Positions 1 to 64,000 of a DNA stretch of 64,000 bases are shown piece by piece (position 1 is the first letter of the stretch; each line of letters starts with the position of its first letter). The notes under the pieces were generated by a model. It saw only the letters and a list, made by a program, of their open reading frames with translations, searched no databases and was not told where the DNA came from. Position numbers and translations under genes: made by a program. This DNA comes from Streptomyces sp. NBC_01439 (lineage in GTDB: Bacteria; Actinomycetota; Actinomycetes; Streptomycetales; Streptomycetaceae), in contig NZ_CP109487.1 in assembly GCF_036227605.1 (NCBI RefSeq), positions 7,253,501-7,317,500 on the forward strand, written 5' to 3'.

Positions 1-1059
1 GGCCAGGGCCTCGGCGAGGGGGTCCGCGTGGGTGACCACCACGGTCTGGGTGTCCCGGCTCACCGTGAGGATCAGGTCCGCGAGCGGGGCCAGCAGGTCC
101 GGGTGGAGGCTGGTCTCCGGCTCGTTGAGGACCATCAGGGCGGGCGGCCGCGGGGTCAGCAGGGCCGCCGTCCAGAGCAGGTAGCGCAGGGTGCCGTCGG
201 ACAGTTCGGCCGCGCCCAGCGGGCGCAGCAGACCGTGCTGGTGGAGCTCCAGCTCGAAGCGGCCGTCGCGGTCGGTGACGGAGACCCGGCTGCCGGGGAA
301 GGCCGCGGAGACCGCCTCGTCCAGTGCCGCGCGGTCGCCGATCTCGCGGATGGTCTGGAGCGCGGCGGGCAGGTCGGAGCCGTCGGCGGCGAGCACCGGC
401 GTACGGGTGCCGATCCGCGAGGTCCGGGCGGGTGCCCCGGCGTCGGTGCGGACGTGGTCGTAGAACCGCCAGGAACGGATCAGCTCGCGCAGGGCGAGGA
501 GGTCCGGAGCCAGCTGGGGGTCGGCGAGCTCGCTGAGCATGGAGTCGTACGGCCGCAGGGCGTTCTGGGTACGGTGCCAGCCGCCGTCCGCGGTGCGGGT
601 CCGTACGGCCGGCCCCGCGCGGTCGGACAGCAGGGCCGCCGGGCGCAGTACCGGCCCGGCCCAGGTGCACTCGCGCTTGATCTCCGGGTCCAGGGCGAAG
701 AGGGAGCCCGCCACCGGTACGGGATGCCCGAAGTCCACCGCGTAGCCGAACTCGTCGCCCGAGAAGCCCAGGCGCAGGCTGACCGGCTCGCTGCGGACCG
801 TGCCCTGGAGCGGCTGCCGGCCTTCGCGCACGGCGCGGGCGAGCTTCTCCGGCCCGGCCCACAGGGTGGAGGGCAGCCCGCCCTCCCGGGCCAGAGCCGC
901 GATCGCCCCGCCCCGGGCGGAGTCGGCGAGCAGGCGCAGCGAGCGGTAGAGGCTGGACTTGCCGGTTCCGTTCGCACCCGTCACGACGGTGAGCCGTCCC
1001 AGCGGGACGACCAGTTTGCGCAGCGAGCGGTAGTTCTCGACGGCTAGCGTGGTGATCAT
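1..1059 (-). CDS. AAA family ATPase (RecF/OLD-like), C-terminus cut by window edge
   Basis: The reading frame starts at ATG (complement of 1057-1059) and runs off the left edge, so 353 N-terminal residues are visible. The opening MITTLAVENYRSLRK is typical of RecF/OLD/SMC-like ATPases. A Walker A motif GANGTGKSS lies at residues 28-36. Near the cut end, VLNEPETSLHPDLLAPL is the Walker B/D-loop of ABC-type ATPases, followed by the TVVVTHADPLAEAL switch-histidine region. The family includes stand-alone AAA_21/AAA_15 ATPases and nuclease-fused OLD proteins; without the C-terminus I cannot say whether a TOPRIM domain follows, though the position of Walker B suggests only a short tail remains. It is transcribed divergently from dnaE2 across a long gap. 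The specific role is unknown. Confidence 0.85.
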   Translation of the reverse strand, partial: MITTLAVENYRSLRKLVVPLGRLTVVTGANGTGKSSLYRSLRLLADSARGGAIAALAREGGLPSTLWAGPEKLARAVREGRQPLQGTVRSEPVSLRLGFSGDEFGYAVDFGHPVPVAGSLFALDPEIKRECTWAGPVLRPAALLSDRAGPAVRTRTADGGWHRTQNALRPYDSMLSELADPQLAPDLLALRELIRSWRFYDHVRTDAGAPARTSRIGTRTPVLAADGSDLPAALQTIREIGDRAALDEAVSAAFPGSRVSVTDRDGRFELELHQHGLLRPLGAAELSDGTLRYLLWTAALLTPRPPALMVLNEPETSLHPDLLAPLADLILTVSRDTQTVVVTHADPLAEALA

Positions 1060-1172
1060 GCGACGACCGTATCGGTGTGCGGTGTGACCGGCGGTCGGCT
1101 CGGCGGTGTGCCCTGCGGGCGGCTCGGGGGATTTGCAGTTCGGTGGCACGTTCCCTCGTGCCGTGGTGGTTC

Positions 1173-1197
1173 GCCTCAATCGCCGGCGGGGCTTTGA
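1173..1197. repeat. Dispersed extragenic repeat, copy 1
   Basis: GCCTCAATCGCCGGCGGGGC followed by TTTGA. It shares its core with 1726-1755 (opposite orientation) and 11641-11666. All three copies are between genes and contain the 8-bp palindrome CGCCGGCG next to a CCTCAA arm. From memory this sequence type is abundant between genes in Streptomyces. Confidence 0.6.
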
Positions 1198-1725
1198 TGG
1201 GTGGGGCGGTGCCCCGCAGGAGGGTCTCCTCGGCTCGCGCCAGGCGGCCGTGGTTCTGCCGTTCGGCCTGGGTTGCGCGCTCGTCCTGCGGGGACCCTCC
1301 TCCGTGTCCCCGCCCCACGGCACGGCTCCGACAGCGACGACCCGTCCCCGGAGCGTGGGAGAACCCGTGGGCGTGTGCCGCCAACGTGTGACTGACCGCC
1401 TTCTCGATGAGCCTGCACCGCCAGGGGAAGCGGCGTGTTGCCCGGTGGGCCTGCACCGCCAACGGGGGAATGGCCCCCTTCCCCCACGGGCCTGTGGCGC
1501 CAACAGGTCGGTGGGGGGCTGGCTTCCTTGTGGGTTTGTGCGGCTGAGGGGAGGGGGGACGTGGTGGGGTGTCCCCGCAGGACGAGGCGCTACCACCGAG
1601 CACAGCCGAGACGTGCCCGCACGCGCCGAGCCGAGGAGACACCCCACCACGGCCCCCCGGACCGACCCGTGCCGACAAACCCGCCGCATCGAGCCCCGCT
1701 CACCCACTGTGGCGCGGGCCCGCAT

Positions 1726-1755
1726 TTTCAGCCTCGCCGGCGTTTGAGGCGCGGG
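1726..1755. repeat. Dispersed extragenic repeat, copy 2 (inverted)
   Basis: TTTTCAGCCTCGCCGGCG followed by TTTGAGGCGCGGG. This is the inverse of the element at 11641-11666 with only a few changes. Confidence 0.6.
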
Positions 1756-1941
1756 TCCGGGCAGCGCCCGGCACGGATCCGGACCCGCCGCACAAAGCCG
1801 AGCCGCCCGCAGGGCAACGGTGCGGGTCCGGACTCGCCGCACACCGCCGAGCAAGCCCGCAGGGCAATCGCACGGATATTCGAATTGCTCTATGGTGGAG
1901 ACCGGGGGAGGTGTTCATTCGAGCGAAGCAGGAGGCCGCGG

Positions 1942-4900
1942 GTGCCCGGTTTTACGCATCTGCACACCGTTTCGGGGTTCTCCGTGCGCTACGGAGGCGC
2001 ACACCCGCAGCGGCTGGCAGAGCGCGCCGCCGAGCGGGGCATGGACGCCCTGGCCCTGACCGATCGCGACACCCTCGCGGGCGCGGTCCGGTTCGCGAAG
2101 GCGTGTGCGCAGGCGGGCGTCCGGCCGTTGTTCGGAGTGGACATGGCGGTTCCGCCCGCGCCGGGCCCGGTCGGGTCGGGGGGTCCGACCGGGCCCGGCG
2201 AGGCCTCGTACCGGCGGCGCACCCCCGTCAAGGGCGGGGCCTTCGTCGACGAGTCCGCCGCGCGCGCCGTCTTCCTGGCACGGGACGGGGCCGCCGGCTG
2301 GGCCGAGCTGTGCCGGATGGTCACCGCCGCCCACGCGGGGGGCGCCGAGGTTCCGCTGGTGCCCTGGGAGGCCCTGCGCGGGGAGGGCGTCTTCGTCCTG
2401 CTCGGGCCCGGCTCCGAGGTGGGGCGGGCCCTCGCCGCGGGCCGCCCCGATCGGGCCGCCCGGCTGCTCGCGCCGTGGCGGGAGGTCTACGGCGACTCCC
2501 TGCGCCTGGAGGCCGTCCACCACGGCCGCACCGGTACCGGGCCCGGCTCGCTCCGGCTGGCCGCCCGTACCGTCGGCTTCGCCGCCGAGCAGGGTGTGCC
2601 GGCCGTGCTGACCAACGCCGTCCGCTACGCCGACCCCGGCCAGGGCCCGGTCGCCGACATCCTCGACGCGGCCCGCCGGCTGGTCCCCATCGACCCGCGC
2701 AACCCGGCGTACCCGCTCGACAGCGGCGAGCGCTGGCTCAAGGGACCTGCCGCCATGGCCGAGGCCGCCGACCGGATCGCGCAGGCGGCCGGCCTGCGCC
2801 CCGCCGACGCCAGGCGCCTGCTCGCGGAGACCCGGCGCACCGCCGAGGCCTGTTCCGTGGACCCCGAGGACGACCTCGGCATGGGTTCCGTCCACTTCCC
2901 CGAGGCCCGGCTCGTCGGCGCGGCCCGCCGCAGCGCCCAGCGGGTCCTCACCTCCCGGGCCTCGGCGGGCATGGTGGTGCGCGGCTACGCGGGCGACCGC
3001 GCGTACTGGGAGCGGATGCACCAAGAGCTCGACGTCATCGCCTACCACGGCTTCGCCTCGTACTTCCTGACGGTCGCTCAAGTGGTGGACGACGTGAGGG
3101 AGATGGGGATTCGGGTGGCCGCCCGGGGGTCCGGCGCGGGTTCCCTCGTCAACCACCTGCTCGGGATCGCGCACGCCGACCCCGTCGCCCACGGCCTGCT
3201 GATGGAGCGGTTCCTCTCCAAGCGGCGGCGCGTCCTGCCCGACATCGACATCGACGTGGAGTCCGCCCGCCGGCTGGAGGTGTACCGGCGGATCATGGAC
3301 CGGTTCGGCACCGAGCGCGTCGCCACCGTCTCCATGCCCGAGACCTACCGGGTTCGGCACGCCATCCGCGACGTCGGCGCCGCCCTGTCCATGGACCCGG
3401 CCGTCACCGATCGGCTCGCCAAGGCCTTCCCCCACATCAGGGCCCGCGACGCCCGTGCCGCGCTGGAGGAACTCCCCGAGCTGCGCGACGTACGGGGGGA
3501 GTCGTACGGGCGGCTGTGGGAGCTCGTGGAATCGCTGGACGCGCTGCCGCGCGGGATCGCCATGCACCCGTGCGGGGTGCTGCTCTCCGACGCCTCGCTG
3601 CTCGCCCGTACGCCGGTGGTGCCCACCAGCGGCGAGGGCTTCCCCATGTCCCAGTTCGACAAGGACGACGTGGAGGAGCTCGGGCTGCTCAAGCTGGACG
3701 TGCTGGGCGTGCGGATGCAGTCCGCGATGGCCCACGCGGTCGCGGAGATCCGGCGCGGCACGGGGCGGGAGCTCGACCTGGACGACCCGGCGCAGGTGCC
3801 GCCGGGCGACCGGACCACGTACGAGCTGATCCGCTCGGCCGAGACCCTGGGCTGCTTCCAGATCGAATCGCCGGGCCAGCGGGACCTGGTGGGGCGGCTG
3901 CAGCCGGCCACCTTCCACGACCTGGTCGTCGACATCTCGCTGTTCCGGCCGGGGCCGGTGGCCGCCGACATGGTGCGGCCCTTCATCGAGGCCCGGCACG
4001 GGCGGGCCCCGGTCCGCTTCCCGCACCCGGACCTGGCCGACGCGCTGCGCGAGACGTACGGGGTGGTGGTCTTCCACGAGCAGATCATCGAGATCGTGCA
4101 CGTCATGACCGGTTGCGGGCGGGACGAGGCGGACCGGGTGCGGCGCGGGCTGTCCGACCCGCAGTCGCAGCCGCGGATCAAGGTCTGGTTCGCGGCGAAG
4201 GCCGCCGAGCGCGGCTATCCGGTGGAGGTGATCGGCCGGACCTGGGAGATCGTGGAGGCCTTCGGGTCGTACGGCTTCTGCAAGGCGCACGCGGTGGCCT
4301 TCGCCGTGCCCACGTACCAGTCGGCTTGGCTGAAGGCGCACCACCCGGCGGCCTTCTACGCCGGGTTGCTCACCCACGACCCGGGGATGTACCCGAAACG
4401 GCTGTTGCTGGCGGACGCGCGGCGGCGGGGCGTGCCGGTGCTGCCGCTGGACGTGAACCGGTCGGCGGCCGCCCATCATATCGAACTGGTGTCCGATGAC
4501 GGGGTGTGGGGGCTACGGCTCGGGCTGTCCGACGTCCACGGCATCAGCGGGGCCGAGGCGGACCGGATCGAGGCGGGGCAGCCGTACGCCTCCCTGCGCG
4601 ACTTCTGGGACCGGGCGCACCCGGGCCGCCCGGTCGCCGAACGGCTCGCACAGGTCGGGGCGTTGGACGCCTTCGGCGCCAACCGGCGGGACCTGCTGCT
4701 GCACGTGTCCGAACTGCACGGCGCACAGCGGGCCGCAGGCGTGCGCGGTCCTCAACTCCCCCTGGGGGGCGGCAGGTCCACGGCTACCGTCGGACTGCCC
4801 GACCTGACCGAGGCGGAACGGCTCAGCGCCGAACTGGGCGTCCTCGGCATGGACGCCTCGCGGCACCTGATGGGGGACCACCACGCCTTCCTGGCGGAGT

Positions 4901-5478
4901 TGGGGGTGATTCCGGCGCGTCGGCTGCGGGACACCGAGCACGGGCAGACCGTGCTGGTCGCAGGGGCCAAGGCGGCCACCCAGACCCCGCCGATCCGCTC
5001 CGGGAAGCGGGTCATCTTCACGACGCTGGACGACGGGACGGGCCTGGTCGACCTGGCCTTCTTCGACGACAGCCACGAACGCTGCGCGCACACCGTCTTC
5101 CACTCCTTCCTGCTGCTGGTGCGGGGCGTCGTGCAGCGGCGGGGCCCGCAGAGCCTGAGCGTGGTCGGGGCGGCGGCGTGGAACCTGGCCGAGCTGGTGG
5201 AGCTGCGGGCGGCGGGCGGCCTGGACGCGGTCGCGGCCCGCCTCGCCGAACCGGCCGGCAATGCCTCCGGCAATTCCTCCGGCGACGGCATTGGCGACGG
5301 CTTTGGCGACGGCTTTGGCGACGGGGCCGACGGGAAGCCGGCGGCGAAGGGGCCCGGCCGCACGATCCGCATGTCCACGGGGTACGAGATGAACCCCTGG
5401 GCCGACCTCCAGCCGCCGGGCACCGGCCCCGCGACCGGCCGCAAGCTGTGGCACTCCAGCCCGGGGAGCGCGGGATGA
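1942..5478 (+). CDS. dnaE2: Error-prone DNA polymerase III alpha subunit DnaE2
   Basis: Replicative-type polymerase used for damage-induced translesion synthesis and mutagenesis. I chose GTG 1942 because GGAGG at 1931-1935 precedes it and the protein then opens directly with the PHP domain (H6-L-H8, then ALTDRD). The frame is open further upstream without homology. The product is 1178 aa, normal for DnaE2. Catalytic acidic residues are visible as PDIDID (D434, D436 and D438 region) and LLKLDVLG (D586). Fingers/tau-type helices follow, and near residue 1030 an OB domain (FTTLDDGTGLVDLAFFD). A low-complexity Gly/Asp linker with 12-nt repeats (GDGFGDGFGDG) lies near residues 1107-1130 and is probably species-specific. 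The stop overlaps the start of the next gene as ATGA, so the pair is translationally coupled. Confidence 0.95.
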   Translation: MPGFTHLHTVSGFSVRYGGAHPQRLAERAAERGMDALALTDRDTLAGAVRFAKACAQAGVRPLFGVDMAVPPAPGPVGSGGPTGPGEASYRRRTPVKGGAFVDESAARAVFLARDGAAGWAELCRMVTAAHAGGAEVPLVPWEALRGEGVFVLLGPGSEVGRALAAGRPDRAARLLAPWREVYGDSLRLEAVHHGRTGTGPGSLRLAARTVGFAAEQGVPAVLTNAVRYADPGQGPVADILDAARRLVPIDPRNPAYPLDSGERWLKGPAAMAEAADRIAQAAGLRPADARRLLAETRRTAEACSVDPEDDLGMGSVHFPEARLVGAARRSAQRVLTSRASAGMVVRGYAGDRAYWERMHQELDVIAYHGFASYFLTVAQVVDDVREMGIRVAARGSGAGSLVNHLLGIAHADPVAHGLLMERFLSKRRRVLPDIDIDVESARRLEVYRRIMDRFGTERVATVSMPETYRVRHAIRDVGAALSMDPAVTDRLAKAFPHIRARDARAALEELPELRDVRGESYGRLWELVESLDALPRGIAMHPCGVLLSDASLLARTPVVPTSGEGFPMSQFDKDDVEELGLLKLDVLGVRMQSAMAHAVAEIRRGTGRELDLDDPAQVPPGDRTTYELIRSAETLGCFQIESPGQRDLVGRLQPATFHDLVVDISLFRPGPVAADMVRPFIEARHGRAPVRFPHPDLADALRETYGVVVFHEQIIEIVHVMTGCGRDEADRVRRGLSDPQSQPRIKVWFAAKAAERGYPVEVIGRTWEIVEAFGSYGFCKAHAVAFAVPTYQSAWLKAHHPAAFYAGLLTHDPGMYPKRLLLADARRRGVPVLPLDVNRSAAAHHIELVSDDGVWGLRLGLSDVHGISGAEADRIEAGQPYASLRDFWDRAHPGRPVAERLAQVGALDAFGANRRDLLLHVSELHGAQRAAGVRGPQLPLGGGRSTATVGLPDLTEAERLSAELGVLGMDASRHLMGDHHAFLAELGVIPARRLRDTEHGQTVLVAGAKAATQTPPIRSGKRVIFTTLDDGTGLVDLAFFDDSHERCAHTVFHSFLLLVRGVVQRRGPQSLSVVGAAAWNLAELVELRAAGGLDAVAARLAEPAGNASGNSSGDGIGDGFGDGFGDGADGKPAAKGPGRTIRMSTGYEMNPWADLQPPGTGPATGRKLWHSSPGSAG

Positions 5479-6512
5479 CCGCCGGGGCGGCCGGAACCGC
5501 CGCGCCCGCCGCCGAGCGGGTCGTGATGTGCCTGCGCCCGTACCCCGCCGACGGGGGCCCGCTCGGGGCGCGGGAGTACGCCGGGGTGCTCGCACTGCTC
5601 GGGGGCATCACCCCGGCCGTGCAGGCCCTGGCGCCCGATGCCGTCCTCGCCGAAGTCCGGGGCGCACTGCGCTACTTCGACTGCGACGCGACCCGGCTGG
5701 CCGCCGTGATCCGGGTCCGGGCCCTCGCCCTGTACGGCGTGGACGCCGCCGTCGGGGTGGCCGGCAACCCCATGCTGGCCCGGGCGGCGGCCCGCGAGGC
5801 CCGGCCCGGGCAGACCCTGGTGATCCCCGGGGAGCCCGCCGCCGTACGGGAGTTCCTGGCGGGCAAGCCCGTCACCGCCCTCGACGGGGTCGGGCCGAAG
5901 GCCGCCCGCACCCTGTGCTCCTACGGCCTCGATTCCGTCGGCCGGATCGCCGCCGCCCCGCCCGCCGCCCTACGGCGGATCCTCGGCGCCCGGCTCGGCC
6001 GCGAGGTGCACGAGCGCGCCCTCGGGATCGACCGGACCCCCGTCCGGCCGGGAGCTGCCGCCCGCGCCGTCACCGCCGAGCGGCTCTTCGATCTGGACGA
6101 GCTGGATCCCGTACGGCACCGGCGGGCGCTGCTCTCGCTGACGGAGGAGCTCGGCGCGAAGCTTCGTACACAGGAACGGGGTCGGGGTCAGGTCTGCCGC
6201 GCCCTCTCGCTCACCGTCCGCTGTGCCGACCGCACCACGCTCACCCGGACGCGCACCCTGGCCGAGCCCACCGCGCACTCGGCCGCCCTGACCGCCGCGG
6301 CCTACGCCCTCTACGCGGGCCTCGGCCTCCAGCGGGCCCGGGTCCGCGCGCTGTCCCTGCGCGCCGAGGACCTGACCTCGGCGGAACGGGCCGCGCGGCA
6401 GCTCAGCCTCGACCCCGAGGACGAGAAGGCCCGACGCCTGGAGGCCGTCACGGACCGGGTCCGCGCGCGCTTCGGGCCGCACGCGATCGCCCGCGGCACG
6501 CTGGCCGCCTGA
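5475..6512 (+). CDS. Y-family DNA polymerase-like protein, ImuB-type, catalytically degenerate
   Basis: 345 aa. The start ATG overlaps the dnaE2 stop by 4 bp. The order of segments is that of DinB/ImuB: palm-like N-terminus, helix-hairpin-helix (FLAGKPVTALDGVGPKAARTL, about residues 117-140), then a thumb/little-finger region. The catalytic signatures of Y polymerases are absent. The N-terminal DxDxFFAxVE motif is replaced by a CLRPYPADGG stretch, and the SxDE site is replaced by EVRGALRYFDCD. Known ImuB proteins are inactive polymerases that recruit DnaE2 to the beta clamp, and coupling to dnaE2 supports that role here. No ImuA/ImuA' gene is seen in the window. It may be annotated elsewhere as a DinP/Pol IV-like protein. 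Confidence 0.85.
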   Translation: MTAGAAGTAAPAAERVVMCLRPYPADGGPLGAREYAGVLALLGGITPAVQALAPDAVLAEVRGALRYFDCDATRLAAVIRVRALALYGVDAAVGVAGNPMLARAAAREARPGQTLVIPGEPAAVREFLAGKPVTALDGVGPKAARTLCSYGLDSVGRIAAAPPAALRRILGARLGREVHERALGIDRTPVRPGAAARAVTAERLFDLDELDPVRHRRALLSLTEELGAKLRTQERGRGQVCRALSLTVRCADRTTLTRTRTLAEPTAHSAALTAAAYALYAGLGLQRARVRALSLRAEDLTSAERAARQLSLDPEDEKARRLEAVTDRVRARFGPHAIARGTLAA

Positions 6513-6692
6513 CGGTCCGTCCGGCGCCGTACCGGCAGTCGCCCGGGCGACGCGCGAGTTTTTACTGACGCGTAACTTCCCTGTATTGCTACTCGCCCGT
6601 AATTTAGCGGCAGCAGCTCCCCCTTGTGATCCGGATCACGGGACGAACCCCCACGCTCATCCCCCTGAGTCGACCCGCGAGGAGATCACCCG

Positions 6693-7553
6693 ATGCTGCC
6701 CTGGAGACGTCTGCTCCGCCCACTCGCCGTCCTCGTCCTCACCGCCGCCGCACTCGTCGCCCCCACCGGCGCAGCGCAGGCCGCGGCCGCCCCCAGCAGC
6801 GGCTGGAACAACTGGTCGTGCAAGCCGTCCGCCGCGCACCCGCGCCCCGTCGTGCTCGTGCACGGCACCTTCGGCAACTCCTGGGACAACTGGCTCGGCC
6901 TCGCCCCGTACCTCGTGCACCGCGGGTACTGCGTCTACTCGCTCGACTACGGTCAGCTGCCCGGCGTGCCCCTCTTCAACGGGCTCGGCCCCATCGACAA
7001 GTCCGCCGGACAGCTCGACGTCTTCGTCGACCGGGTCCTCGCCGCCACCGGCTCCGCCAAGACCGACATCATCGGGCACTCGCAGGGCGGCATGATGCCG
7101 CGCTACTACCTGAAGTTCCTCGGCGGCGCGGAGAAGGTCAACGCGCTGGTCGGGCTCGCCCCCGACAACCACGGCACCACCCTGCTCGGATTCACCAAGC
7201 TCCTGCCCTACTTCCCCGGGGCCGAGGACCTGATCAGCACCGCGACCCCGGGCCTCGCCGACCAGATCGCCGGATCCGCCTTCCTGCAGAAGCTGAACGC
7301 GGGCGGGGACACCGTGCCCGGGGTGAAGTACACGGTGATCGCGACCAAGTACGACGAGGTGGTGACGCCGTACCGGAGCGGCTTCCTGGAGGGGACGAAC
7401 GTACGCAACGTCGTGCTCCAGGACCTGTGCTTCCTGGACCTCTCGGAGCACGTCGCCATCGGCCTCACCGACCGGATCGCCTGGCACGAGGCGGTCAACG
7501 CCCTCGACCCGGCCAACGCCGAACGGACCACCTGCGCCTCCGTCTTCGACTGA
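6693..7553 (+). CDS. Secreted triacylglycerol lipase (alpha/beta hydrolase)
   Basis: 286 aa with a classical Sec signal peptide (basic MLPWRRLLRP, hydrophobic core, cleavage near AAQAAAA, residues 27-32). The mature protein shows the oxyanion-hole motif VLVHGTFGNS and the nucleophile elbow GHSQGG with Ser130. A distal Asp/Glu and the His in LSEHVAIG could complete the triad. Family members hydrolyse acylglycerols or esters outside the cell. A strong site GAGGAG precedes ATG 6693. The gene stands alone, 180 bp after the polymerase gene and convergent with the LPMO gene. It matches the streptomycete lipase usually found next to a secreted cellulose-binding protein. Confidence 0.9.
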   Translation: MLPWRRLLRPLAVLVLTAAALVAPTGAAQAAAAPSSGWNNWSCKPSAAHPRPVVLVHGTFGNSWDNWLGLAPYLVHRGYCVYSLDYGQLPGVPLFNGLGPIDKSAGQLDVFVDRVLAATGSAKTDIIGHSQGGMMPRYYLKFLGGAEKVNALVGLAPDNHGTTLLGFTKLLPYFPGAEDLISTATPGLADQIAGSAFLQKLNAGGDTVPGVKYTVIATKYDEVVTPYRSGFLEGTNVRNVVLQDLCFLDLSEHVAIGLTDRIAWHEAVNALDPANAERTTCASVFD

Positions 7554-7584
7554 CGGGGCGCAGGCGGTCCGGCACGGACGGGGC

Positions 7585-8682
7585 CTAGCGGCCGTGGCGG
7601 CCCGTCGTCGTACGCGCGGTGCGGCGGCGGGCGGCTGCGAACAGCGCGGCCGCGCCGACGGCCAGGGCGGCGGCCCCGGCGATCGCGATCGTCGGGGTGG
7701 CGCTGTTGCCGCCCGTCTCCGCGAGGTTGTCCTTGGCCGGGGCCGGCGAGGGGGAGCCGGCCGCGATCGGGACGGCGGCGGAATCCTTCGTGCCGTTCGT
7801 CTTCGGGTCGTTGTTGCCGTGGCCGTTGTGCTCCACCGTGGACTTGCCGGCGCCGTCGGAGATCTGCTGGTCGGTCGGGGCCGAGGGCTTGTCCGCCGGC
7901 TTGTCGGACGGCTTGTCGCCGGGCTTGCCGCTCGGCTTGGCACCCGTACCCGTACCGGTGCCGGTGGTCGGAGCGGTACCGGAGCCGCCGCCGTTGCCGT
8001 TCCCGCCGTTCCCGCCGCCCGTGCCCCCGTTGTCCTTGCCGAAGACCACGTCCGAGCAGGTGTAGAAGGCCTCCGGGCTGTCGGAGCGCTGCCAGACGCT
8101 GTAGATGAGGTGGCGGCCCGACTTGTTCGGGACGGTCCCGGAGAAGACGTACTCACCGTTCTGCATGCCCGGGTCGGTGGCCTTCGCGAACGGTGCGGGC
8201 TCCAGGTCGGACCAGGCCAGGGGCTTGGAAGGGTCGTAGCCGTCCTTCGTCACGTACAGCTCGAAGGAGCCCTTGTGCGGGGCCGTGCCCTTGTAGCGGA
8301 AGGTGTGCGCGCCGGCGGTCATCGGGCTGGCCGGCCAGTCGCCACGGGCCAGGTCCAGTCCGCGGTACTTGTCGTTGCCGGCCGAGCAGAGCTTCCCGTT
8401 CGGGATCAGCGACCGGTGGTTGCCGGCGGCGTTGGCGATGTTCACCGCGTTCCAGTCGTAGAACGGCTGCGTCCCGGCGGCCGCGACCGCCGCCTTGCAC
8501 GCCGCCGACTTCGCAGACTCCGGTCCCTCGGCGTAGCACGCGGCCACCCGGCTGACCGGGTCCGTCATCGAGCCGTGGGCGACCGCGGGAGCCGCCGCGT
8601 ACGCGGCCAGCGCGAGCGGGGCCAGGGCGGCGGAGGTGATACGCGTCAGCGTGACGGCGGTGCGGCGGCGGCGTGCGGGCAT
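7585..8682 (-). CDS. AA10 lytic polysaccharide monooxygenase with C-terminal sortase anchor
   Basis: 365 aa. After the signal peptide the mature protein must begin at His36 (AVA|HGSMTDP), which with His136 (TAPHKGSF) forms the copper histidine brace of AA10 enzymes. Phe206 in SPEAFYTCSDV is the usual axial residue. The catalytic domain ends near residue 214. A Gly/Thr/Lys/Pro-rich linker then leads to LAETGG (320-325), a hydrophobic helix and an Arg-rich tail, a class E-type sortase anchor. The enzyme oxidatively cleaves chitin or cellulose and is predicted to be held on the cell wall. The start is supported by AAGGAG 8 bp upstream. No sortase gene is in the window. Confidence 0.93.
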   Translation of the reverse strand: MPARRRRTAVTLTRITSAALAPLALAAYAAAPAVAHGSMTDPVSRVAACYAEGPESAKSAACKAAVAAAGTQPFYDWNAVNIANAAGNHRSLIPNGKLCSAGNDKYRGLDLARGDWPASPMTAGAHTFRYKGTAPHKGSFELYVTKDGYDPSKPLAWSDLEPAPFAKATDPGMQNGEYVFSGTVPNKSGRHLIYSVWQRSDSPEAFYTCSDVVFGKDNGGTGGGNGGNGNGGGSGTAPTTGTGTGTGAKPSGKPGDKPSDKPADKPSAPTDQQISDGAGKSTVEHNGHGNNDPKTNGTKDSAAVPIAAGSPSPAPAKDNLAETGGNSATPTIAIAGAAALAVGAAALFAAARRRTARTTTGRHGR

Positions 8683-8879
8683 GGGTGATCTCCTTCGGGC
8701 ACAAGGCAGGGGCGTGCCGGCGGAATCGGGCTCCGCGGTGCGCCGCCCCCCGGCGGCGCGACAACGGGCCCTTCCTGTCCTGGCCCGGCCAAGCTAGCCG
8801 CCCCGACCACGCCTTTTGCCCCCTCGAGCCCGCCGCAGCGGATCCTTAGGGCCCCCTTAAGCCGGGGACAAGCGCCGCC
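8683..8879. other. Upstream region of the LPMO gene
   Basis: About 200 bp containing the LPMO leader and promoter and the end region of the GGCT-like gene. Nothing else is recognisable. Confidence 0.4.
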
Positions 8880-9536
8880 TCAGGAAAGGAGGTCTCTCAC
8901 CTGTGCGGGCGTCCAGTTGCCGGCGGCGCCGGGGCAGGACGCGAGGTAGCCGGCGATGTCCTGCTCCTCCCAAGGGCCGGACTCCAGGAGGCCGGAGGCC
9001 AGGTAGCGCAGGTAGGCGCCCGACGGGTTGAGCACCTCGACGTCCTGGAGGCTCCACGGCGCGGTGAAGGTCAGCAGGGGGATTCCCTCGATCGTGCCCG
9101 GGCAGATCAGGGTCTCGTACCGCCCCGGGCCCAGCTTGTCACGGCCGTCCCGTAGGGCCGCCGTCAGGTCCAGGTCCGCCCCCGGCTCCGCGTACATCTC
9201 CTGGGCGGCGATGTCGGACATCTGGCCCACCGTCACCAGGTGCGCCCGTCCGCGCGTGCGCCCGGGGGCCGTGGGGTCGTAGAACGCCCGGCCCCCCGTC
9301 CACACCGGAGACTCCGTGGCGAAGTACAGGCGGCCTTCCAGCTCGACCGCGATCGAGCGTTCGGGCGCCCTGTGGTCCCGGCAGCCCGGGTACGTGCGTG
9401 CCGCGCCCGGCGGGGTCCCGCCGGCGATGTACGTGGCGAGGCGGTCCATGTGCATGTTGGACCCGTAGGAGGCGTACCAGACCCTCTCGAGCACGGGGAT
9501 CGCCCCGACGAGCGGGGTGGCGGTGTGGACGGACAC
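8880..9536 (-). CDS. Gamma-glutamylcyclotransferase-like fold protein
   Basis: 218 aa from GTG 9536, chosen because GAGGAG lies 6 bp before it; a longer ATG start at 9593 lacks such a site. The N-terminal WYASYGSNMHMDRL is the phosphate-binding loop signature of the GGCT/AIG2-like superfamily. AIAVELEG-like strands and a central acidic segment follow. Streptomyces homologues are often labelled 'histone deacetylase', which the sequence does not support because no HDAC metal-binding motif is visible. The substrate is unknown; the family acts on gamma-glutamyl peptides. It stands between the LPMO and DUF402 genes in the same orientation as both, with no clear operon. Confidence 0.75.
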   Translation of the reverse strand: MSVHTATPLVGAIPVLERVWYASYGSNMHMDRLATYIAGGTPPGAARTYPGCRDHRAPERSIAVELEGRLYFATESPVWTGGRAFYDPTAPGRTRGRAHLVTVGQMSDIAAQEMYAEPGADLDLTAALRDGRDKLGPGRYETLICPGTIEGIPLLTFTAPWSLQDVEVLNPSGAYLRYLASGLLESGPWEEQDIAGYLASCPGAAGNWTPAQVRDLLS

Positions 9537-9712
9537 GCTCAGCTCCTCGCAGCCGGGGGTAGGGGATCGGGGATCCGGAATCTCCCCTGTCATATGCCTA
9601 TCGGGTCGCTGGGGCCCGTGCGTATGGTGTGGCCCCGGACCATCCCGGGCCCGGCGCCCTCCCGGCTCCCCACGGGAGGGCCGCCGCGCGCCCCGCCTCC
9701 CGCCTCACCGGA

Positions 9713-10195
9713 CTACGGGAGGAGCGCGGAAAGGCCGGCCGCGGACCGGGCCTGGTCGTCCAGCGCGTCGAGGGCCCGTACGGCCTGGGCCGCGGCCTCC
9801 GGGTCGCTCTCGGCGAGCCCGCTCTCGGCGAACTCGTCCTCGTCCAGCCGCAGCACGGAGCTCCCGTCCGCCGAGACCCATAGGTCGAGGTCCAGGTCCT
9901 CCACGAGGATCTCCCCGCTCTGCACCAGAGCCGGGCGCGTGACGTCGCAGTACCAGCCCTTGAGGTCACCGCCAGCGGTCCACACCTCCTTGACCGCGTA
10001 CCAGCGGGTCCGCCAGAAGTGCTCGACGAACACGTCGCCCGGCTCGAAGCGCACGAAGCCGAAGTCCCGTACGCCCTCCGCCGCCCAGGGGGCGCGCACC
10101 GAGATCCGGTCGCCGTCGTCGGCGACCTGCGCCGCCGGGTAGCGGATCTTGGTCCGTCCGGCCTTGGTCAGGACGACGGTCAGCTGTGCGGTCAC
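9713..10195 (-). CDS. DUF402 domain protein
   Basis: 160 aa from GTG 10195, which overlaps the stop of the upstream GNAT gene (GTGA). It has the DUF402 layout: RFEPGDVFVEHFWRTRWYAVKEV, then GDLKGWYCDVTRPA, then the acidic DLDLDLWVSADGS and LDEDEFAESGL. Known DUF402 members include nucleotide phosphohydrolases and thermoregulators with acidic metal-binding clusters, and the Asp cluster here would fit a metal-dependent phosphatase. The coupling to an acetyltransferase gene suggests a two-gene operon, but the substrate is not deducible. Confidence 0.8.
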   Translation of the reverse strand: MTAQLTVVLTKAGRTKIRYPAAQVADDGDRISVRAPWAAEGVRDFGFVRFEPGDVFVEHFWRTRWYAVKEVWTAGGDLKGWYCDVTRPALVQSGEILVEDLDLDLWVSADGSSVLRLDEDEFAESGLAESDPEAAAQAVRALDALDDQARSAAGLSALLP

Positions 10196-11133
10196 GGGGT
10201 CTCCAGCTTCTTCGTGTAGCGCGTCTCGGTCGCGCAGATCTCGTAGCCGAACCAATCGTTGATGGCGAGCATCGGGTCGTTGCCCGCGTCGTTGCCGGTG
10301 AATGCCTCGGTGTACCCGGCCGCGCGGGCCCGGTGCAGGGAGGCCGTCTTGGCGAGCTTGGCCAGCCCCCGGCCGCGGAAGGCGCGCAGGGTGCCGGTCA
10401 TCGCCGAGGCGTAGCGGGTGGCGCCGTCGGTCTGCGCCGCGGTGAAGGAGGCCACGACGCCGTCGACCAGGGCGACGGTGGTCAACTCCTTGTCGAGGGT
10501 CGGGCTGTTCCAGGTGTGCGCGAGCCAGTCCTCGTAGTCGTCGAACTCCACCGCGACATCGCTCGGTTCGTCGGAGGTGGTCTCGGCGTCAGCCTCGAAC
10601 AGTGGCCGCGGGTCGGCCGCGAAGGCGGAGCCGGGGCGCAGTTCGACCCCGGCCGGAAGGTCCCGCGGAAGCTCGGGCAGCGTGGCCGCCGCCAGGTCCA
10701 GGCGCAGGAAGTGCGCCGACCGGCTGGGGAGGTACCCGCGCCGCTCGGCGAAGGCGCGCGGGGCGGGCTCGTCGAGCACCCAGGCGAACACGTCCACCGC
10801 GTCCCGCGCGGCGAGGTGCTCCTCGGCGGTGCGGAGCAGGAGGGCGCCGGCGCCGAGGCCGCGGTGGGCGGGATCGACATAGACGTTGACGTACGACTGG
10901 CCGGGCTCGGGGCTGTCGTACGCGATGCCGACCTGGGCGGCGCCGATCACCCGGCCGTCCGCGGTCTCGGCGACGAGGATCCGGTGGTGTTTCGCCGGGT
11001 GGGCGGAGGAGAGCTCGAAGGCCACGCTCTCAGCGGTGATGATCATGAACGGCAGGGCGGCGCGACGTACGCGCGCGACGGAGCCCGCGTCCGAGGGATC
11101 GCCGGGGCGGAGATCACGGATCGATACGGTCAT
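10192..11133 (-). CDS. GNAT family N-acetyltransferase (two GNAT-like halves)
   Basis: 313 aa from ATG 11133 (MTVSIRDLRPGD); a longer frame to 11175 is less likely. The N-terminal half has the acetyl-CoA loop in YVDPAHRGLGAGALLL (about residues 94-109). The C-terminal half has a second one, TLRAFRGRGLAKLAKTASL, followed by a GNDAGNDPMLAINDWFGYE end typical of tandem-GNAT acetyltransferases of the mycothiol synthase-like type. The acceptor is unknown. It is the first gene of a two-gene unit with the DUF402 gene and is divergent from the short GntR regulator 71 bp away. Confidence 0.85.
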   Translation of the reverse strand: MTVSIRDLRPGDPSDAGSVARVRRAALPFMIITAESVAFELSSAHPAKHHRILVAETADGRVIGAAQVGIAYDSPEPGQSYVNVYVDPAHRGLGAGALLLRTAEEHLAARDAVDVFAWVLDEPAPRAFAERRGYLPSRSAHFLRLDLAAATLPELPRDLPAGVELRPGSAFAADPRPLFEADAETTSDEPSDVAVEFDDYEDWLAHTWNSPTLDKELTTVALVDGVVASFTAAQTDGATRYASAMTGTLRAFRGRGLAKLAKTASLHRARAAGYTEAFTGNDAGNDPMLAINDWFGYEICATETRYTKKLETP

Positions 11134-11204
11134 GGGGCAGACGCTACGTGCGCCTTCGCGACGGGCGCCTCCCAATTAACCGCCGATGAGGGACAATCAC
11201 CCGC

Positions 11205-11594
11205 GTGACCTCGACAAACCTGAAGATCACCATCGACGGCTCGGCCGGGTCGGCCGCCCCGTACGAACAACTGCGCGCGCAGATCGCCGACCGGGCCCGG
11301 TCGGGGAAGCTCCCGGCGGGCTTCAAACTGCCGACGGTACGGGGCCTCGCAGAGGAGCTGGGGCTGGCTGCCAACACGGTTGCGAAGGCGTACCGGGCGC
11401 TGGAGGCGGATGCGGTGATCGAGACGCGGGGCCGGAACGGGACCTTCATCGCGGCCGCCGGGGACGCGGTGTCCCGCGAGGCGGCCGCGGCGGCCCAGCT
11501 GTACGCGGACCGCGTCCGCCGGCTCGGCCTGACCCAGGCCGAGGCCCTGGACGCGGTTGCTGATGCCCTCCGGGCCAGGTACGCCGTGAAGTGA
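11205..11594 (+). CDS. Short GntR family regulator (YtrA type)
   Basis: 129 aa from GTG 11205. The winged-helix DNA-binding domain is clear (PYEQLRAQIADRARSGKLPAGFKLPTVRGLAEEL, then LAANTVAKAYRALEADAVIETRGRNGTFI, residues 19-83). Only about 45 residues follow, with helical content, so there is no large ligand domain. YtrA-type regulators often control ABC transporter operons, but none is adjacent here. It is divergent from the GNAT/DUF402 pair and may regulate it or itself. Confidence 0.88.
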   Translation: MTSTNLKITIDGSAGSAAPYEQLRAQIADRARSGKLPAGFKLPTVRGLAEELGLAANTVAKAYRALEADAVIETRGRNGTFIAAAGDAVSREAAAAAQLYADRVRRLGLTQAEALDAVADALRARYAVK

Positions 11595-11640
11595 CCGGCC
11601 CGCGGGCCGGCTGCCGGGGGCTCCGCCCCCCCGGGACCCC

Positions 11641-11666
11641 CGCGCCTCAAACGCCGGCGGGGCTGG
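11641..11666. repeat. Dispersed extragenic repeat, copy 3
   Basis: CGCGCCTCAAACGCCGGCGG followed by GGCTGG, in the 116-bp convergent gap between the GntR and AAA genes. It is the inverse match of 1726-1755. Confidence 0.6.
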
Positions 11667-11710
11667 ATCTTGTCCCCGTCGCAGGTGGCAAGGGCGCGCA
11701 CCGCCGGAGG

Positions 11711-12808
11711 CTAGAGGTACAACCCGGCCTCCGGGGCGTGCGGCTGTGGCGGCAGGATCGCCGCCGGGCCCGTGCCGCGGCGCAGGGCGAACAGCTCCGC
11801 CAGGCTGGCGCCCTCGCGGGAGACGCCATCGTCCGTGCCCAGCCAGTCCACCGCCTCCCGATGGGTCAGCCGGCCGACCTCGATGCGGGCCAGGCAGCGC
11901 CCCGGGCGGACCACCGCCGGGTGGAGCCGCTCCAGGTCCTCGTTGGTGGTGACCCCCACCAGGACGTTGCGGCCCTGTCCCAGCAGTCCGTCCGTCAGGT
12001 TCAGCAGCCGGGACAGCGCCTGCCCGGCCGTGTGGCGGGCCTCGCCCCGGATCAGTTCGTCGCAGTCCTCCAGCAGCAGCAGCCGCCAGCGGCCCTTCGC
12101 CGTGCCCTCGTCCTCGCCGATCGCGATGTCCATCAGGTAGCCCACGTCGTTGAACAGCCGCTCCGGGTCCAGGACGCAGTCCACCTGGCACCAGTCGCGC
12201 CAGGACCGGGCCAGCGTGCGCAGCGCGGAGGTCTTGCCCGTGCCGGGCGGCCCGTGCAGCAACAGCAGCCGGCCCGCGATGTCGTCCGGGGTCACCTTCA
12301 TCAGCCGGTCCATCGCCCCGGCCACCGGCGCGGTGTAGTTGGGCCGCACCTCCGCCCAGGTGCCGGCCGCGATCTGGCGGGTCGTCCGGTACGGGCCGCG
12401 GCGCGGGGAGACGTACCAGAAGCCCATCGTGACGTTCTCGGGCTGGGGTTCGGGCTCGTCCTGCACGCCTTCCGTGGCCCGGCCGAGCACGCCGGCGGCG
12501 AGTTCGTCGCTGACCGCCGTCACGGTGACGTCCGCGCCCCGGCTCCAGCGCGAGACGAGCACGGTCCAGCCCTCGCCCTCGGCGAGGGTGGCGCTGCGGT
12601 CGCTGTCGCGCGCCGAGCGCAACACCGTGGCCCCCGGCGGCAGGAGCGTGGCCTCCGCCTTGACCCGCTCGATCGACACGCTGTGCGAGTACGGCTGCTC
12701 GCCGGACGCGAACCGGCCGAGGAAGAGCGCATCGACGACGTCCGACGGCGAGTCGCTGTCGTCGACGTTGAGCCGGATCGGCAGCGCGTCCTGCGGGTTG
12801 GCTGACAT
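11711..12808 (-). CDS. AAA ATPase with DUF5925 N-terminal domain
   Basis: 365 aa from ATG 12808 (MSANPQDALPIRLNVDDSDSP). The N-terminal ~150 residues match the actinobacterial DUF5925 domain. The C-terminal half is an AAA module: Walker A GPPGTGKT, Walker B RLLLLEDCDELI, sensor 1 VGVTTNEDLERLHPAVVRPGR with an arginine finger. Such proteins resemble BCS1/CDC48-type remodelling ATPases, but the substrate is unknown. The gene is monocistronic, on the opposite strand to the genes on either side. Confidence 0.88.
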   Translation of the reverse strand: MSANPQDALPIRLNVDDSDSPSDVVDALFLGRFASGEQPYSHSVSIERVKAEATLLPPGATVLRSARDSDRSATLAEGEGWTVLVSRWSRGADVTVTAVSDELAAGVLGRATEGVQDEPEPQPENVTMGFWYVSPRRGPYRTTRQIAAGTWAEVRPNYTAPVAGAMDRLMKVTPDDIAGRLLLLHGPPGTGKTSALRTLARSWRDWCQVDCVLDPERLFNDVGYLMDIAIGEDEGTAKGRWRLLLLEDCDELIRGEARHTAGQALSRLLNLTDGLLGQGRNVLVGVTTNEDLERLHPAVVRPGRCLARIEVGRLTHREAVDWLGTDDGVSREGASLAELFALRRGTGPAAILPPQPHAPEAGLYL

Positions 12809-13008
12809 GGCGCCCATGATCCGGCACGCGGTGGCCCCGTGCACCCGTGTTTCGCCGGATCGGGTGCCCAAGTTCCCTCTTCAAACGCCATCGGAGTGAA
12901 GGTTCGGGTCGCAACTCTGCCCCGAACATTCTTGGCATGGACACTTCCGGCCATTCTCGGCTGCTTGTACCACGGACTCAGGAGTAACCCCCACAAGGAG
13001 CCGCACAC

Positions 13009-13821
13009 ATGAGCATGAACCTGTCGCGCTTCGCTGCCCTGACCTCCTCCCTCTTACTCGCCGCGGGCGCCACCCTGTTCGGCGCGGGCCAGGCGGCCGC
13101 CACCGCCCGGGCCGACTTCGGCTACGTCGCCCTCGGCGACTCGTACTCCTCCGGCGTCGGCGCCGGCAACTACGACGGCGCGAGCGGCAACTGCAAGCGC
13201 ACCAACCGCGCCTACCCGGCCCTGTGGGCCGCCGCCCATTCCCCCCAGACCTTCTCCTTCACCGCCTGCTCGGGCGCTCGTACGGGTGATGTCCTCGCGA
13301 GCCAGCTCACCCCGCTCAACTCCGGCACCGACCTGGTCAGCATCACCATCGGCGGCAACGACGCCGGCTTCTCCGACGTCATGACCACCTGCGTCCTCCA
13401 GTCCGAATCCACCTGCATCAGCCGCGTGAACCAGGCCAAGGCCTATGTGGACTCCACCCTCCCGGGCCAGCTCGACCAGGTCTACAACGCCATCGACAGC
13501 CGCTCGCCCGGCGCGCACGTCGTCGTCCTCGGCTACCCCCGCTTCTACAAGCTGAACGGCACCTGCACCACCGGCCTGACCGAGGGCGAGCGGGCCGCCA
13601 TCAACGGAGCCGCCGACCACCTCAACGCCGCCATCGCCAAGCGAGCCGCGAACCACGGCTTCACCTACGCCTCGGTCGTCGGCACCTTCACGGGTCACGA
13701 GATCTGCTCCAACAGCGCGTGGCTGCACAGCGTCAACTGGCTGAACATCGGCGAGTCGTACCACCCGACCGCGGCCGGACAGTCCGGCGGCTACCTGCCG
13801 GTCCTCACGAACGCCGCCTGA
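13009..13821 (+). CDS. Secreted SGNH/GDSL esterase-lipase
   Basis: 270 aa with a signal peptide (residues 1-32). Block I GDSYSSG carries Ser45, block III GGND carries Asn117 and the C-terminal block SYHPTAAG carries His252. Six cysteines in the mature part fit the disulfide-rich Streptomyces extracellular lipase/phospholipase fold. AAGGAG lies 8 bp before the ATG. The 3' end overlaps the convergent kinase gene by 31 bp, so the two mRNAs are complementary at their ends. Confidence 0.93.
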   Translation: MSMNLSRFAALTSSLLLAAGATLFGAGQAAATARADFGYVALGDSYSSGVGAGNYDGASGNCKRTNRAYPALWAAAHSPQTFSFTACSGARTGDVLASQLTPLNSGTDLVSITIGGNDAGFSDVMTTCVLQSESTCISRVNQAKAYVDSTLPGQLDQVYNAIDSRSPGAHVVVLGYPRFYKLNGTCTTGLTEGERAAINGAADHLNAAIAKRAANHGFTYASVVGTFTGHEICSNSAWLHSVNWLNIGESYHPTAAGQSGGYLPVLTNAA

Positions 13822-15569
13822 TCGGCCCGGTCCGGTTCGCCGGTCTCGGGAGTCGCCGGAGCCGCCGGAGTCGCCCGGGCGCTCGCCGTCGGCGAGGCCG
13901 GTGACGGACTCGGTCCGGGGGAGGGGGCCCCGCTCGTCGGGGTCTCCTTCCGGCACGTCACCGAGGTGGCCACCCACTGGGTGGCCACCTCGGCCGCTCC
14001 CCGCACCTCCAGTCGGACCGCGTCCGCGAAGACCCCGTCCGGTTCGTGCGTGAGCTCCGTGTGCTCCAGTCGCCGGCTCTTCGGCCCGCCCTCCTCGTAC
14101 GTGACGGAGCGCCAGTCGGGGCCGGACGTCCGCCCGCTCCGCGTGGCCCAGCGGTACTCCAGCACGACCGGGGTGCGCTCCACCTCGACGGTGGCCGTGA
14201 AGGCGGGTGCGTGCTCGGCGGGCGGCGGGCAGCTGCCCGAGTAGGAGGAGCGCACCGTGTCCACGTACACCGAGACGTGTTGCCCCGGCGTGGCCGGGGC
14301 GGACACCGACGCCGACGCCGGGGGAACCGCCGAGGGGGTCGTGGTGACGCTCTGGGCGGTGGTGGTGGCCGAGCCGGTCGGGGCGCCGCCGTTCCCGCCG
14401 CCCTTCCCACCCGTGTCCTCGCGGTCCTTGAGCAGCAGCCACCCCACCGCGACGAGGGCCAGCAGCATCAGCACGATCCCGATCGTCAGCACCAGCCCGG
14501 CGCGGCCCTCGCGCGCTCCCGGACCGGACGCGGGCAAGGGCGGCGGCGTCCCGTACGGCTCCGCGTGCGGTGACCCGTGCGGTGACCCGGGCCGTGATCC
14601 GTACGGAGCCCCGTGCGGTTCGTGTGCCCCCTGCCCGTGGTGCGCCGCCGTCGTTGCCCGCCCGTCCGGCCCCGACGCCGGCCTGCCGGGGGCCCGTACG
14701 GTCCCGCCCGCGCCCACCACGCGCAGCATCCGGGCCGCCTCCGCCGCGGGTAGCCGCTCGGCCGGGTCCTTGCGCAGCAGCCCCTCCAGCACGGGCTCCA
14801 GCGCCCCGGCCCGGCGCGGCGGCGGCAACTCCGCGTCCACCACGGCCCGTAGCGTGTCCAGCGCGGTGGCCCGCCGGAAGGGCGAGACGCCCTCGACAGC
14901 GGCATAGAGCATGATCCCGAGCGCCCACAGGTCCGACGCGGGTCCCGGATCGCGCCCCATCGCCCGCTCCGGGGCCAAGAATTCGGGGGAGCCGACCACT
15001 TCGCCCGTCATGGTGATCGCCGAGGAGCCCTCCAGGGTCGCGATCCCGAAGTCGCCCAGCACCACCCGGCCGTCGTTGGCGATCAGGACGTTGCCCGGCT
15101 TCACGTCCCGGTGCAACACCCCCGAGTCGTGCGCGGAGCGCAGCGCGGCGAGCACCTGTTCGCCGATGTGCGCGGCCCGCTGAGGGGCCATCGGCCCCTC
15201 GGCCTCCAGTACGTCCGCCAGCGAGAGCCCGCGCACCAGCTCCATCACGATCCAGGGGCGCCCGCCCTCGGACGCCACGTCGTAGACGGTGACGACCCCG
15301 CGGTGCGAGACCCGGGCCGCGGCCCAGGCCTCCCGCTCCAACCGCCGGTACAGTCGCTCCAGTTCGGCGGGTTCCAGCCCGGCCGGCGCCCGTACCTCCT
15401 TGACGGCGACCTCGCGGGCCAGCACCTCGTCCCGGGCCCGCCACACGACGCCCATCCCACCCCGGCCGATCGGTTCGAGCAGCCGGTAGCGGCCCGCGAT
15501 GACACGATCGGAGTTCGATTGGTCACTCACGTGCGCCCCCGAGTGTGCTCCCGTGCGCCCGCGTGTCAT
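13791..15569 (-). CDS. Membrane Ser/Thr protein kinase (PknB family, no PASTA)
   Basis: 592 aa. The kinase domain occupies about residues 26-285: GRGGMG loop (35-40), Lys57, HRDVKPGN with Asp155, DFG 173-175 and an activation loop GEVVGSPEFLAPE. A His/Pro/Gly-rich juxtamembrane stretch precedes one transmembrane helix at about 358-380. The exterior part (from about 381) is a Ser/Thr linker, a roughly 100-residue beta-rich domain containing CPPPAEHAPAFTATVEVE and VATSVTCRKE, and an Ala/Pro tail; no PASTA repeat is seen. The start may alternatively be GTG 15530 (VSDQSNSDR). The C-terminal codons overlap the SGNH esterase gene on the other strand. Confidence 0.92.
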   Translation of the reverse strand: MTRGRTGAHSGAHVSDQSNSDRVIAGRYRLLEPIGRGGMGVVWRARDEVLAREVAVKEVRAPAGLEPAELERLYRRLEREAWAAARVSHRGVVTVYDVASEGGRPWIVMELVRGLSLADVLEAEGPMAPQRAAHIGEQVLAALRSAHDSGVLHRDVKPGNVLIANDGRVVLGDFGIATLEGSSAITMTGEVVGSPEFLAPERAMGRDPGPASDLWALGIMLYAAVEGVSPFRRATALDTLRAVVDAELPPPRRAGALEPVLEGLLRKDPAERLPAAEAARMLRVVGAGGTVRAPGRPASGPDGRATTAAHHGQGAHEPHGAPYGSRPGSPHGSPHAEPYGTPPPLPASGPGAREGRAGLVLTIGIVLMLLALVAVGWLLLKDREDTGGKGGGNGGAPTGSATTTAQSVTTTPSAVPPASASVSAPATPGQHVSVYVDTVRSSYSGSCPPPAEHAPAFTATVEVERTPVVLEYRWATRSGRTSGPDWRSVTYEEGGPKSRRLEHTELTHEPDGVFADAVRLEVRGAAEVATQWVATSVTCRKETPTSGAPSPGPSPSPASPTASARATPAAPATPETGEPDRADQAAFVRTGR

Positions 15570-15809
15570 CGGGCGATCACTCCAAGTTAGCGCAGTGCGA
15601 GCCGTGTGACCCCTGTCGTGACGGGACTCGTGCAGAGGCCTTTCTCAGCGTGACGTCTGTGCGGAGAGTAATCGGCGACTCCGTTGAGTAATCGTCAACT
15701 CCCCGTCGCCGCAGGGGTAATTCACACCACCGGGATACCCGGGGGCGATGCGGGGGCGATAGGGTTAACCTGCCCGGGCCGGGTGCCCTCGTACGGGTGG
15801 GGAGAGATC

Positions 15810-16079
15810 ATGGAACAGATAGCAATGCGCAGCAGGCCGCCACGCGTGCCTGCCATCACCTGCGGCAGTAGTGCGACCAGTTCGCGCCTCGACCGCCACC
15901 TCGCCGTGCTGGGCGGTCCCGCCATCCCGCACCGGGAGGCGGCCGAGGCGACGCTGCTGATGCGCGAGCTCACCTCCCGCGACCACACGCACCGTCTGCG
16001 GAGCCGGAGTGCGCGCGTCTCGCTCTTCGCGCCGCTGCGCCGTCTGCGTCGCACGCTCTTCGGCAGCCGCCGCTCGTAA
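15810..16079 (+). CDS. Small conserved basic protein of unknown function
   Basis: 89 aa from ATG 15810, preceded by GGGGAGAG at 15799-15805. The protein is Arg-rich (MRELTSRDHTHRLRSRSARV, then APLRRLRRTLFGSRRS) with no signal peptide or membrane helix. An amphipathic helix around LLMRELTS and a polybasic C-terminus could bind nucleic acid or membranes, but that is only inference. Codon use is like real genes of the window, and the upstream gap has a plausible promoter. I do not recognise a characterised relative. Confidence 0.72.
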   Translation: MEQIAMRSRPPRVPAITCGSSATSSRLDRHLAVLGGPAIPHREAAEATLLMRELTSRDHTHRLRSRSARVSLFAPLRRLRRTLFGSRRS

Positions 16080-16128
16080 CCTTCCCCGTACCGCAGCCGT
16101 CGGCCCCCGGGCCGCCGGCTCCCCGGCT

Positions 16129-17325
16129 CTACCCGATCACACCGTCCCGGCGCAGGTCCGAGATCTGTGCGTCCGCCATCCCCAGGGCGCGCAGCAGGGG
16201 CTCGGTGTGCTCGCCCAGCGCGGGCACCGCACCCATGTGCGGTGCCGCGCCGCCCGGCAGTCCGATCGGCGGCAGCAGGGCCCGCAGCGGACCGACCGGT
16301 GAATCCACCTCCTGCCAGCGGTCCCGGGCCGCGAGTTGCGGATGCCCGGCCAACTGGGCCACCGAGTTCAGTCGCGCGCACGCGATGCCCGCCGCCTCCA
16401 GCCGCTCGATCGCCCCGTCCGCACGGAGCCTGCCCAGCGCCTCTGCCACCACCGCGTCGGTCTTCTCCCGGTTCGCGGTGCGCGCCGCGTTCGTCGCGTA
16501 TGCCGGATCTTCTGCCAACTCGGGTCGCTCCAATACCTGTTCGGCCAGCCGCCGCCACTCGCGGTCGTTCTGCACCGATAGCAGCACCCGGTCCCCGTCG
16601 GCCGTCGCGTAGGCGTCGTAGGGTGCGATCACCGCGTGCGCGAGGCCGGTGCGCACGGGCTGCTCCCCGCCGTGCATCGTGTGGTGCAGCGGGTGGCCCA
16701 TCCACTCGGCGAGCGCGTCCAGCATGGACACCTCCACCCTGCCCCCGCGCCCGGTGACCCCACGGCGCAGCAGGGCGGCCAGGACCCCCGAGAAGGCGTA
16801 CATGGCCGCCGCGATGTCCGCCGCCGGGATGCCCGCCTTGACGGGTTGCTCCGGAGTGCCGGTCACCGAGACCAGGCCCGCCTCGCACTGGACGAGCATG
16901 TCGTAGGCGCGCTTGTGGGCGTACGGGCCCTCGGGGCCGTAGCCGGAGACGTCCACGGCGACCAGCCGGGGGTAACGCGCGCACAGCGCGGCCGAGTCGA
17001 GCCCGAGGCGGGCCGCGGCCCCCTGCGCGAGGTTCTGCACGAAGACGTCCGCGTCGGCCAGCAGGCCGTGCAGGACCTCGCGGCCGCGCGGGTCCTTCAG
17101 GTCGAGGGCGATCGACTCCTTGCCCCGGTTGGCCCACACGAAGTGCGAGGCGAGGCCGTGCGCGGCCGTGTCGTAGGCACGCGCGAAGTCGCCGCCGTCG
17201 GGGCGCTCGACCTTGATCACCCTGGCGCCCAGGTCGGCGAGCTGACGGGTGGCGAAGGGGGCCGAGATGGCCTGTTCGACGGCGACGACGGTGATGCCGT
17301 CCAGGGGGAGCGGTTCGGTAGCCAT
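16129..17325 (-). CDS. CaiB/BaiF (family III) CoA-transferase
   Basis: 398 aa. The N-terminal LDGITVVAVEQAISAPFATRQLADLGARVIKVE and the segment DVFVQNLAQGAAARLGLD are signature stretches of formyl-CoA/carnitine CoA-transferases. The catalytic Asp is in AYDMLVQCEAGL. The family moves CoA between organic acids; here the acid is unknown. It is flanked by the small basic protein (convergent) and the ABC exporter genes (same strand, 90 bp gap) and is probably monocistronic. Confidence 0.9.
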   Translation of the reverse strand: MATEPLPLDGITVVAVEQAISAPFATRQLADLGARVIKVERPDGGDFARAYDTAAHGLASHFVWANRGKESIALDLKDPRGREVLHGLLADADVFVQNLAQGAAARLGLDSAALCARYPRLVAVDVSGYGPEGPYAHKRAYDMLVQCEAGLVSVTGTPEQPVKAGIPAADIAAAMYAFSGVLAALLRRGVTGRGGRVEVSMLDALAEWMGHPLHHTMHGGEQPVRTGLAHAVIAPYDAYATADGDRVLLSVQNDREWRRLAEQVLERPELAEDPAYATNAARTANREKTDAVVAEALGRLRADGAIERLEAAGIACARLNSVAQLAGHPQLAARDRWQEVDSPVGPLRALLPPIGLPGGAAPHMGAVPALGEHTEPLLRALGMADAQISDLRRDGVIG

Positions 17326-17416
17326 GCGCCCTGCCTACCCGGTCGGACGGGCCGCTGTCACCACACCGGCGGCGATGCGCGCCATTGGTCACATGAGGCG
17401 GCCGCTGCGCGGGCGG

Positions 17417-18202
17417 TCACCGGCCGCGCGCGAACCTGCCGGTCGCCAGCGGCACGAACAGCGCGAGCAACAGCCCCGACCACAGCAGCGCCCCGGCCAC
17501 GGGATGGGCCGCGGGCCAGGCGGCGCCCGCCGCGGCCCCGCCCCCGGCGTTCCCGCACAGTGCCCGTACGGCGGTGGCGACGGCGCTGATCGGGTTCCAC
17601 TCGGCGACCGCGCGCAGCCACCCGGGCAGCCCCGCGGTCGGCAGGTACGCGCTGGAGAGCATCGGCAGGACGAAGGTGGCGCTGCCGAGCTGGCCGGCCG
17701 CCTCCTCGCTGCTGCTCAGCAGGCCGAGGTACGTGCCCACCCATGCCGTGGCGAAGCGGAACAGCAGCAGCACGCCCAGGGCCCCCAATGCACCGGGCAG
17801 GCCGTTCTCGATGCGCCAGCCCATCGCCAGCCCCACCAGCATCAGCGGCACCATCGACACGCCGGTGGTCAGCAGATCGGCGGCCGTTTGCCCGAGCGGT
17901 ACGGCGGTGCGGCTCATCGGCAGGGTCCGGAAACGGTCCATCACCCCGCGGTGGGCGTCCTGCGCGGCCGTGAACATGCCGGTCATCAGGCCGTTCGCGG
18001 CGGTGGCGGCCAGTAGCCCGGGGACCAGGAACTCCCGGTACTCCGCGCCCGGCATGGCGAGCGCGCTGCCGAAGACGTAGCCGAAGAACAGCAGCATGGT
18101 GATCGGCATGGTCTGGGTGAGGATCAGCAGCGCCGGGGCGTGCCGGGCCTTTTGGAGCTGGCGGGTGAGGACGGCTCCGCCGTCGGACAGCAGGGTGCTC
18201 AT
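17417..18202 (-). CDS. ABC-2 type exporter permease (DrrB-like)
   Basis: 261 aa with about six membrane helices in the ABC-2 arrangement. The middle contains PGLLAATAANGLMTGMFTAAQDAHRGVMDRFRTLPMSR, the EAA-like cytoplasmic segment of DrrB proteins. The start ATG overlaps the ATPase stop (ATGA). It forms the membrane channel for the ATPase next to it and exports hydrophobic drugs or lipids. The divergent TetR and its operators suggest that the exported compound acts as inducer. Confidence 0.92.
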   Translation of the reverse strand: MSTLLSDGGAVLTRQLQKARHAPALLILTQTMPITMLLFFGYVFGSALAMPGAEYREFLVPGLLAATAANGLMTGMFTAAQDAHRGVMDRFRTLPMSRTAVPLGQTAADLLTTGVSMVPLMLVGLAMGWRIENGLPGALGALGVLLLFRFATAWVGTYLGLLSSSEEAAGQLGSATFVLPMLSSAYLPTAGLPGWLRAVAEWNPISAVATAVRALCGNAGGGAAAGAAWPAAHPVAGALLWSGLLLALFVPLATGRFARGR

Positions 18203-19236
18203 GCGGCGTGCTCCTGATCGGCGCTGGCGCCGGCGTTGGGGACGTCGGCTGGGGTGTCGGCTTCTTCGGCGGCGTCGAGGGACCGGGCCCGGGTGAGGCG
18301 CAGGAACACCTCGTCGAGGGTGGGCGGGCGCAGGGCCGCGTCCGTGACCGGAACCCCGGAGGTGTCGAGTTCCCGGATGATCCGCGGCAGGGTGAGGGCG
18401 TCGTCGAGGACGGTGACGCCGACGGTCAGCCGCTCCTCGTCGAGCGCGGGCCGACCGCCGGTGAGCCGGTCGAGTACGGCGGCGGCGCGGGCGAGCGCCC
18501 CGCGCTCCGCGACCGTGACCTCGGCGCGCGCGCCGATCCGGGCCTTCAACCGGGCCGGGGTGCCGGTGGCGGCGACCCGGCCGCGGTCGACGACCACGAT
18601 CTCGCCGGCCAGCCGGTCGGCTTCCTCCAGGTACTGGGTGGTGAGCAGCACCGTGGTGCCCCCGGAGCCCTCCCCGACGAGTTCCCGCACCGCCGTCCAG
18701 ATCTGCTCGCGGGCCGCTGGGTCCAGGCCGGTGGTGGGCTCGTCGAGGAACAGCACCCGGGGGCGGGTGACGAGCCCGGCGGCCAGGTCGAGGCGCCGCT
18801 TCATGCCGCCGGACCAGGTGGTGGTCACCCGGTCCGCGGCCTCGCCGAGTCCGAAGCGCTCCAGCAGCTCGTCCGCGCGGGCCCGGCCCGCGCGGCCGCG
18901 CAGCCCGGCCAGCCGGGCGAAGAGCCGGAGGTTCTCACGGCCGGTCAGGTCCCCGTCGACGGAGGCGTACTGGCCGGTGACGCCGATGGCGCGGCGGACG
19001 GCCGCGGGATCCCGGGTGACGTCGTGGCCGGCGACGAGGGCGCGGCCGCCGGTGGGTGCGGTGAGCGTGGTGAGGACCCGGACGGCGGTGGTCTTGCCCG
19101 CGCCGTTGGGGCCGAGGAGGCCGCAGACCGTGCCCTCGGGGACGGCGAGATCGAGGCCGCGCAGGGCGTGGACCTCCCCGTAGCTCTTCTCCAGACCCTC
19201 ACTAAGTACAGCGTACGTAGTTGTCATGTGCGCCAC
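18199..19236 (-). CDS. ABC transporter ATP-binding protein (DrrA-like)
   Basis: 345 aa. Walker A GPNGAGKTT, a degenerate signature WSGGMKRRLDLA, Walker B RVLFLDEPTTGLD, the H-loop region LLTTQYLEEAD and the DrrA C-terminal extension (VTDAALRPPTLDEVFLRLT) are all present. The start is GTG 19236 or ATG 19227; GAGG at 19241-19244 favours the former. One of the two TetR operators (19202-19220) lies inside the first coding codons. It is first in the two-gene exporter operon. Confidence 0.93.
   Translation of the reverse strand: MAHMTTTYAVLSEGLEKSYGEVHALRGLDLAVPEGTVCGLLGPNGAGKTTAVRVLTTLTAPTGGRALVAGHDVTRDPAAVRRAIGVTGQYASVDGDLTGRENLRLFARLAGLRGRAGRARADELLERFGLGEAADRVTTTWSGGMKRRLDLAAGLVTRPRVLFLDEPTTGLDPAAREQIWTAVRELVGEGSGGTTVLLTTQYLEEADRLAGEIVVVDRGRVAATGTPARLKARIGARAEVTVAERGALARAAAVLDRLTGGRPALDEERLTVGVTVLDDALTLPRIIRELDTSGVPVTDAALRPPTLDEVFLRLTRARSLDAAEEADTPADVPNAGASADQEHAA
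19202..19220. promoter_or_regulatory. TetR operator A (exporter/TetR divergent region)
   Basis: CTAAGTAC-AGC-GTACGTAG, an inverted repeat with one mismatch. It matches operator B in arm sequence and spacing. It lies in the first codons of the exporter ATPase, where bound repressor would act as a roadblock. Confidence 0.7.
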
Positions 19237-19245
19237 CGTACCTCA

Positions 19246-19264
19246 CTACGTACGATGTACGTAA
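19246..19264. promoter_or_regulatory. TetR operator B (exporter/TetR divergent region)
   Basis: CTACGTAC-GAT-GTACGTAA, with the same 8-3-8 layout as operator A, 44 bp away centre to centre (about four helical turns). It sits between the divergent start codons. Confidence 0.72.
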
Positions 19265-19300
19265 CTAAGATGGTGGGGAGACGACGAGGTGATCTGAGCC

Positions 19301-20026
19301 ATGACAGCCGGCGGGCGACCCGCTGAACCCGAAGTGATCTGGTCCCGCCCCCAGCGGGCCGGCCGCGGCCCCAGGCCCGCGCACAGCCGCGAGTCCATCG
19401 CGTCCGAGGCGGTGCGGATCGCCGACGAGGAGGGGATCGAAGCCGTCTCCATGCGGCGCGTGGCGGCCGGGATCGGCGCGGGGACGATGTCCCTCTACAA
19501 CTACGTGCCGCGCAAGGAGGACCTGTACGAGCTGATGGTCGACGCGGTCAGCGGGGAGTACGAGTTCCCCCGGCCGACCGGTGACTGGCGGGCCGACCTG
19601 CTCGCGCTGGCCCGCGGGACGCGCGCGCTGATGCACCGCCATCCCTGGCTGCCGCGCCTGCTGAGCCCGGTCTACGGCTTCGGCCCGAACGCCCTGCGCT
19701 ACCTGGAGTACAGCCTGGACTGCCTGGCTCCGCTCGACGTGCCGGACGGCGAGAAGCTGGAGCTCGTCGCCGCCGTCAACGGGACCGTCGCGACGTACGT
19801 GGCCAGTGAGCTGGCGCTGGCCGAACGGGCCCGGTCGCTGCCCTGGGGCGAGGCGGAGGAGCAGCGAGTGCGGACGGCCTGGCTCGGCTCCCGGCTGGCC
19901 ACCGGGGAGTACCCGAGGTTGGCGGCGGCCCTCGGTGGTGGTGGCCCGGTCCCGGGTGCCGGGCTGGACATGGACGAGGTCTTCGGCCGCACGGTGTCCC
20001 GGCTGCTGGGGGCCTGGGGGGCGTAG
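19301..20026 (+). CDS. TetR/AcrR regulator of the adjacent exporter
   Basis: 241 aa. After a Pro-rich leader the helix-turn-helix spans about residues 28-74 (SRESIASEAVRIADEEGIEAVSMRRVAAGIGAGTMSLYNYVPRKEDLYELM). The C-terminal domain (PTGDWRADLLALARGTRALMHRHPWLPRLLS) is the TetR_C type seen in TetR-proper and drug-pump repressors. It is divergent from the DrrAB-like operon with two matching operators between them, so autorepression and exporter repression are expected. Confidence 0.9.
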   Translation: MTAGGRPAEPEVIWSRPQRAGRGPRPAHSRESIASEAVRIADEEGIEAVSMRRVAAGIGAGTMSLYNYVPRKEDLYELMVDAVSGEYEFPRPTGDWRADLLALARGTRALMHRHPWLPRLLSPVYGFGPNALRYLEYSLDCLAPLDVPDGEKLELVAAVNGTVATYVASELALAERARSLPWGEAEEQRVRTAWLGSRLATGEYPRLAAALGGGGPVPGAGLDMDEVFGRTVSRLLGAWGA

Positions 20027-20049
20027 GTCCGACGTCCGGCCGACCCGGC

Positions 20050-21207
20050 TCAGAGGAGGGCGAACTGCCCGCCCGGGCCTTCCTCCTGGTGGTCCAGTAC
20101 CGAAGCCGGGTGCCGGGCCCAGGTCGGCGGCGGCAGCACCCCGGCCGTGCGCAGCGCGTCCACCGACAGCCCCGGACCTGCCTCGAACGCGGCCCGCTCG
20201 GGGGCCAGTTCGGCCAGCAGCGCCAGCGTGGTCACCAGGGCCAGCAGCTCCGAGGTCCAGCTCTGCGGCCACTCGGCCGGCCCCAGCGCGGCCAGGCCGT
20301 CGGCGCCTTCGCCCCGGTGTGCGGTGCGGGCGGCGAACCAGGCCGGGAGCACCTGCACGCCCTGCGCCTCGTACTCCCAGGCCCCGGCCGGCACGGGGGA
20401 GACCGTCCCGCTCCCGAGGCTCAGCGTCTCGTTCTCGGCGTCGTACGCGAGCTCGCGCGGCCAGCCCGCGACCGCCGAGCGGACGTACGGGCGGCGCCCG
20501 CCGGGCAGCCGGGGCGGCTCTCCGCCGCGCGCGCCGCGCAACTGCACGCCCAGTAGTCGGTGCCCCAGCTCCAGTCCGGCCCGCCAGCGCTCGGGATCGG
20601 CGGCGAGCGGGACCTCGTACCCGCGCGGGCCCGGGCGGCCCGCCGCGAGGATCCAGCCCAGGACGTCCTCGGGGGAGACGCGGCAGCCGTGGCGCGCGCC
20701 GAGCAGGGCCAGCAGACCGGGGGCGAGGTTCGGCTCGGCGCCGCCGGGGCGCCGGTGCAGGGGGCGGATCCGGCCGAGGCGGCCGATCGGGAGGTGTGCG
20801 GTGACCAGCGGATCCGGGGTCAGGGCGAGGAACAGCTGGTGCTCGTCCCGCACCCGCCAGAGCTCGGGGCGGGCCGCGTCGATGAGTCGCTGGTCGGGCA
20901 GCAGCCACTGCTCGTCGAAGGGCTCGCGGAGCACCCGTACGGGGTCGGGGCAGGGGCCCGGGGCGTCGGCGAAACGGGCCGTGGCCGCCGAGCGCTGCCC
21001 CGGCAGGGCGGCCGCCCCGGCGCCGGGCCTGCGGCTGCGGCTCGGACGGAACAGCCGCTCCTGCTCGGCGCCTTCGGAGCCGGTCAGGGCGGCCCAGCGG
21101 GTGCGCAGGGCTGCCGGATCGGGTGCGGCCACCCAGTCCCGTCCCAGGCGCAGGCCGCCCACGGACCAGGGCATCAGATCATCGAGCAGCGGTACGTCTT
21201 CGCTCAC
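20050..21207 (-). CDS. Orphan type ISP restriction-modification specificity-domain protein
   Basis: 385 aa. The opening DLMPWSVGGLRLGRDWVAAPD, the REPFDEQWLLPDQRLIDAARPELWRVRDEHQLF segment and the APGLLALLGARHGCRVSPEDVLGWILA segment match the C-terminal specificity domain of single-chain type ISP restriction enzymes as I know it from Streptomyces annotations. No helicase, nuclease (PD-ExK) or methyltransferase motif (NPPY, AdoMet loop) is present in the protein or its neighbours, so it cannot restrict DNA by itself. It converges with the TetR gene 23 bp away. The function is unknown. Confidence 0.7.
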   Translation of the reverse strand: MSEDVPLLDDLMPWSVGGLRLGRDWVAAPDPAALRTRWAALTGSEGAEQERLFRPSRSRRPGAGAAALPGQRSAATARFADAPGPCPDPVRVLREPFDEQWLLPDQRLIDAARPELWRVRDEHQLFLALTPDPLVTAHLPIGRLGRIRPLHRRPGGAEPNLAPGLLALLGARHGCRVSPEDVLGWILAAGRPGPRGYEVPLAADPERWRAGLELGHRLLGVQLRGARGGEPPRLPGGRRPYVRSAVAGWPRELAYDAENETLSLGSGTVSPVPAGAWEYEAQGVQVLPAWFAARTAHRGEGADGLAALGPAEWPQSWTSELLALVTTLALLAELAPERAAFEAGPGLSVDALRTAGVLPPPTWARHPASVLDHQEEGPGGQFALL

Positions 21208-21277
21208 GCTGCCGATGGTAGCGACGGGATCCGATGGCCGGGCTGCGTCCAGGCCGAAGAGCTAGGCTCCTTATGTA

Positions 21278-21287
21278 CACATATGTG
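21278..21287. promoter_or_regulatory. Palindrome upstream of the 53-aa gene
   Basis: CACATATGTG, a perfect 10-bp palindrome overlapping TATGTACACATA, 24 bp before the start codon. It could be a -10 region or an operator; AT-rich palindromes are rare in this DNA. Confidence 0.35.
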
Positions 21288-21310
21288 CGGTATCGACCGG
21301 GGAGGCGGTC

Positions 21311-21472
21311 ATGAGTCAGTACGACGAATACACGACCCCGTCACAGGCCGAGGGCGAGCGCCTCGACGAGGACATGGACGAGACCCAGCGCAAGCAGCGG
21401 CACCCCCAGACGATGCGGACCACACCGTCCCAGGCGGAGGGCGAACGCACCAGGGAGGACGACGAGAAGTAG
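21311..21472 (+). CDS. 53-aa acidic repeat protein
   Basis: ATG 21311 is preceded by GGGGAGG with 5-6 bp spacing, and the frame closes at TAG 21470-21472. The peptide carries an exact 10-residue duplication, TTPSQAEGER, at residues 8-17 and 38-47, separated by a charged stretch LDEDMDETQRKQRHPQTMR. It is very hydrophilic and probably disordered, with no cysteine, signal or membrane segment. It is transcribed divergently from the type ISP-like gene. I do not know a function; it may be a small regulatory or stress protein restricted to actinomycetes. Confidence 0.75.
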   Translation: MSQYDEYTTPSQAEGERLDEDMDETQRKQRHPQTMRTTPSQAEGERTREDDEK

Positions 21473-21561
21473 TCACGGCGCGGCGCCAGAAGGGCGTCGG
21501 GGGCCGTGAGGGGGGCCATCGGGGGACGTCGGTGCGTCGCTGGTGGAGCGCCCGGGCGCCG

Positions 21562-22311
21562 TCAGTGCGCGTCGACCGTCACGGTGAAGGAGAACCGGTC
21601 GCCCCGGTAGCGGATCCGGGCCACGTCCACCACCCGGCCGTCCTCGTCGTAGGTGACGCCCGTGTAGTGCAGGATCGGGCTCAGCAGCGGCACCTGGAGC
21701 AGCTCGGCCGTCTCCGGGTCGGCCAGCCGGGCCTCCACCGTGTCCGTGATCCGGCTGATCCGTACCCCCACGATGTCCCGCAGGACCTTCGTCATCGGCC
21801 AGCGTTCGAGATCGGCGAGATCCACCGTCTCGGCGAATTCCGGGAGGACGGCGTTCTCGGCCCAGTTGGTCGGCTCACCGCTCTCCCGGTCGTGGCGCAG
21901 GCGGCGGTAGGTGATCACCTCGGCCGTGTCCGGGAAGTGCTCCAGCAGCTCCCCGGACACGGCCGTGCGGCCGTGCCCGAGGATCGTCGTGCGGTCGCCC
22001 GACTGCTGGGCCACGATCGCGTCGACCGAGCCCAGGAGCCGGACCGGGGTGCTGCGCAGCGCGCCCGGCTCGATGAAGGTGCCGCGCCGCCGGTGCCGGC
22101 TGATCAGCCCCTCGCCCTCCAGCTCCTTGAGCGCCTGCCGCATGGTCAGCACGCTCACCCCGTAGTGCCCGGCCAGCTGCTCCTCGGTGGGCAGGCGCAG
22201 CGAGGCGTCCGGGGTGCGCCCCAGTATCGAGGCGCGCAGTGACTGTGACACCTGGTACCAGAGCGGCAGCTTCCGGTTCAGTACCAGAGAGTCGGGGGCG
22301 AAGGCGGTCAC
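21562..22311 (-). CDS. GntR/HutC family regulator with UTRA domain
   Basis: 249 aa from GTG 22311 with GGAG 8 bp upstream. The N-terminal wHTH (LPTEEQLAGHYGVSVLTMRQALKELEGEGLISRHRRRGTFI, residues about 41-80) is followed by a UTRA ligand domain (ILGHGRTAVSGELLEHF to YRGDRFSFTVTVD). HutC-type proteins sense small metabolites. It lies 78 bp downstream of hmgA on the same strand, so a tyrosine/homogentisate catabolism sensor is likely but not proven. Confidence 0.9.
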   Translation of the reverse strand: MTAFAPDSLVLNRKLPLWYQVSQSLRASILGRTPDASLRLPTEEQLAGHYGVSVLTMRQALKELEGEGLISRHRRRGTFIEPGALRSTPVRLLGSVDAIVAQQSGDRTTILGHGRTAVSGELLEHFPDTAEVITYRRLRHDRESGEPTNWAENAVLPEFAETVDLADLERWPMTKVLRDIVGVRISRITDTVEARLADPETAELLQVPLLSPILHYTGVTYDEDGRVVDVARIRYRGDRFSFTVTVDAH

Positions 22312-22347
22312 GGGTGGTTCTCCGAAGGCTGGACAGGGGGGAGGTGC

Positions 22348-22388
22348 GGCGCATGCAGGGTACGGCGCATGCAGCGTATGCAGTGCAG
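22348..22388. repeat. GCATGCAG direct repeats between hmgA and gntR
   Basis: GGCGCATGCAG occurs at 22348-22358 and 22364-22374, with a degenerate third copy CGTATGCAGTGCAG up to 22388. Each copy holds the palindrome GCATGC. Sited just before the GntR gene, it is a candidate autoregulatory operator. Confidence 0.5.
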
Positions 22389-22389
22389 G

Positions 22390-23703
22390 TCAGGCGCGGA
22401 AGTGGCGCTGCAGACCCTGCCACACGTCGTCGTAGCCGCGCTGGAGGTGATCGGCGCCGGCCGCCTGCGCGGTGGCGGTGATCGGCCAGCGGGTCTCGAA
22501 CATGAAGGCCAGGCCGTCGTCGATCTTCTGCGGCTTCAGCTCGGCCGCACTCGCCCGCTCGAAGGTCTCGTGGTCGGGTCCGTGCGCGGACATCATGTTG
22601 TGGAGCGAGCCGCCGCCGGGGACGAAGCCTTCGGCCTTGGCGTCGTAGGCCCCCTCGATGAGGCCCATGTACTCGCTCATCACGTTGCGGTGGAAGTAGG
22701 GCGGACGGAAGGTGTCCTCGCCGACCAGCCAGCGCGGGGCGAAGACCACGAAGTCCACACCCGCCAGTCCCGGGGTGTCGGAGGGCGAGGTCAGGACGGT
22801 GAAGATCGACGGATCGGGGTGGTCGTAGCTGATCGAGCCCAGGACGTTGAAGCGGCGCATGTCGTACACGTACGGGACGTGGCTGCCGTGCCAGGCGACC
22901 ACGTCGAGGGGGGAGTGGTCGTAGGTGGCGGACCAGAGGTTGCCGCAGAACTTGTTGATCACCTCGGTCGGACGCTCGATGTCCTCGTACGCGGCGACGG
23001 GGGCCTGGAAGTCCCGTGCGGCGGCGAGGCCGTTGGCGCCGATCGGGCCCAGGTTCGGCAGCTCGAAGGGCTGGCCGTAGTTCTCGCAGATGTAGCCGCG
23101 GGCGTCGGCGTCGAGCAGCTCGACGCGGAAGCGGACGCCGCGGGGGATCAGGGCCATGTCGCCCGGGCGGGCGGCGAGCAGGCCCAACTCGGTGCGCAGG
23201 AGCAGCCCGCCGCGCTCGGGGACGATGAGCAGTTCGCCGTCGGAGTCGCTGAACACCCGGTCGGTCATGTCGGCGTTGGCGGCGTAGAGGTGGATGGCCA
23301 TGCCGGCGCGCTGGGCGGCGTCGCCGTTGCCGCCGAGGGTCCACAGGCCGGAGAGGAAGTCGGTGCCGGGGGCCGGCTCGGGCAGCGGGTTCCAGCGGAG
23401 CCGGTTCGGGTCCGCCACGGACTCGGTGAAGGGCGCCGAACGCAGGGCCCCGTTGTCGATCCGGGTGAAGGGCGGGTGCGCGGCCGAGGGGCGGATCCGG
23501 TAGAGCCAGGAGCGGCGGTTGTGGGTGCGGGGCTCGGTGAAGGCGCTGCCGCTGAGCTGTTCGGCGTAGAGGCCGAGGGGGGCGCGCTGGGGCGAGTTCC
23601 GGCCGATCGGCAGTGCACCGGGGACGGCCTCCGAGCTGTGCTCGTTGCCGAAGCCGGTGAGGTACTCCAGTGCCTCTGCCGTCTTCCTGGCTTGCTCGCT
23701 CAT
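22390..23703 (-). CDS. hmgA: Homogentisate 1,2-dioxygenase
   Basis: 437 aa, the normal length. It opens with [20 protein letters not shown], diagnostic of HmgA. The C-terminal cupin region holds the iron-binding part ([51 protein letters not shown]). The enzyme opens the homogentisate ring to maleylacetoacetate in tyrosine/phenylalanine breakdown. Maleylacetoacetate isomerase and fumarylacetoacetase genes are not in the window. A long inverted repeat at 23728-23755 lies just upstream, and the UTRA regulator lies downstream. Confidence 0.97.
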
Positions 23704-23727
23704 GTGCTGCTCTCCCGCTCCGTCGAA

Positions 23728-23755
23728 GGAATCCTATGGCTGACAGTAGGATTCC
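23728..23755. promoter_or_regulatory. Perfect 9-bp inverted repeat upstream of hmgA
   Basis: GGAATCCTA at 23728-23736 and TAGGATTCC at 23747-23755, spacer TGGCTGACAG. The arms are perfect and lie 25-52 bp before the hmgA start codon, where a promoter is expected. It is likely an operator for the homogentisate pathway regulator. Confidence 0.7.
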
Positions 23756-23905
23756 GCGGCCCGCACGTCAACGGCGGATCCGTGCCCGGCGCAGAGATCG
23801 GCGGGAAAGGGTGGGAATGGGGGAGGGGCTGCGGGTGAGGGTGGGGGTGGGGGGTGCGGATGGGGGGCGGGGCGGGGCGGGTGCGGTGATCGGGTGAGGC
23901 GACCG

Positions 23906-24061
23906 GCACCGCCGGTCGGCACCGCCGGTCGGCACCGCCGGTCGGCACCGGCGGTCGGCACCGCCGGTCGGCACCGGCGGTCGGCACCGCCGGTCGGCAC
24001 CGGCGGTCGGCACCGCCGGTCGGCACCGGCGGTCGAAATCGGCGGTCGAAATCGGCGGACG
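23906..24061. repeat. 13-bp tandem repeat array, 12 units
   Basis: Ten units of GCACCGSCGGTCG (S alternating C or G from unit 4 onward) run from 23906 to 24035. Two diverged units beginning AAATC reach 24061. The unit is not a multiple of three and contains the near-palindromes ACCGCCGGT and ACCGGCGGT. The array sits between hmgA and the beta-helix gene, inside their divergent promoter region. Confidence 0.9.
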
Positions 24062-24121
24062 GGAACACGGATTCGGTCGAAGGGGATCCCAAAAGATGAA
24101 CATTGCTCTACTCTCACGCGC

Positions 24122-26269
24122 ATGTCGTGGACCCGCAGGTTCCCTGCCGTGCCGGCGGCGCTCCTCGCCGCCCTTCTCGCCCTCCTGTCCCTCCTCGTCG
24201 CGGCACCCGCCGCCAGCGCACACGAGGAGCGCCCGGTCACCCTCCCGGACGGCTCCGGATCGGTACCCGAGTACCGCGCCGCTGAGCCCGACCTGATCGT
24301 CTGCAAAACCGACCGGCCCGCCTTCGAGCGCCGGATATCCGCCTTCCCCGACGAGCTCAAGCAGCGCAACCTCGCCCTGTACGAGCGGTGCGAGAAGAGC
24401 GGCTACCGACACCTGCAGGAGGCCGTCGACGCCGTCGACCGGCCCGGCATGAACATCGCGATCCTCCCCGGCCTGTACGAGGAGGAGCCCTCGCTCCCCG
24501 CACCGACGGGGGAGTGCGCCGCGCTCAAGGCCCCCCAGTCCTCGCTCGGGTACCAGATCCTGTCCTACGAGCAGCAGGTGCAGTGCCGTCACAACCAGAA
24601 CCTCGTCGCCATCCTCGGCAAGACGAGCCTGCAGATCGAGGGCACGGGGGCGTCACGGCTCGACGTGGTCGTCGACGCCAAGTACCAGAAGCTGAACGCC
24701 ATTCGTGCGGACAAGTCCAACGGGATCTACTTCCGCAACTTCACCGCCCAGCGCACCACCTTCAACTCGCTCTACGTGCTCGCGGGCGACGGCTTCGTCA
24801 TCGACGACGTGCTGACCCGCTGGAACGACGAGTACGGTTTCCTGACCTTCGCCAGCGACCACGGGCTCTACAAGAACTGCGAGTCGTACGGGAACGGCGA
24901 CTCCGGCATCTACCCGGGCAGCGCCTCGAACATCAACGACGGCCGCGGCTACGAGGTCCCCCGGTACTCCATCGAGATCACCGGCTGCCGCAGCCACCAC
25001 AACATGGTCGGCTACTCCGGCACCGCGGGCGACTCGGTGTGGGTGCACGACAACGAGTTCGACCAGAACATGGGCGGCGCCTCGATGGACAGCGCCTTTC
25101 CCGGCCACCCCGGACTCCCGCAGAACCACGCCAAGTTCGAGCGGAACCTGATCCACGACAACAACCAGGACTACTACGGGTACGTCGCCGACGGCACCTG
25201 CGCCAAACCGCCGATCGAGCGCGGCTACGAGCGCGGCGTCGTCTGCCCTCAGATCTCCATGCCGCCGGGCACCGGCATCATCACCGCGGGCGGCAACTGG
25301 AACCTCTACGAGAACAACTGGGTGTACGGGCACCAGCGTGCAGGCTTCTTCCTCAGCGCGGTCCCCGCCTTCATCCGCGGCGAGGAGGCGTGGTCGAAGC
25401 AGACCGACACCTCCCACCACAACCGGTACGCCGGGAACGTCATGGGCAAGGACAAGTCCGGCGCCGCGCGCCCCAACGGCATGGACGTGTGGTGGGACGG
25501 CCAGGGGCGCGCCAACTGCTGGCAGGACGGACCCGACGGCTCCACCCCCGGCACGGTCCCGCAGTGCGGTGACCGCCGGGGCGAGGTCTCGGGGGCGTCC
25601 GCCCGCCTGGTCGGCGAGCCGGTCAAGCTGGCCCAACTCCTCGTTTGCGCGGACTACAACGTCCAGGCGCGCAAACTCCCGTCCGGCTGCGACTGGTACG
25701 GCGCGCGCGGACTCGAGCGGGTGGAGACCCAGCTCGCGCTGGCCGTGGCCGCGGTGCTGCTGCTCGTCGGCGGCGTCCTGTGGTGGCGCCGCCTGCGCGG
25801 CTCCCGCCTGGGCACGGCCGCCACGCTGGCCGGGCTGGCGGGTCTGGTCCTGGACGTGGCGGGCTCCACCATGTCCCTGACCGCCACCTTCGTCCCGGCG
25901 CTCGCCCTCCTCCTGCTCGGCCTGTGGTGGACGGGCGCCGGCCTGGTCCTGCGCCCCACCCGCCCCTGGCTGGCCCGCCTGACCCTGCTGCTGGCCGGGC
26001 TCACCCTGCTGGACGCCTTCGACAAGGCCGTCCTGATGATCCCCTGGACCCCCCTGAGCCCCGCCTGGGTACGGGCCCTGGTCGCCGTGATCTGGGTCCT
26101 GTGGGCGGTGGTGGCCTCGGCCCGCCCGGGCACCCCGGCCCGCCCGTCCGGCCCGGGCGGCGACCCCGCGGGCGACCGCGCCCCGGTCCCCGCCGGCCCC
26201 GCCCCGGCGCTGAGGGCGGCCGCCACCGAGCCCCCGGCGGCCCCGACGACCCCGGACCCCGCGCCGTGA
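24122..26269 (+). CDS. Secreted beta-helix protein with C-terminal membrane domain
   Basis: 715 aa. The signal peptide ends after ASA33. Residues about 180-450 are right-handed parallel beta-helix (Beta_helix/NosD-like) repeats, e.g. NGIYFRNFTAQRTTFNSLYV, HGLYKNCESYGNGDSGIYPG and HDNEFDQNMGGASMDS. A Cys-containing exterior stretch leads to about five membrane helices (from about residue 540), then a Pro/Ala-rich tail. No Shine-Dalgarno site precedes ATG 24122; a TANNNT -10-like box (TACTCT, 24109-24114) is placed 7 bp before the ATG, suggesting a leaderless mRNA. The known families are polysaccharide lyases/epimerases and NosD-type copper-enzyme maturation factors. It heads the cassette with the cupredoxin lipoprotein and polytopic membrane protein. 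Confidence 0.85.
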   Translation: MSWTRRFPAVPAALLAALLALLSLLVAAPAASAHEERPVTLPDGSGSVPEYRAAEPDLIVCKTDRPAFERRISAFPDELKQRNLALYERCEKSGYRHLQEAVDAVDRPGMNIAILPGLYEEEPSLPAPTGECAALKAPQSSLGYQILSYEQQVQCRHNQNLVAILGKTSLQIEGTGASRLDVVVDAKYQKLNAIRADKSNGIYFRNFTAQRTTFNSLYVLAGDGFVIDDVLTRWNDEYGFLTFASDHGLYKNCESYGNGDSGIYPGSASNINDGRGYEVPRYSIEITGCRSHHNMVGYSGTAGDSVWVHDNEFDQNMGGASMDSAFPGHPGLPQNHAKFERNLIHDNNQDYYGYVADGTCAKPPIERGYERGVVCPQISMPPGTGIITAGGNWNLYENNWVYGHQRAGFFLSAVPAFIRGEEAWSKQTDTSHHNRYAGNVMGKDKSGAARPNGMDVWWDGQGRANCWQDGPDGSTPGTVPQCGDRRGEVSGASARLVGEPVKLAQLLVCADYNVQARKLPSGCDWYGARGLERVETQLALAVAAVLLLVGGVLWWRRLRGSRLGTAATLAGLAGLVLDVAGSTMSLTATFVPALALLLLGLWWTGAGLVLRPTRPWLARLTLLLAGLTLLDAFDKAVLMIPWTPLSPAWVRALVAVIWVLWAVVASARPGTPARPSGPGGDPAGDRAPVPAGPAPALRAAATEPPAAPTTPDPAP

Positions 26270-26306
26270 CCCCCGCCCAGGCCGCCCCGACCACAGGAGG
26301 CCAGCC

Positions 26307-27218
26307 GTGACCGACCGGCCCGACGACGACCACCGGTGCGACGCCTGCGGCACGCCGCCCCGCGCGGCCCGCAGGCTCGCCCGAACCGCCCGAACCGCGG
26401 CCATGCTCGCCCTCGCCCTGCTCCTTGCGGGCGGCGCGGCGACGGGCTGCGGCGGGCGGGCCACCACCCACCACAAACCCGGCACCAGCCACGAGCAGGC
26501 ATCCGGAGGCGTGGGCACCCTGCTGACGACCACCGACGCCACCGGTCACCGGCTCCGCGAGGTCCCGGCCCAGGGCGCGCCGGAGGTCCAGCTGACCGTC
26601 CGCCCGGACTCGGAGGATGGCTGGAACCTCCAACTGGCAGTGAAGAAATACCGCTTCACCCCCGACAGCACCGGCGGCGCCGCCCTCCCGGGCGCGGGCC
26701 ACGCCCACCTGGAGCTCGACGGGCGCAAGCTGGCCCGGCTGTACGGCCCCTGGTTCCACCTGCCCGCGGCGCAGGTCCCTGAGGGCACCCACACCCTGAC
26801 CGTCCGCCTCTACGCGGACGACCACACCGCCTGGGCGGTCTCGGGCAAGCCGGTCGAGGGCACGGCCCAGCTGACCGCCACCGCCCCGGGCCAGCCGGGC
26901 GGACACAGCCACGGGGACACTCCGCCGCCGGGCCAGACCCCGGCGCCGGAGCAGGCCGACCGCACGGTCACCATCACGGTCCGGGACGGCAAGGTCAGCC
27001 CAGCTCCCGCCCGCACTGAGCTACGGCGCGGAGAGCGCGTGGCCCTGCGCGTCACGAGCGACCGCGCGGACACCCTGCACGTCCACGGCTACGACAAGGA
27101 ACTCGCCCTGCCGGCAGGCCAGGAGGCCACCCTGATCCTGACGGCCGACCGCACGGGCCTCTTCGAGGTCGAGACCCACGAGTCCAGCCTCGTCCTCACC
27201 CAACTCCTCGTCCGATGA
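26307..27218 (+). CDS. Putative lipoprotein with cupredoxin-like C-terminal domain
   Basis: 303 aa from GTG 26307 (GGAGG upstream), 37 bp after the beta-helix gene. A hydrophobic segment ends in ATGCGG, a weak lipobox, so it is probably anchored outside the membrane. The middle (residues about 90-190) resembles a domain with GHAHLELDGRKLARLYGPWFHLP. The C-terminal ~90 residues (TVTITVRDGKVSPAPARTELRRGERVALRVTSDRADTLHVHGYDKE) follow the cupredoxin/EfeO-like fold, with a His in LHVHGYD and a final THESS that could bind copper. It is likely a periplasm-side metal or electron carrier working with the neighbours. Confidence 0.8.
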   Translation: MTDRPDDDHRCDACGTPPRAARRLARTARTAAMLALALLLAGGAATGCGGRATTHHKPGTSHEQASGGVGTLLTTTDATGHRLREVPAQGAPEVQLTVRPDSEDGWNLQLAVKKYRFTPDSTGGAALPGAGHAHLELDGRKLARLYGPWFHLPAAQVPEGTHTLTVRLYADDHTAWAVSGKPVEGTAQLTATAPGQPGGHSHGDTPPPGQTPAPEQADRTVTITVRDGKVSPAPARTELRRGERVALRVTSDRADTLHVHGYDKELALPAGQEATLILTADRTGLFEVETHESSLVLTQLLVR

Positions 27219-27514
27219 CCCCACCCCGCCCCGAACCGAGCCCCCAACCCAGCCCCGCACCCCGACCTGAGCTCGGGCCGACGCCTGCGCACCCGGCCCA
27301 GCCGGCACAGGGCCCTGTGCCGGCACCCGGCCCCGTGCGCGCATCGGGCCTCATGTCCGCGCACGGCCCCGGAGTGGTGCCCAGGCCTGCGTGGTTCGGC
27401 GGTCCGTTCGCGTTCCGGCTCGGCGCCCGGTCCCGGCCGTCCGCACCCGGGCCGGAGTCCGGGCGGACGGGCCGTGTCGCCGACGGGACCGCGCTCCGGG
27501 CGGGGAGATGGTGA
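27215..27514 (+). CDS. Possible 99-aa Pro-rich coupling ORF
   Basis: The ATG overlaps the lipoprotein stop (ATGA), and the TGA at 27512-27514 overlaps the next gene's start region. The frame exactly bridges the 290-bp gap and has mostly G/C third positions. The product is Pro/Gly/Arg-rich with no domain (MTPPRPEPSPQPSPAPRPEL, then PAWFGGPFAFRLGARS). It may be a real linker protein, a translational bridge, or chance. Only conservation of the protein in relatives would decide. Confidence 0.35.
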   Translation: MTPPRPEPSPQPSPAPRPELGPTPAHPAQPAQGPVPAPGPVRASGLMSAHGPGVVPRPAWFGGPFAFRLGARSRPSAPGPESGRTGRVADGTALRAGRW

Positions 27515-28872
27515 GCCCGCTCGGGCCGGATCTCGCCCCGGGCGCCACCGAGGGGAGCCACGGCCAGGGCGTGGTCCTTCACCCGGCCGATCCGTTCACC
27601 TCGCTCGCGCACGGGATCGGGTCCCAGCACGATCTGCCGATCTCTCCCTTCTACGCCTTCGCCGGCGCTTTCGCCGCGCTGTTCGTCTCCTTCCTCGCAC
27701 TCGGCCTGCTCTGGTCCACCTCCCGCTTCCGCGGAGCGCGCTCGGGCCTCGCCCTACCCGCCGCCCTCCAGAGGGTGGCGGACGCGCCCGCCGTCCGGAC
27801 CGCCCTGCACGGACTAGGACTCGCCGTCGCGGCGGCCGTCCTGCTCCACCTCCTCCTCGGGCCCGACGATTCCGCGCGCAACCCCGCTCCCGGCGCCGTC
27901 TACGTCCTCCTCTGGGTCGGACTCGTACCCGCCTCCCTCCTCCTCGGCCCCGTCTGGCGCCTGCTCAACCCGCTCCGCACCCTGCACCGCCTGCTCTCCC
28001 GCTTCCTGCCCCGCCGCGGCGCAGGCCGCCCCCTCCCCTCCCGGCTCGGCCAGTGGCCGGCCGCTGCCGGCCTGTTCGGCTTCACCTGGCTCGAACTCGT
28101 CGCTCCTGATCCCGCATCAACCACCACCCTCCTCATCGCCATCACGGCCTACGCCACCGCCCACCTCCTGCTCGCCGCCCGCTTCGGCGAGCGCTGGTTC
28201 GACGAGGGCGATGCCTTCGAGGCGTACTCCGCCCTCTTGGCGCGGCTCGCCCCCCTCGGCCGTCGCAGCGACGGCCGCCTCGTGCTCCGTAACCCCTTCC
28301 ACGGACTCGACGCGACACCCGAGCGGCCCGGACTCGTCGCCACTGTCTGCGTCCTCCTCGGCTCCACCGCCTACGACGGCTTCTCCGACAACCCCTCGTG
28401 GATCAACGCAATACAGACCTCCCCCCTCGGCCGCATCCCCACGGCCACACTCGGACTGCTCGGTTCCATCGCCCTCGTCGCCGGCCTCTACTGCCTTTGC
28501 GCCGCCGCCACCCGCCTCGTCAGCGGCCCGCACCCCGGCCCGCTGACCGCCTTCGCGCACTCACTCGTACCGATCGCGCTCGGCTATCTCATCGCCCACT
28601 ACTTCTCCCTCCTGGTAGTCGAAGGACCACGCACAGTAAGCATGGCACTCGGCACTGACAACGCCCCCGAACCCGTGCCACCCCTGGGCCCGGGCGGCCT
28701 CGCCGCCCTCCAGGTCATCGCCGTCGTCACCGGTCACGTCCTCGGTGTCGTCGCGGCCCACGACCGGTCCGTGCGGCTCTTCCCGCCGGCGAAGGCGGTG
28801 GCCGGACAGCTACCGCTGCTGGTGCTGATGATCACTTACACCGTCGGAGGGCTCAGTCTTCTGCTGAACTGA
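27508..28872 (+). CDS. Polytopic membrane protein of unknown function
   Basis: 454 aa with about ten to twelve hydrophobic helices. Conserved-looking polar spots are PVWRLLNPLRTLHRLL, the GERWFDEGDAFEAYSALLARLAPLGRRSDGRLVLRNPFHG cytoplasmic stretch and PSWINAIQTS. Histidines in GYLIAHYFSLLVVEG and GHVLGVVAAHDR lie near the membrane. GGGGAG abuts ATG 27508; GTG 27511 is equally possible. I recall relatives in actinobacteria being labelled 'fenitrothion hydrolase' by loose similarity; I do not trust this as a function. It follows the cupredoxin lipoprotein and is the likely membrane partner. Confidence 0.8.
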   Translation: MVSPLGPDLAPGATEGSHGQGVVLHPADPFTSLAHGIGSQHDLPISPFYAFAGAFAALFVSFLALGLLWSTSRFRGARSGLALPAALQRVADAPAVRTALHGLGLAVAAAVLLHLLLGPDDSARNPAPGAVYVLLWVGLVPASLLLGPVWRLLNPLRTLHRLLSRFLPRRGAGRPLPSRLGQWPAAAGLFGFTWLELVAPDPASTTTLLIAITAYATAHLLLAARFGERWFDEGDAFEAYSALLARLAPLGRRSDGRLVLRNPFHGLDATPERPGLVATVCVLLGSTAYDGFSDNPSWINAIQTSPLGRIPTATLGLLGSIALVAGLYCLCAAATRLVSGPHPGPLTAFAHSLVPIALGYLIAHYFSLLVVEGPRTVSMALGTDNAPEPVPPLGPGGLAALQVIAVVTGHVLGVVAAHDRSVRLFPPAKAVAGQLPLLVLMITYTVGGLSLLLN

Positions 28873-28904
28873 GACCCCCGAAGAACCGAGAAGCGAGGAG
28901 CGGC

Positions 28905-29528
28905 ATGATGGACCCCGTGCCCCCCGTCCACTCCCTGCGCCGAGCGCCGATCCAGCAGCGCAGCGCCGACCGGCTCGCCCGGATCCTCGACGCCTGCGCC
29001 GAGCTGCTGGACGAGACCGGGTACGAGAACCTCAGCACCCGTGCCGTGGCCCAGCGTGCCGGTGTGCCGATCGGTTCCGTCTACCGCTTCTTCGGGAACA
29101 AGCGGGCCATGGCCATCGCCCTCGCCCACCGCAACCTGGACCGCTACGTCGACGGCATCGCGGACCGGCTCGCCGAACTCCCGGCCACCCACTGGCGGCC
29201 CGTCGTGGACGCGGTGCTGGACGAGTACCTGGCCATGAAGCGCAGCGTCCCCGGCTTCGCGCTCGTCGACTTCGGCGTTCCCGCCCCTCCGGCCGAGGGG
29301 CCGGAGGCGGATCCCAACCACCAGGTCGCCGCCCGGCTGACGGAACTGCTCTCCGCGCATCTCGTCCTGACCCCCGACGCCGCCCTGGAGCGGGCCGTCC
29401 TCGTCGCGGTCGAGGCCACCGACGCGCTGATACAGCTCGCCTTCCGGGCCGACCCGGCCGGGGACCCCGGCATCGTCGCCGAGACCCGCGCGATGATGCA
29501 CGCGTACCTGGCCGGCGTGCTGGACTGA
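28905..29528 (+). CDS. TetR/AcrR family regulator
   Basis: 207 aa, ATG 28905 with AGGAG upstream, 32 bp after the membrane protein gene. The HTH (about residues 15-61) reads RSADRLARILDACAELLDETGYENLSTRAVAQRAGVPIGSVYRFFGNKRAMA. The C-terminal part is a generic TetR ligand domain with QLAFRADPAGDPGIVAETRAMMHAYLAG at its end. The short spacing suggests co-transcription with the envelope cassette, making it a candidate local regulator. No operator was recognised near it. Confidence 0.85.
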   Translation: MMDPVPPVHSLRRAPIQQRSADRLARILDACAELLDETGYENLSTRAVAQRAGVPIGSVYRFFGNKRAMAIALAHRNLDRYVDGIADRLAELPATHWRPVVDAVLDEYLAMKRSVPGFALVDFGVPAPPAEGPEADPNHQVAARLTELLSAHLVLTPDAALERAVLVAVEATDALIQLAFRADPAGDPGIVAETRAMMHAYLAGVLD

Positions 29529-29657
29529 CCCCTTCCGGGTCCGGCGCCGGTCCCGGCTCGCTGCCGCTGCCGCTGCCGGGTCGAGGGTGGTGCGGGTCGA
29601 GGGCGGTGCTGGTCGTCACCCGTACCCACTCGTGCCACACACCCCTCCCGTCCGTGC

Positions 29658-29673
29658 GTACCGGTCGGTATGC
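29658..29673. promoter_or_regulatory. CATACCGACCGGT-type operator before the oxidoreductase
   Basis: GTACCGGTCGGTATGC on the + strand; the reverse strand reads GCATACCGACCGGTAC. Internal inverted repeat TACCG-GT-CGGTA. It shares its 13-bp core with 44976-44995 and nearly with 52157-52176. It lies 57 bp before the oxidoreductase start. Confidence 0.6.
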
Positions 29674-29729
29674 TCGATGTGTTCCGTGTGCCCGTGCCCG
29701 TGCCGCAGACCGCCGCCCCTGGAGGGCCC

Positions 29730-31928
29730 ATGTCACGCACCGCCCTGCGCATCTGCCCCCTGTGCGAAGCCACCTGCGGCCTCACCCTCACCCTCGCGGA
29801 CGGCGCGGTCACCCGAGCCCGCGGTGACCGCGAGGACGTCTTCAGCCGCGGCTACATCTGCCCCAAGGGGGCTGCGTTCGGAGCGCTCGATTCCGACCCC
29901 GACCGGCTGCGGGGCCCCCTCGTCCGCCGCGACGGCCGTTTGCGGGAGGTCACCTGGGAGGAGGCCTTCGAGGCCGTAGCGGCCGCCGTCCCCGCCCTGG
30001 TACGGGAGTACGGGGCCCAGTCGGTCGGGGTCGTCCTCGGCAACCCGAACGTCCACACCATGGCCGGCGCCCTCTATCCGCCCCTGCTGCTCAAGAGCCT
30101 CGGCACCCGCAACCTCTTCACCGCCAGCACCCTCGACCAGATGCCCAAGCACGTGTCCAGCGGGCTGCTCTTCGGCGACCCCTTCGCCATTCCGGTCCCC
30201 GACCTCGACCGGACCGACTTCCTGCTGCTCCTGGGCGCGAACCCGGTCGAGTCCAACGGCTCCCTGTGCACCGCCCCCGACTTCCCGGGCCGACTCAAGG
30301 CCCTGCGCGCCCGCGGCGGCACCCTGGTCGTCGTCGACCCGCGCCGTACGCGCACCGCCGCGCTCGCCGACCGTCACCTCGCGCCGCGCCCCGGCAGTGA
30401 CGCGCTCCTGCTCGCCGCCCTCGCGCACACCCTGATCGAGGAGGAGCTCGCCGACCCCGGAGCGCTGGAAGAACAATGCGACGGCATCGGGGAACTCGGC
30501 GCCGCGCTCGGGAGTTTCACCCCCGAGGCCGTCGCACCCGCATGCGACCTCACCGCTGCCGAGATCCGCACCCTCGCCCGCGAGCTGGCAGCCGCACCCA
30601 CCGCCGCCGTCTACGCCAGGATCGGTAGCTGCACCGTCGAGTTCGGCACGCTGGCGAGCTGGCTGGTCGACGTACTGAACATCCTCACCGGCAACCTCGA
30701 CCGGCCGGGCGGAGCCTTCTTCCCGCTCTCCGCGACGGCCTCCGCGGGCCGCCCCGCGGGCCCGGGCAAGGGGTTCGCCCTCGGCCGCTGGTCGAGTCGG
30801 GTCGCCGGCCACCCCGAGGTCAAGGGCGAGCTGCCGATGGCTGCCCTCGCGGAGGAGATCGAGACCCCGGGTGACGGGCGGATCCGGGTCCTGCTGGCCA
30901 TCGCCGCCAACCCGGTCCTGTCCGCACCCGACGGCGATCGGCTGGACCGGGCGCTGGCCGGGCTGGACTTCATGGTCTCGGTCGACCCCTACCTGAACGA
31001 GACCTCACGCCATGCCCACGTCGTCCTGCCACCGCCGCCGCCCTCACAGAGCGCGCACTTCGACTTCGCGTTCAACGGGTTCGCCGTGCGCAACCAGGCG
31101 CGCTACTCGCCCGCCGCCCTCCCGCTGGCGGACGGACGCATGGACGAGTGTGAGATCCACGCGCGCCTGATCCTCGCGGTTTCCGGCCTGCACGGAACGC
31201 CGCCGGGGGCGGTGGACGAGCGCGTCATTGCCGACAGCCTGGCCCGGGCCGTCAACGATCCCCACTCACCGCTCCACGGCGGCGACCCGCAGGAGTTGGC
31301 CCGCCTACTGACCGGCCGTACCGGCCCCGAGCGACGCCTCGACCTGATGCTGCGCACCGGCCCGTACGACCTGACGCTCGAAGATCTGCGGCAGGCGCCG
31401 CACGGCATCGACCTCGGTCCGCTACGGCCCCGGCTCCAGGGCGTGCTGAAGACCCGCAGCGGCAGGATCGAGTTGCTCCCGGACCCGATCGCGGCCGAGC
31501 TCCCCGGGCTGCGCGCGGCGCTCACCGACCGCCCCGCCGCCCTGGTGCTCGTGGGCCGCCGCCATCTGCGGTCCAACAACAGCTGGTTGCACAACGTTCC
31601 GGCCCTCACCGGAGGTTCCAACCGCTGCACCCTTCAGGTCCATCCGCAGGACGCGGACCGGCTCGGCCTCGTCGACGGAGGGCACGCCAAGATCACCGCC
31701 GACGGTGGGAGCCTGGAGGTGCCCGTCGAGGTCACCGACGCCATCCGCAGCGGTGTGGTGAGCCTTCCGCACGGCTGGGGACACGACCGGGCCGGCGCGC
31801 GGCTATCGGTGGCCGCCGAGGCGCCCGGGGCGAACGTCAACCAGCTGCTCGACGGCACCCGCATGGACCGGCTGTCCGGCACCGCGGTGCTCAACGGCTT
31901 CCCCGTAGAACTCACGCCACTGCCCTGA
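29730..31928 (+). CDS. Molybdopterin-dependent oxidoreductase with N-terminal [4Fe-4S]
   Basis: 732 aa from ATG 29730 (GGAGG upstream). The N-terminal cysteines Cys9, Cys12, Cys16 and Cys44 (C-x2-C-x3-C-x27-C, ending ICPKG) bind a [4Fe-4S] cluster. Then come the MopB core motifs (LLLLGANPVESNGSL, VVVDPRRTRTA, NILTGNLDRPGGAFF) and the C-terminal cofactor domain (RSNNSWLHNVPALTGG, HGWGHDRAGARLSVA). It belongs to the DMSO-reductase superfamily; the substrate is unknown and no iron-sulfur or membrane partner subunit is adjacent, so it resembles the soluble single-subunit formate/nitrate-like type. No Tat signal precedes it, so it is cytoplasmic. Confidence 0.9.
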   Translation: MSRTALRICPLCEATCGLTLTLADGAVTRARGDREDVFSRGYICPKGAAFGALDSDPDRLRGPLVRRDGRLREVTWEEAFEAVAAAVPALVREYGAQSVGVVLGNPNVHTMAGALYPPLLLKSLGTRNLFTASTLDQMPKHVSSGLLFGDPFAIPVPDLDRTDFLLLLGANPVESNGSLCTAPDFPGRLKALRARGGTLVVVDPRRTRTAALADRHLAPRPGSDALLLAALAHTLIEEELADPGALEEQCDGIGELGAALGSFTPEAVAPACDLTAAEIRTLARELAAAPTAAVYARIGSCTVEFGTLASWLVDVLNILTGNLDRPGGAFFPLSATASAGRPAGPGKGFALGRWSSRVAGHPEVKGELPMAALAEEIETPGDGRIRVLLAIAANPVLSAPDGDRLDRALAGLDFMVSVDPYLNETSRHAHVVLPPPPPSQSAHFDFAFNGFAVRNQARYSPAALPLADGRMDECEIHARLILAVSGLHGTPPGAVDERVIADSLARAVNDPHSPLHGGDPQELARLLTGRTGPERRLDLMLRTGPYDLTLEDLRQAPHGIDLGPLRPRLQGVLKTRSGRIELLPDPIAAELPGLRAALTDRPAALVLVGRRHLRSNNSWLHNVPALTGGSNRCTLQVHPQDADRLGLVDGGHAKITADGGSLEVPVEVTDAIRSGVVSLPHGWGHDRAGARLSVAAEAPGANVNQLLDGTRMDRLSGTAVLNGFPVELTPLP

Positions 31929-32001
31929 GCTGGGGTTTTGCTCGTATTGCTCACGCGTGGACGTCTTGTTGACGCGAGGAGGCGGCACCTACCTTCCCCC
32001 C

Positions 32002-33552
32002 ATGCTGACCTTCCTCGGCTTCGCCATGATCGCGACGTTCCTGGTCCTGATCATGATGAAGAAAATGTCGCCCATCGCGGCGCTCGTCCTCATCCCCGCA
32101 CTCTTCTGCGTGTTCGCAGGGAAGGGCACGCACCTCGGCGACTACGTCATCGACGGCGTCGGCAAGCTCGCCCCGACCGCCGCCATGCTGATGTTCGCCA
32201 TCGTCTACTTCGGCGTGATGATCGATGTCGGCCTCTTCGACCCGATCGTCCGCGGCATCCTGCGCTTCTGCAAGGCGGACCCGATGCGGGTGGTGGTCGG
32301 CACCGCCGTCCTCGCCGCGATCGTCTCGCTCGACGGCGACGGCTCGACCACCTTCATGATCACCGTCTCAGCCATGTACCCCCTCTACAAGCGGCTCGGC
32401 CTGAGCCTCGTGGTGATGACGGGCGTCGCGGCCACGGCCAACGGCGTCATGAACACCCTGCCCTGGGGCGGTCCGACCGCGCGCGCCGCCACCGCCCTCA
32501 AGCTCGACGCCGCCGACATCTTCGTCCCGATGATCCCGGCGCTCGCGGTGGGCCTGTTGTTCGTGTTCGTACTGGCGTACGTCCTCGGCGTGAAGGAACG
32601 CCGCCGGGTCGGCACGCTGGTGCTGCCCGGCCAGGCGGGTCCGGAGGCCGCCGCGGCGGAGCTGGTTACGGCCGGCCCAGGCACGGCCGCCGCGGTCGTC
32701 GCGGACCTCGCCGTGACGTCCGCGCCCGTCGAGGGCTCAGCCGGATCCACTGCTTCCGTCGGACGTGTGGCTTCCACCGGGTCCACGGCTTCCACCGGGT
32801 CCACGGCTTCCGCCGGATCCGCGGCCTCCGCCGCTTCCGCCGCTTCCGACGCAGGTGCGGCCGACGCCGCCCCGGTCGGGAACGTTTCGCTCCCCGCGCC
32901 CGAGGACGGTTTCCAGGGGCTGGACCCGGACCGTCCCACTCTGCGGCCCCGTCTCTACTGGTTCAACGCCGGCCTCACCGTGGCCCTCCTCACCGCGATG
33001 ATCATGGAGCTGCTGCCCATCCCGGTGCTGTTCCTGCTCGGCGCCGCCCTCGCCCTCACCGTCAACTTCCCGCACATGCCCGACCAGAAGGCCCGGATCG
33101 CCGCCCACGCCGACAACGTCCTGAACGTCGCCGGCATGGTCTTCGCCGCCGCCGTCTTCACCGGGGTCCTCACCGGCACCGGCATGGTCAAGCACATGGC
33201 CGACTGGCTCGTCGGTGCCATCCCCGAGGGCATGGGCCCGCACATGGCGCTCGTCACCGGCCTGCTCAGCCTGCCGCTCACCTACTTCATGTCCAACGAC
33301 GGCTTCTACTTCGGCGTCCTGCCCGTCCTGGCCGAGGCCGGAGCCGCCCACGGGGTTTCCCCGCTGGAGATCGCCCGCGCCTCCCTCGTCGGCCAGGCCC
33401 TGCACATGTCGAGCCCGCTGGTTCCGGCCGTCTACGTCCTCGTAGGCATGGCCAAGGTCGAGTTCGGTGACCACACCCGGTTCACCGTGAAATGGGCGGC
33501 CCTGACCTCACTCGTGGTCCTCGCGGCAGGGATGCTTTTCGGCATCATTTGA
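32002..33552 (+). CDS. CitMHS family citrate-metal:H+ symporter
   Basis: 516 aa from ATG 32002 (MLTFLGFAMIATFLVLIMMKKMSP, the usual family start); a GTG at 31957 is an alternative. About twelve membrane helices are present with the family motifs SLDGDGSTTFMITVSAMYPLYKRL, GVAATANGVMNTLPWGGPTARAA and FMSNDGFYFGVLPVLAEAG. It imports citrate complexed with a divalent metal, driven by protons. A long Ser/Ala/Thr/Gly linker with an 18-nt repeat (nt about 32740-32860) in the central loop is larger than usual. It stands 73 bp after the oxidoreductase gene. Confidence 0.93.
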   Translation: MLTFLGFAMIATFLVLIMMKKMSPIAALVLIPALFCVFAGKGTHLGDYVIDGVGKLAPTAAMLMFAIVYFGVMIDVGLFDPIVRGILRFCKADPMRVVVGTAVLAAIVSLDGDGSTTFMITVSAMYPLYKRLGLSLVVMTGVAATANGVMNTLPWGGPTARAATALKLDAADIFVPMIPALAVGLLFVFVLAYVLGVKERRRVGTLVLPGQAGPEAAAAELVTAGPGTAAAVVADLAVTSAPVEGSAGSTASVGRVASTGSTASTGSTASAGSAASAASAASDAGAADAAPVGNVSLPAPEDGFQGLDPDRPTLRPRLYWFNAGLTVALLTAMIMELLPIPVLFLLGAALALTVNFPHMPDQKARIAAHADNVLNVAGMVFAAAVFTGVLTGTGMVKHMADWLVGAIPEGMGPHMALVTGLLSLPLTYFMSNDGFYFGVLPVLAEAGAAHGVSPLEIARASLVGQALHMSSPLVPAVYVLVGMAKVEFGDHTRFTVKWAALTSLVVLAAGMLFGII

Positions 33553-33576
33553 AATCCGGCACCCTCTGGCCGGCAA

Positions 33577-33595
33577 AAACTACCGACGCTAGTTT
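33577..33595. promoter_or_regulatory. AAACTA-N7-TAGTTT operator before ALDH
   Basis: Perfect 6-bp arms AAACTA and TAGTTT around CCGACGC, 56 bp before the ALDH start. Almost the same sequence occurs at 37206-37224 in the TetR/acyl-CoA dehydrogenase divergent promoter. Confidence 0.78.
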
Positions 33596-33650
33596 GTAGG
33601 GTGTTCGCGAGGTCGGATCTACGCGCTCGTGCGTGCTCGGGAGGAATGCC

Positions 33651-35063
33651 ATGAAGGCCCACGACGGGATGTACATCGACGGCGCGTGGCGGCCCGCCGC
33701 CGGCCGCGATCTGATCGAGGTCGTGAACCCGGCCGACGGCCAGGTCATCGCCCAGGTCCCGGCCGGTACCGCAGAGGACGTGGACGCGGCCGTACGCGCG
33801 GCCCGTACGGCCCTGCCCGGCTGGGCGGCCACGGCTCCGGCCGAGCGGGCCGCCTTGATCGGCGCGCTCCGCGACGCACTGTCGGCCCGCACGGGCGAGC
33901 TGACCGAGACCATCACCGCCGAGCTCGGGTCCCCGCTCGGCTTCTCGAAGGCGATCCACGTCGGAGCCCCGATCGCCGTGGCCACCTCCTACGCCGAACT
34001 CGCCTCCTCCTACGCCTTCGAGGAGCGGGTCGGGAACTCCACCGTGCTGCTGGAGCCCATCGGGGTGGTCGCGGCCATCACGCCCTGGAACTATCCGCTG
34101 CACCAGGTCGTTGCAAAGGTGGCGCCCGCTCTCGCCGCCGGCTGCACCCTCGTCCTCAAGCCGGCCGAGGACACCCCGCTGACCGCACAGCTCTTCGCCG
34201 AAGCCGTGCACGAGGCGGGCATCCCGGCCGGAGTCTTCAACCTGGTGACCGGAACCGGTCCGGTCGCCGGCCAGGCCCTGGCCGCGCACGAGGGAGTCGA
34301 CCTCGTCTCCTTCACCGGCTCGACCGCGGTCGGCAAGCAGATCGGCGCCACGGCCGGCGCCGCTGTCAAGCGGGTCGCGCTCGAACTGGGTGGCAAATCG
34401 GCCAATGTCATCCTGCCCGGAGCCGACCTGGTCAAGGCCGTCGCGGCAGGCGTCGGGCACGTCATGAACAACAGCGGCCAGAGCTGCAACGCGCTGACCC
34501 GGATGCTCGTCCACCGGGACCACTACGAGGAGGCCGTCTCGCTCGCGGCCGCCACCGTCGCCGACTATCCCATCGGCGACCCCCGCGAGGCCGGTGTCCG
34601 CGTGGGCCCCGTCGTCAACGCCAAGCAGCACGAGCGCGTCCGCGGCTTCATCACCAAGGGCCTGGAGGAAGGCGCGCGCCTCGTCGCCGGCGGGCCCGAC
34701 GCGCCGCTGGAGCAGGGGTACTTCGTGGCGCCGACGGTGTTCGCCGACGTCACGCCCGACATGGCCATCGCCCAGGAGGAGATCTTCGGCCCGGTGCTGT
34801 CGATCCTCCGCTACGAGGACGAGGAGGAGGCCCTGACCATCGCCAACGGCACTGTCTACGGTCTGGGCGGCGCCGTCTGGGCCGCCGACGACGCGACGGC
34901 CGTGGCCTTCGCGCGCCGGATGGACACCGGGCAGGTGGACATCAACGGCGGCCGCTTCAACGTGCTCGCGCCCTTCGGCGGATACAAGCAGTCAGGTGTC
35001 GGCCGTGAGCTGGGCGCGCACGGCCTGGCGGAGTACCTCCAGACCAAGTCCCTGCAGTTCTGA
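33651..35063 (+). CDS. NAD(P)-dependent aldehyde dehydrogenase
   Basis: 470 aa from ATG 33651 with GGAGG 7 bp upstream. The catalytic residues are visible: Glu245 in LELGGKS and Cys279 in NNSGQSCN, with the N-x-PWNYPLHQ substrate/cofactor segment at 144-151 and a FTGSTAVGK Rossmann loop at 221-229. It oxidises an aldehyde to a carboxylate. The alcohol dehydrogenase gene follows after 72 bp, so the pair probably converts alcohol to acid. A TetR-type operator lies upstream. Confidence 0.95.
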   Translation: MKAHDGMYIDGAWRPAAGRDLIEVVNPADGQVIAQVPAGTAEDVDAAVRAARTALPGWAATAPAERAALIGALRDALSARTGELTETITAELGSPLGFSKAIHVGAPIAVATSYAELASSYAFEERVGNSTVLLEPIGVVAAITPWNYPLHQVVAKVAPALAAGCTLVLKPAEDTPLTAQLFAEAVHEAGIPAGVFNLVTGTGPVAGQALAAHEGVDLVSFTGSTAVGKQIGATAGAAVKRVALELGGKSANVILPGADLVKAVAAGVGHVMNNSGQSCNALTRMLVHRDHYEEAVSLAAATVADYPIGDPREAGVRVGPVVNAKQHERVRGFITKGLEEGARLVAGGPDAPLEQGYFVAPTVFADVTPDMAIAQEEIFGPVLSILRYEDEEEALTIANGTVYGLGGAVWAADDATAVAFARRMDTGQVDINGGRFNVLAPFGGYKQSGVGRELGAHGLAEYLQTKSLQF

Positions 35064-35135
35064 TCCTCCTGATTCACCTGCCCGACCCGCCGCACCTGCC
35101 CGACCTGCCGCACCCGCCCGCACCGGAAAGACGAG

Positions 35136-36224
35136 ATGACGACCATGGTCCGCGCCGCAGTCCTGCCCGCCGTCGGAGCACCGCTGGAGATACGGGACAT
35201 CGTGCTGCCGGATCCGGGCCCCGGGCAGGTCCGGGTGCGGCTCGCCGCAGCCGGGGTGTGCCACTCCGACCTCTCCCTCACCAACGGCACCATGCGGGTT
35301 CCCGTGCCCGCCGTCCTCGGCCACGAGGGCGCGGGCACGGTCCTCGCGGTGGGGGAGGGCGTCACCCACGTCGCCCCCGGTGACGGCGTGGTGCTCAACT
35401 GGGCCCCGTCCTGCGGAGAGTGCCACCACTGCACGATCGGTGAGGTCTGGCTCTGCGCCACGGCGCTCACCGGGGTCGGGGCCGTCTACGCGCACGACGC
35501 ACAGGGCACGGCACTGCACCCCGGGCTGAACGTGGCCGCCTTCGCCGAGGAGACCGTCGTCGCGGCCAACTGCGTGCTGCCCGCCCCCGCCGGGATCCCG
35601 CTCGCCGAGGCCGCCCTGCTCGGCTGCGCCGTCCTCACCGGCTACGGGGCCGTCCGCCACAGCGCCCAGGTCCGTCCGGGCGAGTCGGTGGCCGTCTTCG
35701 GAGTCGGCGGTGTCGGCCTGGCAGCCCTCCAGGCCGCCCGGATCGCACAGGCGGGCCCGGTCATCGCCGTCGACGTGTCCCCGGTCAAGGAGGAACTGGC
35801 CCGTGCGGCCGGGGCCACCGAGTTCGTGTTGGCCTGCGACACCACCGCCAAGCAGATCCGTGCACTGACCGCCGGGCAGGGCGCCGACGTCGCCGTCGAG
35901 TGCGTCGGCCGCGCCGAGACCATCCGGGGCGCCTGGGAGTCGACCCGGCGCGGCGGCCGCACCACGGTCGTCGGCATCGGTGGAAAGGAGCAGCAGGTCA
36001 CCTTCCACTCCATGGAGATCTTCCACTTCGCCCGAACCCTCACCGGCTGCGTCTACGGCAACAGTGACCCGGCCCGCGACCTCCCGGTGATCGCCGAGCA
36101 CGTCCGTGCGGGCCGTCTCGACCTCGGCGCCCTGGTCACCGACCGCATCACCCTCGACGACATCCCGGCCGCCTTCGACGCCATGCTGATGGGCAAGGGC
36201 GGCCGCTCCCTCGTCGTGTTCTGA
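35136..36224 (+). CDS. Zinc-dependent alcohol dehydrogenase (MDR family)
   Basis: 362 aa. Catalytic zinc ligands Cys42 and His63 with Glu64 (GVCHSD, GHEGAG); structural zinc cysteines 93, 96, 99 and 107 (CGECHHCTIGEVWLC); Rossmann motif GVGGVGLAALQAARI. The length and motifs match class III-like long-chain or aryl ADHs. It is downstream of and probably co-transcribed with the aldehyde dehydrogenase. The natural alcohol is unknown. Confidence 0.93.
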   Translation: MTTMVRAAVLPAVGAPLEIRDIVLPDPGPGQVRVRLAAAGVCHSDLSLTNGTMRVPVPAVLGHEGAGTVLAVGEGVTHVAPGDGVVLNWAPSCGECHHCTIGEVWLCATALTGVGAVYAHDAQGTALHPGLNVAAFAEETVVAANCVLPAPAGIPLAEAALLGCAVLTGYGAVRHSAQVRPGESVAVFGVGGVGLAALQAARIAQAGPVIAVDVSPVKEELARAAGATEFVLACDTTAKQIRALTAGQGADVAVECVGRAETIRGAWESTRRGGRTTVVGIGGKEQQVTFHSMEIFHFARTLTGCVYGNSDPARDLPVIAEHVRAGRLDLGALVTDRITLDDIPAAFDAMLMGKGGRSLVVF

Positions 36225-36229
36225 CGCCG

Positions 36230-36539
36230 TCAGCCGGGCGCGCCCGCCGCCTCGCGCAGCCGCAGGTGGCGGTGGGCTGAGCCGGTCCAGCGCCTCCTGG
36301 CCGCGCGGGTCGTCGAGCAGCACGAGGGCCCGTACCGCCTGGATCTGGATCTCGACCGAGGGATCGGCTTCGCGGGGTCCGGCCGTCGGGGCCGACGCGA
36401 TCGGGCTGCGCGCCGTGGCTGATCAGCGCCTCGACCACCGGCTACGAGCCGCGCGCCGCTGCGATGGCCAGCGCCGACGGGCCGTCCGCGCCGCGTCGTC
36501 GGCCCGTACCGCGGTGATCAAGTCGGCGCCCCTCGTCAC
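36230..36539 (-). pseudogene. Decayed ankyrin/HEAT-repeat gene
   Basis: Reading the minus strand in shifting frames recovers a coherent protein. It starts at GTG 36539, which overlaps the TetR stop (GTGA), with VTRGADLITAVRADDAART. A frameshift leads to ADGPSALAIAAARGS, then an in-frame TAG, then PVVEALISHGAQPDRVGPDG (ankyrin repeat). After another shift comes ADPSVEIQIQAVRALVLLDD and PRGQEALDRL (HEAT-like), and after a final shift HRHLRLREAAGAPG followed by TGA. At least three frameshifts and one stop break the gene. It was once coupled to the TetR gene. Confidence 0.8.
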
Positions 36540-37177
36540 GCCACCTCCTGCAACGCCTCGTACCGCAGGGCCAGTCCGTCCAGCAGCGCAGCCAGGCCCG
36601 TCTCGAAGGCGTCCTCGTCCACCTCGCGGCCGCGCTCCGCGAGCAGGTGGGCCTGGCCCAGGTGTGGGTAGTCCGACGGGTCGTATGCCGTGCGGTCGTC
36701 CACGAATCCCCCGGCGAAGGAGGCCACCGCCGAGCCCAGGATGAAGTACCGCATCAGTGCGCCGATCCGGGTCGCCTGTGCCACCGGCCAGCCCGCCGCC
36801 GTCATCGCCCCGAACACCGCGTCCGCCACCCGCAGTCCGGCCGGCCGGCGGCCCGGCCCGCGCGCCAGCACCGGCACGATGTTCGGGTGGTCCGCCAGGG
36901 CGTCCCGGTAGGAGTGCGCCCACGCGTGCAGGGCCGCCCGCCAGTCCTGGCCGCCGTCGAACATCGACAGGTCCACCCGTGCGCTCACCGCGTCCGCCAC
37001 CGCGTCCAGGATCTCGTCCTTGGTGCGGAAGTGGTTGTAGAGCGAGGGCCCGCTGACCCCGAGCGCGGCCGCCAGCCGCCGCGTCGACACCGCCTCCAGT
37101 CCCTCCGCGTCCACCAGGGCGCCGGCCGCCTCGATGATGCGGTCCCGGCTGAGGAGGGGCTTGCGCGGTCTGGCCAT
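36536..37177 (-). CDS. TetR family regulator of the ALDH/ADH and acyl-CoA dehydrogenase genes
   Basis: 213 aa from ATG 37177 (MARPRKPLLSRDRI). The HTH covers residues 11-57 (IIEAAGALVDAEGLEAVSTRRLAAALGVSGPSLYNHFRTKDEIL). The C-terminal half is a TetR_C-type ligand domain. Its divergent promoter with the acyl-CoA dehydrogenase gene contains an AAACTA-N7-TAGTT repeat that recurs before ALDH, so it probably represses all three transcripts; the ligand may be an acyl-CoA. The ankyrin pseudogene directly follows its stop. Confidence 0.88.
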   Translation of the reverse strand: MARPRKPLLSRDRIIEAAGALVDAEGLEAVSTRRLAAALGVSGPSLYNHFRTKDEILDAVADAVSARVDLSMFDGGQDWRAALHAWAHSYRDALADHPNIVPVLARGPGRRPAGLRVADAVFGAMTAAGWPVAQATRIGALMRYFILGSAVASFAGGFVDDRTAYDPSDYPHLGQAHLLAERGREVDEDAFETGLAALLDGLALRYEALQEVA

Positions 37178-37205
37178 GCGCCACATAGTAGGGCCTGCCC
37201 GCCGT

Positions 37206-37224
37206 AAACTACCGGTGCTAGTTA
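37206..37224. promoter_or_regulatory. AAACTA-N7-TAGTT operator in the TetR/ACAD divergent region
   Basis: AAACTA-CCGGTGC-TAGTTA. It differs from 33577-33595 in the central two bases and the last position only. It lies midway between the divergent start codons at 37177 and 37255. Confidence 0.78.
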
Positions 37225-37254
37225 AAGGCGCCGATCCCGCCCCGGAGGTGCCCG

Positions 37255-38406
37255 GTGAATCTGGAGCTGAGCGAGGAGCAGACCGCCGTCCGCAGGCTCG
37301 CCCGCGAGTTCACCGAGCGCGAGGTCGTCCCGTACGCCGCCGAGTGGGACCGCGTCGAGAGCGTGGACCGGGCCATCGTGAAGAAACTGGGAGCGCTCGG
37401 CTTCCTCGGTCTGACCGTCCCCGAGGAGTACGGCGGCTCCGGCGGTGACCACCTCGCCTACGTGTTGGTCACCGAGGAGCTCGGACGCGGCGACTCCGCC
37501 GTGCGGGGGATCGTTTCCGTCTCCCTCGGCCTCGTCGCCAAGACCATCGCCGCCTGGGGTACCGAGGAGCAGAAGCGCGCCTGGCTGCCCCGCCTGTGCT
37601 CCGGCGACGCGCTCGGCTGCTTCGGCCTGACCGAACCCGGCACCGGCTCCGACGCCGGCAACCTCACCACCCGCGCCGTGCGCGCGGGGGACGCGTACGT
37701 CCTCGACGGCAGCAAGATGTTCGTCACCAACGGCACCTGGGCCGACGTGGTGCTGCTCTTCGCCCGGACCGGCGACGAGCCCGGCCACCGCGGGGTCTCC
37801 GCCTTCCTCGTCCCCACCGACACCCCGGGACTGACCCGCCGCGAGATCCACGGCAAACTCGGCCTGCGCGGCCAGGCCACCGCCGAGCTCGTCCTCGACG
37901 GCGTCCGCGTGCCCGCCTCCGCGATGCTCGGCCCCGAAGGCAAGGGCTTCTCGGTCGCCATGTCCGCCCTGGCCAAGGGCCGGATGTCGGTCGCCGCCGG
38001 TTGTGTCGGCATCGCACAAGCGGCCCTGGACGCGGCCGTCTCGTACGCCGCCCAGCGCGAGCAGTTCGGCCGGCCGATCGCCCACCACCAGCTGGTCCAG
38101 GAGCTCATCGCCGACATCTCGGTCGACGTGGACGCCGCCCGCCTGCTGACCTGGCGGGTGGCCGACCTCATCGACCGCGGGCAGCCCTTCGCCACCGAGT
38201 CCTCCACCGCCAAGCTGTTCGCCTCCGAGGCCGCCGTGCGCGCCGCGAGCAACGCCCTCCAGGTGCACGGCGGGTACGGCTACATCGACGAGTACCCGGC
38301 GGGGAAACTGCTGCGCGACGCCCGCGTGATGACCCTGTACGAGGGAACCAGTCAGATCCAGAAGCTGCTCATCGGGCGCGCCCGCACCGGGGTCTCCGCC
38401 TTCTGA
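37255..38406 (+). CDS. Acyl-CoA dehydrogenase
   Basis: 383 aa from GTG 37255 with GGAGG 6 bp upstream. FAD-binding and substrate motifs are in order: CFGLTEPGTGSDAGNL (122-137), FVTNGTWAD (156-164), REQFGRPIAHHQ (268-279) and the catalytic base Glu363 in LYEGTSQIQ, the position used by short/medium-chain enzymes. It catalyses alpha,beta-dehydrogenation of an acyl-CoA with electrons going to ETF. It is divergent from a TetR with a shared operator. Confidence 0.95.
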   Translation: MNLELSEEQTAVRRLAREFTEREVVPYAAEWDRVESVDRAIVKKLGALGFLGLTVPEEYGGSGGDHLAYVLVTEELGRGDSAVRGIVSVSLGLVAKTIAAWGTEEQKRAWLPRLCSGDALGCFGLTEPGTGSDAGNLTTRAVRAGDAYVLDGSKMFVTNGTWADVVLLFARTGDEPGHRGVSAFLVPTDTPGLTRREIHGKLGLRGQATAELVLDGVRVPASAMLGPEGKGFSVAMSALAKGRMSVAAGCVGIAQAALDAAVSYAAQREQFGRPIAHHQLVQELIADISVDVDAARLLTWRVADLIDRGQPFATESSTAKLFASEAAVRAASNALQVHGGYGYIDEYPAGKLLRDARVMTLYEGTSQIQKLLIGRARTGVSAF

Positions 38407-38478
38407 GGCCGCCCGGGCCTTCCGGGCCGCCCGGGCCTTCCGGGCCGCCCGGGCCTTCCGGGCCGCCCGGGCCTTCCG
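38407..38478. repeat. Four exact 18-bp tandem repeats after the acyl-CoA dehydrogenase
   Basis: Unit GGCCGCCCGGGCCTTCCG repeated four times without change, starting directly at the stop codon of the acyl-CoA dehydrogenase. Each unit contains GCCCGGGC and can fold, so the array may act as a transcription barrier. Confidence 0.9.
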
Positions 38479-38548
38479 GGGTCGACTGAGTACCCGCATG
38501 AGTACGCGTGCGGATGTGCTCGCGCGCGCTCCGCCCGATGCTCGACCC

Positions 38549-38836
38549 ATGAACGAGACACCGGTCAAGCAGCAGAGCACGGGGGCGTACTACGGCCAGG
38601 CCGTCGCCTCCTTCGGCATCGCCATCGGCGCCGTGGCCGTGGGGATCTACAACCTGGAGGCGAACGGCTGGGTCCGGGCCTTCCTCGGCATCGCGGTCCT
38701 CTACCTCACCACCTCGGCCTTCACCCTCGCCAAGGTGATTCGCGACCGCCAGGAGGTCACGCAGATCGTCAGCCGGGTGGATCAGGCCAGGATGGAGAAG
38801 ATCATGGCCGAGTACGATCCCTTCGCGCCGAAGTAG
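38549..38836 (+). CDS. YiaA/YiaB family small membrane protein
   Basis: 95 aa from ATG 38549 (MNETPVKQQSTGAYYGQAV). Two hydrophobic helices (about residues 14-36 and 42-64) are separated by EANGWVRA, with a charged C-terminal tail (RDRQEVTQIVSRVDQARMEKIMAEYDPF). This matches the YiaA/YiaB inner membrane protein family, whose function is unknown. No clear ribosome site precedes the start. It is likely monocistronic between the acyl-CoA dehydrogenase and the next TetR. Confidence 0.85.
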   Translation: MNETPVKQQSTGAYYGQAVASFGIAIGAVAVGIYNLEANGWVRAFLGIAVLYLTTSAFTLAKVIRDRQEVTQIVSRVDQARMEKIMAEYDPFAPK

Positions 38837-38904
38837 TCGGCCCGGTGCAGCCGGCTCGCCGGGCCCGGTCGGCCCGACACCGGGCTCGGTCGGCCGGACA
38901 TCGC

Positions 38905-38918
38905 TAAGCGCTTGCTCA
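38905..38918. promoter_or_regulatory. TAAGCGCTTGCTCA operator before TetR
   Basis: TAAGCGCTTGCTCA, with core palindrome AAGCGCTT, 47 bp before the TetR start. An identical 14-mer occurs at 40185-40198. Confidence 0.68.
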
Positions 38919-38965
38919 CCCTCCGGTAGGGTGTTCACTTCCACACGGTGAAGGGTGAGTGAGCG

Positions 38966-39601
38966 ATGGGCAGCGCGGAGGAAGCGGTCGACGGCTACCG
39001 GCCGTGGTCCGAGGTCACCCCCGACGCCGCGCGGCGGCTGCTCGTCGCCGCCGTCGACGCCTTCGCCGAGCGCGGGTACCACGCCACCACCACCCGTGAC
39101 ATCGCGGGCCGTGCCGGGATGAGCCCGGCCGCGCTCTACATCCACTACAAGACCAAGGAAGAGCTGCTCCACCGGATCAGCCGGATCGGCCACGACAAGG
39201 CGCTGGAGATCCTGACCGTCGCCGCCGACGGCCCCGGCAGCGCCGCCGACCGGCTCGATGCCGCCGTACGGTCCTTCGTGCGCTGGCACGCGGCGCACCA
39301 CACCACCGCGCGCGTGGTCCAGTACGAGCTCGACGCCCTCGCTCCGGAGCACCGGTCCGAGATCGTGGAGCTGCGCCGGCAGAGCGACGCGGCCGTGCGC
39401 CGCATCATCGCCGACGGGGTGGCCGCGGGGGAGTTCGACGTTCCCGACGTGCCGGGCACCACGCTCGCCGTGCTGTCGCTGTGCATCGACGTGGCCCGCT
39501 GGTTCAACGCGGTCGGGCAGCGCACGCCCGACGAGGTCGGCGGGCTCTACGCCGACCTCGTGCTCCGCATGGTCGCCGCGCGGCCGGGCCCCGCGCAGTA
39601 G
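38966..39601 (+). CDS. TetR/AcrR family regulator
   Basis: 211 aa. The HTH is at about residues 20-67 (AARRLLVAAVDAFAERGYHATTTRDIAGRAGMSPAALYIHYKTKEELL). The C-terminal domain resembles FadR/PaaR-like actinobacterial regulators of acyl-CoA metabolism (WHAAHHTTARVVQYELDALAPEH). It shares an identical 14-bp motif with the MaoC promoter, implying that it represses itself and the convergently transcribed MaoC gene just downstream. Confidence 0.88.
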   Translation: MGSAEEAVDGYRPWSEVTPDAARRLLVAAVDAFAERGYHATTTRDIAGRAGMSPAALYIHYKTKEELLHRISRIGHDKALEILTVAADGPGSAADRLDAAVRSFVRWHAAHHTTARVVQYELDALAPEHRSEIVELRRQSDAAVRRIIADGVAAGEFDVPDVPGTTLAVLSLCIDVARWFNAVGQRTPDEVGGLYADLVLRMVAARPGPAQ

Positions 39602-39612
39602 CACCACCGGTT

Positions 39613-39672
39613 CCGGACCTGCGCAGCAGCTAGTACCGGACCTGCGCAGCGGCGCCCGACCCTGCGCAGCAG
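39613..39672. repeat. Three imperfect direct repeats in a convergent gap
   Basis: CCGGACCTGCGCAGCAGC (39613-39630), CCGGACCTGCGCAGCGGC (39636-39653) and CCCGACCCTGCGCAGCAG (39655-39672) between the TetR and MaoC stop codons. Each contains TGCGCA. Possibly a termination or processing element. Confidence 0.7.
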
Positions 39673-39684
39673 TCCGGGCCGGCT

Positions 39685-40146
39685 TCAGAAGTAGTAGCGC
39701 GACACCGACTCCGCCACGCACACCGGCTTGTCGCCGCCCTCGCGCTCGACCGTGACGGTGGCCGTGACCTGTACGCCACCGCCCGCCTCCGTGACCTCCG
39801 TGATCACGGCGATGGCGCGCAGCCGCGAACCGACCGGCACCGGCGCCGGGAAGCGGACCTTGTTCGTCCCGTAGTTGAGGCCCATCCGCATGCCCTCGAC
39901 CCGCATGATCAGCGGTACCAGGCTGGGCAGCAGCGACAGCGTCAGATAGCCGTGCGCGATGGTGGAACCGAAGGGTCCGCCCGCTGCGCGCACCGGGTCC
40001 ACGTGGATCCACTGGTGATCGCCGGTGGCGTCCGCGAAGAGGTCGATCCGCTTCTGGTCCACCTCCAGCCACTCGCTGGGGCCGAGCGGTTCGCCGATCC
40101 CGGCGTGCAGCTCCTCGGCGGACGTGAAGACCCTCGGCTCGGGCAT
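39685..40146 (-). CDS. MaoC family dehydratase (R-specific enoyl-CoA hydratase-like)
   Basis: 153 aa from ATG 40146, which follows AGGAACAGGGC. The hydratase signature is [40 protein letters not shown] (about residues 34-73), with catalytic Asp in the ATGDHQ loop and His in HVDP. It has a single hot-dog domain. It hydrates trans-2-enoyl-CoA to R-3-hydroxyacyl-CoA. It is divergent from soxR, with the TAAGCGCTTGCTCA motif upstream linking it to the TetR at 38966. Confidence 0.92.
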
Positions 40147-40184
40147 GCCCTGTTCCTGTCTCTCGCGGACGACTGGCGGACGAA

Positions 40185-40198
40185 TAAGCGCTTGCTCA
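40185..40198. promoter_or_regulatory. TAAGCGCTTGCTCA operator before MaoC
   Basis: Identical to 38905-38918. It sits 38 bp before the MaoC start and 53 bp before the soxR start. Confidence 0.68.
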
Positions 40199-40251
40199 GC
40201 ATGCTGGGGGCGTATGCGTATGTCAACGGACCCCCGACTACGCTCGGCCGG

Positions 40252-40695
40252 GTGCCTCAGATTCCCGAGAAAATCCACGAGCTCACCGTCGGTCAGCTGT
40301 CCGCCCGTAGCGGCGCGGCCGTCTCGGCGCTCCACTTCTACGAGGCCAAGGGCCTGATCAGCAGTCGCCGCACCTCCGGAAACCAGCGTCGCTACACGCG
40401 TGACGCGCTGCGCCGGGTGGCCTTCGTGCGCGCCGCCCAGCGCGTGGGCATCCCGCTGGCCAGCATCCGCGACGCCCTGGCCCAACTCCCCGAGGAGCGC
40501 ACCCCCAACCGCGAGGACTGGGCCCGTCTTTCCGAGGCCTGGCGCGCCGAACTCGACGAACGCATCACCCGACTCGGCCGTCTGCGCGACCACCTGACCG
40601 ACTGCATCGGTTGCGGCTGCCTGTCGATGGAGACCTGTGCGCTGTCCAACCCGGACGACGCCTTCGGCGAGCGGCTCACCGGCTCGCGGCTGTAG
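40252..40695 (+). CDS. soxR: Redox-sensing MerR family activator SoxR
   Basis: 147 aa from GTG 40252 ([21 protein letters not shown]). In-frame ATGs upstream lack homology. The MerR wHTH spans residues 11-80 and the [2Fe-2S] cluster motif [12 protein letters not shown] is complete (Cys-x2-Cys-x-Cys-x5-Cys). In Streptomyces, SoxR senses redox-active metabolites such as actinorhodin and activates scattered oxidoreductase and exporter genes. No SoxR target is evident beside it. Its last 20 bp overlap the convergent BKACE-like gene. Confidence 0.96.
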
Positions 40696-41452
40696 CCACC
40701 GTCCGCACCACCAAGTCCCGGGCCGTCGAGACCAGTTCGGCGTTCGACCGGGCCGGCCGCCCGTCGGGCAGGTGCGTCACATCGCCCACGCCGGTCCGCA
40801 CGCCGGTGCCGCACCGCGCGGCCAGCCGCAGCACCGGCCAGGAGGCTGCGTCCCGCCCGTACAGCAGCACCGGTACGGGAGGCAGCGCGCGCAGCCCCGC
40901 GACCAGAGCCGGATCGGCTGCCGCCAGCTCGGCCGAGAGCCGGACCCGCCGGGGATCGCGCACCGGCCAGGCCAGGAACCCGGCCAGTGGCTCCGGCCCG
41001 GCCGCACCGCCCAGCGGCACCACCGCGTCCACCGCGACCCCCCGTGCCAGCAGGGCCTGCGCGAGCTCCGCGGCGCCCGGCTGCCCGAAGCGGACCTCCG
41101 CCCGGTCCGGCAGCACCGTCCACGAAGCCACCCGCTCCAGCCGCCCCGCGGGATCGGGCTCGGCCGCGATCGACACCGGCACCGACAGCGCTACGCCGAC
41201 CCCCGTACGCCGCAGCTCTTCCAGCACCGGTCCGACCACCCGCGGCGAGAGGCTCTCCCGCCCGCACGGCGTCCGCGGATGCACCAGCACCTCCCCGGCC
41301 CCTGCGCCGACGGCCGCGCGTGCCGATTCCGCCAGGGCCTGCGGCGACAGCGGCACGGCCGGGCCGTCCGCGGCGTTCCGCGAGCCGTTCACCGACGCCG
41401 ACGCCGACGCCGACGCCGACACCGACGCCGACACGCGCAACGGGCGCGACAT
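40676..41452 (-). CDS. BKACE family (3-keto-5-aminohexanoate cleavage-like) protein
   Basis: 258 aa from ATG 41452. The core is that of DUF849/BKACE TIM barrels: [44 protein letters not shown], then [13 protein letters not shown] and [13 protein letters not shown]. Active enzymes carry H-x-H at the zinc site (HVHPR); here the first His appears to be Leu (VLVHPR), so activity is uncertain. The N-terminus is a hexanucleotide-encoded [14 protein letters not shown] run. The neighbouring zinc-ribbon gene starts upstream with 14 bp between them. Confidence 0.75.
41394..41435. repeat. GACGCC hexanucleotide repeat in the BKACE-like gene
   Basis: Seven units of GACGCC, with variants GACACC and GACACG, encode Ser-Ala/Ser-Val dipeptides near the N-terminus. 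In-frame, so copy changes would keep the gene open. Confidence 0.85.
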
Positions 41453-41466
41453 CGGCGGCGGCCTTC

Positions 41467-42066
41467 TCACGCGGCTCCCGCCGAGGGGATGTCCAGCAGC
41501 GCCGGGGTGTCCACCAGGGCCGGTCTGGGCACCACGATCCCGCAGCCCGCGCACACCGGCCCGTCCCAGGCCAGCGCCCCCGCCCAGGGGCCGACCGGAG
41601 CCACCTCCGGCCAGTGCAGTTCGGTGTCCCCGCACACCGGACACGCCGTGCCCGGCGCCGACTCCAGTGCCCGCACCAGCCTGCGCAGCACCTCGCCCAG
41701 CGCCCCCTCCGGCCGAAACCCCGGATCCGCGCACCGCACCACCGCGTCCCCGCTCCCGCCCCACGCCCACTCCGGGCGGCGCAGCCCGTGGTGCTTCTCG
41801 CGCCGGCGGCGTTCCGCGAACTGGCGCTCGTACTCCAGCCAGACCGCCCGTGCGTCCTCCAGCTCCTCCAGGGCGGCGACCAGCCGCAACGGATCGGCCC
41901 CCCGGTCCTCCGGGGCGATCCCGTGCCGGTCGCACAGGTGCCACCACGTGGCCCGGTGCCCGTACGGCGCGAACCGCTCCAGGCAGCGGCGCAGCGAATG
42001 GCGCCGCAAGGCCCGGTCGTTGCGCGCGTCGCGCACTTGGTAGGCCAGACTCCGGAATCCCGCCAT
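41467..42066 (-). CDS. Hypothetical protein with a C-terminal zinc ribbon
   Basis: 199 aa from ATG 42066 with GGAGGTGATG upstream. The N-terminal half is helical and charged (LEELEDARAVWLEYERQFAERRRREKHHGL). The C-terminal half has two CxxC pairs (CPVCGDTELHWPEV and CAGCGIVVP) that make a zinc ribbon. Coupled to the BKACE-like gene (14 bp). I do not recognise the family; a nucleic-acid or protein binding role is possible. Confidence 0.75.
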   Translation of the reverse strand: MAGFRSLAYQVRDARNDRALRRHSLRRCLERFAPYGHRATWWHLCDRHGIAPEDRGADPLRLVAALEELEDARAVWLEYERQFAERRRREKHHGLRRPEWAWGGSGDAVVRCADPGFRPEGALGEVLRRLVRALESAPGTACPVCGDTELHWPEVAPVGPWAGALAWDGPVCAGCGIVVPRPALVDTPALLDIPSAGAA

Positions 42067-42161
42067 CACACCATCACCTCCGCCGATGTGCCCAACATGC
42101 CCGGCCGGAGGCGGGCGCATGCGGGGGCGGACGAGGCGTGCGGGTGGCACATGGCCAGAAC

Positions 42162-43481
42162 TCAGCGCCCCATGCGCCCCGCTGTCACCACCACCCGGGC
42201 CAGTTCCTCGTGGCAGATGTCGCTGTGCGCCCCCGACGGAGCGCCGCCGCGCCGCACCACGGAGCCCGCGTCCACACTGACGCAACCGGACGTGGGCAGC
42301 CCCTCGCGCAGCACGGTGTCCAGGCCCAGCCGGGGCGCACCCGGGACCGCCTGGACTCCGTCGTGCCCGATGGCGCCCCACCGCTCGTTGAAACCCAGAA
42401 GTCCGGCCGAATCGCCTGCCATCCGGGAGGCCAGCGGGTAGAAGACCTTGAGGGCCGAGTCGTGCGCAGAATGGCAGGCGACCACCGGCCCGTCGACCCG
42501 GCGCTGGAGCCCGCGCAGGGCGCCGCCGTTGCCCTTGTCGTGCGGCAGCCGGTCGGCGAACGCGTAGTGGGAGAATGCCCCCTGGAGCAGGGTCACGGAT
42601 TTCACGTACCGGGCCCGGTCCGGCACCGCGCGCAGGGAGAAGGAAACGACGCGCGCCCCGAAACTGTGCCCGATCAGATGGAACCGCAGGGCGGGACGGG
42701 CGGCCGCCAGCTGGGCCAGCACGGGGCCGAGGCCACGTTCACCGACCACGCCCGCCCGCTTCTTCATCTTGTAGTACGCGGCCTGCCGCAGCAGTTCCTT
42801 GGCGCCGCCCCACAGCCCGCGCAGCCCGCCGCCGACCGTGAGCCCCGGACCGTCGGTGCCCGCCGGATCAGCCGCGCCCGGCGCGCCCGCCCTGACCAGG
42901 GCGACGGAAAGGGCCCGGCAGACCTCCAGCACATCGTCCGTGAAGATCGCGGGTACCGACGGCGCGATCGCCGCGGGTACCGCGTCCACCCCCGCCAACT
43001 CGCGCACCAGGGCCCCGAACTCGATGAACGCGGCCGCGGAATCCGGCTGCTCCGCCAGCAGTTCCGCCACCCTGTCCAGCTCTGCCCGGCGCTCCGGCCA
43101 GAACTCCCCGAGCGCCCGGCGGGTGAGCGGGTCCAGTGCGCTGGCGGAGCCCGGTTCCGCGAGGACGCCCGGCGGGTCGAAGTCCGGTATCGGCTCGTCG
43201 GGGAACCGGATCGCGGGCCATACGACACCCACGTACCCCAAGCGCACCCCCGACCCCACCAGCTCCTGGAAGGGCGTGAAGAACCTCTCGTACAGGCGCG
43301 TCGCCGTGGACCGGTCGCTGTTCCAGCCGTGCGCGAACACCAGCAGGTCGGTCGCCTCCATCCGGGACACCGCGCCCTGCGTGACCCGGTCCACGTCCCC
43401 TTCGGAGTCGAAGGTCAGCTCCGCGTACGGCCGGACCCCGATTCCGATCCCGATCCCGAACCCGCCACCGACGTCCGCCAT
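42162..43481 (-). CDS. Alpha/beta hydrolase-like protein of unknown substrate
   Basis: 439 aa from ATG 43481. An N-terminal Gly/Ile-rich stretch (GGGFGIGIGIG) is followed by DLLVFAHGWNSDRSTATRLYERFF, an oxyanion-hole segment, and HLIGHSFGARVVSF, a nucleophile elbow with Ser in GHSFG. Further blocks are VKSVTLLQGAFSHYAF and VACHSAHDSALKVFYPLAS, where Asp and His could finish a triad. It resembles cytoplasmic DUF900/lipase-like hydrolases. No signal peptide is visible. Monocistronic by spacing. Confidence 0.78.
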   Translation of the reverse strand: MADVGGGFGIGIGIGVRPYAELTFDSEGDVDRVTQGAVSRMEATDLLVFAHGWNSDRSTATRLYERFFTPFQELVGSGVRLGYVGVVWPAIRFPDEPIPDFDPPGVLAEPGSASALDPLTRRALGEFWPERRAELDRVAELLAEQPDSAAAFIEFGALVRELAGVDAVPAAIAPSVPAIFTDDVLEVCRALSVALVRAGAPGAADPAGTDGPGLTVGGGLRGLWGGAKELLRQAAYYKMKKRAGVVGERGLGPVLAQLAAARPALRFHLIGHSFGARVVSFSLRAVPDRARYVKSVTLLQGAFSHYAFADRLPHDKGNGGALRGLQRRVDGPVVACHSAHDSALKVFYPLASRMAGDSAGLLGFNERWGAIGHDGVQAVPGAPRLGLDTVLREGLPTSGCVSVDAGSVVRRGGAPSGAHSDICHEELARVVVTAGRMGR

Positions 43482-43564
43482 GACGTCCCCCTTCACGCCG
43501 TGCCTCCGGTGCAGCCAGCATCCTGCTGCGACGCCCGCCCGGCCAGCCCCCGGGCACGGTCGGA

Positions 43565-44941
43565 TCACGGATACAGCAGGTACCCCTCGCGCACCGCCTC
43601 GAAGCGCGCCAGCCCGGCCGCCCAGTCACCCGCGACCTCGTCCACGTCCGCCCCGGCGTCCACCAGCGTCCGCACTCGGTCCGAGCCCGTGAGCCGGTCG
43701 ATCCAGTGGTCCGCGCGCCAGCCGAAGCCGCTCCACGCCCGCCGCGCCGTGATCAGCAGGCCGACCCCGGCCCGTACCGGGTCGAAGGCCGCCCGGTCGT
43801 GCACGATCAGCCGGACCCCGCCGCACGCCTTCCCCACGTGCTTGGAGAAGGTCGGCGTGAAGTACGTCTCCCGGAACCACACCCCGGGCAGCTCCAGCGC
43901 GTTCGCCGCCTCCGCCCACCGCCGGTCGATCCCCTCCGCGCCGACCACCTCGAAGGGCGTGGTCGTCCCGCGTCCCTCGGAGAGGTTCGTCCCCTCGAAC
44001 AGGCAGGTACCGGCGTACGCGAGGGCCGTGTCCGGGGTCGGCACGTTCGGGCTCGGCGGCACCCAGGGCAGCCCGGTCTCCCCGAAGAACGACCCCCGCC
44101 GCCACCCGGACATCGCCACCGTGCGCAGCCCGACCGGGCGGTCCGCCAGGAACTCGCCGTTGAAGAGCCGGGCCAGTTCGGCCACCGTCATCCCGTGCGC
44201 CAGGGCGATCGGCTCCCGGCCGACGAAGCTCGCGTACGGCCGCTCCAGCACGGGTCCCGCGACCCGCCGGCCGCCCACCGGATTGGGCCGGTCCAGCACC
44301 ACCACCGTCTTGCCGGCGAGCGCGGCCGCGCGCATGCAGTCGTAGAGGGTCCAGATGTAGGTGTAGAAGCGCGCCCCGACGTCCTGGATGTCGAAGACGA
44401 CGGTGTCGATCCCGGCCGCCGTGAACACGTCCGCGAGCCCCTGCCCGCTCTTGCCGTACGTGTCGTACACCGCGAGCCCGGTCGCCGGATCCCGGGAGGC
44501 CCCCTCCGAGCCGCCCGCCTGCGCCGTTCCGCGGAAGCCGTGCTCGGGCCCGAACACCGCAACCAGGTCGACCCGTTCGTCCGCGTGCAGTACGTCGACC
44601 AGGTGTCGGGCGTCGGCGGTGATCCCGGTGGGGTTGGTGACCACTCCGACCTTCTGTCCGGCCAGTGCGGCGTACCCGTCCGCGGCCAGCCGCTCGAATC
44701 CGGTACGCACCCGTCCGGCCGCCGCCGTGGCTCCGGCTGACCCGGCCGCCCCGCCCCCGGCTGCCCCGCCGGCCTCGGCTGCCCCGCCGGCCTCGGCTGC
44801 CCCGCCGGCCTCGGCTGCCCCGCCGGCCTCGGGTGCCCCGGCGGCCCTGGCGGAGCTGAGTTGCCCGGCCGCCCCCAGCACGCCGCCCGCCGATCCGATG
44901 GCCCCCGCCAGTCCCAGCACCCCGCGTCGCGACACCGTCAT
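43565..44941 (-). CDS. Exported NamZ/DUF1343 exo-beta-N-acetylmuramidase-like protein
   Basis: 458 aa. The N-terminus SRRGVLGLAGAIGSAGG with twin Arg is a Tat signal. An (AEAGGA)n linker follows, encoded by an 18-bp repeat. The DUF1343 core carries GQKVGVVTNPTGITADARHLVDVL, VAVFGPEHGFRG, FDIQDVGARFYTYIWTLYDCM, NPVGGRRVAGPVL and GTNLSEGRGTTTPFE, the GH171 signature region. It is predicted to release terminal MurNAc from peptidoglycan fragments outside the cell, for cell-wall recycling. It is divergent from the SDR operon. Confidence 0.92.
   Translation of the reverse strand: MTVSRRGVLGLAGAIGSAGGVLGAAGQLSSARAAGAPEAGGAAEAGGAAEAGGAAEAGGAAGGGAAGSAGATAAAGRVRTGFERLAADGYAALAGQKVGVVTNPTGITADARHLVDVLHADERVDLVAVFGPEHGFRGTAQAGGSEGASRDPATGLAVYDTYGKSGQGLADVFTAAGIDTVVFDIQDVGARFYTYIWTLYDCMRAAALAGKTVVVLDRPNPVGGRRVAGPVLERPYASFVGREPIALAHGMTVAELARLFNGEFLADRPVGLRTVAMSGWRRGSFFGETGLPWVPPSPNVPTPDTALAYAGTCLFEGTNLSEGRGTTTPFEVVGAEGIDRRWAEAANALELPGVWFRETYFTPTFSKHVGKACGGVRLIVHDRAAFDPVRAGVGLLITARRAWSGFGWRADHWIDRLTGSDRVRTLVDAGADVDEVAGDWAAGLARFEAVREGYLLYP
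44763..44834. repeat. 18-bp repeat in the NamZ-like gene
   Basis: Unit GCCCCGCCGGCCTCGGCT, four copies (the last with one change). It encodes an AEAGGA linker between signal peptide and enzyme. Confidence 0.88.
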
Positions 44942-44975
44942 CCGGCCACGCTAGGCGTCGCGCCCCTTTCCTCCT

Positions 44976-44995
44976 GACATACCGACCGGTTAGTC
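44976..44995. promoter_or_regulatory. CATACCGACCGGT-type operator before the SDR operon
   Basis: GACATACCGACCGGTTAGTC: the outer GAC/GTC and inner ACCG/CGGT are palindromic. It lies 41 bp before the SDR start and shares its core with 29658-29673 and 52157-52176. Confidence 0.68.
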
Positions 44996-45036
44996 TGCCC
45001 GCGATCCGGCATCCGGCCGCAGGAGAGGTGGACCCC

Positions 45037-45801
45037 GTGAGCGCGTACCAGGACCAGCGAGTCGTCGTCACCGGCGCGGGCGGCGGCATCGGCGCCGCCC
45101 TCGCGCACCGCTTCGCGGACGAGGGCGCCACGGTGGTGGTCAACGACCTCGACCCAGCCAAGGCCGCCGCGGTCGCGGCCGCGATCGGTGCCCGGGCGAT
45201 CCCGGTGCCGGGCGACGCCTCGGCGATCGTGGCCGAGGCCCGCGAGGCCCTCGGCGGCAGGGTCGACGTCTACTGCGCCAACGCCGGGCTCGCCTCGGGC
45301 GGCGACGCCTTCGCCGAGGAGGCCGTTTGGGAAGCGGCCTGGGACACCAACGTCATGGCCCACGTCCGCGCCGCCAGAGCGCTGCTGCCGGACTGGCTGG
45401 CGCGGGAGAGTGGCCGCTTCGTGTCCACCGTCTCGGCCGCCGGGCTCCTGACCATGATCGGAGCGGCCCCGTACAGTGTCACCAAGCACGGTGCGCTCGC
45501 CTTCGCCGAATGGCTCTCGCTGACCTACCGCCACCGCGGGGTGCAGGTCCATGCCATCTGTCCGCAAGGGGTGCGCACCGACATGCTGACCGCCGCGGGC
45601 TCGGCGGGCGAACTCGTGCTCGCTCCGACCGCGATCGAGCCGGAAGAGGTCGCGGACGCACTGTTCGACGGCATGGAGAAGGGCCGGTTCTTGATCCTCC
45701 CGCACCCCGAGGTCGCCGATTTCTACGCCGCCCGCGCCACCGGGCCGGACCGCTGGCTGAGCGGCATGAACCACCTCCAGCAGAAATGGGAGACCCGGTG
45801 A
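45037..45801 (+). CDS. Short-chain dehydrogenase/reductase
   Basis: 254 aa from GTG 45037, with GGAGAGG 8 bp upstream. Cofactor loop TGAGGGIGAA (12-20), ND at 36-37, NAG (82-84), Ser133, Tyr146 and Lys150 (YSVTK) form a classical SDR. It oxidises or reduces a hydroxy/keto group with NAD(P). The stop overlaps the ligase start (GTGA), so the two act together, likely on an acyl or aromatic CoA substrate. Confidence 0.94.
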   Translation: MSAYQDQRVVVTGAGGGIGAALAHRFADEGATVVVNDLDPAKAAAVAAAIGARAIPVPGDASAIVAEAREALGGRVDVYCANAGLASGGDAFAEEAVWEAAWDTNVMAHVRAARALLPDWLARESGRFVSTVSAAGLLTMIGAAPYSVTKHGALAFAEWLSLTYRHRGVQVHAICPQGVRTDMLTAAGSAGELVLAPTAIEPEEVADALFDGMEKGRFLILPHPEVADFYAARATGPDRWLSGMNHLQQKWETR

Positions 45802-47627
45802 CCCCTTCCCGGTACGCCGCCAAGCCGTGGCGCGGGCTGCTCGCCCCGGCCCAGCGGGCTCCCGTCGCACCGCCGCCCACCGTGCTGCACGCCTTCCGCG
45901 AGGCCGTCGCCCGGGCCCCCGAGCGCACCGCCCTGGCCTACTTCGACGGCCGGATCGGCTACGCGGAGGCCGACGAGCTCTCCGACTCCGTCGCCGGCCA
46001 CCTCGCGGCGCGCGGCATCCGCCGCGGGGACCGGGTCGCCGTCATGCTGCAGAACACCCCGCACTTCGTGCTCGCCGTCCTCGCGGCATGGAAGGCCGGG
46101 GCCGTCGTCGTCCCGCTCAACCCCATGTACAAGTCCGGGGAGGTCGGGCACATCCTCCGCGATTGCGGGGCCGCCGCCCTGGTCTGCGACGGCGGCGCGT
46201 GGACGGCGTACCTGCGCGCGGCCGCGCGGGACACCGCCGTACGGATCGTGCTGACTGCGTCGGACCTGGACTTCCAGACGCGCGACGACCCGCGCGTCTT
46301 CGGCACTGCGCCGGACCGGGCCGCGGCCCCCGCCAGGCCGTTCGTACCCGCCCAGGCGGCCGCGCCCGACGCTGTGCCGGACGCCGCGCCCGACGCTGTG
46401 CCCGACGCCGCGCCCGACGCTGTGCCCGACGCCGCGCCCGACGCTGTGCCCGACCGGGACCACCCGGCCGATCCGGACACCGCCGACATGGCCGCGGACC
46501 TCAAGGTCGCCGACCTCTTCGCCGTGGCCAGCAGCAGGCGCCCCGCGCCGGACGACCCGGACCTCACCGCCGTCGACACCGCCCTCATCAGCTACACCTC
46601 CGGCACCAGCGGCACCCCCAAGGGCGCGATGAACCCGCACGGCGCGCTGACCTACAACGCCGTCCGGCAGGTGACCTCCCACCCCCTCCCCGAGGGCGCC
46701 ACCTACTTCGCCCTCGCACCCCTCTTCCACATCACCGGCATGGTCTGCGAGCTCGCCGCCTGCCTCGCCAACGCCGGCACCCTGGTCCTCGCCCACCGCT
46801 TCGACGCCGGCGCCGTCCTCGACGCCTTCCTCGAACACCGCCCGGCCTACACCGTCGGCCCGGCCACCGCCTTCATGGCCCTCGCCGCCCACCCCGGGGT
46901 CACTCCGGAGCATTTCGCCTCGTTCCAGGTGATCTCCTCCGGCGGCGCCCCGCTCCCGCCCGCGCTCGTCGAGCGCCTGCGCGCCGCATTCGGCTTCTAC
47001 CTCCGCAACGGCTACGGCCTCACCGAGTGCACCGCCCCGTGCGCCAGCGTGCCCGTACACCTCGAAGCCCCCATCGACCCCGCCTCCGGCACCCTCTCCG
47101 TGGGCCTGCCCGGCGCCGACACGGTGGTCCGCATCCTCGACGAGCGGGGCGCCGAGGTCCCCTTCGGCGAGACCGGTGAGATCGCCGTCCGCGGCCCGCA
47201 GGTGGTGGCCGGCTACTGGGGCCTGCCCGCGGAGTCCGCCAAGGCCTTCCCGGACGGCGAACTGCGCACCGGCGACGTCGGATTCATGGACTCCGACGGC
47301 TGGCTCTACGTCGTCGACCGCAAGAAGGACATGATCAACGCCTCCGGCTTCAAGGTCTGGCCGCGGGAGGTCGAGGACGTGCTCTACACCCACCCCGCCG
47401 TCCGCGAGGCCGCCGTGGTCGGCGTCCCCGACGCGTACCGCGGTGAGAGCGTGAAGGCGTACGTGAGCCTGCGCCCCGGCACCTCGGCGGAGCCGGCGGA
47501 GCTCGCCGCCTACTGCGCCGAGCGCATCGCCGCGTACAAATACCCGCGCCAGGTGGAGATCCTGCCTGTTCTTCCGAAGACGACCAGTGGCAAGATCCTG
47601 CGACGGGAACTGCGCGATCGAGGCTGA
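45798..47627 (+). CDS. Acyl/aryl-CoA ligase (class I adenylate-forming)
   Basis: 609 aa from GTG 45798, overlapping the SDR stop. The core motifs are complete: YTSGTSGTPKGA (A3), YGLTEC (A5), TGDVGFMDSDGWLYVVDRKKDMINASGFKVWPREVE (A7-A8), and Lys in PKTTSGKILR near the end. It makes an acyl-CoA via the adenylate. An insertion of about 29 residues, (PDAAPDAV)n, encoded by a 24-bp tandem repeat (46362-46454), lies in the N-terminal domain and is not part of the family fold. The TetR gene follows after 68 bp. Confidence 0.95.
   Translation: MTPSRYAAKPWRGLLAPAQRAPVAPPPTVLHAFREAVARAPERTALAYFDGRIGYAEADELSDSVAGHLAARGIRRGDRVAVMLQNTPHFVLAVLAAWKAGAVVVPLNPMYKSGEVGHILRDCGAAALVCDGGAWTAYLRAAARDTAVRIVLTASDLDFQTRDDPRVFGTAPDRAAAPARPFVPAQAAAPDAVPDAAPDAVPDAAPDAVPDAAPDAVPDRDHPADPDTADMAADLKVADLFAVASSRRPAPDDPDLTAVDTALISYTSGTSGTPKGAMNPHGALTYNAVRQVTSHPLPEGATYFALAPLFHITGMVCELAACLANAGTLVLAHRFDAGAVLDAFLEHRPAYTVGPATAFMALAAHPGVTPEHFASFQVISSGGAPLPPALVERLRAAFGFYLRNGYGLTECTAPCASVPVHLEAPIDPASGTLSVGLPGADTVVRILDERGAEVPFGETGEIAVRGPQVVAGYWGLPAESAKAFPDGELRTGDVGFMDSDGWLYVVDRKKDMINASGFKVWPREVEDVLYTHPAVREAAVVGVPDAYRGESVKAYVSLRPGTSAEPAELAAYCAERIAAYKYPRQVEILPVLPKTTSGKILRRELRDRG
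46362..46454. repeat. 24-bp tandem repeat in the CoA ligase gene
   Basis: About 3.9 copies of a 24-bp unit (GCGCCCGACGCTGTG then CCCGACGCC), in-frame, encoding APDAVPDA. Only one base differs in the first copy. Confidence 0.9.
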
Positions 47628-47695
47628 AAACAGTCGGACGGTCGTACAGCCGGTCGCAGTGACCAGGCAGGAACGAGGAAGGGAAGGTCAGCGCC

Positions 47696-48301
47696 ATGGC
47701 GGCACGGACCACGGAACCCGCAGGCACGCACGAGGCCCCGGTACCGCAGCGGCTGCTGGCCGTCGCCACCCGGCTGTTCGCCGAGCGCGGCTACGACCGC
47801 ACCTCGGTCCAGGAGATCGTCGAGGCGGCCGGCGTCACCAAGGGTGCGCTCTACCACTACTTCGGGTCCAAGGACGACCTGCTGCACGAGGTGTACGCAC
47901 GGATGCTGCGGCTGCAGCAGCAGCGCCTGGACGCGGTGGCCGATTCCGACGCGCCCGTCGAGGAGCGGCTGCGCACAGCGGCCGCCGACGTGGTCGTCAC
48001 GACCATCGAGAACCTCGACGACGCGATGATCTTCTTCCGGTCGATGCACCAGCTCAGCCCGGAGAAGTCCAAGCAGGTGAGGGCGGAGCGCCGGCGCTAC
48101 CACGAACGCTTCCGGGCGCTGGTCGAGGAGGGCCAGCGTACGGGCGTGTTCTCCAGCGCCACCCCCGCCGACCTGGTCGTGGACTACCACTTCGGGTCCG
48201 TCCACCACCTGTCCACCTGGTACCGGGCGGACGGCCCGCTCACGCCGCAGCAGGTCGCCGATCACCTCGCCGACCTGCTGCTGCGCGCGCTGCGTCCGTA
48301 G
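47696..48301 (+). CDS. TetR family regulator of the SDR/ligase group
   Basis: 201 aa, ATG 47696. The HTH (about residues 18-64) reads QRLLAVATRLFAERGYDRTSVQEIVEAAGVTKGALYHYFGSKDDLL. The C-terminal domain resembles KstR2/TetR_C_33-type acyl-CoA sensors (MIFFRSMHQLSPEKSKQVRAERRRYHERFRAL). It follows the CoA ligase on the same strand. Operators sharing CATACCGACYGGT before the SDR gene and before the APH/acyl-CoA dehydrogenase pair flank it, making it the best candidate binder. Confidence 0.88.
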   Translation: MAARTTEPAGTHEAPVPQRLLAVATRLFAERGYDRTSVQEIVEAAGVTKGALYHYFGSKDDLLHEVYARMLRLQQQRLDAVADSDAPVEERLRTAAADVVVTTIENLDDAMIFFRSMHQLSPEKSKQVRAERRRYHERFRALVEEGQRTGVFSSATPADLVVDYHFGSVHHLSTWYRADGPLTPQQVADHLADLLLRALRP

Positions 48302-48342
48302 CCCGAAGCCGAGGGCCCGTAGCCCCTCCGGCGCCCGACGGG

Positions 48343-48380
48343 TACGGGCCGGGGAACTACGGGCCGGGGGACTACGGGCT
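48343..48380. repeat. Direct repeats in the TetR/protease convergent gap
   Basis: TACGGGCCGGGGAAC, TACGGGCCGGGGGAC and a partial third copy TACGGGCTGCC. Possible terminator or simple repeat; no coding support. Confidence 0.6.
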
Positions 48381-48399
48381 GCCGGCTAGGGGCCTTCGA

Positions 48400-49600
48400 C
48401 TACGGGGCCACCTTCAGGAGCTTGTTCGCCGTGCCCGCCGACGGGTTGGTGACCGCTCCGGACGTGGCCGCCCCCGTCAGCGCCGCGGCCGCCTGCGCCG
48501 GAGTCGCGGACGGGTGCCCCGCCAGGTAGACCGCTGCGGCGCCGGCCGCGTGCGGGGCCGCCATGGACGTGCCGGAGATGGTCTTCGTCCCCGTGTCGCT
48601 GTCGTTCCAGGTGGACGTGATGTCCGAGCCCGGCGCGTACAGGTCCACCACGGAGCCGAAGTTCGAGAACGAGGACTGCTCGTCGTCGATCGTGCTGGAC
48701 GCCACCGTGATCGCCTCGGTGACCCGGGACGGCGAGCCCTGGCCGGCGTCGGCCGACTCGTTGCCGGCCGCCACGGTGAAGGTGACGCCCGCGGCGACGG
48801 CCCGGCGCACCGCCTCGTCGAGGGCCTCGTCGGCACCGCCACCCAGGCTCATGTTGGCCACCGACGGCCCCGAGTGGTTCTTGGTGACCCAGTCGATCCC
48901 GGCGACCACCTGCTCGGTGGTGCCGGAGCCGTTGTCGTCCAGCACCCGCACCGCGACCACCTTCGCCTTCTTGGCGACCCCGTGCGAGGTCCCCGCGATG
49001 GTGCCGGCCACGTGCGTGCCATGGCCGTTGCCGTCGTCGGCGCTGTCGTCGTTGTCCACCGCGTCGAACCCGGACGTCGCGCGGCCGCCGAAGTCCTTGT
49101 GGGTGGTGCGCACGCCGGTGTCGATGACGTACGCCGTCACGCCCTCGCCGCCGCCGTCGGGGTAGGTGTACTTCTTGTCGCCCGCCTGTGCGGTCTGGTC
49201 GATCCGGTCCAGACCCCATGACGGCGGGTTGGTCTGGGTGGCGTTGATGGTGAACTTCTTGTTCTGCACGACCTTGCCGACGGCCGGGTCCGCGGCGAGC
49301 CGCTTCGCCTCGGTTTCGCTCAGGCCCTCGGCCGAGAAACCGTTGACCCCGGAGCCGTAGGAGCGCTTCAGTTCGCCGCCGTACTTGCGGGCGAGCTGTT
49401 CCTTGTTCGCGGATGCGTCGAGTATGACGACGTAACTCCCGCTGATCGCGCCGGGTGCGCCGAGGCCGTACACCGTGCCTTCGGCCGGGGTTGCCGCTCC
49501 CGCGAGGGGGGGTGGCGAGCAGGGCCACGGCGGCCGCTGTGGCTGCTCCCGTACCGACTGCCGCGTACCGGAAACCGCGCGAGCGCTTGTGAGTTGCCAT
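48400..49600 (-). pseudogene. Secreted subtilisin-like serine protease (S8) with one-base frameshift
   Basis: The signal peptide opens at ATG 49600 (MATHKRSRGFRYAAVGTGAA) but is one frame away from the body of the protease. The break is in a run of seven G (seven C on the coding strand) at 49506-49512. Removing one base would join ...ALLATP to LAGAATPAEGTVYG and restore a normal AxA cleavage site. The body has an inhibitor I9 prodomain (SYVVILDASANKEQLARKYG) and the S8 triad: Asp in VIDTGVRTTH, His in GHGTHVAG and Ser in GTSMAAPHAAG. As written the body has no start of its own. Either a sequencing error or a real/phase-variable mutation. Confidence 0.85.
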
Positions 49601-49701
49601 CTGGAGGGTTCTCCTCGTGTTGACGTTGGGGGCGTCAGACCTTCTGGAGAACCCTCTTCCGATTGACAGGCGCAAATCAAGAACGCTTTGGGGTTATGGG
49701 G

Positions 49702-49712
49702 TTGTTCAACAA
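49702..49712. promoter_or_regulatory. TTGTTCAACAA palindrome upstream of the protease
   Basis: Perfect 11-bp palindrome in an AT-rich stretch about 100 bp before the protease start, next to the 3' end of the acyl-CoA dehydrogenase gene. Possible operator or promoter element. Confidence 0.35.
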
Positions 49713-49789
49713 GGTTTCTTAAAGGGTCCGCCGCACCGCCTTCACCTCGTACACAGGTTCCCGTGAACTCCCGCACGATTCCGACACGT

Positions 49790-51022
<1,233 letters not shown>

Positions 51023-51033
51023 GGGTGGGTGCC

Positions 51034-52083
51034 TCAGCCTTCCTGGCGGTTCTGGAGCGTGGTCAGTCCGTGCTCGATGAAGACCGGGACCAGTTCGCCG
51101 ATCCGGTCGAAGCCCGCCCCGACGGTCTGGCCCAACGTGTAGCGGTAGTGGATGCCCTCGAGGATCACGGCGAGCTTGAACCAGGCGAAGGCCGTGTACC
51201 AGGCGATCGCCCCGGTGTCCCGGCCCGAGCGGGCGGCGTACCGCTCGACGAGTTCGGCCGGCGTCGGATGGCCCGGCGCACCGCTCGTCGTACTGACCGG
51301 CGATCCGGTCAGGCCCAGGTCCGAGCTGTACATCACCAGCAGCCCGAGGTCGGTCAGCGGATCCCCGAGCGTGGACATCTCCCAGTCCAGCACCGCGCGG
51401 ACGGTGTCGGGGCCGGACGGGGATCCGCCGATCAGGACGTTGTCGAGGCGGAAGTCCCCGTGCACCACGGTCGGGGCGGGGGAGTCGGGCAGCGTCCGGC
51501 CGAGCGCGCCGTGCAGCTCGTCGATCCCGGCGAGCTCCCGGCCCCGGGAGGCCGCGAGCTGCTTGCCCCAGCGGCGCAGCTGCCGGTCCAGGAAGCCCTC
51601 GGGCCGGCCGAAGTCGGCCAGGCCCACCGCTTCCGGGTCCACCGCGTGGAGGTCCACCAGGGTGTCCACCAGGCCCAGCACCGCCCGCCGGGTCCGCTCC
51701 GGGCCGATCGCGGCGAGCTGCTCGGCCGTCCGGTACGGCACCCCGTCCACGAACTCCATGACGTAGAACGGCGCCCCGAGCACGGCCTCGTCCTCGCACA
51801 GGAGCAGCGGCTCGGGCACCGGCACCGCCGTGCCGTGCAGCGCCTCGATGACCCGGTGCTCGCGCCGCATGTCGTGCGCGGTGGCCAGTACGTGGCCCAG
51901 CGGCGGCCGGCGGACCACCCAGCGGGCACTCCCGTCGGTGATCTCGTACGTGAGGTTCGACCGGCCGCCTTCGATGAGCCGGCCGCGCAGCGTCCCGGTC
52001 ACGAGGCCCGGCCTGACCCGGTCGAGATGACCGCGCAGCCGCTCCAGATCCAGACCGCGCGGGTCGGCCGGGGCTGAGGTCAT
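51034..52083 (-). CDS. APH-like phosphotransferase (ACAD10/11 kinase type)
   Basis: 349 aa from ATG 52083 with GGAGG 8 bp upstream. Kinase-like motifs: RLIEGGRSNLTYEI, VHGDFRLDNVLIGG (catalytic Asp and Asn) and VLDWEMSTLGDPLTDLG (metal-binding Asp). In ACAD10/11 pathways this domain phosphorylates a 4-hydroxyacyl-CoA so that the dehydrogenase domain can eliminate the phosphate. The adjacent acyl-CoA dehydrogenase supports the same job. Probably not an aminoglycoside kinase. Confidence 0.92.
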   Translation of the reverse strand: MTSAPADPRGLDLERLRGHLDRVRPGLVTGTLRGRLIEGGRSNLTYEITDGSARWVVRRPPLGHVLATAHDMRREHRVIEALHGTAVPVPEPLLLCEDEAVLGAPFYVMEFVDGVPYRTAEQLAAIGPERTRRAVLGLVDTLVDLHAVDPEAVGLADFGRPEGFLDRQLRRWGKQLAASRGRELAGIDELHGALGRTLPDSPAPTVVHGDFRLDNVLIGGSPSGPDTVRAVLDWEMSTLGDPLTDLGLLVMYSSDLGLTGSPVSTTSGAPGHPTPAELVERYAARSGRDTGAIAWYTAFAWFKLAVILEGIHYRYTLGQTVGAGFDRIGELVPVFIEHGLTTLQNRQEG

Positions 52084-52156
52084 GGTGCGCACCTCCGTGC
52101 GATTCGACGAGACGGGAAGAAGGGCGACGGCGCGTCGGAGCGTCGTCGCGAGCCAT

Positions 52157-52176
52157 CATGCCGACCAGTCGGTATG
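52157..52176. promoter_or_regulatory. CATACCGACTGGT-type operator before APH/ACAD
   Basis: On the + strand ATGCCGAC-CA-GTCGGTAT, an 8-bp inverted repeat with one mismatch; the reverse strand reads CATACCGACTGGTCGGCAT. It lies 75 bp upstream of the APH start and matches the operators at 29658 and 44976. Confidence 0.7.
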
Positions 52177-52250
52177 TCGTCTAGAGGTCGGGCGGAAAGA
52201 AAACTCCCCGCCCGCCGACATCCACCGACATCCGGCGATGCCCGGTGCCG

Positions 52251-53162
52251 TCAGGCGTGGCAGAGGATCGGTGTTCCGCCGTTCATCACCGTCATGTCCG
52301 TCAGGACCGCCAGGATGTCCAGCGGCGCGCCCTCCGGCCGGCCGGCCAGTTCCGCGTACGCCCGGTGCACGTTCGCCACCAGCCGCTCGCTCTCCCGCCA
52401 GGAGCCGAACTCGCCGAGGTCGGCCTGCTGGGCCACCTCCAGCGGCGACAGCCCCTTCGCCCGCCCCTCCCGGGCGAGTTCGGCCACGTACCGCAGGTAG
52501 CGCTCGGTGGAGTCGTAGGCCGAGGGGTCGGTCAGGGGTCCGTGGCCCGGTACGACGGTCTCCGCATCCAGCGAACGCAAGCGCTCCAGCGCCCGCAGCG
52601 AGCCGGCGAGGGAACCCATCGCCAGGAACGGCGTCCCCCCAGCGAAGACCAGGTCGCCGGTGAAGACCACCCGCTGCCCGGGCAGCCACACGACCGAGTC
52701 CCCGGTGGTGTGCGCGACGCCCGGGTGGATGACCTGCACCTCCGTCGCGCCGACGTGCAAGGTCGCCCGGTCGCTGTAGGTGAGATCGGGCGGCACGATG
52801 TCGATCGCGCCGAAGTCCGTGGCGGGCCAGATCAGCTCCAGCTGGTGCCCGGCCGCGAGCTGCTCGGACCGTGCGTTGTCGTGCCCGAGGACCAGTGCCT
52901 CGGGGGCGAACACGCCGTTCCCGTACGTGTGGTCGCCGTGGTGGTGGGTGTTGACCACGGTGCGGGGGAGCGGCGCCCCGGCCGCCTGGACGGCGGCGCG
53001 CAGGGCCAGGGCCCGGCGCTCGGTGGCGGCGGTGTCCACGAGCAGGGTCCGGCCCCCGTCGGTCACGAATCCGGCGTTGTTGAGGCACCAGCCGCCGTCC
53101 GGCTGGACGTAGGCGTACACCCCCGGTGCCGGCTGGACGAGGTACGGCTCTTCGGCGGACAT
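52251..53162 (-). CDS. MBL-fold metallo-hydrolase
   Basis: 303 aa from ATG 53162 (GGAG upstream). Metal-site motifs: THHHGDHTYG, then HPGVAHTTGDSVVWL, VFTGDLVFAGGTPF and a final VPGHGPLT. It is a glyoxalase II/SoxH-like hydrolase. The substrate is unknown. The gap of about 167 bp and the TetR operator before the APH gene suggest that it is a separate unit, although it lies on the same strand. Confidence 0.92.
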   Translation of the reverse strand: MSAEEPYLVQPAPGVYAYVQPDGGWCLNNAGFVTDGGRTLLVDTAATERRALALRAAVQAAGAPLPRTVVNTHHHGDHTYGNGVFAPEALVLGHDNARSEQLAAGHQLELIWPATDFGAIDIVPPDLTYSDRATLHVGATEVQVIHPGVAHTTGDSVVWLPGQRVVFTGDLVFAGGTPFLAMGSLAGSLRALERLRSLDAETVVPGHGPLTDPSAYDSTERYLRYVAELAREGRAKGLSPLEVAQQADLGEFGSWRESERLVANVHRAYAELAGRPEGAPLDILAVLTDMTVMNGGTPILCHA

Positions 53163-53320
53163 CTGCGCTCTCCCCGGGTCGCTTCCACGAACGGTCGGCA
53201 TCCTGCCAGCCGTTGCCGCGCCGGGGGAGGGCGGGTGCCGCACCCGACCGGACCTCCAGCCGGCGGTCCGGTCGACGGTCCGGTCGGGAGCCGCTTCGGG
53301 AGTCCGGTCAGTGGTACCGG

Positions 53321-53617
53321 TCAGTGGTCGTCGTAGTGCCCGTCGTGCTCCGCGTGCCGGTGCCCGTCGTGCAGGTAGTCCACGTGATCGCCGTGCCGGA
53401 CCGTTTCGTGCCCGCAGTCTGCCCCGTGCGCGTGCGCGTGGCCTTCGTGCGCGGTGTGCCCGCTGGGCTCGCACTCGTCCCAGTGCCCCGAGTGCTCCCG
53501 GTGCAGGTGGCCGTCGTGCGCGTAGTCGACGTGGTCGCCGTGCGAGACCGCCTGGTGCCCGCAGTCCGCGCCGTGCGTGTGCTGGTGCGTGGGGTGTTCG
53601 TGGTGCAGGGTCGTCAT
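53321..53617 (-). CDS. Histidine-rich metal-binding peptide with internal duplication
   Basis: 98 aa with 28 His, 3 Cys and many Asp/Glu. A roughly 37-residue block appears twice (about residues 13-49 and 62-98): HxHGADCGH, then HGDHVDY, HDGHxH and GHxD. No signal peptide or membrane helix. Such cytoplasmic His-rich peptides bind Zn2+ or Ni2+ as stores or chaperones. Start ATG 53617. It lies alone between the MBL hydrolase and DUF202 genes; no metal transporter is adjacent. Confidence 0.85.
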   Translation of the reverse strand: MTTLHHEHPTHQHTHGADCGHQAVSHGDHVDYAHDGHLHREHSGHWDECEPSGHTAHEGHAHAHGADCGHETVRHGDHVDYLHDGHRHAEHDGHYDDH

Positions 53618-53703
53618 GGCGCCGAGGTTAGTGTGAATTGCCGGGTATCGCCCGTTCTGTCGTAGTGGCGCGGCGAAACGTGATCATCGCACCGGCCGGT
53701 GGC

Positions 53704-54021
53704 TCAGAAGATCACCGTGATCGCGAAAGCCGCGAATGCCACCGTGCACGCCACCACCGCCAGGGCCGCCCGCGGCGCGAGGTCCCGCGGCCGGCCGGCC
53801 GCCAGCGCCCGGATCCGCCGGTGCGCCACCCACAGGAACGCCAGCCAGATCAGCGCGATGGCCGCCGCCCCGGCCAGCTCCACCGGCGCGCCCGTCCCGC
53901 GCAACGCCTGCCGCACCGCCAGCACCGCCACCACCGAGGAGGCCAGCGTCGTGCGCCGCCATGCGAGCCGGGTCCGCTCGGGCTGGAGTCCGGCATCGCG
54001 GTCCGTGCCCGAGGTGCTCAC
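53704..54021 (-). CDS. DUF202 small membrane protein
   Basis: 105 aa from GTG 54021, which overlaps the stop of the upstream DUF202 gene (GTGA). It keeps the family's ERTRLAWRRTTLA start and has three predicted helices. Function unknown; the pair is probably a two-component membrane complex or a duplication. Confidence 0.85.
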   Translation of the reverse strand: MSTSGTDRDAGLQPERTRLAWRRTTLASSVVAVLAVRQALRGTGAPVELAGAAAIALIWLAFLWVAHRRIRALAAGRPRDLAPRAALAVVACTVAFAAFAITVIF

Positions 54022-54416
54022 CGGCCCACGGTCCAACCCAGCAGCACGACCACCACCATCATCACCGCCACCAGCCCCACGCCCAGGCTCAGCAGCACCG
54101 GGAAGCGCGACAGCGGCAGGTCCTCACCCCGCCGCATCGCCCGCTCGCACCGCACCCAGTGGTTCACCGCCCGCAGCGCGCAGGCCGCGCCCACCGCGAG
54201 CAGCGTGAAGGCCATCCCGACCCGCACCCCCCAGCGCAGGTCCGGCAGGAACTGGTCGACGGCGAAACCGCCGCCCACCAGGGCCAGCGAGGTCCGGATC
54301 CAGGCGAGGAAGGTCCGCTCGTTGGCCAGCGAGAAGCGGTAGTCCGGGGTCTCGCCCTCGTCCCTCAGCCGCGAGGGTGCGAACCAGAGGCGCACGTCCT
54401 TGACGAAGTCGATCAC
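54018..54416 (-). CDS. YidH-like DUF202 membrane protein
   Basis: 132 aa from ATG 54416. The motif LANERTFLAWIRTSLALVGGGFAVDQFLPDL is the DUF202/YidH signature, with three helices and a basic loop (CERAMRRGEDLPLSRFPVLLS). It starts 9 bp after the NUDIX stop, so NUDIX-YidH-DUF202 may be one transcript. Confidence 0.9.
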   Translation of the reverse strand: MIDFVKDVRLWFAPSRLRDEGETPDYRFSLANERTFLAWIRTSLALVGGGFAVDQFLPDLRWGVRVGMAFTLLAVGAACALRAVNHWVRCERAMRRGEDLPLSRFPVLLSLGVGLVAVMMVVVVLLGWTVGR

Positions 54417-54425
54417 CCGATAAAT

Positions 54426-54947
54426 CTACAAGCGGGATTCCGGATGCGCGCGCAGCCGCCGGTACGCCTCCAGCCCGTCCGGCACCCAGGCCCACTTCCC
54501 GCCGTCCACCCGCCGGTCCAGTTCCTCCTGGGTGAGGTACGCGTGCCAGTCGACCTCCGAGACCTGCGGGTCCACGGGCAGCTCGCACCGCACCTCGTGC
54601 ACGTACGACCACCAGGCCCCGCCCGGGCCCTCGTACAGGAACTTGAACAGCGGCGTCGGCTGCGCCAGCCCCCGCACCCCTAGCTCCTCCTCGGCCTCGC
54701 GCAGCGCGGCCTGCGGGTAGTCCTCGCCGGCGCCCAGCACCCCGCCCACGAACATGTCGTAGTGCGCGGGGAAGACCAGCTTCGAGGCGGTCCGCCGGTG
54801 TACGAAGATCCGCCCCTCCGCGTCCCTTGCCAGCACGAACACACAGCGGTGGAGGAGCCCGCGGGCGTACACCTCGCCCCGCGGGGCCCGTCCGACGACC
54901 CGGTCGTCCCGGTCCACCACGTCCAGCACTTCGTCAGCTGCACTCAT
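54426..54947 (-). CDS. NUDIX hydrolase
   Basis: 173 aa from ATG 54947 (a second ATG at 54956 is possible). The full Nudix box G-x5-E-x7-REUxEExGU reads GVLGAGEDYPQAALREAEEELGV. The N-terminal VLDVVDRDDRVVGRAPRGEVYARGLLHRCVFV resembles isopentenyl-diphosphate isomerase-like or YfcD-type members. It cleaves a nucleoside-diphosphate-like bond; substrate unknown. First gene of a run with the two DUF202 genes. Confidence 0.9.
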   Translation of the reverse strand: MSAADEVLDVVDRDDRVVGRAPRGEVYARGLLHRCVFVLARDAEGRIFVHRRTASKLVFPAHYDMFVGGVLGAGEDYPQAALREAEEELGVRGLAQPTPLFKFLYEGPGGAWWSYVHEVRCELPVDPQVSEVDWHAYLTQEELDRRVDGGKWAWVPDGLEAYRRLRAHPESRL

Positions 54948-55032
54948 ACGGGTCATCCAACCACCGCTGTTGACTGGTTACCGCTCCGTAGCCAAGGATC
55001 TGCCCCACCACCGACGGAGGACGGGTAACCGC

Positions 55033-56688
55033 ATGACGTACGACGCAGACGTGATCGTGATCGGAGCCGGACTCGCGGGGCTCGTGGCCACCGCCGAGCT
55101 CGTCGACGCGGGCCGCAAGGTCATCCTGCTCGACCAGGAGCCGGAGCGGTCCATCGGCGGCCAGGCGCACTGGTCCTTCGGCGGGCTGTTCTTCGTGGAC
55201 TCGCCCGAACAGCGCCGGATGCGGATCAAGGACAGTCACGCGCTCGCCCTCCAGGACTGGCTGGGCACCGCCGGGTTCGACCGCGAGGAGGACGCCTGGC
55301 CGCGCCGCTGGGCCGAGGCCTACGTCGACTTCGCGGCCGGCGAGAAGCGATCCTGGCTGCACGCCCGGGGCGTCCGCTTCTTCCCGGTGGTCGGCTGGGC
55401 GGAGCGCGGCGGCTACGACGCGGGCGGCCCCGGGAACTCCGTACCCCGCTTCCACATCACCTGGGGCACCGGCCCCGGCCTGGTGCAGCCCTTCGAGCGG
55501 CGGGTGCGGGCGGGCGTGGCCCGCGGCCTGGTCCGGTTGGCGTTCCGCCACCGGGTCACCGGGCTCTCCGCCACGGCCGGCGCGGTGGACACCGTGACGG
55601 GCGAGATCCTCGAACCCTCCGACGCCGTGCGCGGCACCGCCAGCAGCCGCGAGACCACCGGCACCTTCACTCTGCGGGCCCAGGCCGTGATCGTCACCAG
55701 CGGCGGCATCGGCGGCAACCACGACCTCGTCCGCGCACAGTGGCCGGACCGGCTCGGCACCCCGCCGCAGCGGATGCTCTCCGGGGTCCCGGCGCACGTC
55801 GACGGTCTGATGCTCGGCATCGCGGAGCGGGCCGGTGCCAGCCACATCAACAAGGACCGGATGTGGCACTACACCGAGGGCATCCAGAACTGGGACCCGA
55901 TCTGGGCCCGGCACGGCATTCGCATCCTGCCCGGCCCCTCTCCGCTGTGGCTGGACGCGACGGGCAAGCGGCTACCCGTGCCGCTCTTCCCGGGCTTCGA
56001 CACCCTCGGCACCCTCGACCACATCATGAAGACCGGCCACGACCACACCTGGTTCGTGCTCAACGAGCGCATCATCGGCAAGGAGTTCGCCCTCTCCGGC
56101 TCCGAGCAGAACCCGGACCTGACCGGAAAGTCGGTGCGCGGCGTCCTCACCCGCGCGCGCCAGGCCGTACCCGGCCCGGTCCGGGCCTTCATGGACCACG
56201 GCGCCGACTTCGTCGTCGAGCGGGACCTGTCCGCCCTGGTCCGCGGGATGAACACGGTCACCAAGGAGGACCTCCTCGACGAGGCCACCGTCCGGGGCGA
56301 GATCGTGGCCCGCGACCGGGAGATCGCCAACCCCTTCACCAAGGACCTCCAGGTCACCGCCATCCACGGCGCGCGCAGATATCTGGGCGACAAGCTGATC
56401 CGCACGGCCGCCCCGCACCGGATCCTCGATCCCGGCGCCGGTCCGCTGATCGCGGTACGGCTGTCCATCCTGACCCGCAAGTCCCTGGGCGGCCTGGAGA
56501 CCGACCTCTCCTCCCGCGTCCTGACCGCGTCGGGCGATCCGCTGCCGGGCGTCTACGCGGCGGGCGAGGCGGCCGGATTCGGCGGTGGCGGGGTGCACGG
56601 CTACCGGGCCCTGGAGGGCACCTTCCTCGGCGGGTGCATCTTCTCGGGCCGGGCGGCGGGCCGCGCCGCGGCGCAGGCGGTCGGCTGA
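55033..56688 (+). CDS. FAD-binding dehydrogenase (fumarate reductase/KstD-like)
   Basis: 551 aa from ATG 55033. The FAD motif GAGLAGLVATAELVDAGRKVILLDQE is at 10-35, with a GGIGGNHDLV segment and a C-terminal GVYAAGEAAGFGGGGVHGYRALEGTFLGGCIFSGRAAGR dinucleotide/flavin closing motif. The body matches the 'FAD-binding dehydrogenase' group related to ketosteroid dehydrogenase and fumarate reductase flavoprotein. Substrate unknown. Divergent from the NUDIX gene. Confidence 0.9.
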   Translation: MTYDADVIVIGAGLAGLVATAELVDAGRKVILLDQEPERSIGGQAHWSFGGLFFVDSPEQRRMRIKDSHALALQDWLGTAGFDREEDAWPRRWAEAYVDFAAGEKRSWLHARGVRFFPVVGWAERGGYDAGGPGNSVPRFHITWGTGPGLVQPFERRVRAGVARGLVRLAFRHRVTGLSATAGAVDTVTGEILEPSDAVRGTASSRETTGTFTLRAQAVIVTSGGIGGNHDLVRAQWPDRLGTPPQRMLSGVPAHVDGLMLGIAERAGASHINKDRMWHYTEGIQNWDPIWARHGIRILPGPSPLWLDATGKRLPVPLFPGFDTLGTLDHIMKTGHDHTWFVLNERIIGKEFALSGSEQNPDLTGKSVRGVLTRARQAVPGPVRAFMDHGADFVVERDLSALVRGMNTVTKEDLLDEATVRGEIVARDREIANPFTKDLQVTAIHGARRYLGDKLIRTAAPHRILDPGAGPLIAVRLSILTRKSLGGLETDLSSRVLTASGDPLPGVYAAGEAAGFGGGGVHGYRALEGTFLGGCIFSGRAAGRAAAQAVG

Positions 56689-56761
56689 GTCCGACTCCGC
56701 CGCGCGGCCGGTCGTACGGGGCCGGCCCGGTGCGTACGGTCCGTCGCGAGTCGGGGGGACG

Positions 56762-57187
56762 TCAGACGAGCCGCTCGGTGACGCGGAACCGTTCCGCGAT
56801 GACGAGGGTGTCGTCGGCCACCGTGAATCCCGGGTCGCCGATCACCGTGCGCACCGGCTCGCTGTGCCAGAACTCCTCGTGCGCCGTACGCCATTCGGCC
56901 ACCGACGTGTACCCCTCGCCCTCGTCGAGGGCGTGCTCCAGCCCCACGTCAGCGAGCCGTAGCACCTCCACGGCCGTCACCTCCACCACCGCCACCCCGC
57001 GCTCGTCGGAGTCGACGAGCAGGGACCGCGCGCCGGGCTCCGGCAGCGGTTCCCGCTCCGCCTCGTACTCCGCGAGCAGGCCGGTGGTGCTGGTCTTCGC
57101 CCCGCTCAGCACGGCCGCGACCAGCTGGTCGCGCAAGGGTCCGGGGAACCCCAGCAGGTACGGGGGAAGATCGTCGTGTGCAGTCAT
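56762..57187 (-). CDS. ASCH domain protein
   Basis: 141 aa. The ASCH fold is seen in FPGPLRDQLVAAVLSGAKTSTTGLLAEYE, GARSLLVDSDERGVAVVEVTAVEVLRLADV and the FWHSEPVRTVIGDPGFTVADDTLVIAERFRV end. ASCH domains bind RNA or act in nucleoside metabolism. Convergent with the FAD dehydrogenase gene. Confidence 0.88.
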   Translation of the reverse strand: MTAHDDLPPYLLGFPGPLRDQLVAAVLSGAKTSTTGLLAEYEAEREPLPEPGARSLLVDSDERGVAVVEVTAVEVLRLADVGLEHALDEGEGYTSVAEWRTAHEEFWHSEPVRTVIGDPGFTVADDTLVIAERFRVTERLV

Positions 57188-57560
57188 GCGGCCACCCTAC
57201 GGCGCCGCCCGCGGCCCACCGGAACGATTATCGCCACCCAACTGGCACGACCGTCAGAGCAGTTGAAACGCGCCACGCAGTGGACTGGACCTTGACTCGG
57301 AGCTGCGCATACCGCTTTGCTGTGCGTGATCACCAGAGTGCTCAACGGAGTTCCGATCGGATTCCGCACGCACGTCGGAGACCCGAACCAGCGCCACCGC
57401 CGTTCCTCGCCGTTCCTCCGCAGTTCTCCGGAGCCCCTACGGGGCCCCACCGGCACGATCCCCCGACCTCACGGTCCGACCGCGCGCGTGCGCACTGCGC
57501 GCGGGGGAGGCCGTCGCCGCCCCGCCCCCGTCCGCCCGCGTCTTGGAGGGAAACCCGCGG
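57188..57560. other. Intergenic region before the 315-aa gene
   Basis: About 370 bp between divergent genes. It contains TTGACT near 57294 as a possible -35 element but no clear -10 partner, no repeat above background, and open frames without ribosome sites. It probably holds both promoters. Confidence 0.35.
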
Positions 57561-58508
57561 ATGTCCCCGCCTCCGCCGCCCCTCGGCCGCGCCCGCAAGC
57601 GGGACGCCCGGCTCTTCGACCCGGCCCTGTGCGACGCCGAACTCGTCGACGTGCGCTCCCAGTTCACCCAAGGGCGGTGGGCCCGGGCCCGTGCCCTCCT
57701 CGTCGGCACCGGCGACGACTGGGACCGCCGCGGCCACCGCGTCACCGTCCTCGCGCAGACCCCGGCGGCCACCGCCTGGGCCCGCGAGTGGCTGCTCGCC
57801 GAACCGGAGAGCGCCGACGCCGCCACCCTGCTCGCCTGCGCCGCCGTCTTCACCGCCCTGCGCCAGAAGGGCACCCCGGCCACGGCCGAAGCGGCCTGCC
57901 GCCGGGCCGCCGCCCTGCACCCGGCGGACCCGACGCCCTGGCTCGGGCTCCTCCTCCTCTCCCGCGCCTTCGGCAGCGAGGAGGAGTTCAGCCGCCACTT
58001 CGACCAGGTCCGGGCCCGTCACCGCGAGCACCACCACGCCCATCACCTGATGGTCGCCAGACTGGCCGAACGTGCCCTCGGCTCCGGCCAGGACCCGCTC
58101 CACGAGGTCTACGACTTCGCGTCCTGGGCCGCCGAGGAGTCCCCGGCCGACTCCCCGCTCGCCGTGCTCCCGGTCGTCGCGCACGCCGAGCGGTACCGGG
58201 TGCTTGCCGCCACGCACGGCCACTCGCCCGAGTCGGCCGCCGCCCATTGGGCGGGCCGCCGCGCCCGCCAGGTCCTGCGCTCCGCCTTCGACTGGTGGCT
58301 GGAGTGGGAGCGCGAGGACCACCCCCGCAACCGCGTCGACCTCAACTTCCTCGCGCACGCCAAACTCTGCGAGGGTCGCCCCGCCGAGGCCGCCGCCCTC
58401 TTCCACCGCATCGGCAGCCATGCCACCCGCGCCCCCTGGTCCTATCCGGACCGGGACCCGCACGAGGCCTTCCTCGCCGCCCGCGGCGTCGCCCTCGGCA
58501 CCGCCTGA
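57561..58508 (+). CDS. Hypothetical TPR-like protein
   Basis: 315 aa from ATG 57561; GGAGGG lies 10 bp upstream, and a TTG at 57543 is less likely. The protein is helical and Ala/Arg-rich with repeats of roughly 35 residues (FTQGRWARARALLV, LLACAAVFTALRQKGTPATAEAACRRAAALHPADPTPWLGLLLL, HAKLCEGRPAEAAALFHRIG) typical of TPR-type solenoids. No enzyme motif. It stands 103 bp before the permease gene on the same strand. I do not know a function. Confidence 0.7.
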   Translation: MSPPPPPLGRARKRDARLFDPALCDAELVDVRSQFTQGRWARARALLVGTGDDWDRRGHRVTVLAQTPAATAWAREWLLAEPESADAATLLACAAVFTALRQKGTPATAEAACRRAAALHPADPTPWLGLLLLSRAFGSEEEFSRHFDQVRARHREHHHAHHLMVARLAERALGSGQDPLHEVYDFASWAAEESPADSPLAVLPVVAHAERYRVLAATHGHSPESAAAHWAGRRARQVLRSAFDWWLEWEREDHPRNRVDLNFLAHAKLCEGRPAEAAALFHRIGSHATRAPWSYPDRDPHEAFLAARGVALGTA

Positions 58509-58611
58509 CCAGCACCGCCCGCCGGACGCCACCGGCCGGACGACACCCGCGAGCGCCCCCCCAGAAAGACGCCCATCCCCCGAGCACCACGCCCCCCGAA
58601 AGGACGCCGCC

Positions 58612-60183
58612 ATGCCGACGGGCAGATCCTCCACGCTCCAAGACCCGGCCGAGATCCGTACGTACAAGGGCCAGGACCGGGCCCTGCGCGCCGACCGCCT
58701 CGGCACCGCAGGGCTGCTCCTGTCCGTGCTCGCCGCCAGCGCGCCCCTGATGGTCGTCGCCGGTGTCATGCCCACGACCTTCGGGGTCATGGGCATCGTC
58801 GGCCAGCCCCTGCTCTTCGTCATCCTCGGCGCCGTCCTCGCGCTCTTCAGCGTTGGCTACGCCGAGATGAGCCGCCACGTCCACAACGCCGGCGCCTTCT
58901 ACGCGTACATCGCCCGCGGCCTCGGCCCCACCGCTGGCGCGGGCGCCGCCCTCGTCGCCCTCGTCGCGTACAGCGCCATGCAGGTCGGCGTCTTCGGCAT
59001 CCTCGGCTTCGAAATATCCGGCCTCTTCGCCACCTACCTGGACATCGAACTCTCCTGGTGGATACCGGCGCTGCTCGCCGTCGCCGCCACCGGCGCGCTC
59101 GGCTGGCTCAAGATCGACCTCAACGCGAAGGTCCTCGGGGTCCTCCTCCTCGTCGAGTGCGTCCTGGTCGTCGTCTTCGACGTCGCCGCCATCGCCAAGC
59201 CGGCCGCCGAAGGCCTCTCGCTCCACGCCTTCAACCCCGAGACCCTGGGCGGAGCCGGCTTCGGCACCGCCCTCTGCTTCTGCATCGCCGCCTTCGTCGG
59301 CTTCGAGCAGTCCCCGGTCTACGCCGAGGAGACCAGCAAGCCGCACATCGTCGTCTCGCGCGTGATGTTCCTCGCCGTCGGCTTCGTCGCCCTCTTCTTC
59401 GCCGTCAGCGCCTGGGCCCTCACCGTCGCCACCGGCCCCTCCGAGGTCGTCAAGACCTCCGCCGAGGCGGGCCCCACCCTGCTCTTCCAACTCACCGAGG
59501 CCCGCCTCGGCACCACCTTCACCGACGTCCTGCACGTCCTCTTCGTGACCGGAATGTTCGCGGCCATGCTCAGCTTCCACAACGTGGTCGCCCGCTACGC
59601 CTTCGCCATGGGCCGCGAGGGCCTGCTCCCGGCCACCTTCGGCCGCACCAACGCCGGCACCGGCGCCCCCGCCACCGGCTCCCTGCTGCAGACCGGCGTC
59701 GCCGCCCTCGTCGTGATCGCCTTCGCGCTCACCGAGGACAAGGCCCCCGCCGACCCGGCCGTCGCGGTGCAGCCGCCCGACCCCACCACCCCCGTACTGC
59801 ACCTGTTCACCTGGATGGGCAGCGTCGGCGCCCTCGGCGTGACCCTCCTCATGGCCGCCGCCTCCTTCGCCGTCATCGCCTTCTTCGTCCGCCGCGGCAC
59901 CGCCGGCGCCCAGGTCTGGCGCCTCGTCGCGGCCGGCGCCTCCGGCCTCGCCCTGCTCGCCATCGCCGTCTACACCGTCAAGGACTTCGGCGTCCTGGTC
60001 AGCGCCGAGCAGGGCTCCGCGCTCAGCTGGGTGCTGCCCGGCATCATCGGCGCCGCCGTCGTGATCGGCCTGGCCTACGGAGCCCTGCTACGCCGCAGCC
60101 GCCCCGAGGTGCACGCCCGCATCGGCCTCGGCAACGAGGCCTTCCGCCTCGACCAGGCGGCAGAGGGAACCCCCGGCGACTGA
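58612..60183 (+). CDS. APC family amino acid permease
   Basis: 523 aa from ATG 58612 (AAAGGA upstream). About twelve membrane helices with APC motifs GLLLSVLAASAPLMVVAGVMP, SVGYAEMSRHVHNAGAFYAYI and CIAAFVGFEQSPVYAEET. It imports or exchanges an amino acid or amine. Residues after about 400 contain a short extra loop (EDKAPADPAVAVQPPDPTTP). A hairpin at 60203-60244 ends the transcript. Confidence 0.92.
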   Translation: MPTGRSSTLQDPAEIRTYKGQDRALRADRLGTAGLLLSVLAASAPLMVVAGVMPTTFGVMGIVGQPLLFVILGAVLALFSVGYAEMSRHVHNAGAFYAYIARGLGPTAGAGAALVALVAYSAMQVGVFGILGFEISGLFATYLDIELSWWIPALLAVAATGALGWLKIDLNAKVLGVLLLVECVLVVVFDVAAIAKPAAEGLSLHAFNPETLGGAGFGTALCFCIAAFVGFEQSPVYAEETSKPHIVVSRVMFLAVGFVALFFAVSAWALTVATGPSEVVKTSAEAGPTLLFQLTEARLGTTFTDVLHVLFVTGMFAAMLSFHNVVARYAFAMGREGLLPATFGRTNAGTGAPATGSLLQTGVAALVVIAFALTEDKAPADPAVAVQPPDPTTPVLHLFTWMGSVGALGVTLLMAAASFAVIAFFVRRGTAGAQVWRLVAAGASGLALLAIAVYTVKDFGVLVSAEQGSALSWVLPGIIGAAVVIGLAYGALLRRSRPEVHARIGLGNEAFRLDQAAEGTPGD

Positions 60184-60202
60184 CCTCGCTTTCCAGCCCC
60201 TA

Positions 60203-60244
60203 CGAAGCCTCCGGCACCCGTTTCCATGGTCGTCGGGGGCTTCG
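60203..60244 (+). terminator. Hairpin between the two permease genes
   Basis: CGAAGCCTCCG (60203-60213) pairs with CGGGGGCTTCG (60234-60244), 11 pairs with one G-T wobble and a 20-nt loop. No T-tract follows. It may be the terminator of the first permease or part of the leader of the second. Confidence 0.55.
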
Positions 60245-60394
60245 GTATGTAGGGGGTGCTTTTGGAGGGGAGCGGAGCCTCATGGTCTCCTGTTGCGACC
60301 AAACCACCCGGATCGCAGCACAGGGGACACCACCCAGCTCCCCTGCGCGGCGGCCCGGGCTTGCCTTGTCCCACCCACGAAGGCGAAGTCCTAC
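60245..60394 (+). promoter_or_regulatory. Leader of the second permease gene
   Basis: AGGGGAGC (60266-60273) is complementary to GCTCCCCT (60337-60344), enclosing a smaller hairpin around GGAGCCTCATGGTCTCC. This could fold into a regulatory leader; no known riboswitch class was recognised. Confidence 0.35.
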
Positions 60395-61843
60395 ATGAGT
60401 GACCTGAGTGACCGCACCTTGACCGAGGCACCCGCACCGGCGCCGACCCGCCATGTCGACGCCGGCGACGAGGGCTACAGCAAGGACCTCAAGTCCCGTC
60501 ACATCAACATGATCGCGATCGGCGGGGCCATAGGCACCGGCCTCTTCCTCGGCGCGGGCGGCCGCCTCGCCGGCGCCGGCCCCTCCCTCGCGATCGCCTA
60601 CGCGGTGTGCGGAGTCTTCGCCTTCTTCGTCGTCCGGGCCCTCGGCGAGCTCGTCCTCTACCGGCCCTCCTCCGGCGCCTTCGTCTCCTACGCCCGTGAA
60701 TTCATGGGAGAGAAGGGCGCCTACACGGCCGGTTGGCTGTACTTCCTGAACTGGTCCACGACCACCGTCGCCGACATCACGGCCGCCGCGACCTACGCGC
60801 ACTTCTGGTCGCTGTTCACCGACGTCCCCCAGTGGGTCCTCGCCTTCATCGCCCTCGCCATCGTGCTCACCGCCAACCTGATCTCGGTGAAGTACTTCGG
60901 CGAGATGGAGTTCTGGTTCTCGCTCGTCAAGGTCGCCGCCCTCGTCGTCTTCCTGATCGTCGGCATCTGGCTCGTCGCCACCAGCCACGACATCGGCGGC
61001 ACCACCCCCGGCCTCGCCAACATCACCGACAACGGCGGCCTCTTCCCCTCCGGCGTCCTCCCGATGCTCCTGGTGATCCAGGGCGTCGTCTTCGCGTACG
61101 CCTCCGTCGAGCTCTGCGGAGTCGCCGCCGGCGAGACCGAGAACCCCGAGAAGATCATGCCGAAGGCGATCAACTCGATCATGTGGCGCGTGGGCCTCTT
61201 CTACGTCGGCTCGGTCGTCCTCCTCGCCCTCCTCCTGCCCTACACCGCGTACAGCTCCGACCAGAGCCCCTTCGTCACCGTCTTCGACAAGCTCGGCGTC
61301 CCCGGCGCCGCCGGCATCATGAACCTCGTCGTCCTGACGGCCGCCCTCTCCAGCCTGAACTCCGGCCTCTACTCCACCGGCCGCATCCTGCGCTCGATGT
61401 CCCTGTCCGGCTCCGCCCCCAAGTTCACCGGCGTCATGAACAAGGGCAAGGTCCCCTACGGCGGCGTCCTGTTCACCGCCGCCTTCGGCCTCGCGGGCGT
61501 CGGGCTGAACGCCTTCATGCCGAAGGACGCCTTCGAGCTCGTCCTGAACTTCGCCTCGCTGGGCATCCTCGGCACCTGGGCCATGGTCATGATCTGCTCG
61601 CTGTTCTTCTGGCGCCGCGCCCAGCAGGGCCTCGTGGAGCGCCCCTCGTACCGCCTGCCCTGGGCCCCGTACACCCAGATCGTCACCCTGGTCTTCCTGT
61701 TCACGGTGCTGGTCCTGATGTGGTGCGACGGCGGCGTCGGCCGCACCACGGTCCTCTTCGTCCCGGTCATCGGCGCCGCCCTGGTCGGCGGCTGGTACCT
61801 GGTCCGCGGCCGGGTGGCCGAACTCGCCACCACCCGCCGCTGA
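60395..61843 (+). CDS. AAT-type amino acid permease
   Basis: 482 aa from ATG 60395. The N-terminus is soluble and followed by KDLKSRHINMIAIGGAIGTGLFLGAGGRLAGAGPSLAIAYAVCG, the amino acid transporter (GabP/AnsP/ProY) signature. Then RALGELVLYRPSSGAFVSYAREFMGEKGAYTAGWLYF and GETENPEKIMPKAINSIMWR. It imports an amino acid, GABA or asparagine; specificity is not decidable. A strong terminator follows. Confidence 0.94.
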   Translation: MSDLSDRTLTEAPAPAPTRHVDAGDEGYSKDLKSRHINMIAIGGAIGTGLFLGAGGRLAGAGPSLAIAYAVCGVFAFFVVRALGELVLYRPSSGAFVSYAREFMGEKGAYTAGWLYFLNWSTTTVADITAAATYAHFWSLFTDVPQWVLAFIALAIVLTANLISVKYFGEMEFWFSLVKVAALVVFLIVGIWLVATSHDIGGTTPGLANITDNGGLFPSGVLPMLLVIQGVVFAYASVELCGVAAGETENPEKIMPKAINSIMWRVGLFYVGSVVLLALLLPYTAYSSDQSPFVTVFDKLGVPGAAGIMNLVVLTAALSSLNSGLYSTGRILRSMSLSGSAPKFTGVMNKGKVPYGGVLFTAAFGLAGVGLNAFMPKDAFELVLNFASLGILGTWAMVMICSLFFWRRAQQGLVERPSYRLPWAPYTQIVTLVFLFTVLVLMWCDGGVGRTTVLFVPVIGAALVGGWYLVRGRVAELATTRR

Positions 61844-61856
61844 TCCCACGACCGTC

Positions 61857-61894
61857 GAAGCCCCCGCACCGGACCCGTCCGGTGCGGGGGCTTC
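61857..61894. terminator. Strong bidirectional terminator
   Basis: GAAGCCCCCGCACCGGA (61857-61873) and its exact complement (61878-61894), loop CCCG. Seventeen perfect pairs between convergent genes (permease and SpoIIE-type phosphatase). Confidence 0.88.
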
Positions 61895-61917
61895 GCCACG
61901 CCGGCCCAGGAATCGGC

Positions 61918-63687
61918 CTAGTGTCCCCGCCGTGCGGCGGTGCGGGCGGCCAGGACCGTGACGTCGTCCTCCGCGTCGGTGACCCGCAGCGCCGCGAGCA
62001 CCGTGTCGATGACCTCGTTCAGGGCCCCGTCCACCGGTAGCGGAATGCCGGTGAGCCGTTGCAGGGAAGCCTCGATGTCCTCGCCCCGGCGTTCGACCAG
62101 GCCGTCCGTGAAGAGCATCAGGACACAACCCGGCTTGAGTTCGAAGGACGCGTCCTCGTACCGGCCGTAGCCGGTGCCCAGCGGCGGGCCCACCGGGACC
62201 GGTGCCAGGAAAGGGCCCTGCCCGCGGCCGATGACCATGGCGGGCAGGTGCCCGGCGCTCGCGTGGACGCACGTCCCGGCGGCCCGGTCGACCAGGACGA
62301 GCAGGCAGGTGGCGACCCGGTCCAGACCGCCCGCGAAAACGACCTGGTCCGCCTCGCGCAGGATGTCCGCCGGAGGGTTCCCGGACGCGGCCAGCGCGCG
62401 GATGAGGGAGCGGTAGTGGCTCATGGCGACCGCCGCCTCGACCCCGTGGCCCATCACGTCGCCCATCACCAGCAGGGTGCGGCCGCCGGGCAGCGCCAGG
62501 CAGTCGAACCAGTCCCCGCCCACCAGGACACCCGTGCCGGAGGGCAGGTAGCGGGAGGCCACTTCCAGGTCGTCGTGCGGGAAGGTGGGCTCGGACAGCA
62601 GCGCCTGCTGCAGTTCGAGGGCCATCCCCTGCTCCCGGGCGAACCGCTCCGCCTTGGCGAGACTGGCGGCCGCCCGCTCCGCCAGGGTGCGGGCCACGAC
62701 GACGTCCTCGAGCCCGAAGGCCGGCGAATCCCCGGCACGCACCAGCGTGAGGGTGCCGATCGGGCGGTCCTGGGCGATCAGCGGGACCACGACACCCGAG
62801 TGGATGCCCGCCTCCCGGTACGCGGAGACCCGGTCCGCGCTCGGCGCCGCCCGGCTGAAGGCCTCGTCGGAGGAGAAGTTGCCCCGCCACGGTTCACCGC
62901 TCTCCAGGCACTGCCTGACCGCGGAGCCGGGCTGGTAGTCCACGTGCTCCCCGGCCGCGCCGAGCACCCGCACCCGCGGCGAAAGTTCCCGTACCGAGGC
63001 CACGGCGACCCGGCGCAGCCGTAGGGCCCCGCCGGCGGGCAGCCCCCCGCCCGGCCCCTCCCGCGGGATGAGCTCCACGCTCGCGGCGTCGGCCAGCCCG
63101 GGAACCAGGAACTCGGTCAGCTCGCGACAGGTGGTGTCCACGTCGAGGGTGGTGCCGACCCGCACCGCGGCGGTGTCCAGCAGGAGCAGGCGCCGGTTGG
63201 TGCGCGACAGCTCCCGCTGCCGCTCCCTGGGGGCGCTGACCTCCAGGCCGATGCCCGCCAGCCCCAGTACGCGCCCGTCCTCCTCCAGTCGGTGGTAGGT
63301 CCCCCGCCACACCCGCGACTCGTACGGGGAATCGGCCAGGGTGCGGCCCTCCAGGACGAGTTCCCGGGGGCGCCCGTCCCGCAGTACCTCGTGCAGCACC
63401 TCATCGGGGCGCTCGACGTCCGGCAGCACCTCGTTCAGCGTCCGCCCCAGCAGCGCCTCGGCGGGCAGGCCGTTCATCACGGCCATGTGCGGGCTGACGT
63501 ACAGGTAGCGCAGGTCGGTGTCGAGCAGGGCGATTCCCGCCCGGGCCCCGTCGAGGACCTGCCGCAGCAGTCGGTACTCGCGCACCAGTCGGTTCACATC
63601 GGACGGATCGCCCGCCAGGGCGGCGGCGACCACCTCGTCCACGTCCTGGCCGAACAGCGGACGAGGGCCGGCACCCTCAGCCCACAT
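61918..63687 (-). CDS. PAS-GAF-SpoIIE (PP2C-type) phosphatase
   Basis: 589 aa from ATG 63687, with GGAGG upstream (a GTG precedes it directly). PAS domain about residues 40-150 (LRYLYVSPHMAVMNGLPAEALLGRTLNEVLPD), GAF about 175-340, and SpoIIE phosphatase about 360-585 (LPSGTGVLVGGDWFDCLALPGGRTLLVMGDVMGHGVEAA, ASAGHLPAMV, LFTDGLVERRGEDIEASLQRL). It acts on phosphorylated anti-sigma antagonists to release sigma factors of the SigB/SigF type. Common and expanded in Streptomyces; the partner is not in this window. Confidence 0.94.
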   Translation of the reverse strand: MWAEGAGPRPLFGQDVDEVVAAALAGDPSDVNRLVREYRLLRQVLDGARAGIALLDTDLRYLYVSPHMAVMNGLPAEALLGRTLNEVLPDVERPDEVLHEVLRDGRPRELVLEGRTLADSPYESRVWRGTYHRLEEDGRVLGLAGIGLEVSAPRERQRELSRTNRRLLLLDTAAVRVGTTLDVDTTCRELTEFLVPGLADAASVELIPREGPGGGLPAGGALRLRRVAVASVRELSPRVRVLGAAGEHVDYQPGSAVRQCLESGEPWRGNFSSDEAFSRAAPSADRVSAYREAGIHSGVVVPLIAQDRPIGTLTLVRAGDSPAFGLEDVVVARTLAERAAASLAKAERFAREQGMALELQQALLSEPTFPHDDLEVASRYLPSGTGVLVGGDWFDCLALPGGRTLLVMGDVMGHGVEAAVAMSHYRSLIRALAASGNPPADILREADQVVFAGGLDRVATCLLVLVDRAAGTCVHASAGHLPAMVIGRGQGPFLAPVPVGPPLGTGYGRYEDASFELKPGCVLMLFTDGLVERRGEDIEASLQRLTGIPLPVDGALNEVIDTVLAALRVTDAEDDVTVLAARTAARRGH

Positions 63688-63792
63688 CACGGGACCTCCC
63701 TCAGCCGGTCTGCCCCTACGATGTGGTCCCAACATAGCAAAAGGGCAGGTCAGGGCGGTATCGCGTCGCTCTGACCTGCCCTGTTGCACGGA

Positions 63793-64000
63793 TCAGGAGC
63801 GGTGGGCCGACGGCCTGCGGCTCAGCGCGAGCAGGCTCAGGGCAAACATCAGGACACCCAGGGGGACATGGACCGACGGTACGCGCGCGATGCCCAGGAC
63901 CACCTGCACCGAGGCGAGGACGAGGAACCCCGACGAGTAGAGGATCGGCCGGGGCGACCCGCCGCCCGGCCGCCACGCCAGCACCGCGGCGATCACGTAC
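63793..64000 (-). CDS. Membrane protein, N-terminus beyond window
   Basis: The frame is open to the right edge and ends at 63793. Sixty-seven or more residues are visible, with two hydrophobic helices (ILYSSGFLVLASVQVVLGIARV and VHVPLGVLMFALSLLALS). No family could be assigned. Confidence 0.6.
   Translation of the reverse strand, partial: YVIAAVLAWRPGGGSPRPILYSSGFLVLASVQVVLGIARVPSVHVPLGVLMFALSLLALSRRPSAHRS

Follow-up and report, generated by a model that had tools for sequence, protein, structure and literature searches.

Three consecutive genes of Streptomyces sp. NBC_01439, located in a 64,000-nucleotide stretch of DNA (the window), encode what may be an envelope module for capturing a transition metal (copper being the likeliest) and delivering it to or through the cytoplasmic membrane. 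Judging from sequence, we assign this reading a probability of about 0.5. The genes specify a secreted right-handed beta-helix protein with a C-terminal membrane-like domain (BH), a lipoprotein (Lip) that is a fusion of two parts, LipN and the cupredoxin domain CUP, and a polytopic membrane protein (MP). In the proposed mechanism, CUP would hold the metal at a His/Glu site comprising H258, H260, E289, and usually H291, and would pass it on to MP, in which H35, H364, H410, and H418 would form the lining of a membrane path or site. Accessory roles in capture or docking would fall to LipN and the membrane-anchored beta-helix, which would stand in for the CopC chaperone encoded next to this core in other actinobacteria. 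The cassette is best read as an undescribed capture-and-transfer module, similar to CopC/CopD in its working but not CopD, with copper as the probable metal. It is possible, although we hold this more tentatively, that it represents a new class of metal (probably copper) transfer system, in which an MP without known relatives is fed by a Cys-less cupredoxin, and BH and LipN replace CopC as the outer capture stage.

Gene Organization of the Cassette

Gene calling used a script written by us, and the start positions given are approximate. BH (24122 to 26269), Lip (26307 to 27218), and MP (27508 to 28872) follow one another on the forward strand, and a TetR-family regulator (TetR_C_22; 28905 to 29528, forward strand) begins 32 bp further on, an arrangement given in a preliminary description of this DNA and confirmed in the window sequence. 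The same description placed the action of all three proteins outside the cytoplasm, which we judge to be right, and proposed a metal theme, which we judge to be likely. It also read a 99-amino acid frame (27215 to 27514, forward strand) as bridging the gap between Lip and MP; this is not a gene but a low-complexity open frame, and was rejected as a small protein. The simplest account of its ATG is that MP once started there, leaving the old start stranded. Between hmgA and BH lies a 13-bp tandem repeat, CGGCACCGCCGGT, in 10.2 copies (23904 to 24035, no strand assigned).

The three genes were side by side in 26 of the 29 Streptomyces cassette genomes fetched, although in one of these (G237) the MP match covers only 113 residues; of the remaining three, two ran into contig ends and G209 was split. 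The genes are not apart in most relatives, and the earlier suggestion that the three proteins belong together is borne out. No description of the BH, Lip, and MP set was found in the portions of the open-licence literature that were available, in agreement with the view that the system is undescribed. TetR_C_22 is retained with the cassette, and also adjoins LipN where LipN is alone. This regulator, which is not a known copper sensor, argues against a copper role. Other neighbors in the window encode a homogentisate dioxygenase, a molybdopterin oxidoreductase, and a citrate-type transporter, none of them copper genes. The window contains no CsoR-like TACCC..GGGTA site, and a promoter and terminator scan, which is uninformative for Streptomyces, gave no result.

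The CUP-MP Core Is Conserved and Its Partners Differ by Clade

In 79 of the 80 named loci, and in 19 of 27 loci taken from a phylum sample, CUP lay no more than 600 bp from MP; Lip or CUP adjoined MP in 30 of the 33 Streptomyces genomes having MP. Counts made with the CUP and MP profiles favor typical copies, as these profiles derive from members of the set itself. The conserved core of the cassette is the cupredoxin domain of Lip together with MP. Its partners vary. With our own profile, CopC was detected at 32 of the 80 named loci, no farther than 4 kb from MP, and was confirmed as Pfam CopC at L131, L136, L103, and L074. These copper neighbors, together with SCO1/SenC in L085 and L088 and Caa3_CtaG in L083, speak for copper as the metal. 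Among the near neighbors at 50 chosen loci, CopC was the commonest family (10 of 142 by Pfam, 11 by our own profile), compared with at most 2 of 128 farther neighbors at the same loci among the Pfam matches listed, and 0 of 128 by our own profile; this excess comes largely from one MP clade.

BH was present at 12 of the 80 named loci and CopC at none of these 12, while 36 loci had neither, a few of them being cut by contig ends. Of the proteins scanned between 21562 and 33552 of the window, none is CopC. The BH type formed one clade of the MP tree with support of 100 (36 BH loci and 4 rows that were cut or split); a second clade, also with support of 100, held the CopC type (32 CopC loci and 2 cut rows), so that partners are exchanged by MP clade. 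The tree omits L034, L037, L045, and L238, whose best MP piece was shorter than 350 residues, and alignments A3 and A4 were made without 18 of the 79 called MPs and 32 of the 69 called CUPs; at L114 the gene-call clusters show no MP, yet this locus enters the counts of the six-frame profile search.

BH and the Comparison With Maturation Systems

In BH, the beta-helix spans approximately residues 35-530, and the membrane-like domain approximately residues 530-690. A profile of the latter matched 40 loci but none of 13 BH-only loci; all 40 are BH loci of the cassette, one of them in G209, where the cassette is split. The domain was thus seen only in cassette-linked copies. The sole Pfam family matching BH at E<=1 was PF13229; NosD (PF05048) did not match at that level, and the beta-helix family TIGR03805 reached 29.5 bits against a curated cut-off of 141.5.

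NosD/NosL maturation brings together a beta-helix protein and a metal lipoprotein, and BH and Lip are likewise a beta-helix protein and a candidate metal lipoprotein, a likeness on which the preliminary description had drawn. This reading is unsupported: no cassette protein matched the NosD, NosL, or ABC-partner families at E<=1, and it is CopC that recurs as the partner in relatives. A nos_propeller search of the genome itself for nitrous oxide reductase gave no match, but the control genomes were likewise without a match. We also consider it unlikely that the cassette, rather than providing a general copper supply, serves to mature a single unlinked copper enzyme outside the cytoplasm, along the lines of NosD/NosL or Sco/PCuAC. 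The assembly factors SCO1/SenC (near MP in L085 and L088) and Caa3_CtaG (adjoining MP in L083) do occur in some distant genomes, as this alternative would have it, and the pairing of beta-helix and metal lipoprotein suits it, but no copper enzyme gene was noticed recurring beside MP, and NosD and NosL are without a match. The Streptomyces sco operon encodes Sco, a PCuAC-like protein, and a CopC/CopD-domain protein, according to the accessible part of its description (PMC3603459), and resembles the cassette in having extracytoplasmic copper chaperones next to a membrane protein in the same genus, but the protein families are others. In particular, Lip was rejected as a PCuAC chaperone, since only 1 of 50 members, not the one in the window, matched PCuAC (PF04314), at 0.0059.

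CUP Has an Invariant His/Glu Set

CUP occupies approximately residues 210-303 of Lip. This C-terminal domain, which lacks Cys, has a cupredoxin fold in the fold comparison, where the VIA rows for Lip cover mainly residues 210-303 and the LipN fold was barely sampled; by sequence, Lip had no match in the PDB at E<=1. All 129 copies have H258, H260, and E289, and 120 have H291, with Glu in the other 9. A Cys anywhere after residue 249 was found in only 3 of the 129 domains, and T290 sits about where Cys would be expected, with the register judged by eye. Consequently, CUP does not carry the His/Cys/His/Met set of a type 1 blue-copper site, and its invariant HxH...E site differs from the type 1 set of Cupredoxin_1 (PF13473) proteins and CupA. 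The earlier proposal of a cupredoxin-like domain with His ligands holds for the fold and for the invariant candidate ligands, but the ligand set is not that of a blue-copper protein.

From the candidate residues of CUP, MP, and LipN, we infer metal binding, with copper as the probable metal. His/Glu sites without Cys or Met would fit several divalent metals, a solved Cupredoxin_1 protein (4hcg) is listed with zinc bound, and a CobW-like GTPase, as read from sequence, lies near MP in L083. These points would suit a module serving zinc, iron, or nickel, with the copper neighbors in some clades being incidental, but because the recurrent partners are copper proteins we regard such a metal as improbable.

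MP Belongs to a Family Without Annotation

Four histidines of MP, H35, H364, H410, and H418 (numbering from ATG 27508), are invariant in 67 of 67 aligned sequences, and the first three are also found in 27 of 27 more divergent MPs, with H418 nearly so. H35 is near the N terminus, and the others lie in two helices predicted to be long. MP matched no Pfam or NCBIfam family, and no PDB entry by sequence at E<=1. CopD (PF05425) did not match MP (P0003) at E<=1 and is absent from the families listed for 27 MP members, and profile-profile comparison (hhalign) gave a CopD probability of 0.2-0.5 percent, lower than the 1.0-2.3 percent of an unrelated transporter control. Membership of MP in CopD is accordingly unsupported, as is kinship with CtaG (hhalign, 0.1 percent). 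Talin domains, with a best VIA-align Z of 6.3, were taken as chance matches. By sequence and model comparisons, MP resembles no known transporter, a point against the proposed role in metal transfer.

The cassette nevertheless shares with CopC/CopD (PcoC/PcoD) and the fused Bacillus YcnJ, as presented in the available text of a review (PMC7558416), an extracytoplasmic metal-binding partner and a polytopic membrane protein, and in relatives CopC itself adjoins the CUP-MP core. The differences are that MP has no detectable CopD homology, that BH and LipN take the place of CopC in the window, and that MP has a further cupredoxin domain as its fixed partner. Two ordinary CopD genes are found elsewhere in the genome. 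The same text considers it likely that further bacterial copper import systems exist that are not yet characterized. Newly named here are a widespread two-part core (CUP and MP), a membrane family without annotation, and candidate ligand residues.

Histidines in the middle of two helices occur in b-type heme or copper sites. In MP, the invariant H364 and H410 sit about midway along two helices predicted to be long, which raises the alternative that MP is a membrane redox protein that binds heme or copper there and reduces or oxidizes metal delivered by CUP, without transport, with CUP presenting Cu(II). The bd and ba3 oxidases do appear among the weak Foldseek rows, but none of these reaches significance (no match at E<=0.001), and no cytochrome or quinone-binding family matched, so we think this alternative has a low probability, and favor MP as a transporter rather than a reductase, with transfer probably directed to or through the membrane. 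An organophosphate-type hydrolase, after the name "Fenitrothion hydrolase" on UniRef records P0032 and P0034, is far less probable still. The only literature trace, in the part of the source available, is a citation, in the reference list of PMC7948229, on a purified Burkholderia enzyme, and nothing there ties that enzyme to the MP family; no hydrolase family matched, and the association with cupredoxin and CopC would be left unexplained.

LipN Histidines Differ With the Presence of Partners

LipN contains a mature N-terminal THHKPGTSH motif and a His-bearing beta domain at approximately residues 55-190. At 55 Streptomyces loci, the LipN half is retained without the CUP half, MP, and BH; a 56th genome with a weak LipN-type match (G309, L239) had no profile hit and was left out of the comparison. 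The candidate metal histidines H132 and H173 were each present in 41 of 41 copies with partners, but in only 1 and 0, respectively, of the 55 without, and H62 was found in 40 of 41 versus 0 of 55. In contrast, W106, D172, and W176 were kept in all 96 sequences. The partnerless LipN is thus still conserved, and therefore has some other role. Not every histidine is absent where partners are missing: H162 runs contrary (55 of 55 without partners, 31 of 41 with), and H134 is variable in both groups (28 of 41 with partners, 22 of 55 without). The contrast rests on few events, one to three by trees, since the hmgA tree requires three changes, of which well-supported branches force one. LipN with and without partners constitutes a natural experiment, and makes the question of copper import directly testable in Streptomyces. 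As to family, a LipN-like protein adjoining MP and CopC in L103 matched DUF4399 (PF14347) at 2.3e-5, below the cut-off, but only 1 of 50 Lip or CUP proteins matched this family, at 0.017.

The cassette in the window and in the genus

On the 9.58-Mb single-contig host genome the genes lie in the order hmgA, BH, Lip, MP, TetR gene, and hmgA, the homogentisate dioxygenase gene (22390-23703, minus strand), bounds the cassette on one side. The nearest named relatives of the window's proteins are from Streptomyces, which is taken as the genus here. In Pfam and NCBIfam scans, the secreted beta-helix protein BH (24122-26269) matched a beta-helix family, the lipoprotein Lip (26307-27218) gave a cupredoxin match below threshold, and the polytopic membrane protein MP (27508-28872) matched no Pfam family at E ≤ 1 and no NCBIfam family at E ≤ 0.1. 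A 13-bp tandem repeat of 10.2 copies occupies 23904-24035, between hmgA and BH.

The preliminary description had treated the three genes as a unit, and this held within Streptomyces: BH, Lip and MP are adjacent in 26 of 29 fetched cassette genomes, counting one whose MP match spans 113 residues only (G237) and two with MP in two pieces (G268, G277). In the other three, the locus is interrupted by contig ends (L233, L235) or split (G209). Among 150 genomes of the genus, MP was found in 33 and a Lip match in 87. MP adjoins Lip or its cupredoxin half in 30 of these 33; of the remaining three, G209 has the two genes ∼900 kb from each other, G337 has its MP at the end of a contig, and the MP of G326 is a distant one. 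Two genomes (G296, G243) carry BH, cupredoxin and MP without LipN, the histidine-bearing N-terminal part of Lip. The cassette was also found in Streptosporangium sp. KLBMP 9127 and Nonomuraea, with no hmgA within the fetched stretch of these loci.

Exchange of partners around cupredoxin and MP

Partners of MP were located by six-frame profile search in named genomes, the best 80 of 579 relatives, a set weighted towards near relatives of the query. Within these best 80 of 579, a cupredoxin domain lies ≤600 bp from MP in 79 loci, the extracytoplasmic copper chaperone CopC ≤4 kb in 32, LipN ≤2 kb in 13, and BH ≤4.5 kb in 12; BH and CopC share a locus in none of the 80, and cupredoxin is the sole partner in 33. 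Pfam confirmed the CopC identity for L131, L136, L103 and L074. A tree of 110 MPs, built by a quick method with SH-aLRT as its sole support measure and weak at its deep nodes, places the BH type in a single clade (support 100; 36 with BH, 4 lacking it) and the CopC type in a second (support 100; 32 with CopC, 2 lacking it). The label changes counted on this tree, five for BH and three for CopC, stem from these six rows that lack the partner; G209 is split, and contig ends truncate the other five. In a phylum sample, MP occurred in 32 of 198 genomes, and a cupredoxin domain adjoins it in 19 of the 27 loci fetched; of the eight without (L075, L083, L084, L088, L103, L104, L108, L109), L103 and L104 have CopC in its place.

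Neighbors of MP were scanned in 50 chosen loci, with BH-type cassettes excluded. At most two genes upstream of MP and one downstream were taken from each locus, giving 142 proteins, 80 to 700 aa long. CopC was the top Pfam family (10 of 142), and SCO1 accounted for 2 of 142. Seven of the ten CopC cases belong, by our own count, to one MP clade, which leaves some three or four that are independent. Among 128 farther genes of the same loci CopC had at most two members, being absent from the 25 families listed, and our own CopC profile matched 11 near neighbors versus none of the far ones.

Judged from sequence, the cassette fits a metal capture-and-transfer module with the Cys-less cupredoxin domain of Lip (CUP) and MP as its core, whose outer stage would be CopC in one lineage and BH with LipN in another. 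From the partner proteins we infer that the metal is copper. The TetR regulator, and the lack of a CsoR-like site in the window, speak against simple copper control.

LipN with and without partners

In 55 fetched loci of the genus the lipoprotein consists of LipN alone, without CUP or MP. BH and CopC profiles had no match in the fetched stretch of these loci, hmgA is present in 54, and a genome-wide search found MP elsewhere in G326 alone, as a distant copy. When compared with 41 loci that retain partners (40 distinct LipN sequences; five loci outside Streptomyces), the LipN-only loci lack, with rare exceptions, H132 (41/41 with partners versus 1/55), H173 (41/41 versus 0/55), H62 (40/41 versus 0/55), H55 and H56 (each 39/41 versus 1/55) and H81 (37/41 versus 0/55), a contrast that represents one to three events, not 55, since the hmgA tree (32 cassette and 54 LipN-only rows) requires three changes, only one of them forced by well-supported branches. 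W106, D172 and W176 are invariant in all 96 loci. Counter to the pattern, H162 is present in 31/41 versus 55/55 and H134 in 28/41 versus 22/55, and H151 declines only to 22/55 in LipN-only loci. LipN from outside Streptomyces (L135, L145, L156, L168) retains H132 and H173, so loss of the histidines probably accompanied loss of the partners.

In the stretch at 29670-33552, downstream of the TetR gene, the Pfam/NCBIfam scan identified a molybdopterin oxidoreductase and a CitMHS transporter; both hold the same place in many LipN-only loci, and the wider locus thus either predates the cassette or is independent of it.

The MP start

A 99-aa ORF (27215-27514) had been proposed to bridge Lip and MP. 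Its start ATG does share ATGA with the Lip stop, but its status as a gene was not upheld; the ORF is absent from our own gene calls. The overlap is most simply read as a former MP start, because the frame from the same ATGA/GTGA continues through MP, over 358 to 478 codons, in 14 of 32 other loci compared (L038, L040, L041, L043, L044, L045, L047, L048, L055, L056, L167, L168, L169, L187). The window and the remaining loci contain inserted sequence whose length differs by locus, and the frame, where a start codon is present, stops after 2 to 268 codons. In the window the intervening sequence contains short repeats.

Beta-helix proteins and other MP neighborhoods

Cassette copies of BH carry a membrane-like domain, which is found in 0 of 13 BH-only loci. 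The pairing of beta-helix and cupredoxin may have arisen more than once, because in two distant genomes a weakly similar BH gene adjoins a plastocyanin-like protein, which scores above the Pfam cut-off in L101 and slightly under it in L100. A 1071-aa fusion protein at L094:9092-12307 combines a beta-helix of the BH type with cell-wall binding repeats (CW_binding_2).

Five loci (L073:7361-9193, L076, L078, L079, L052) encode, close to MP, a membrane-like protein of ∼610 aa; the single copy scanned, from L073, had no Pfam match. Distant MPs at L105, L106 and L107 contain a Cys-rich insertion resembling an additional metal or iron-sulphur site. Outside the genus, genome G162 has a very distant MP (L108:8097-10750, ∼27 percent identical) in head-to-head arrangement with hmgA, through either chance or an ancient association. 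At L049 and L053, from two genomes of the genus, a distant paralogue of MP occurs with no cupredoxin, and its neighbors appear, by eye, BlaI-like and M56-peptidase-like. A wax-ester synthase/DGAT-type gene (Pfam, copies scanned) occurs near CUP-MP, within a long conserved gene order, in 23 of the 80 named loci (best 80 of 579), namely L110-L130 and others.
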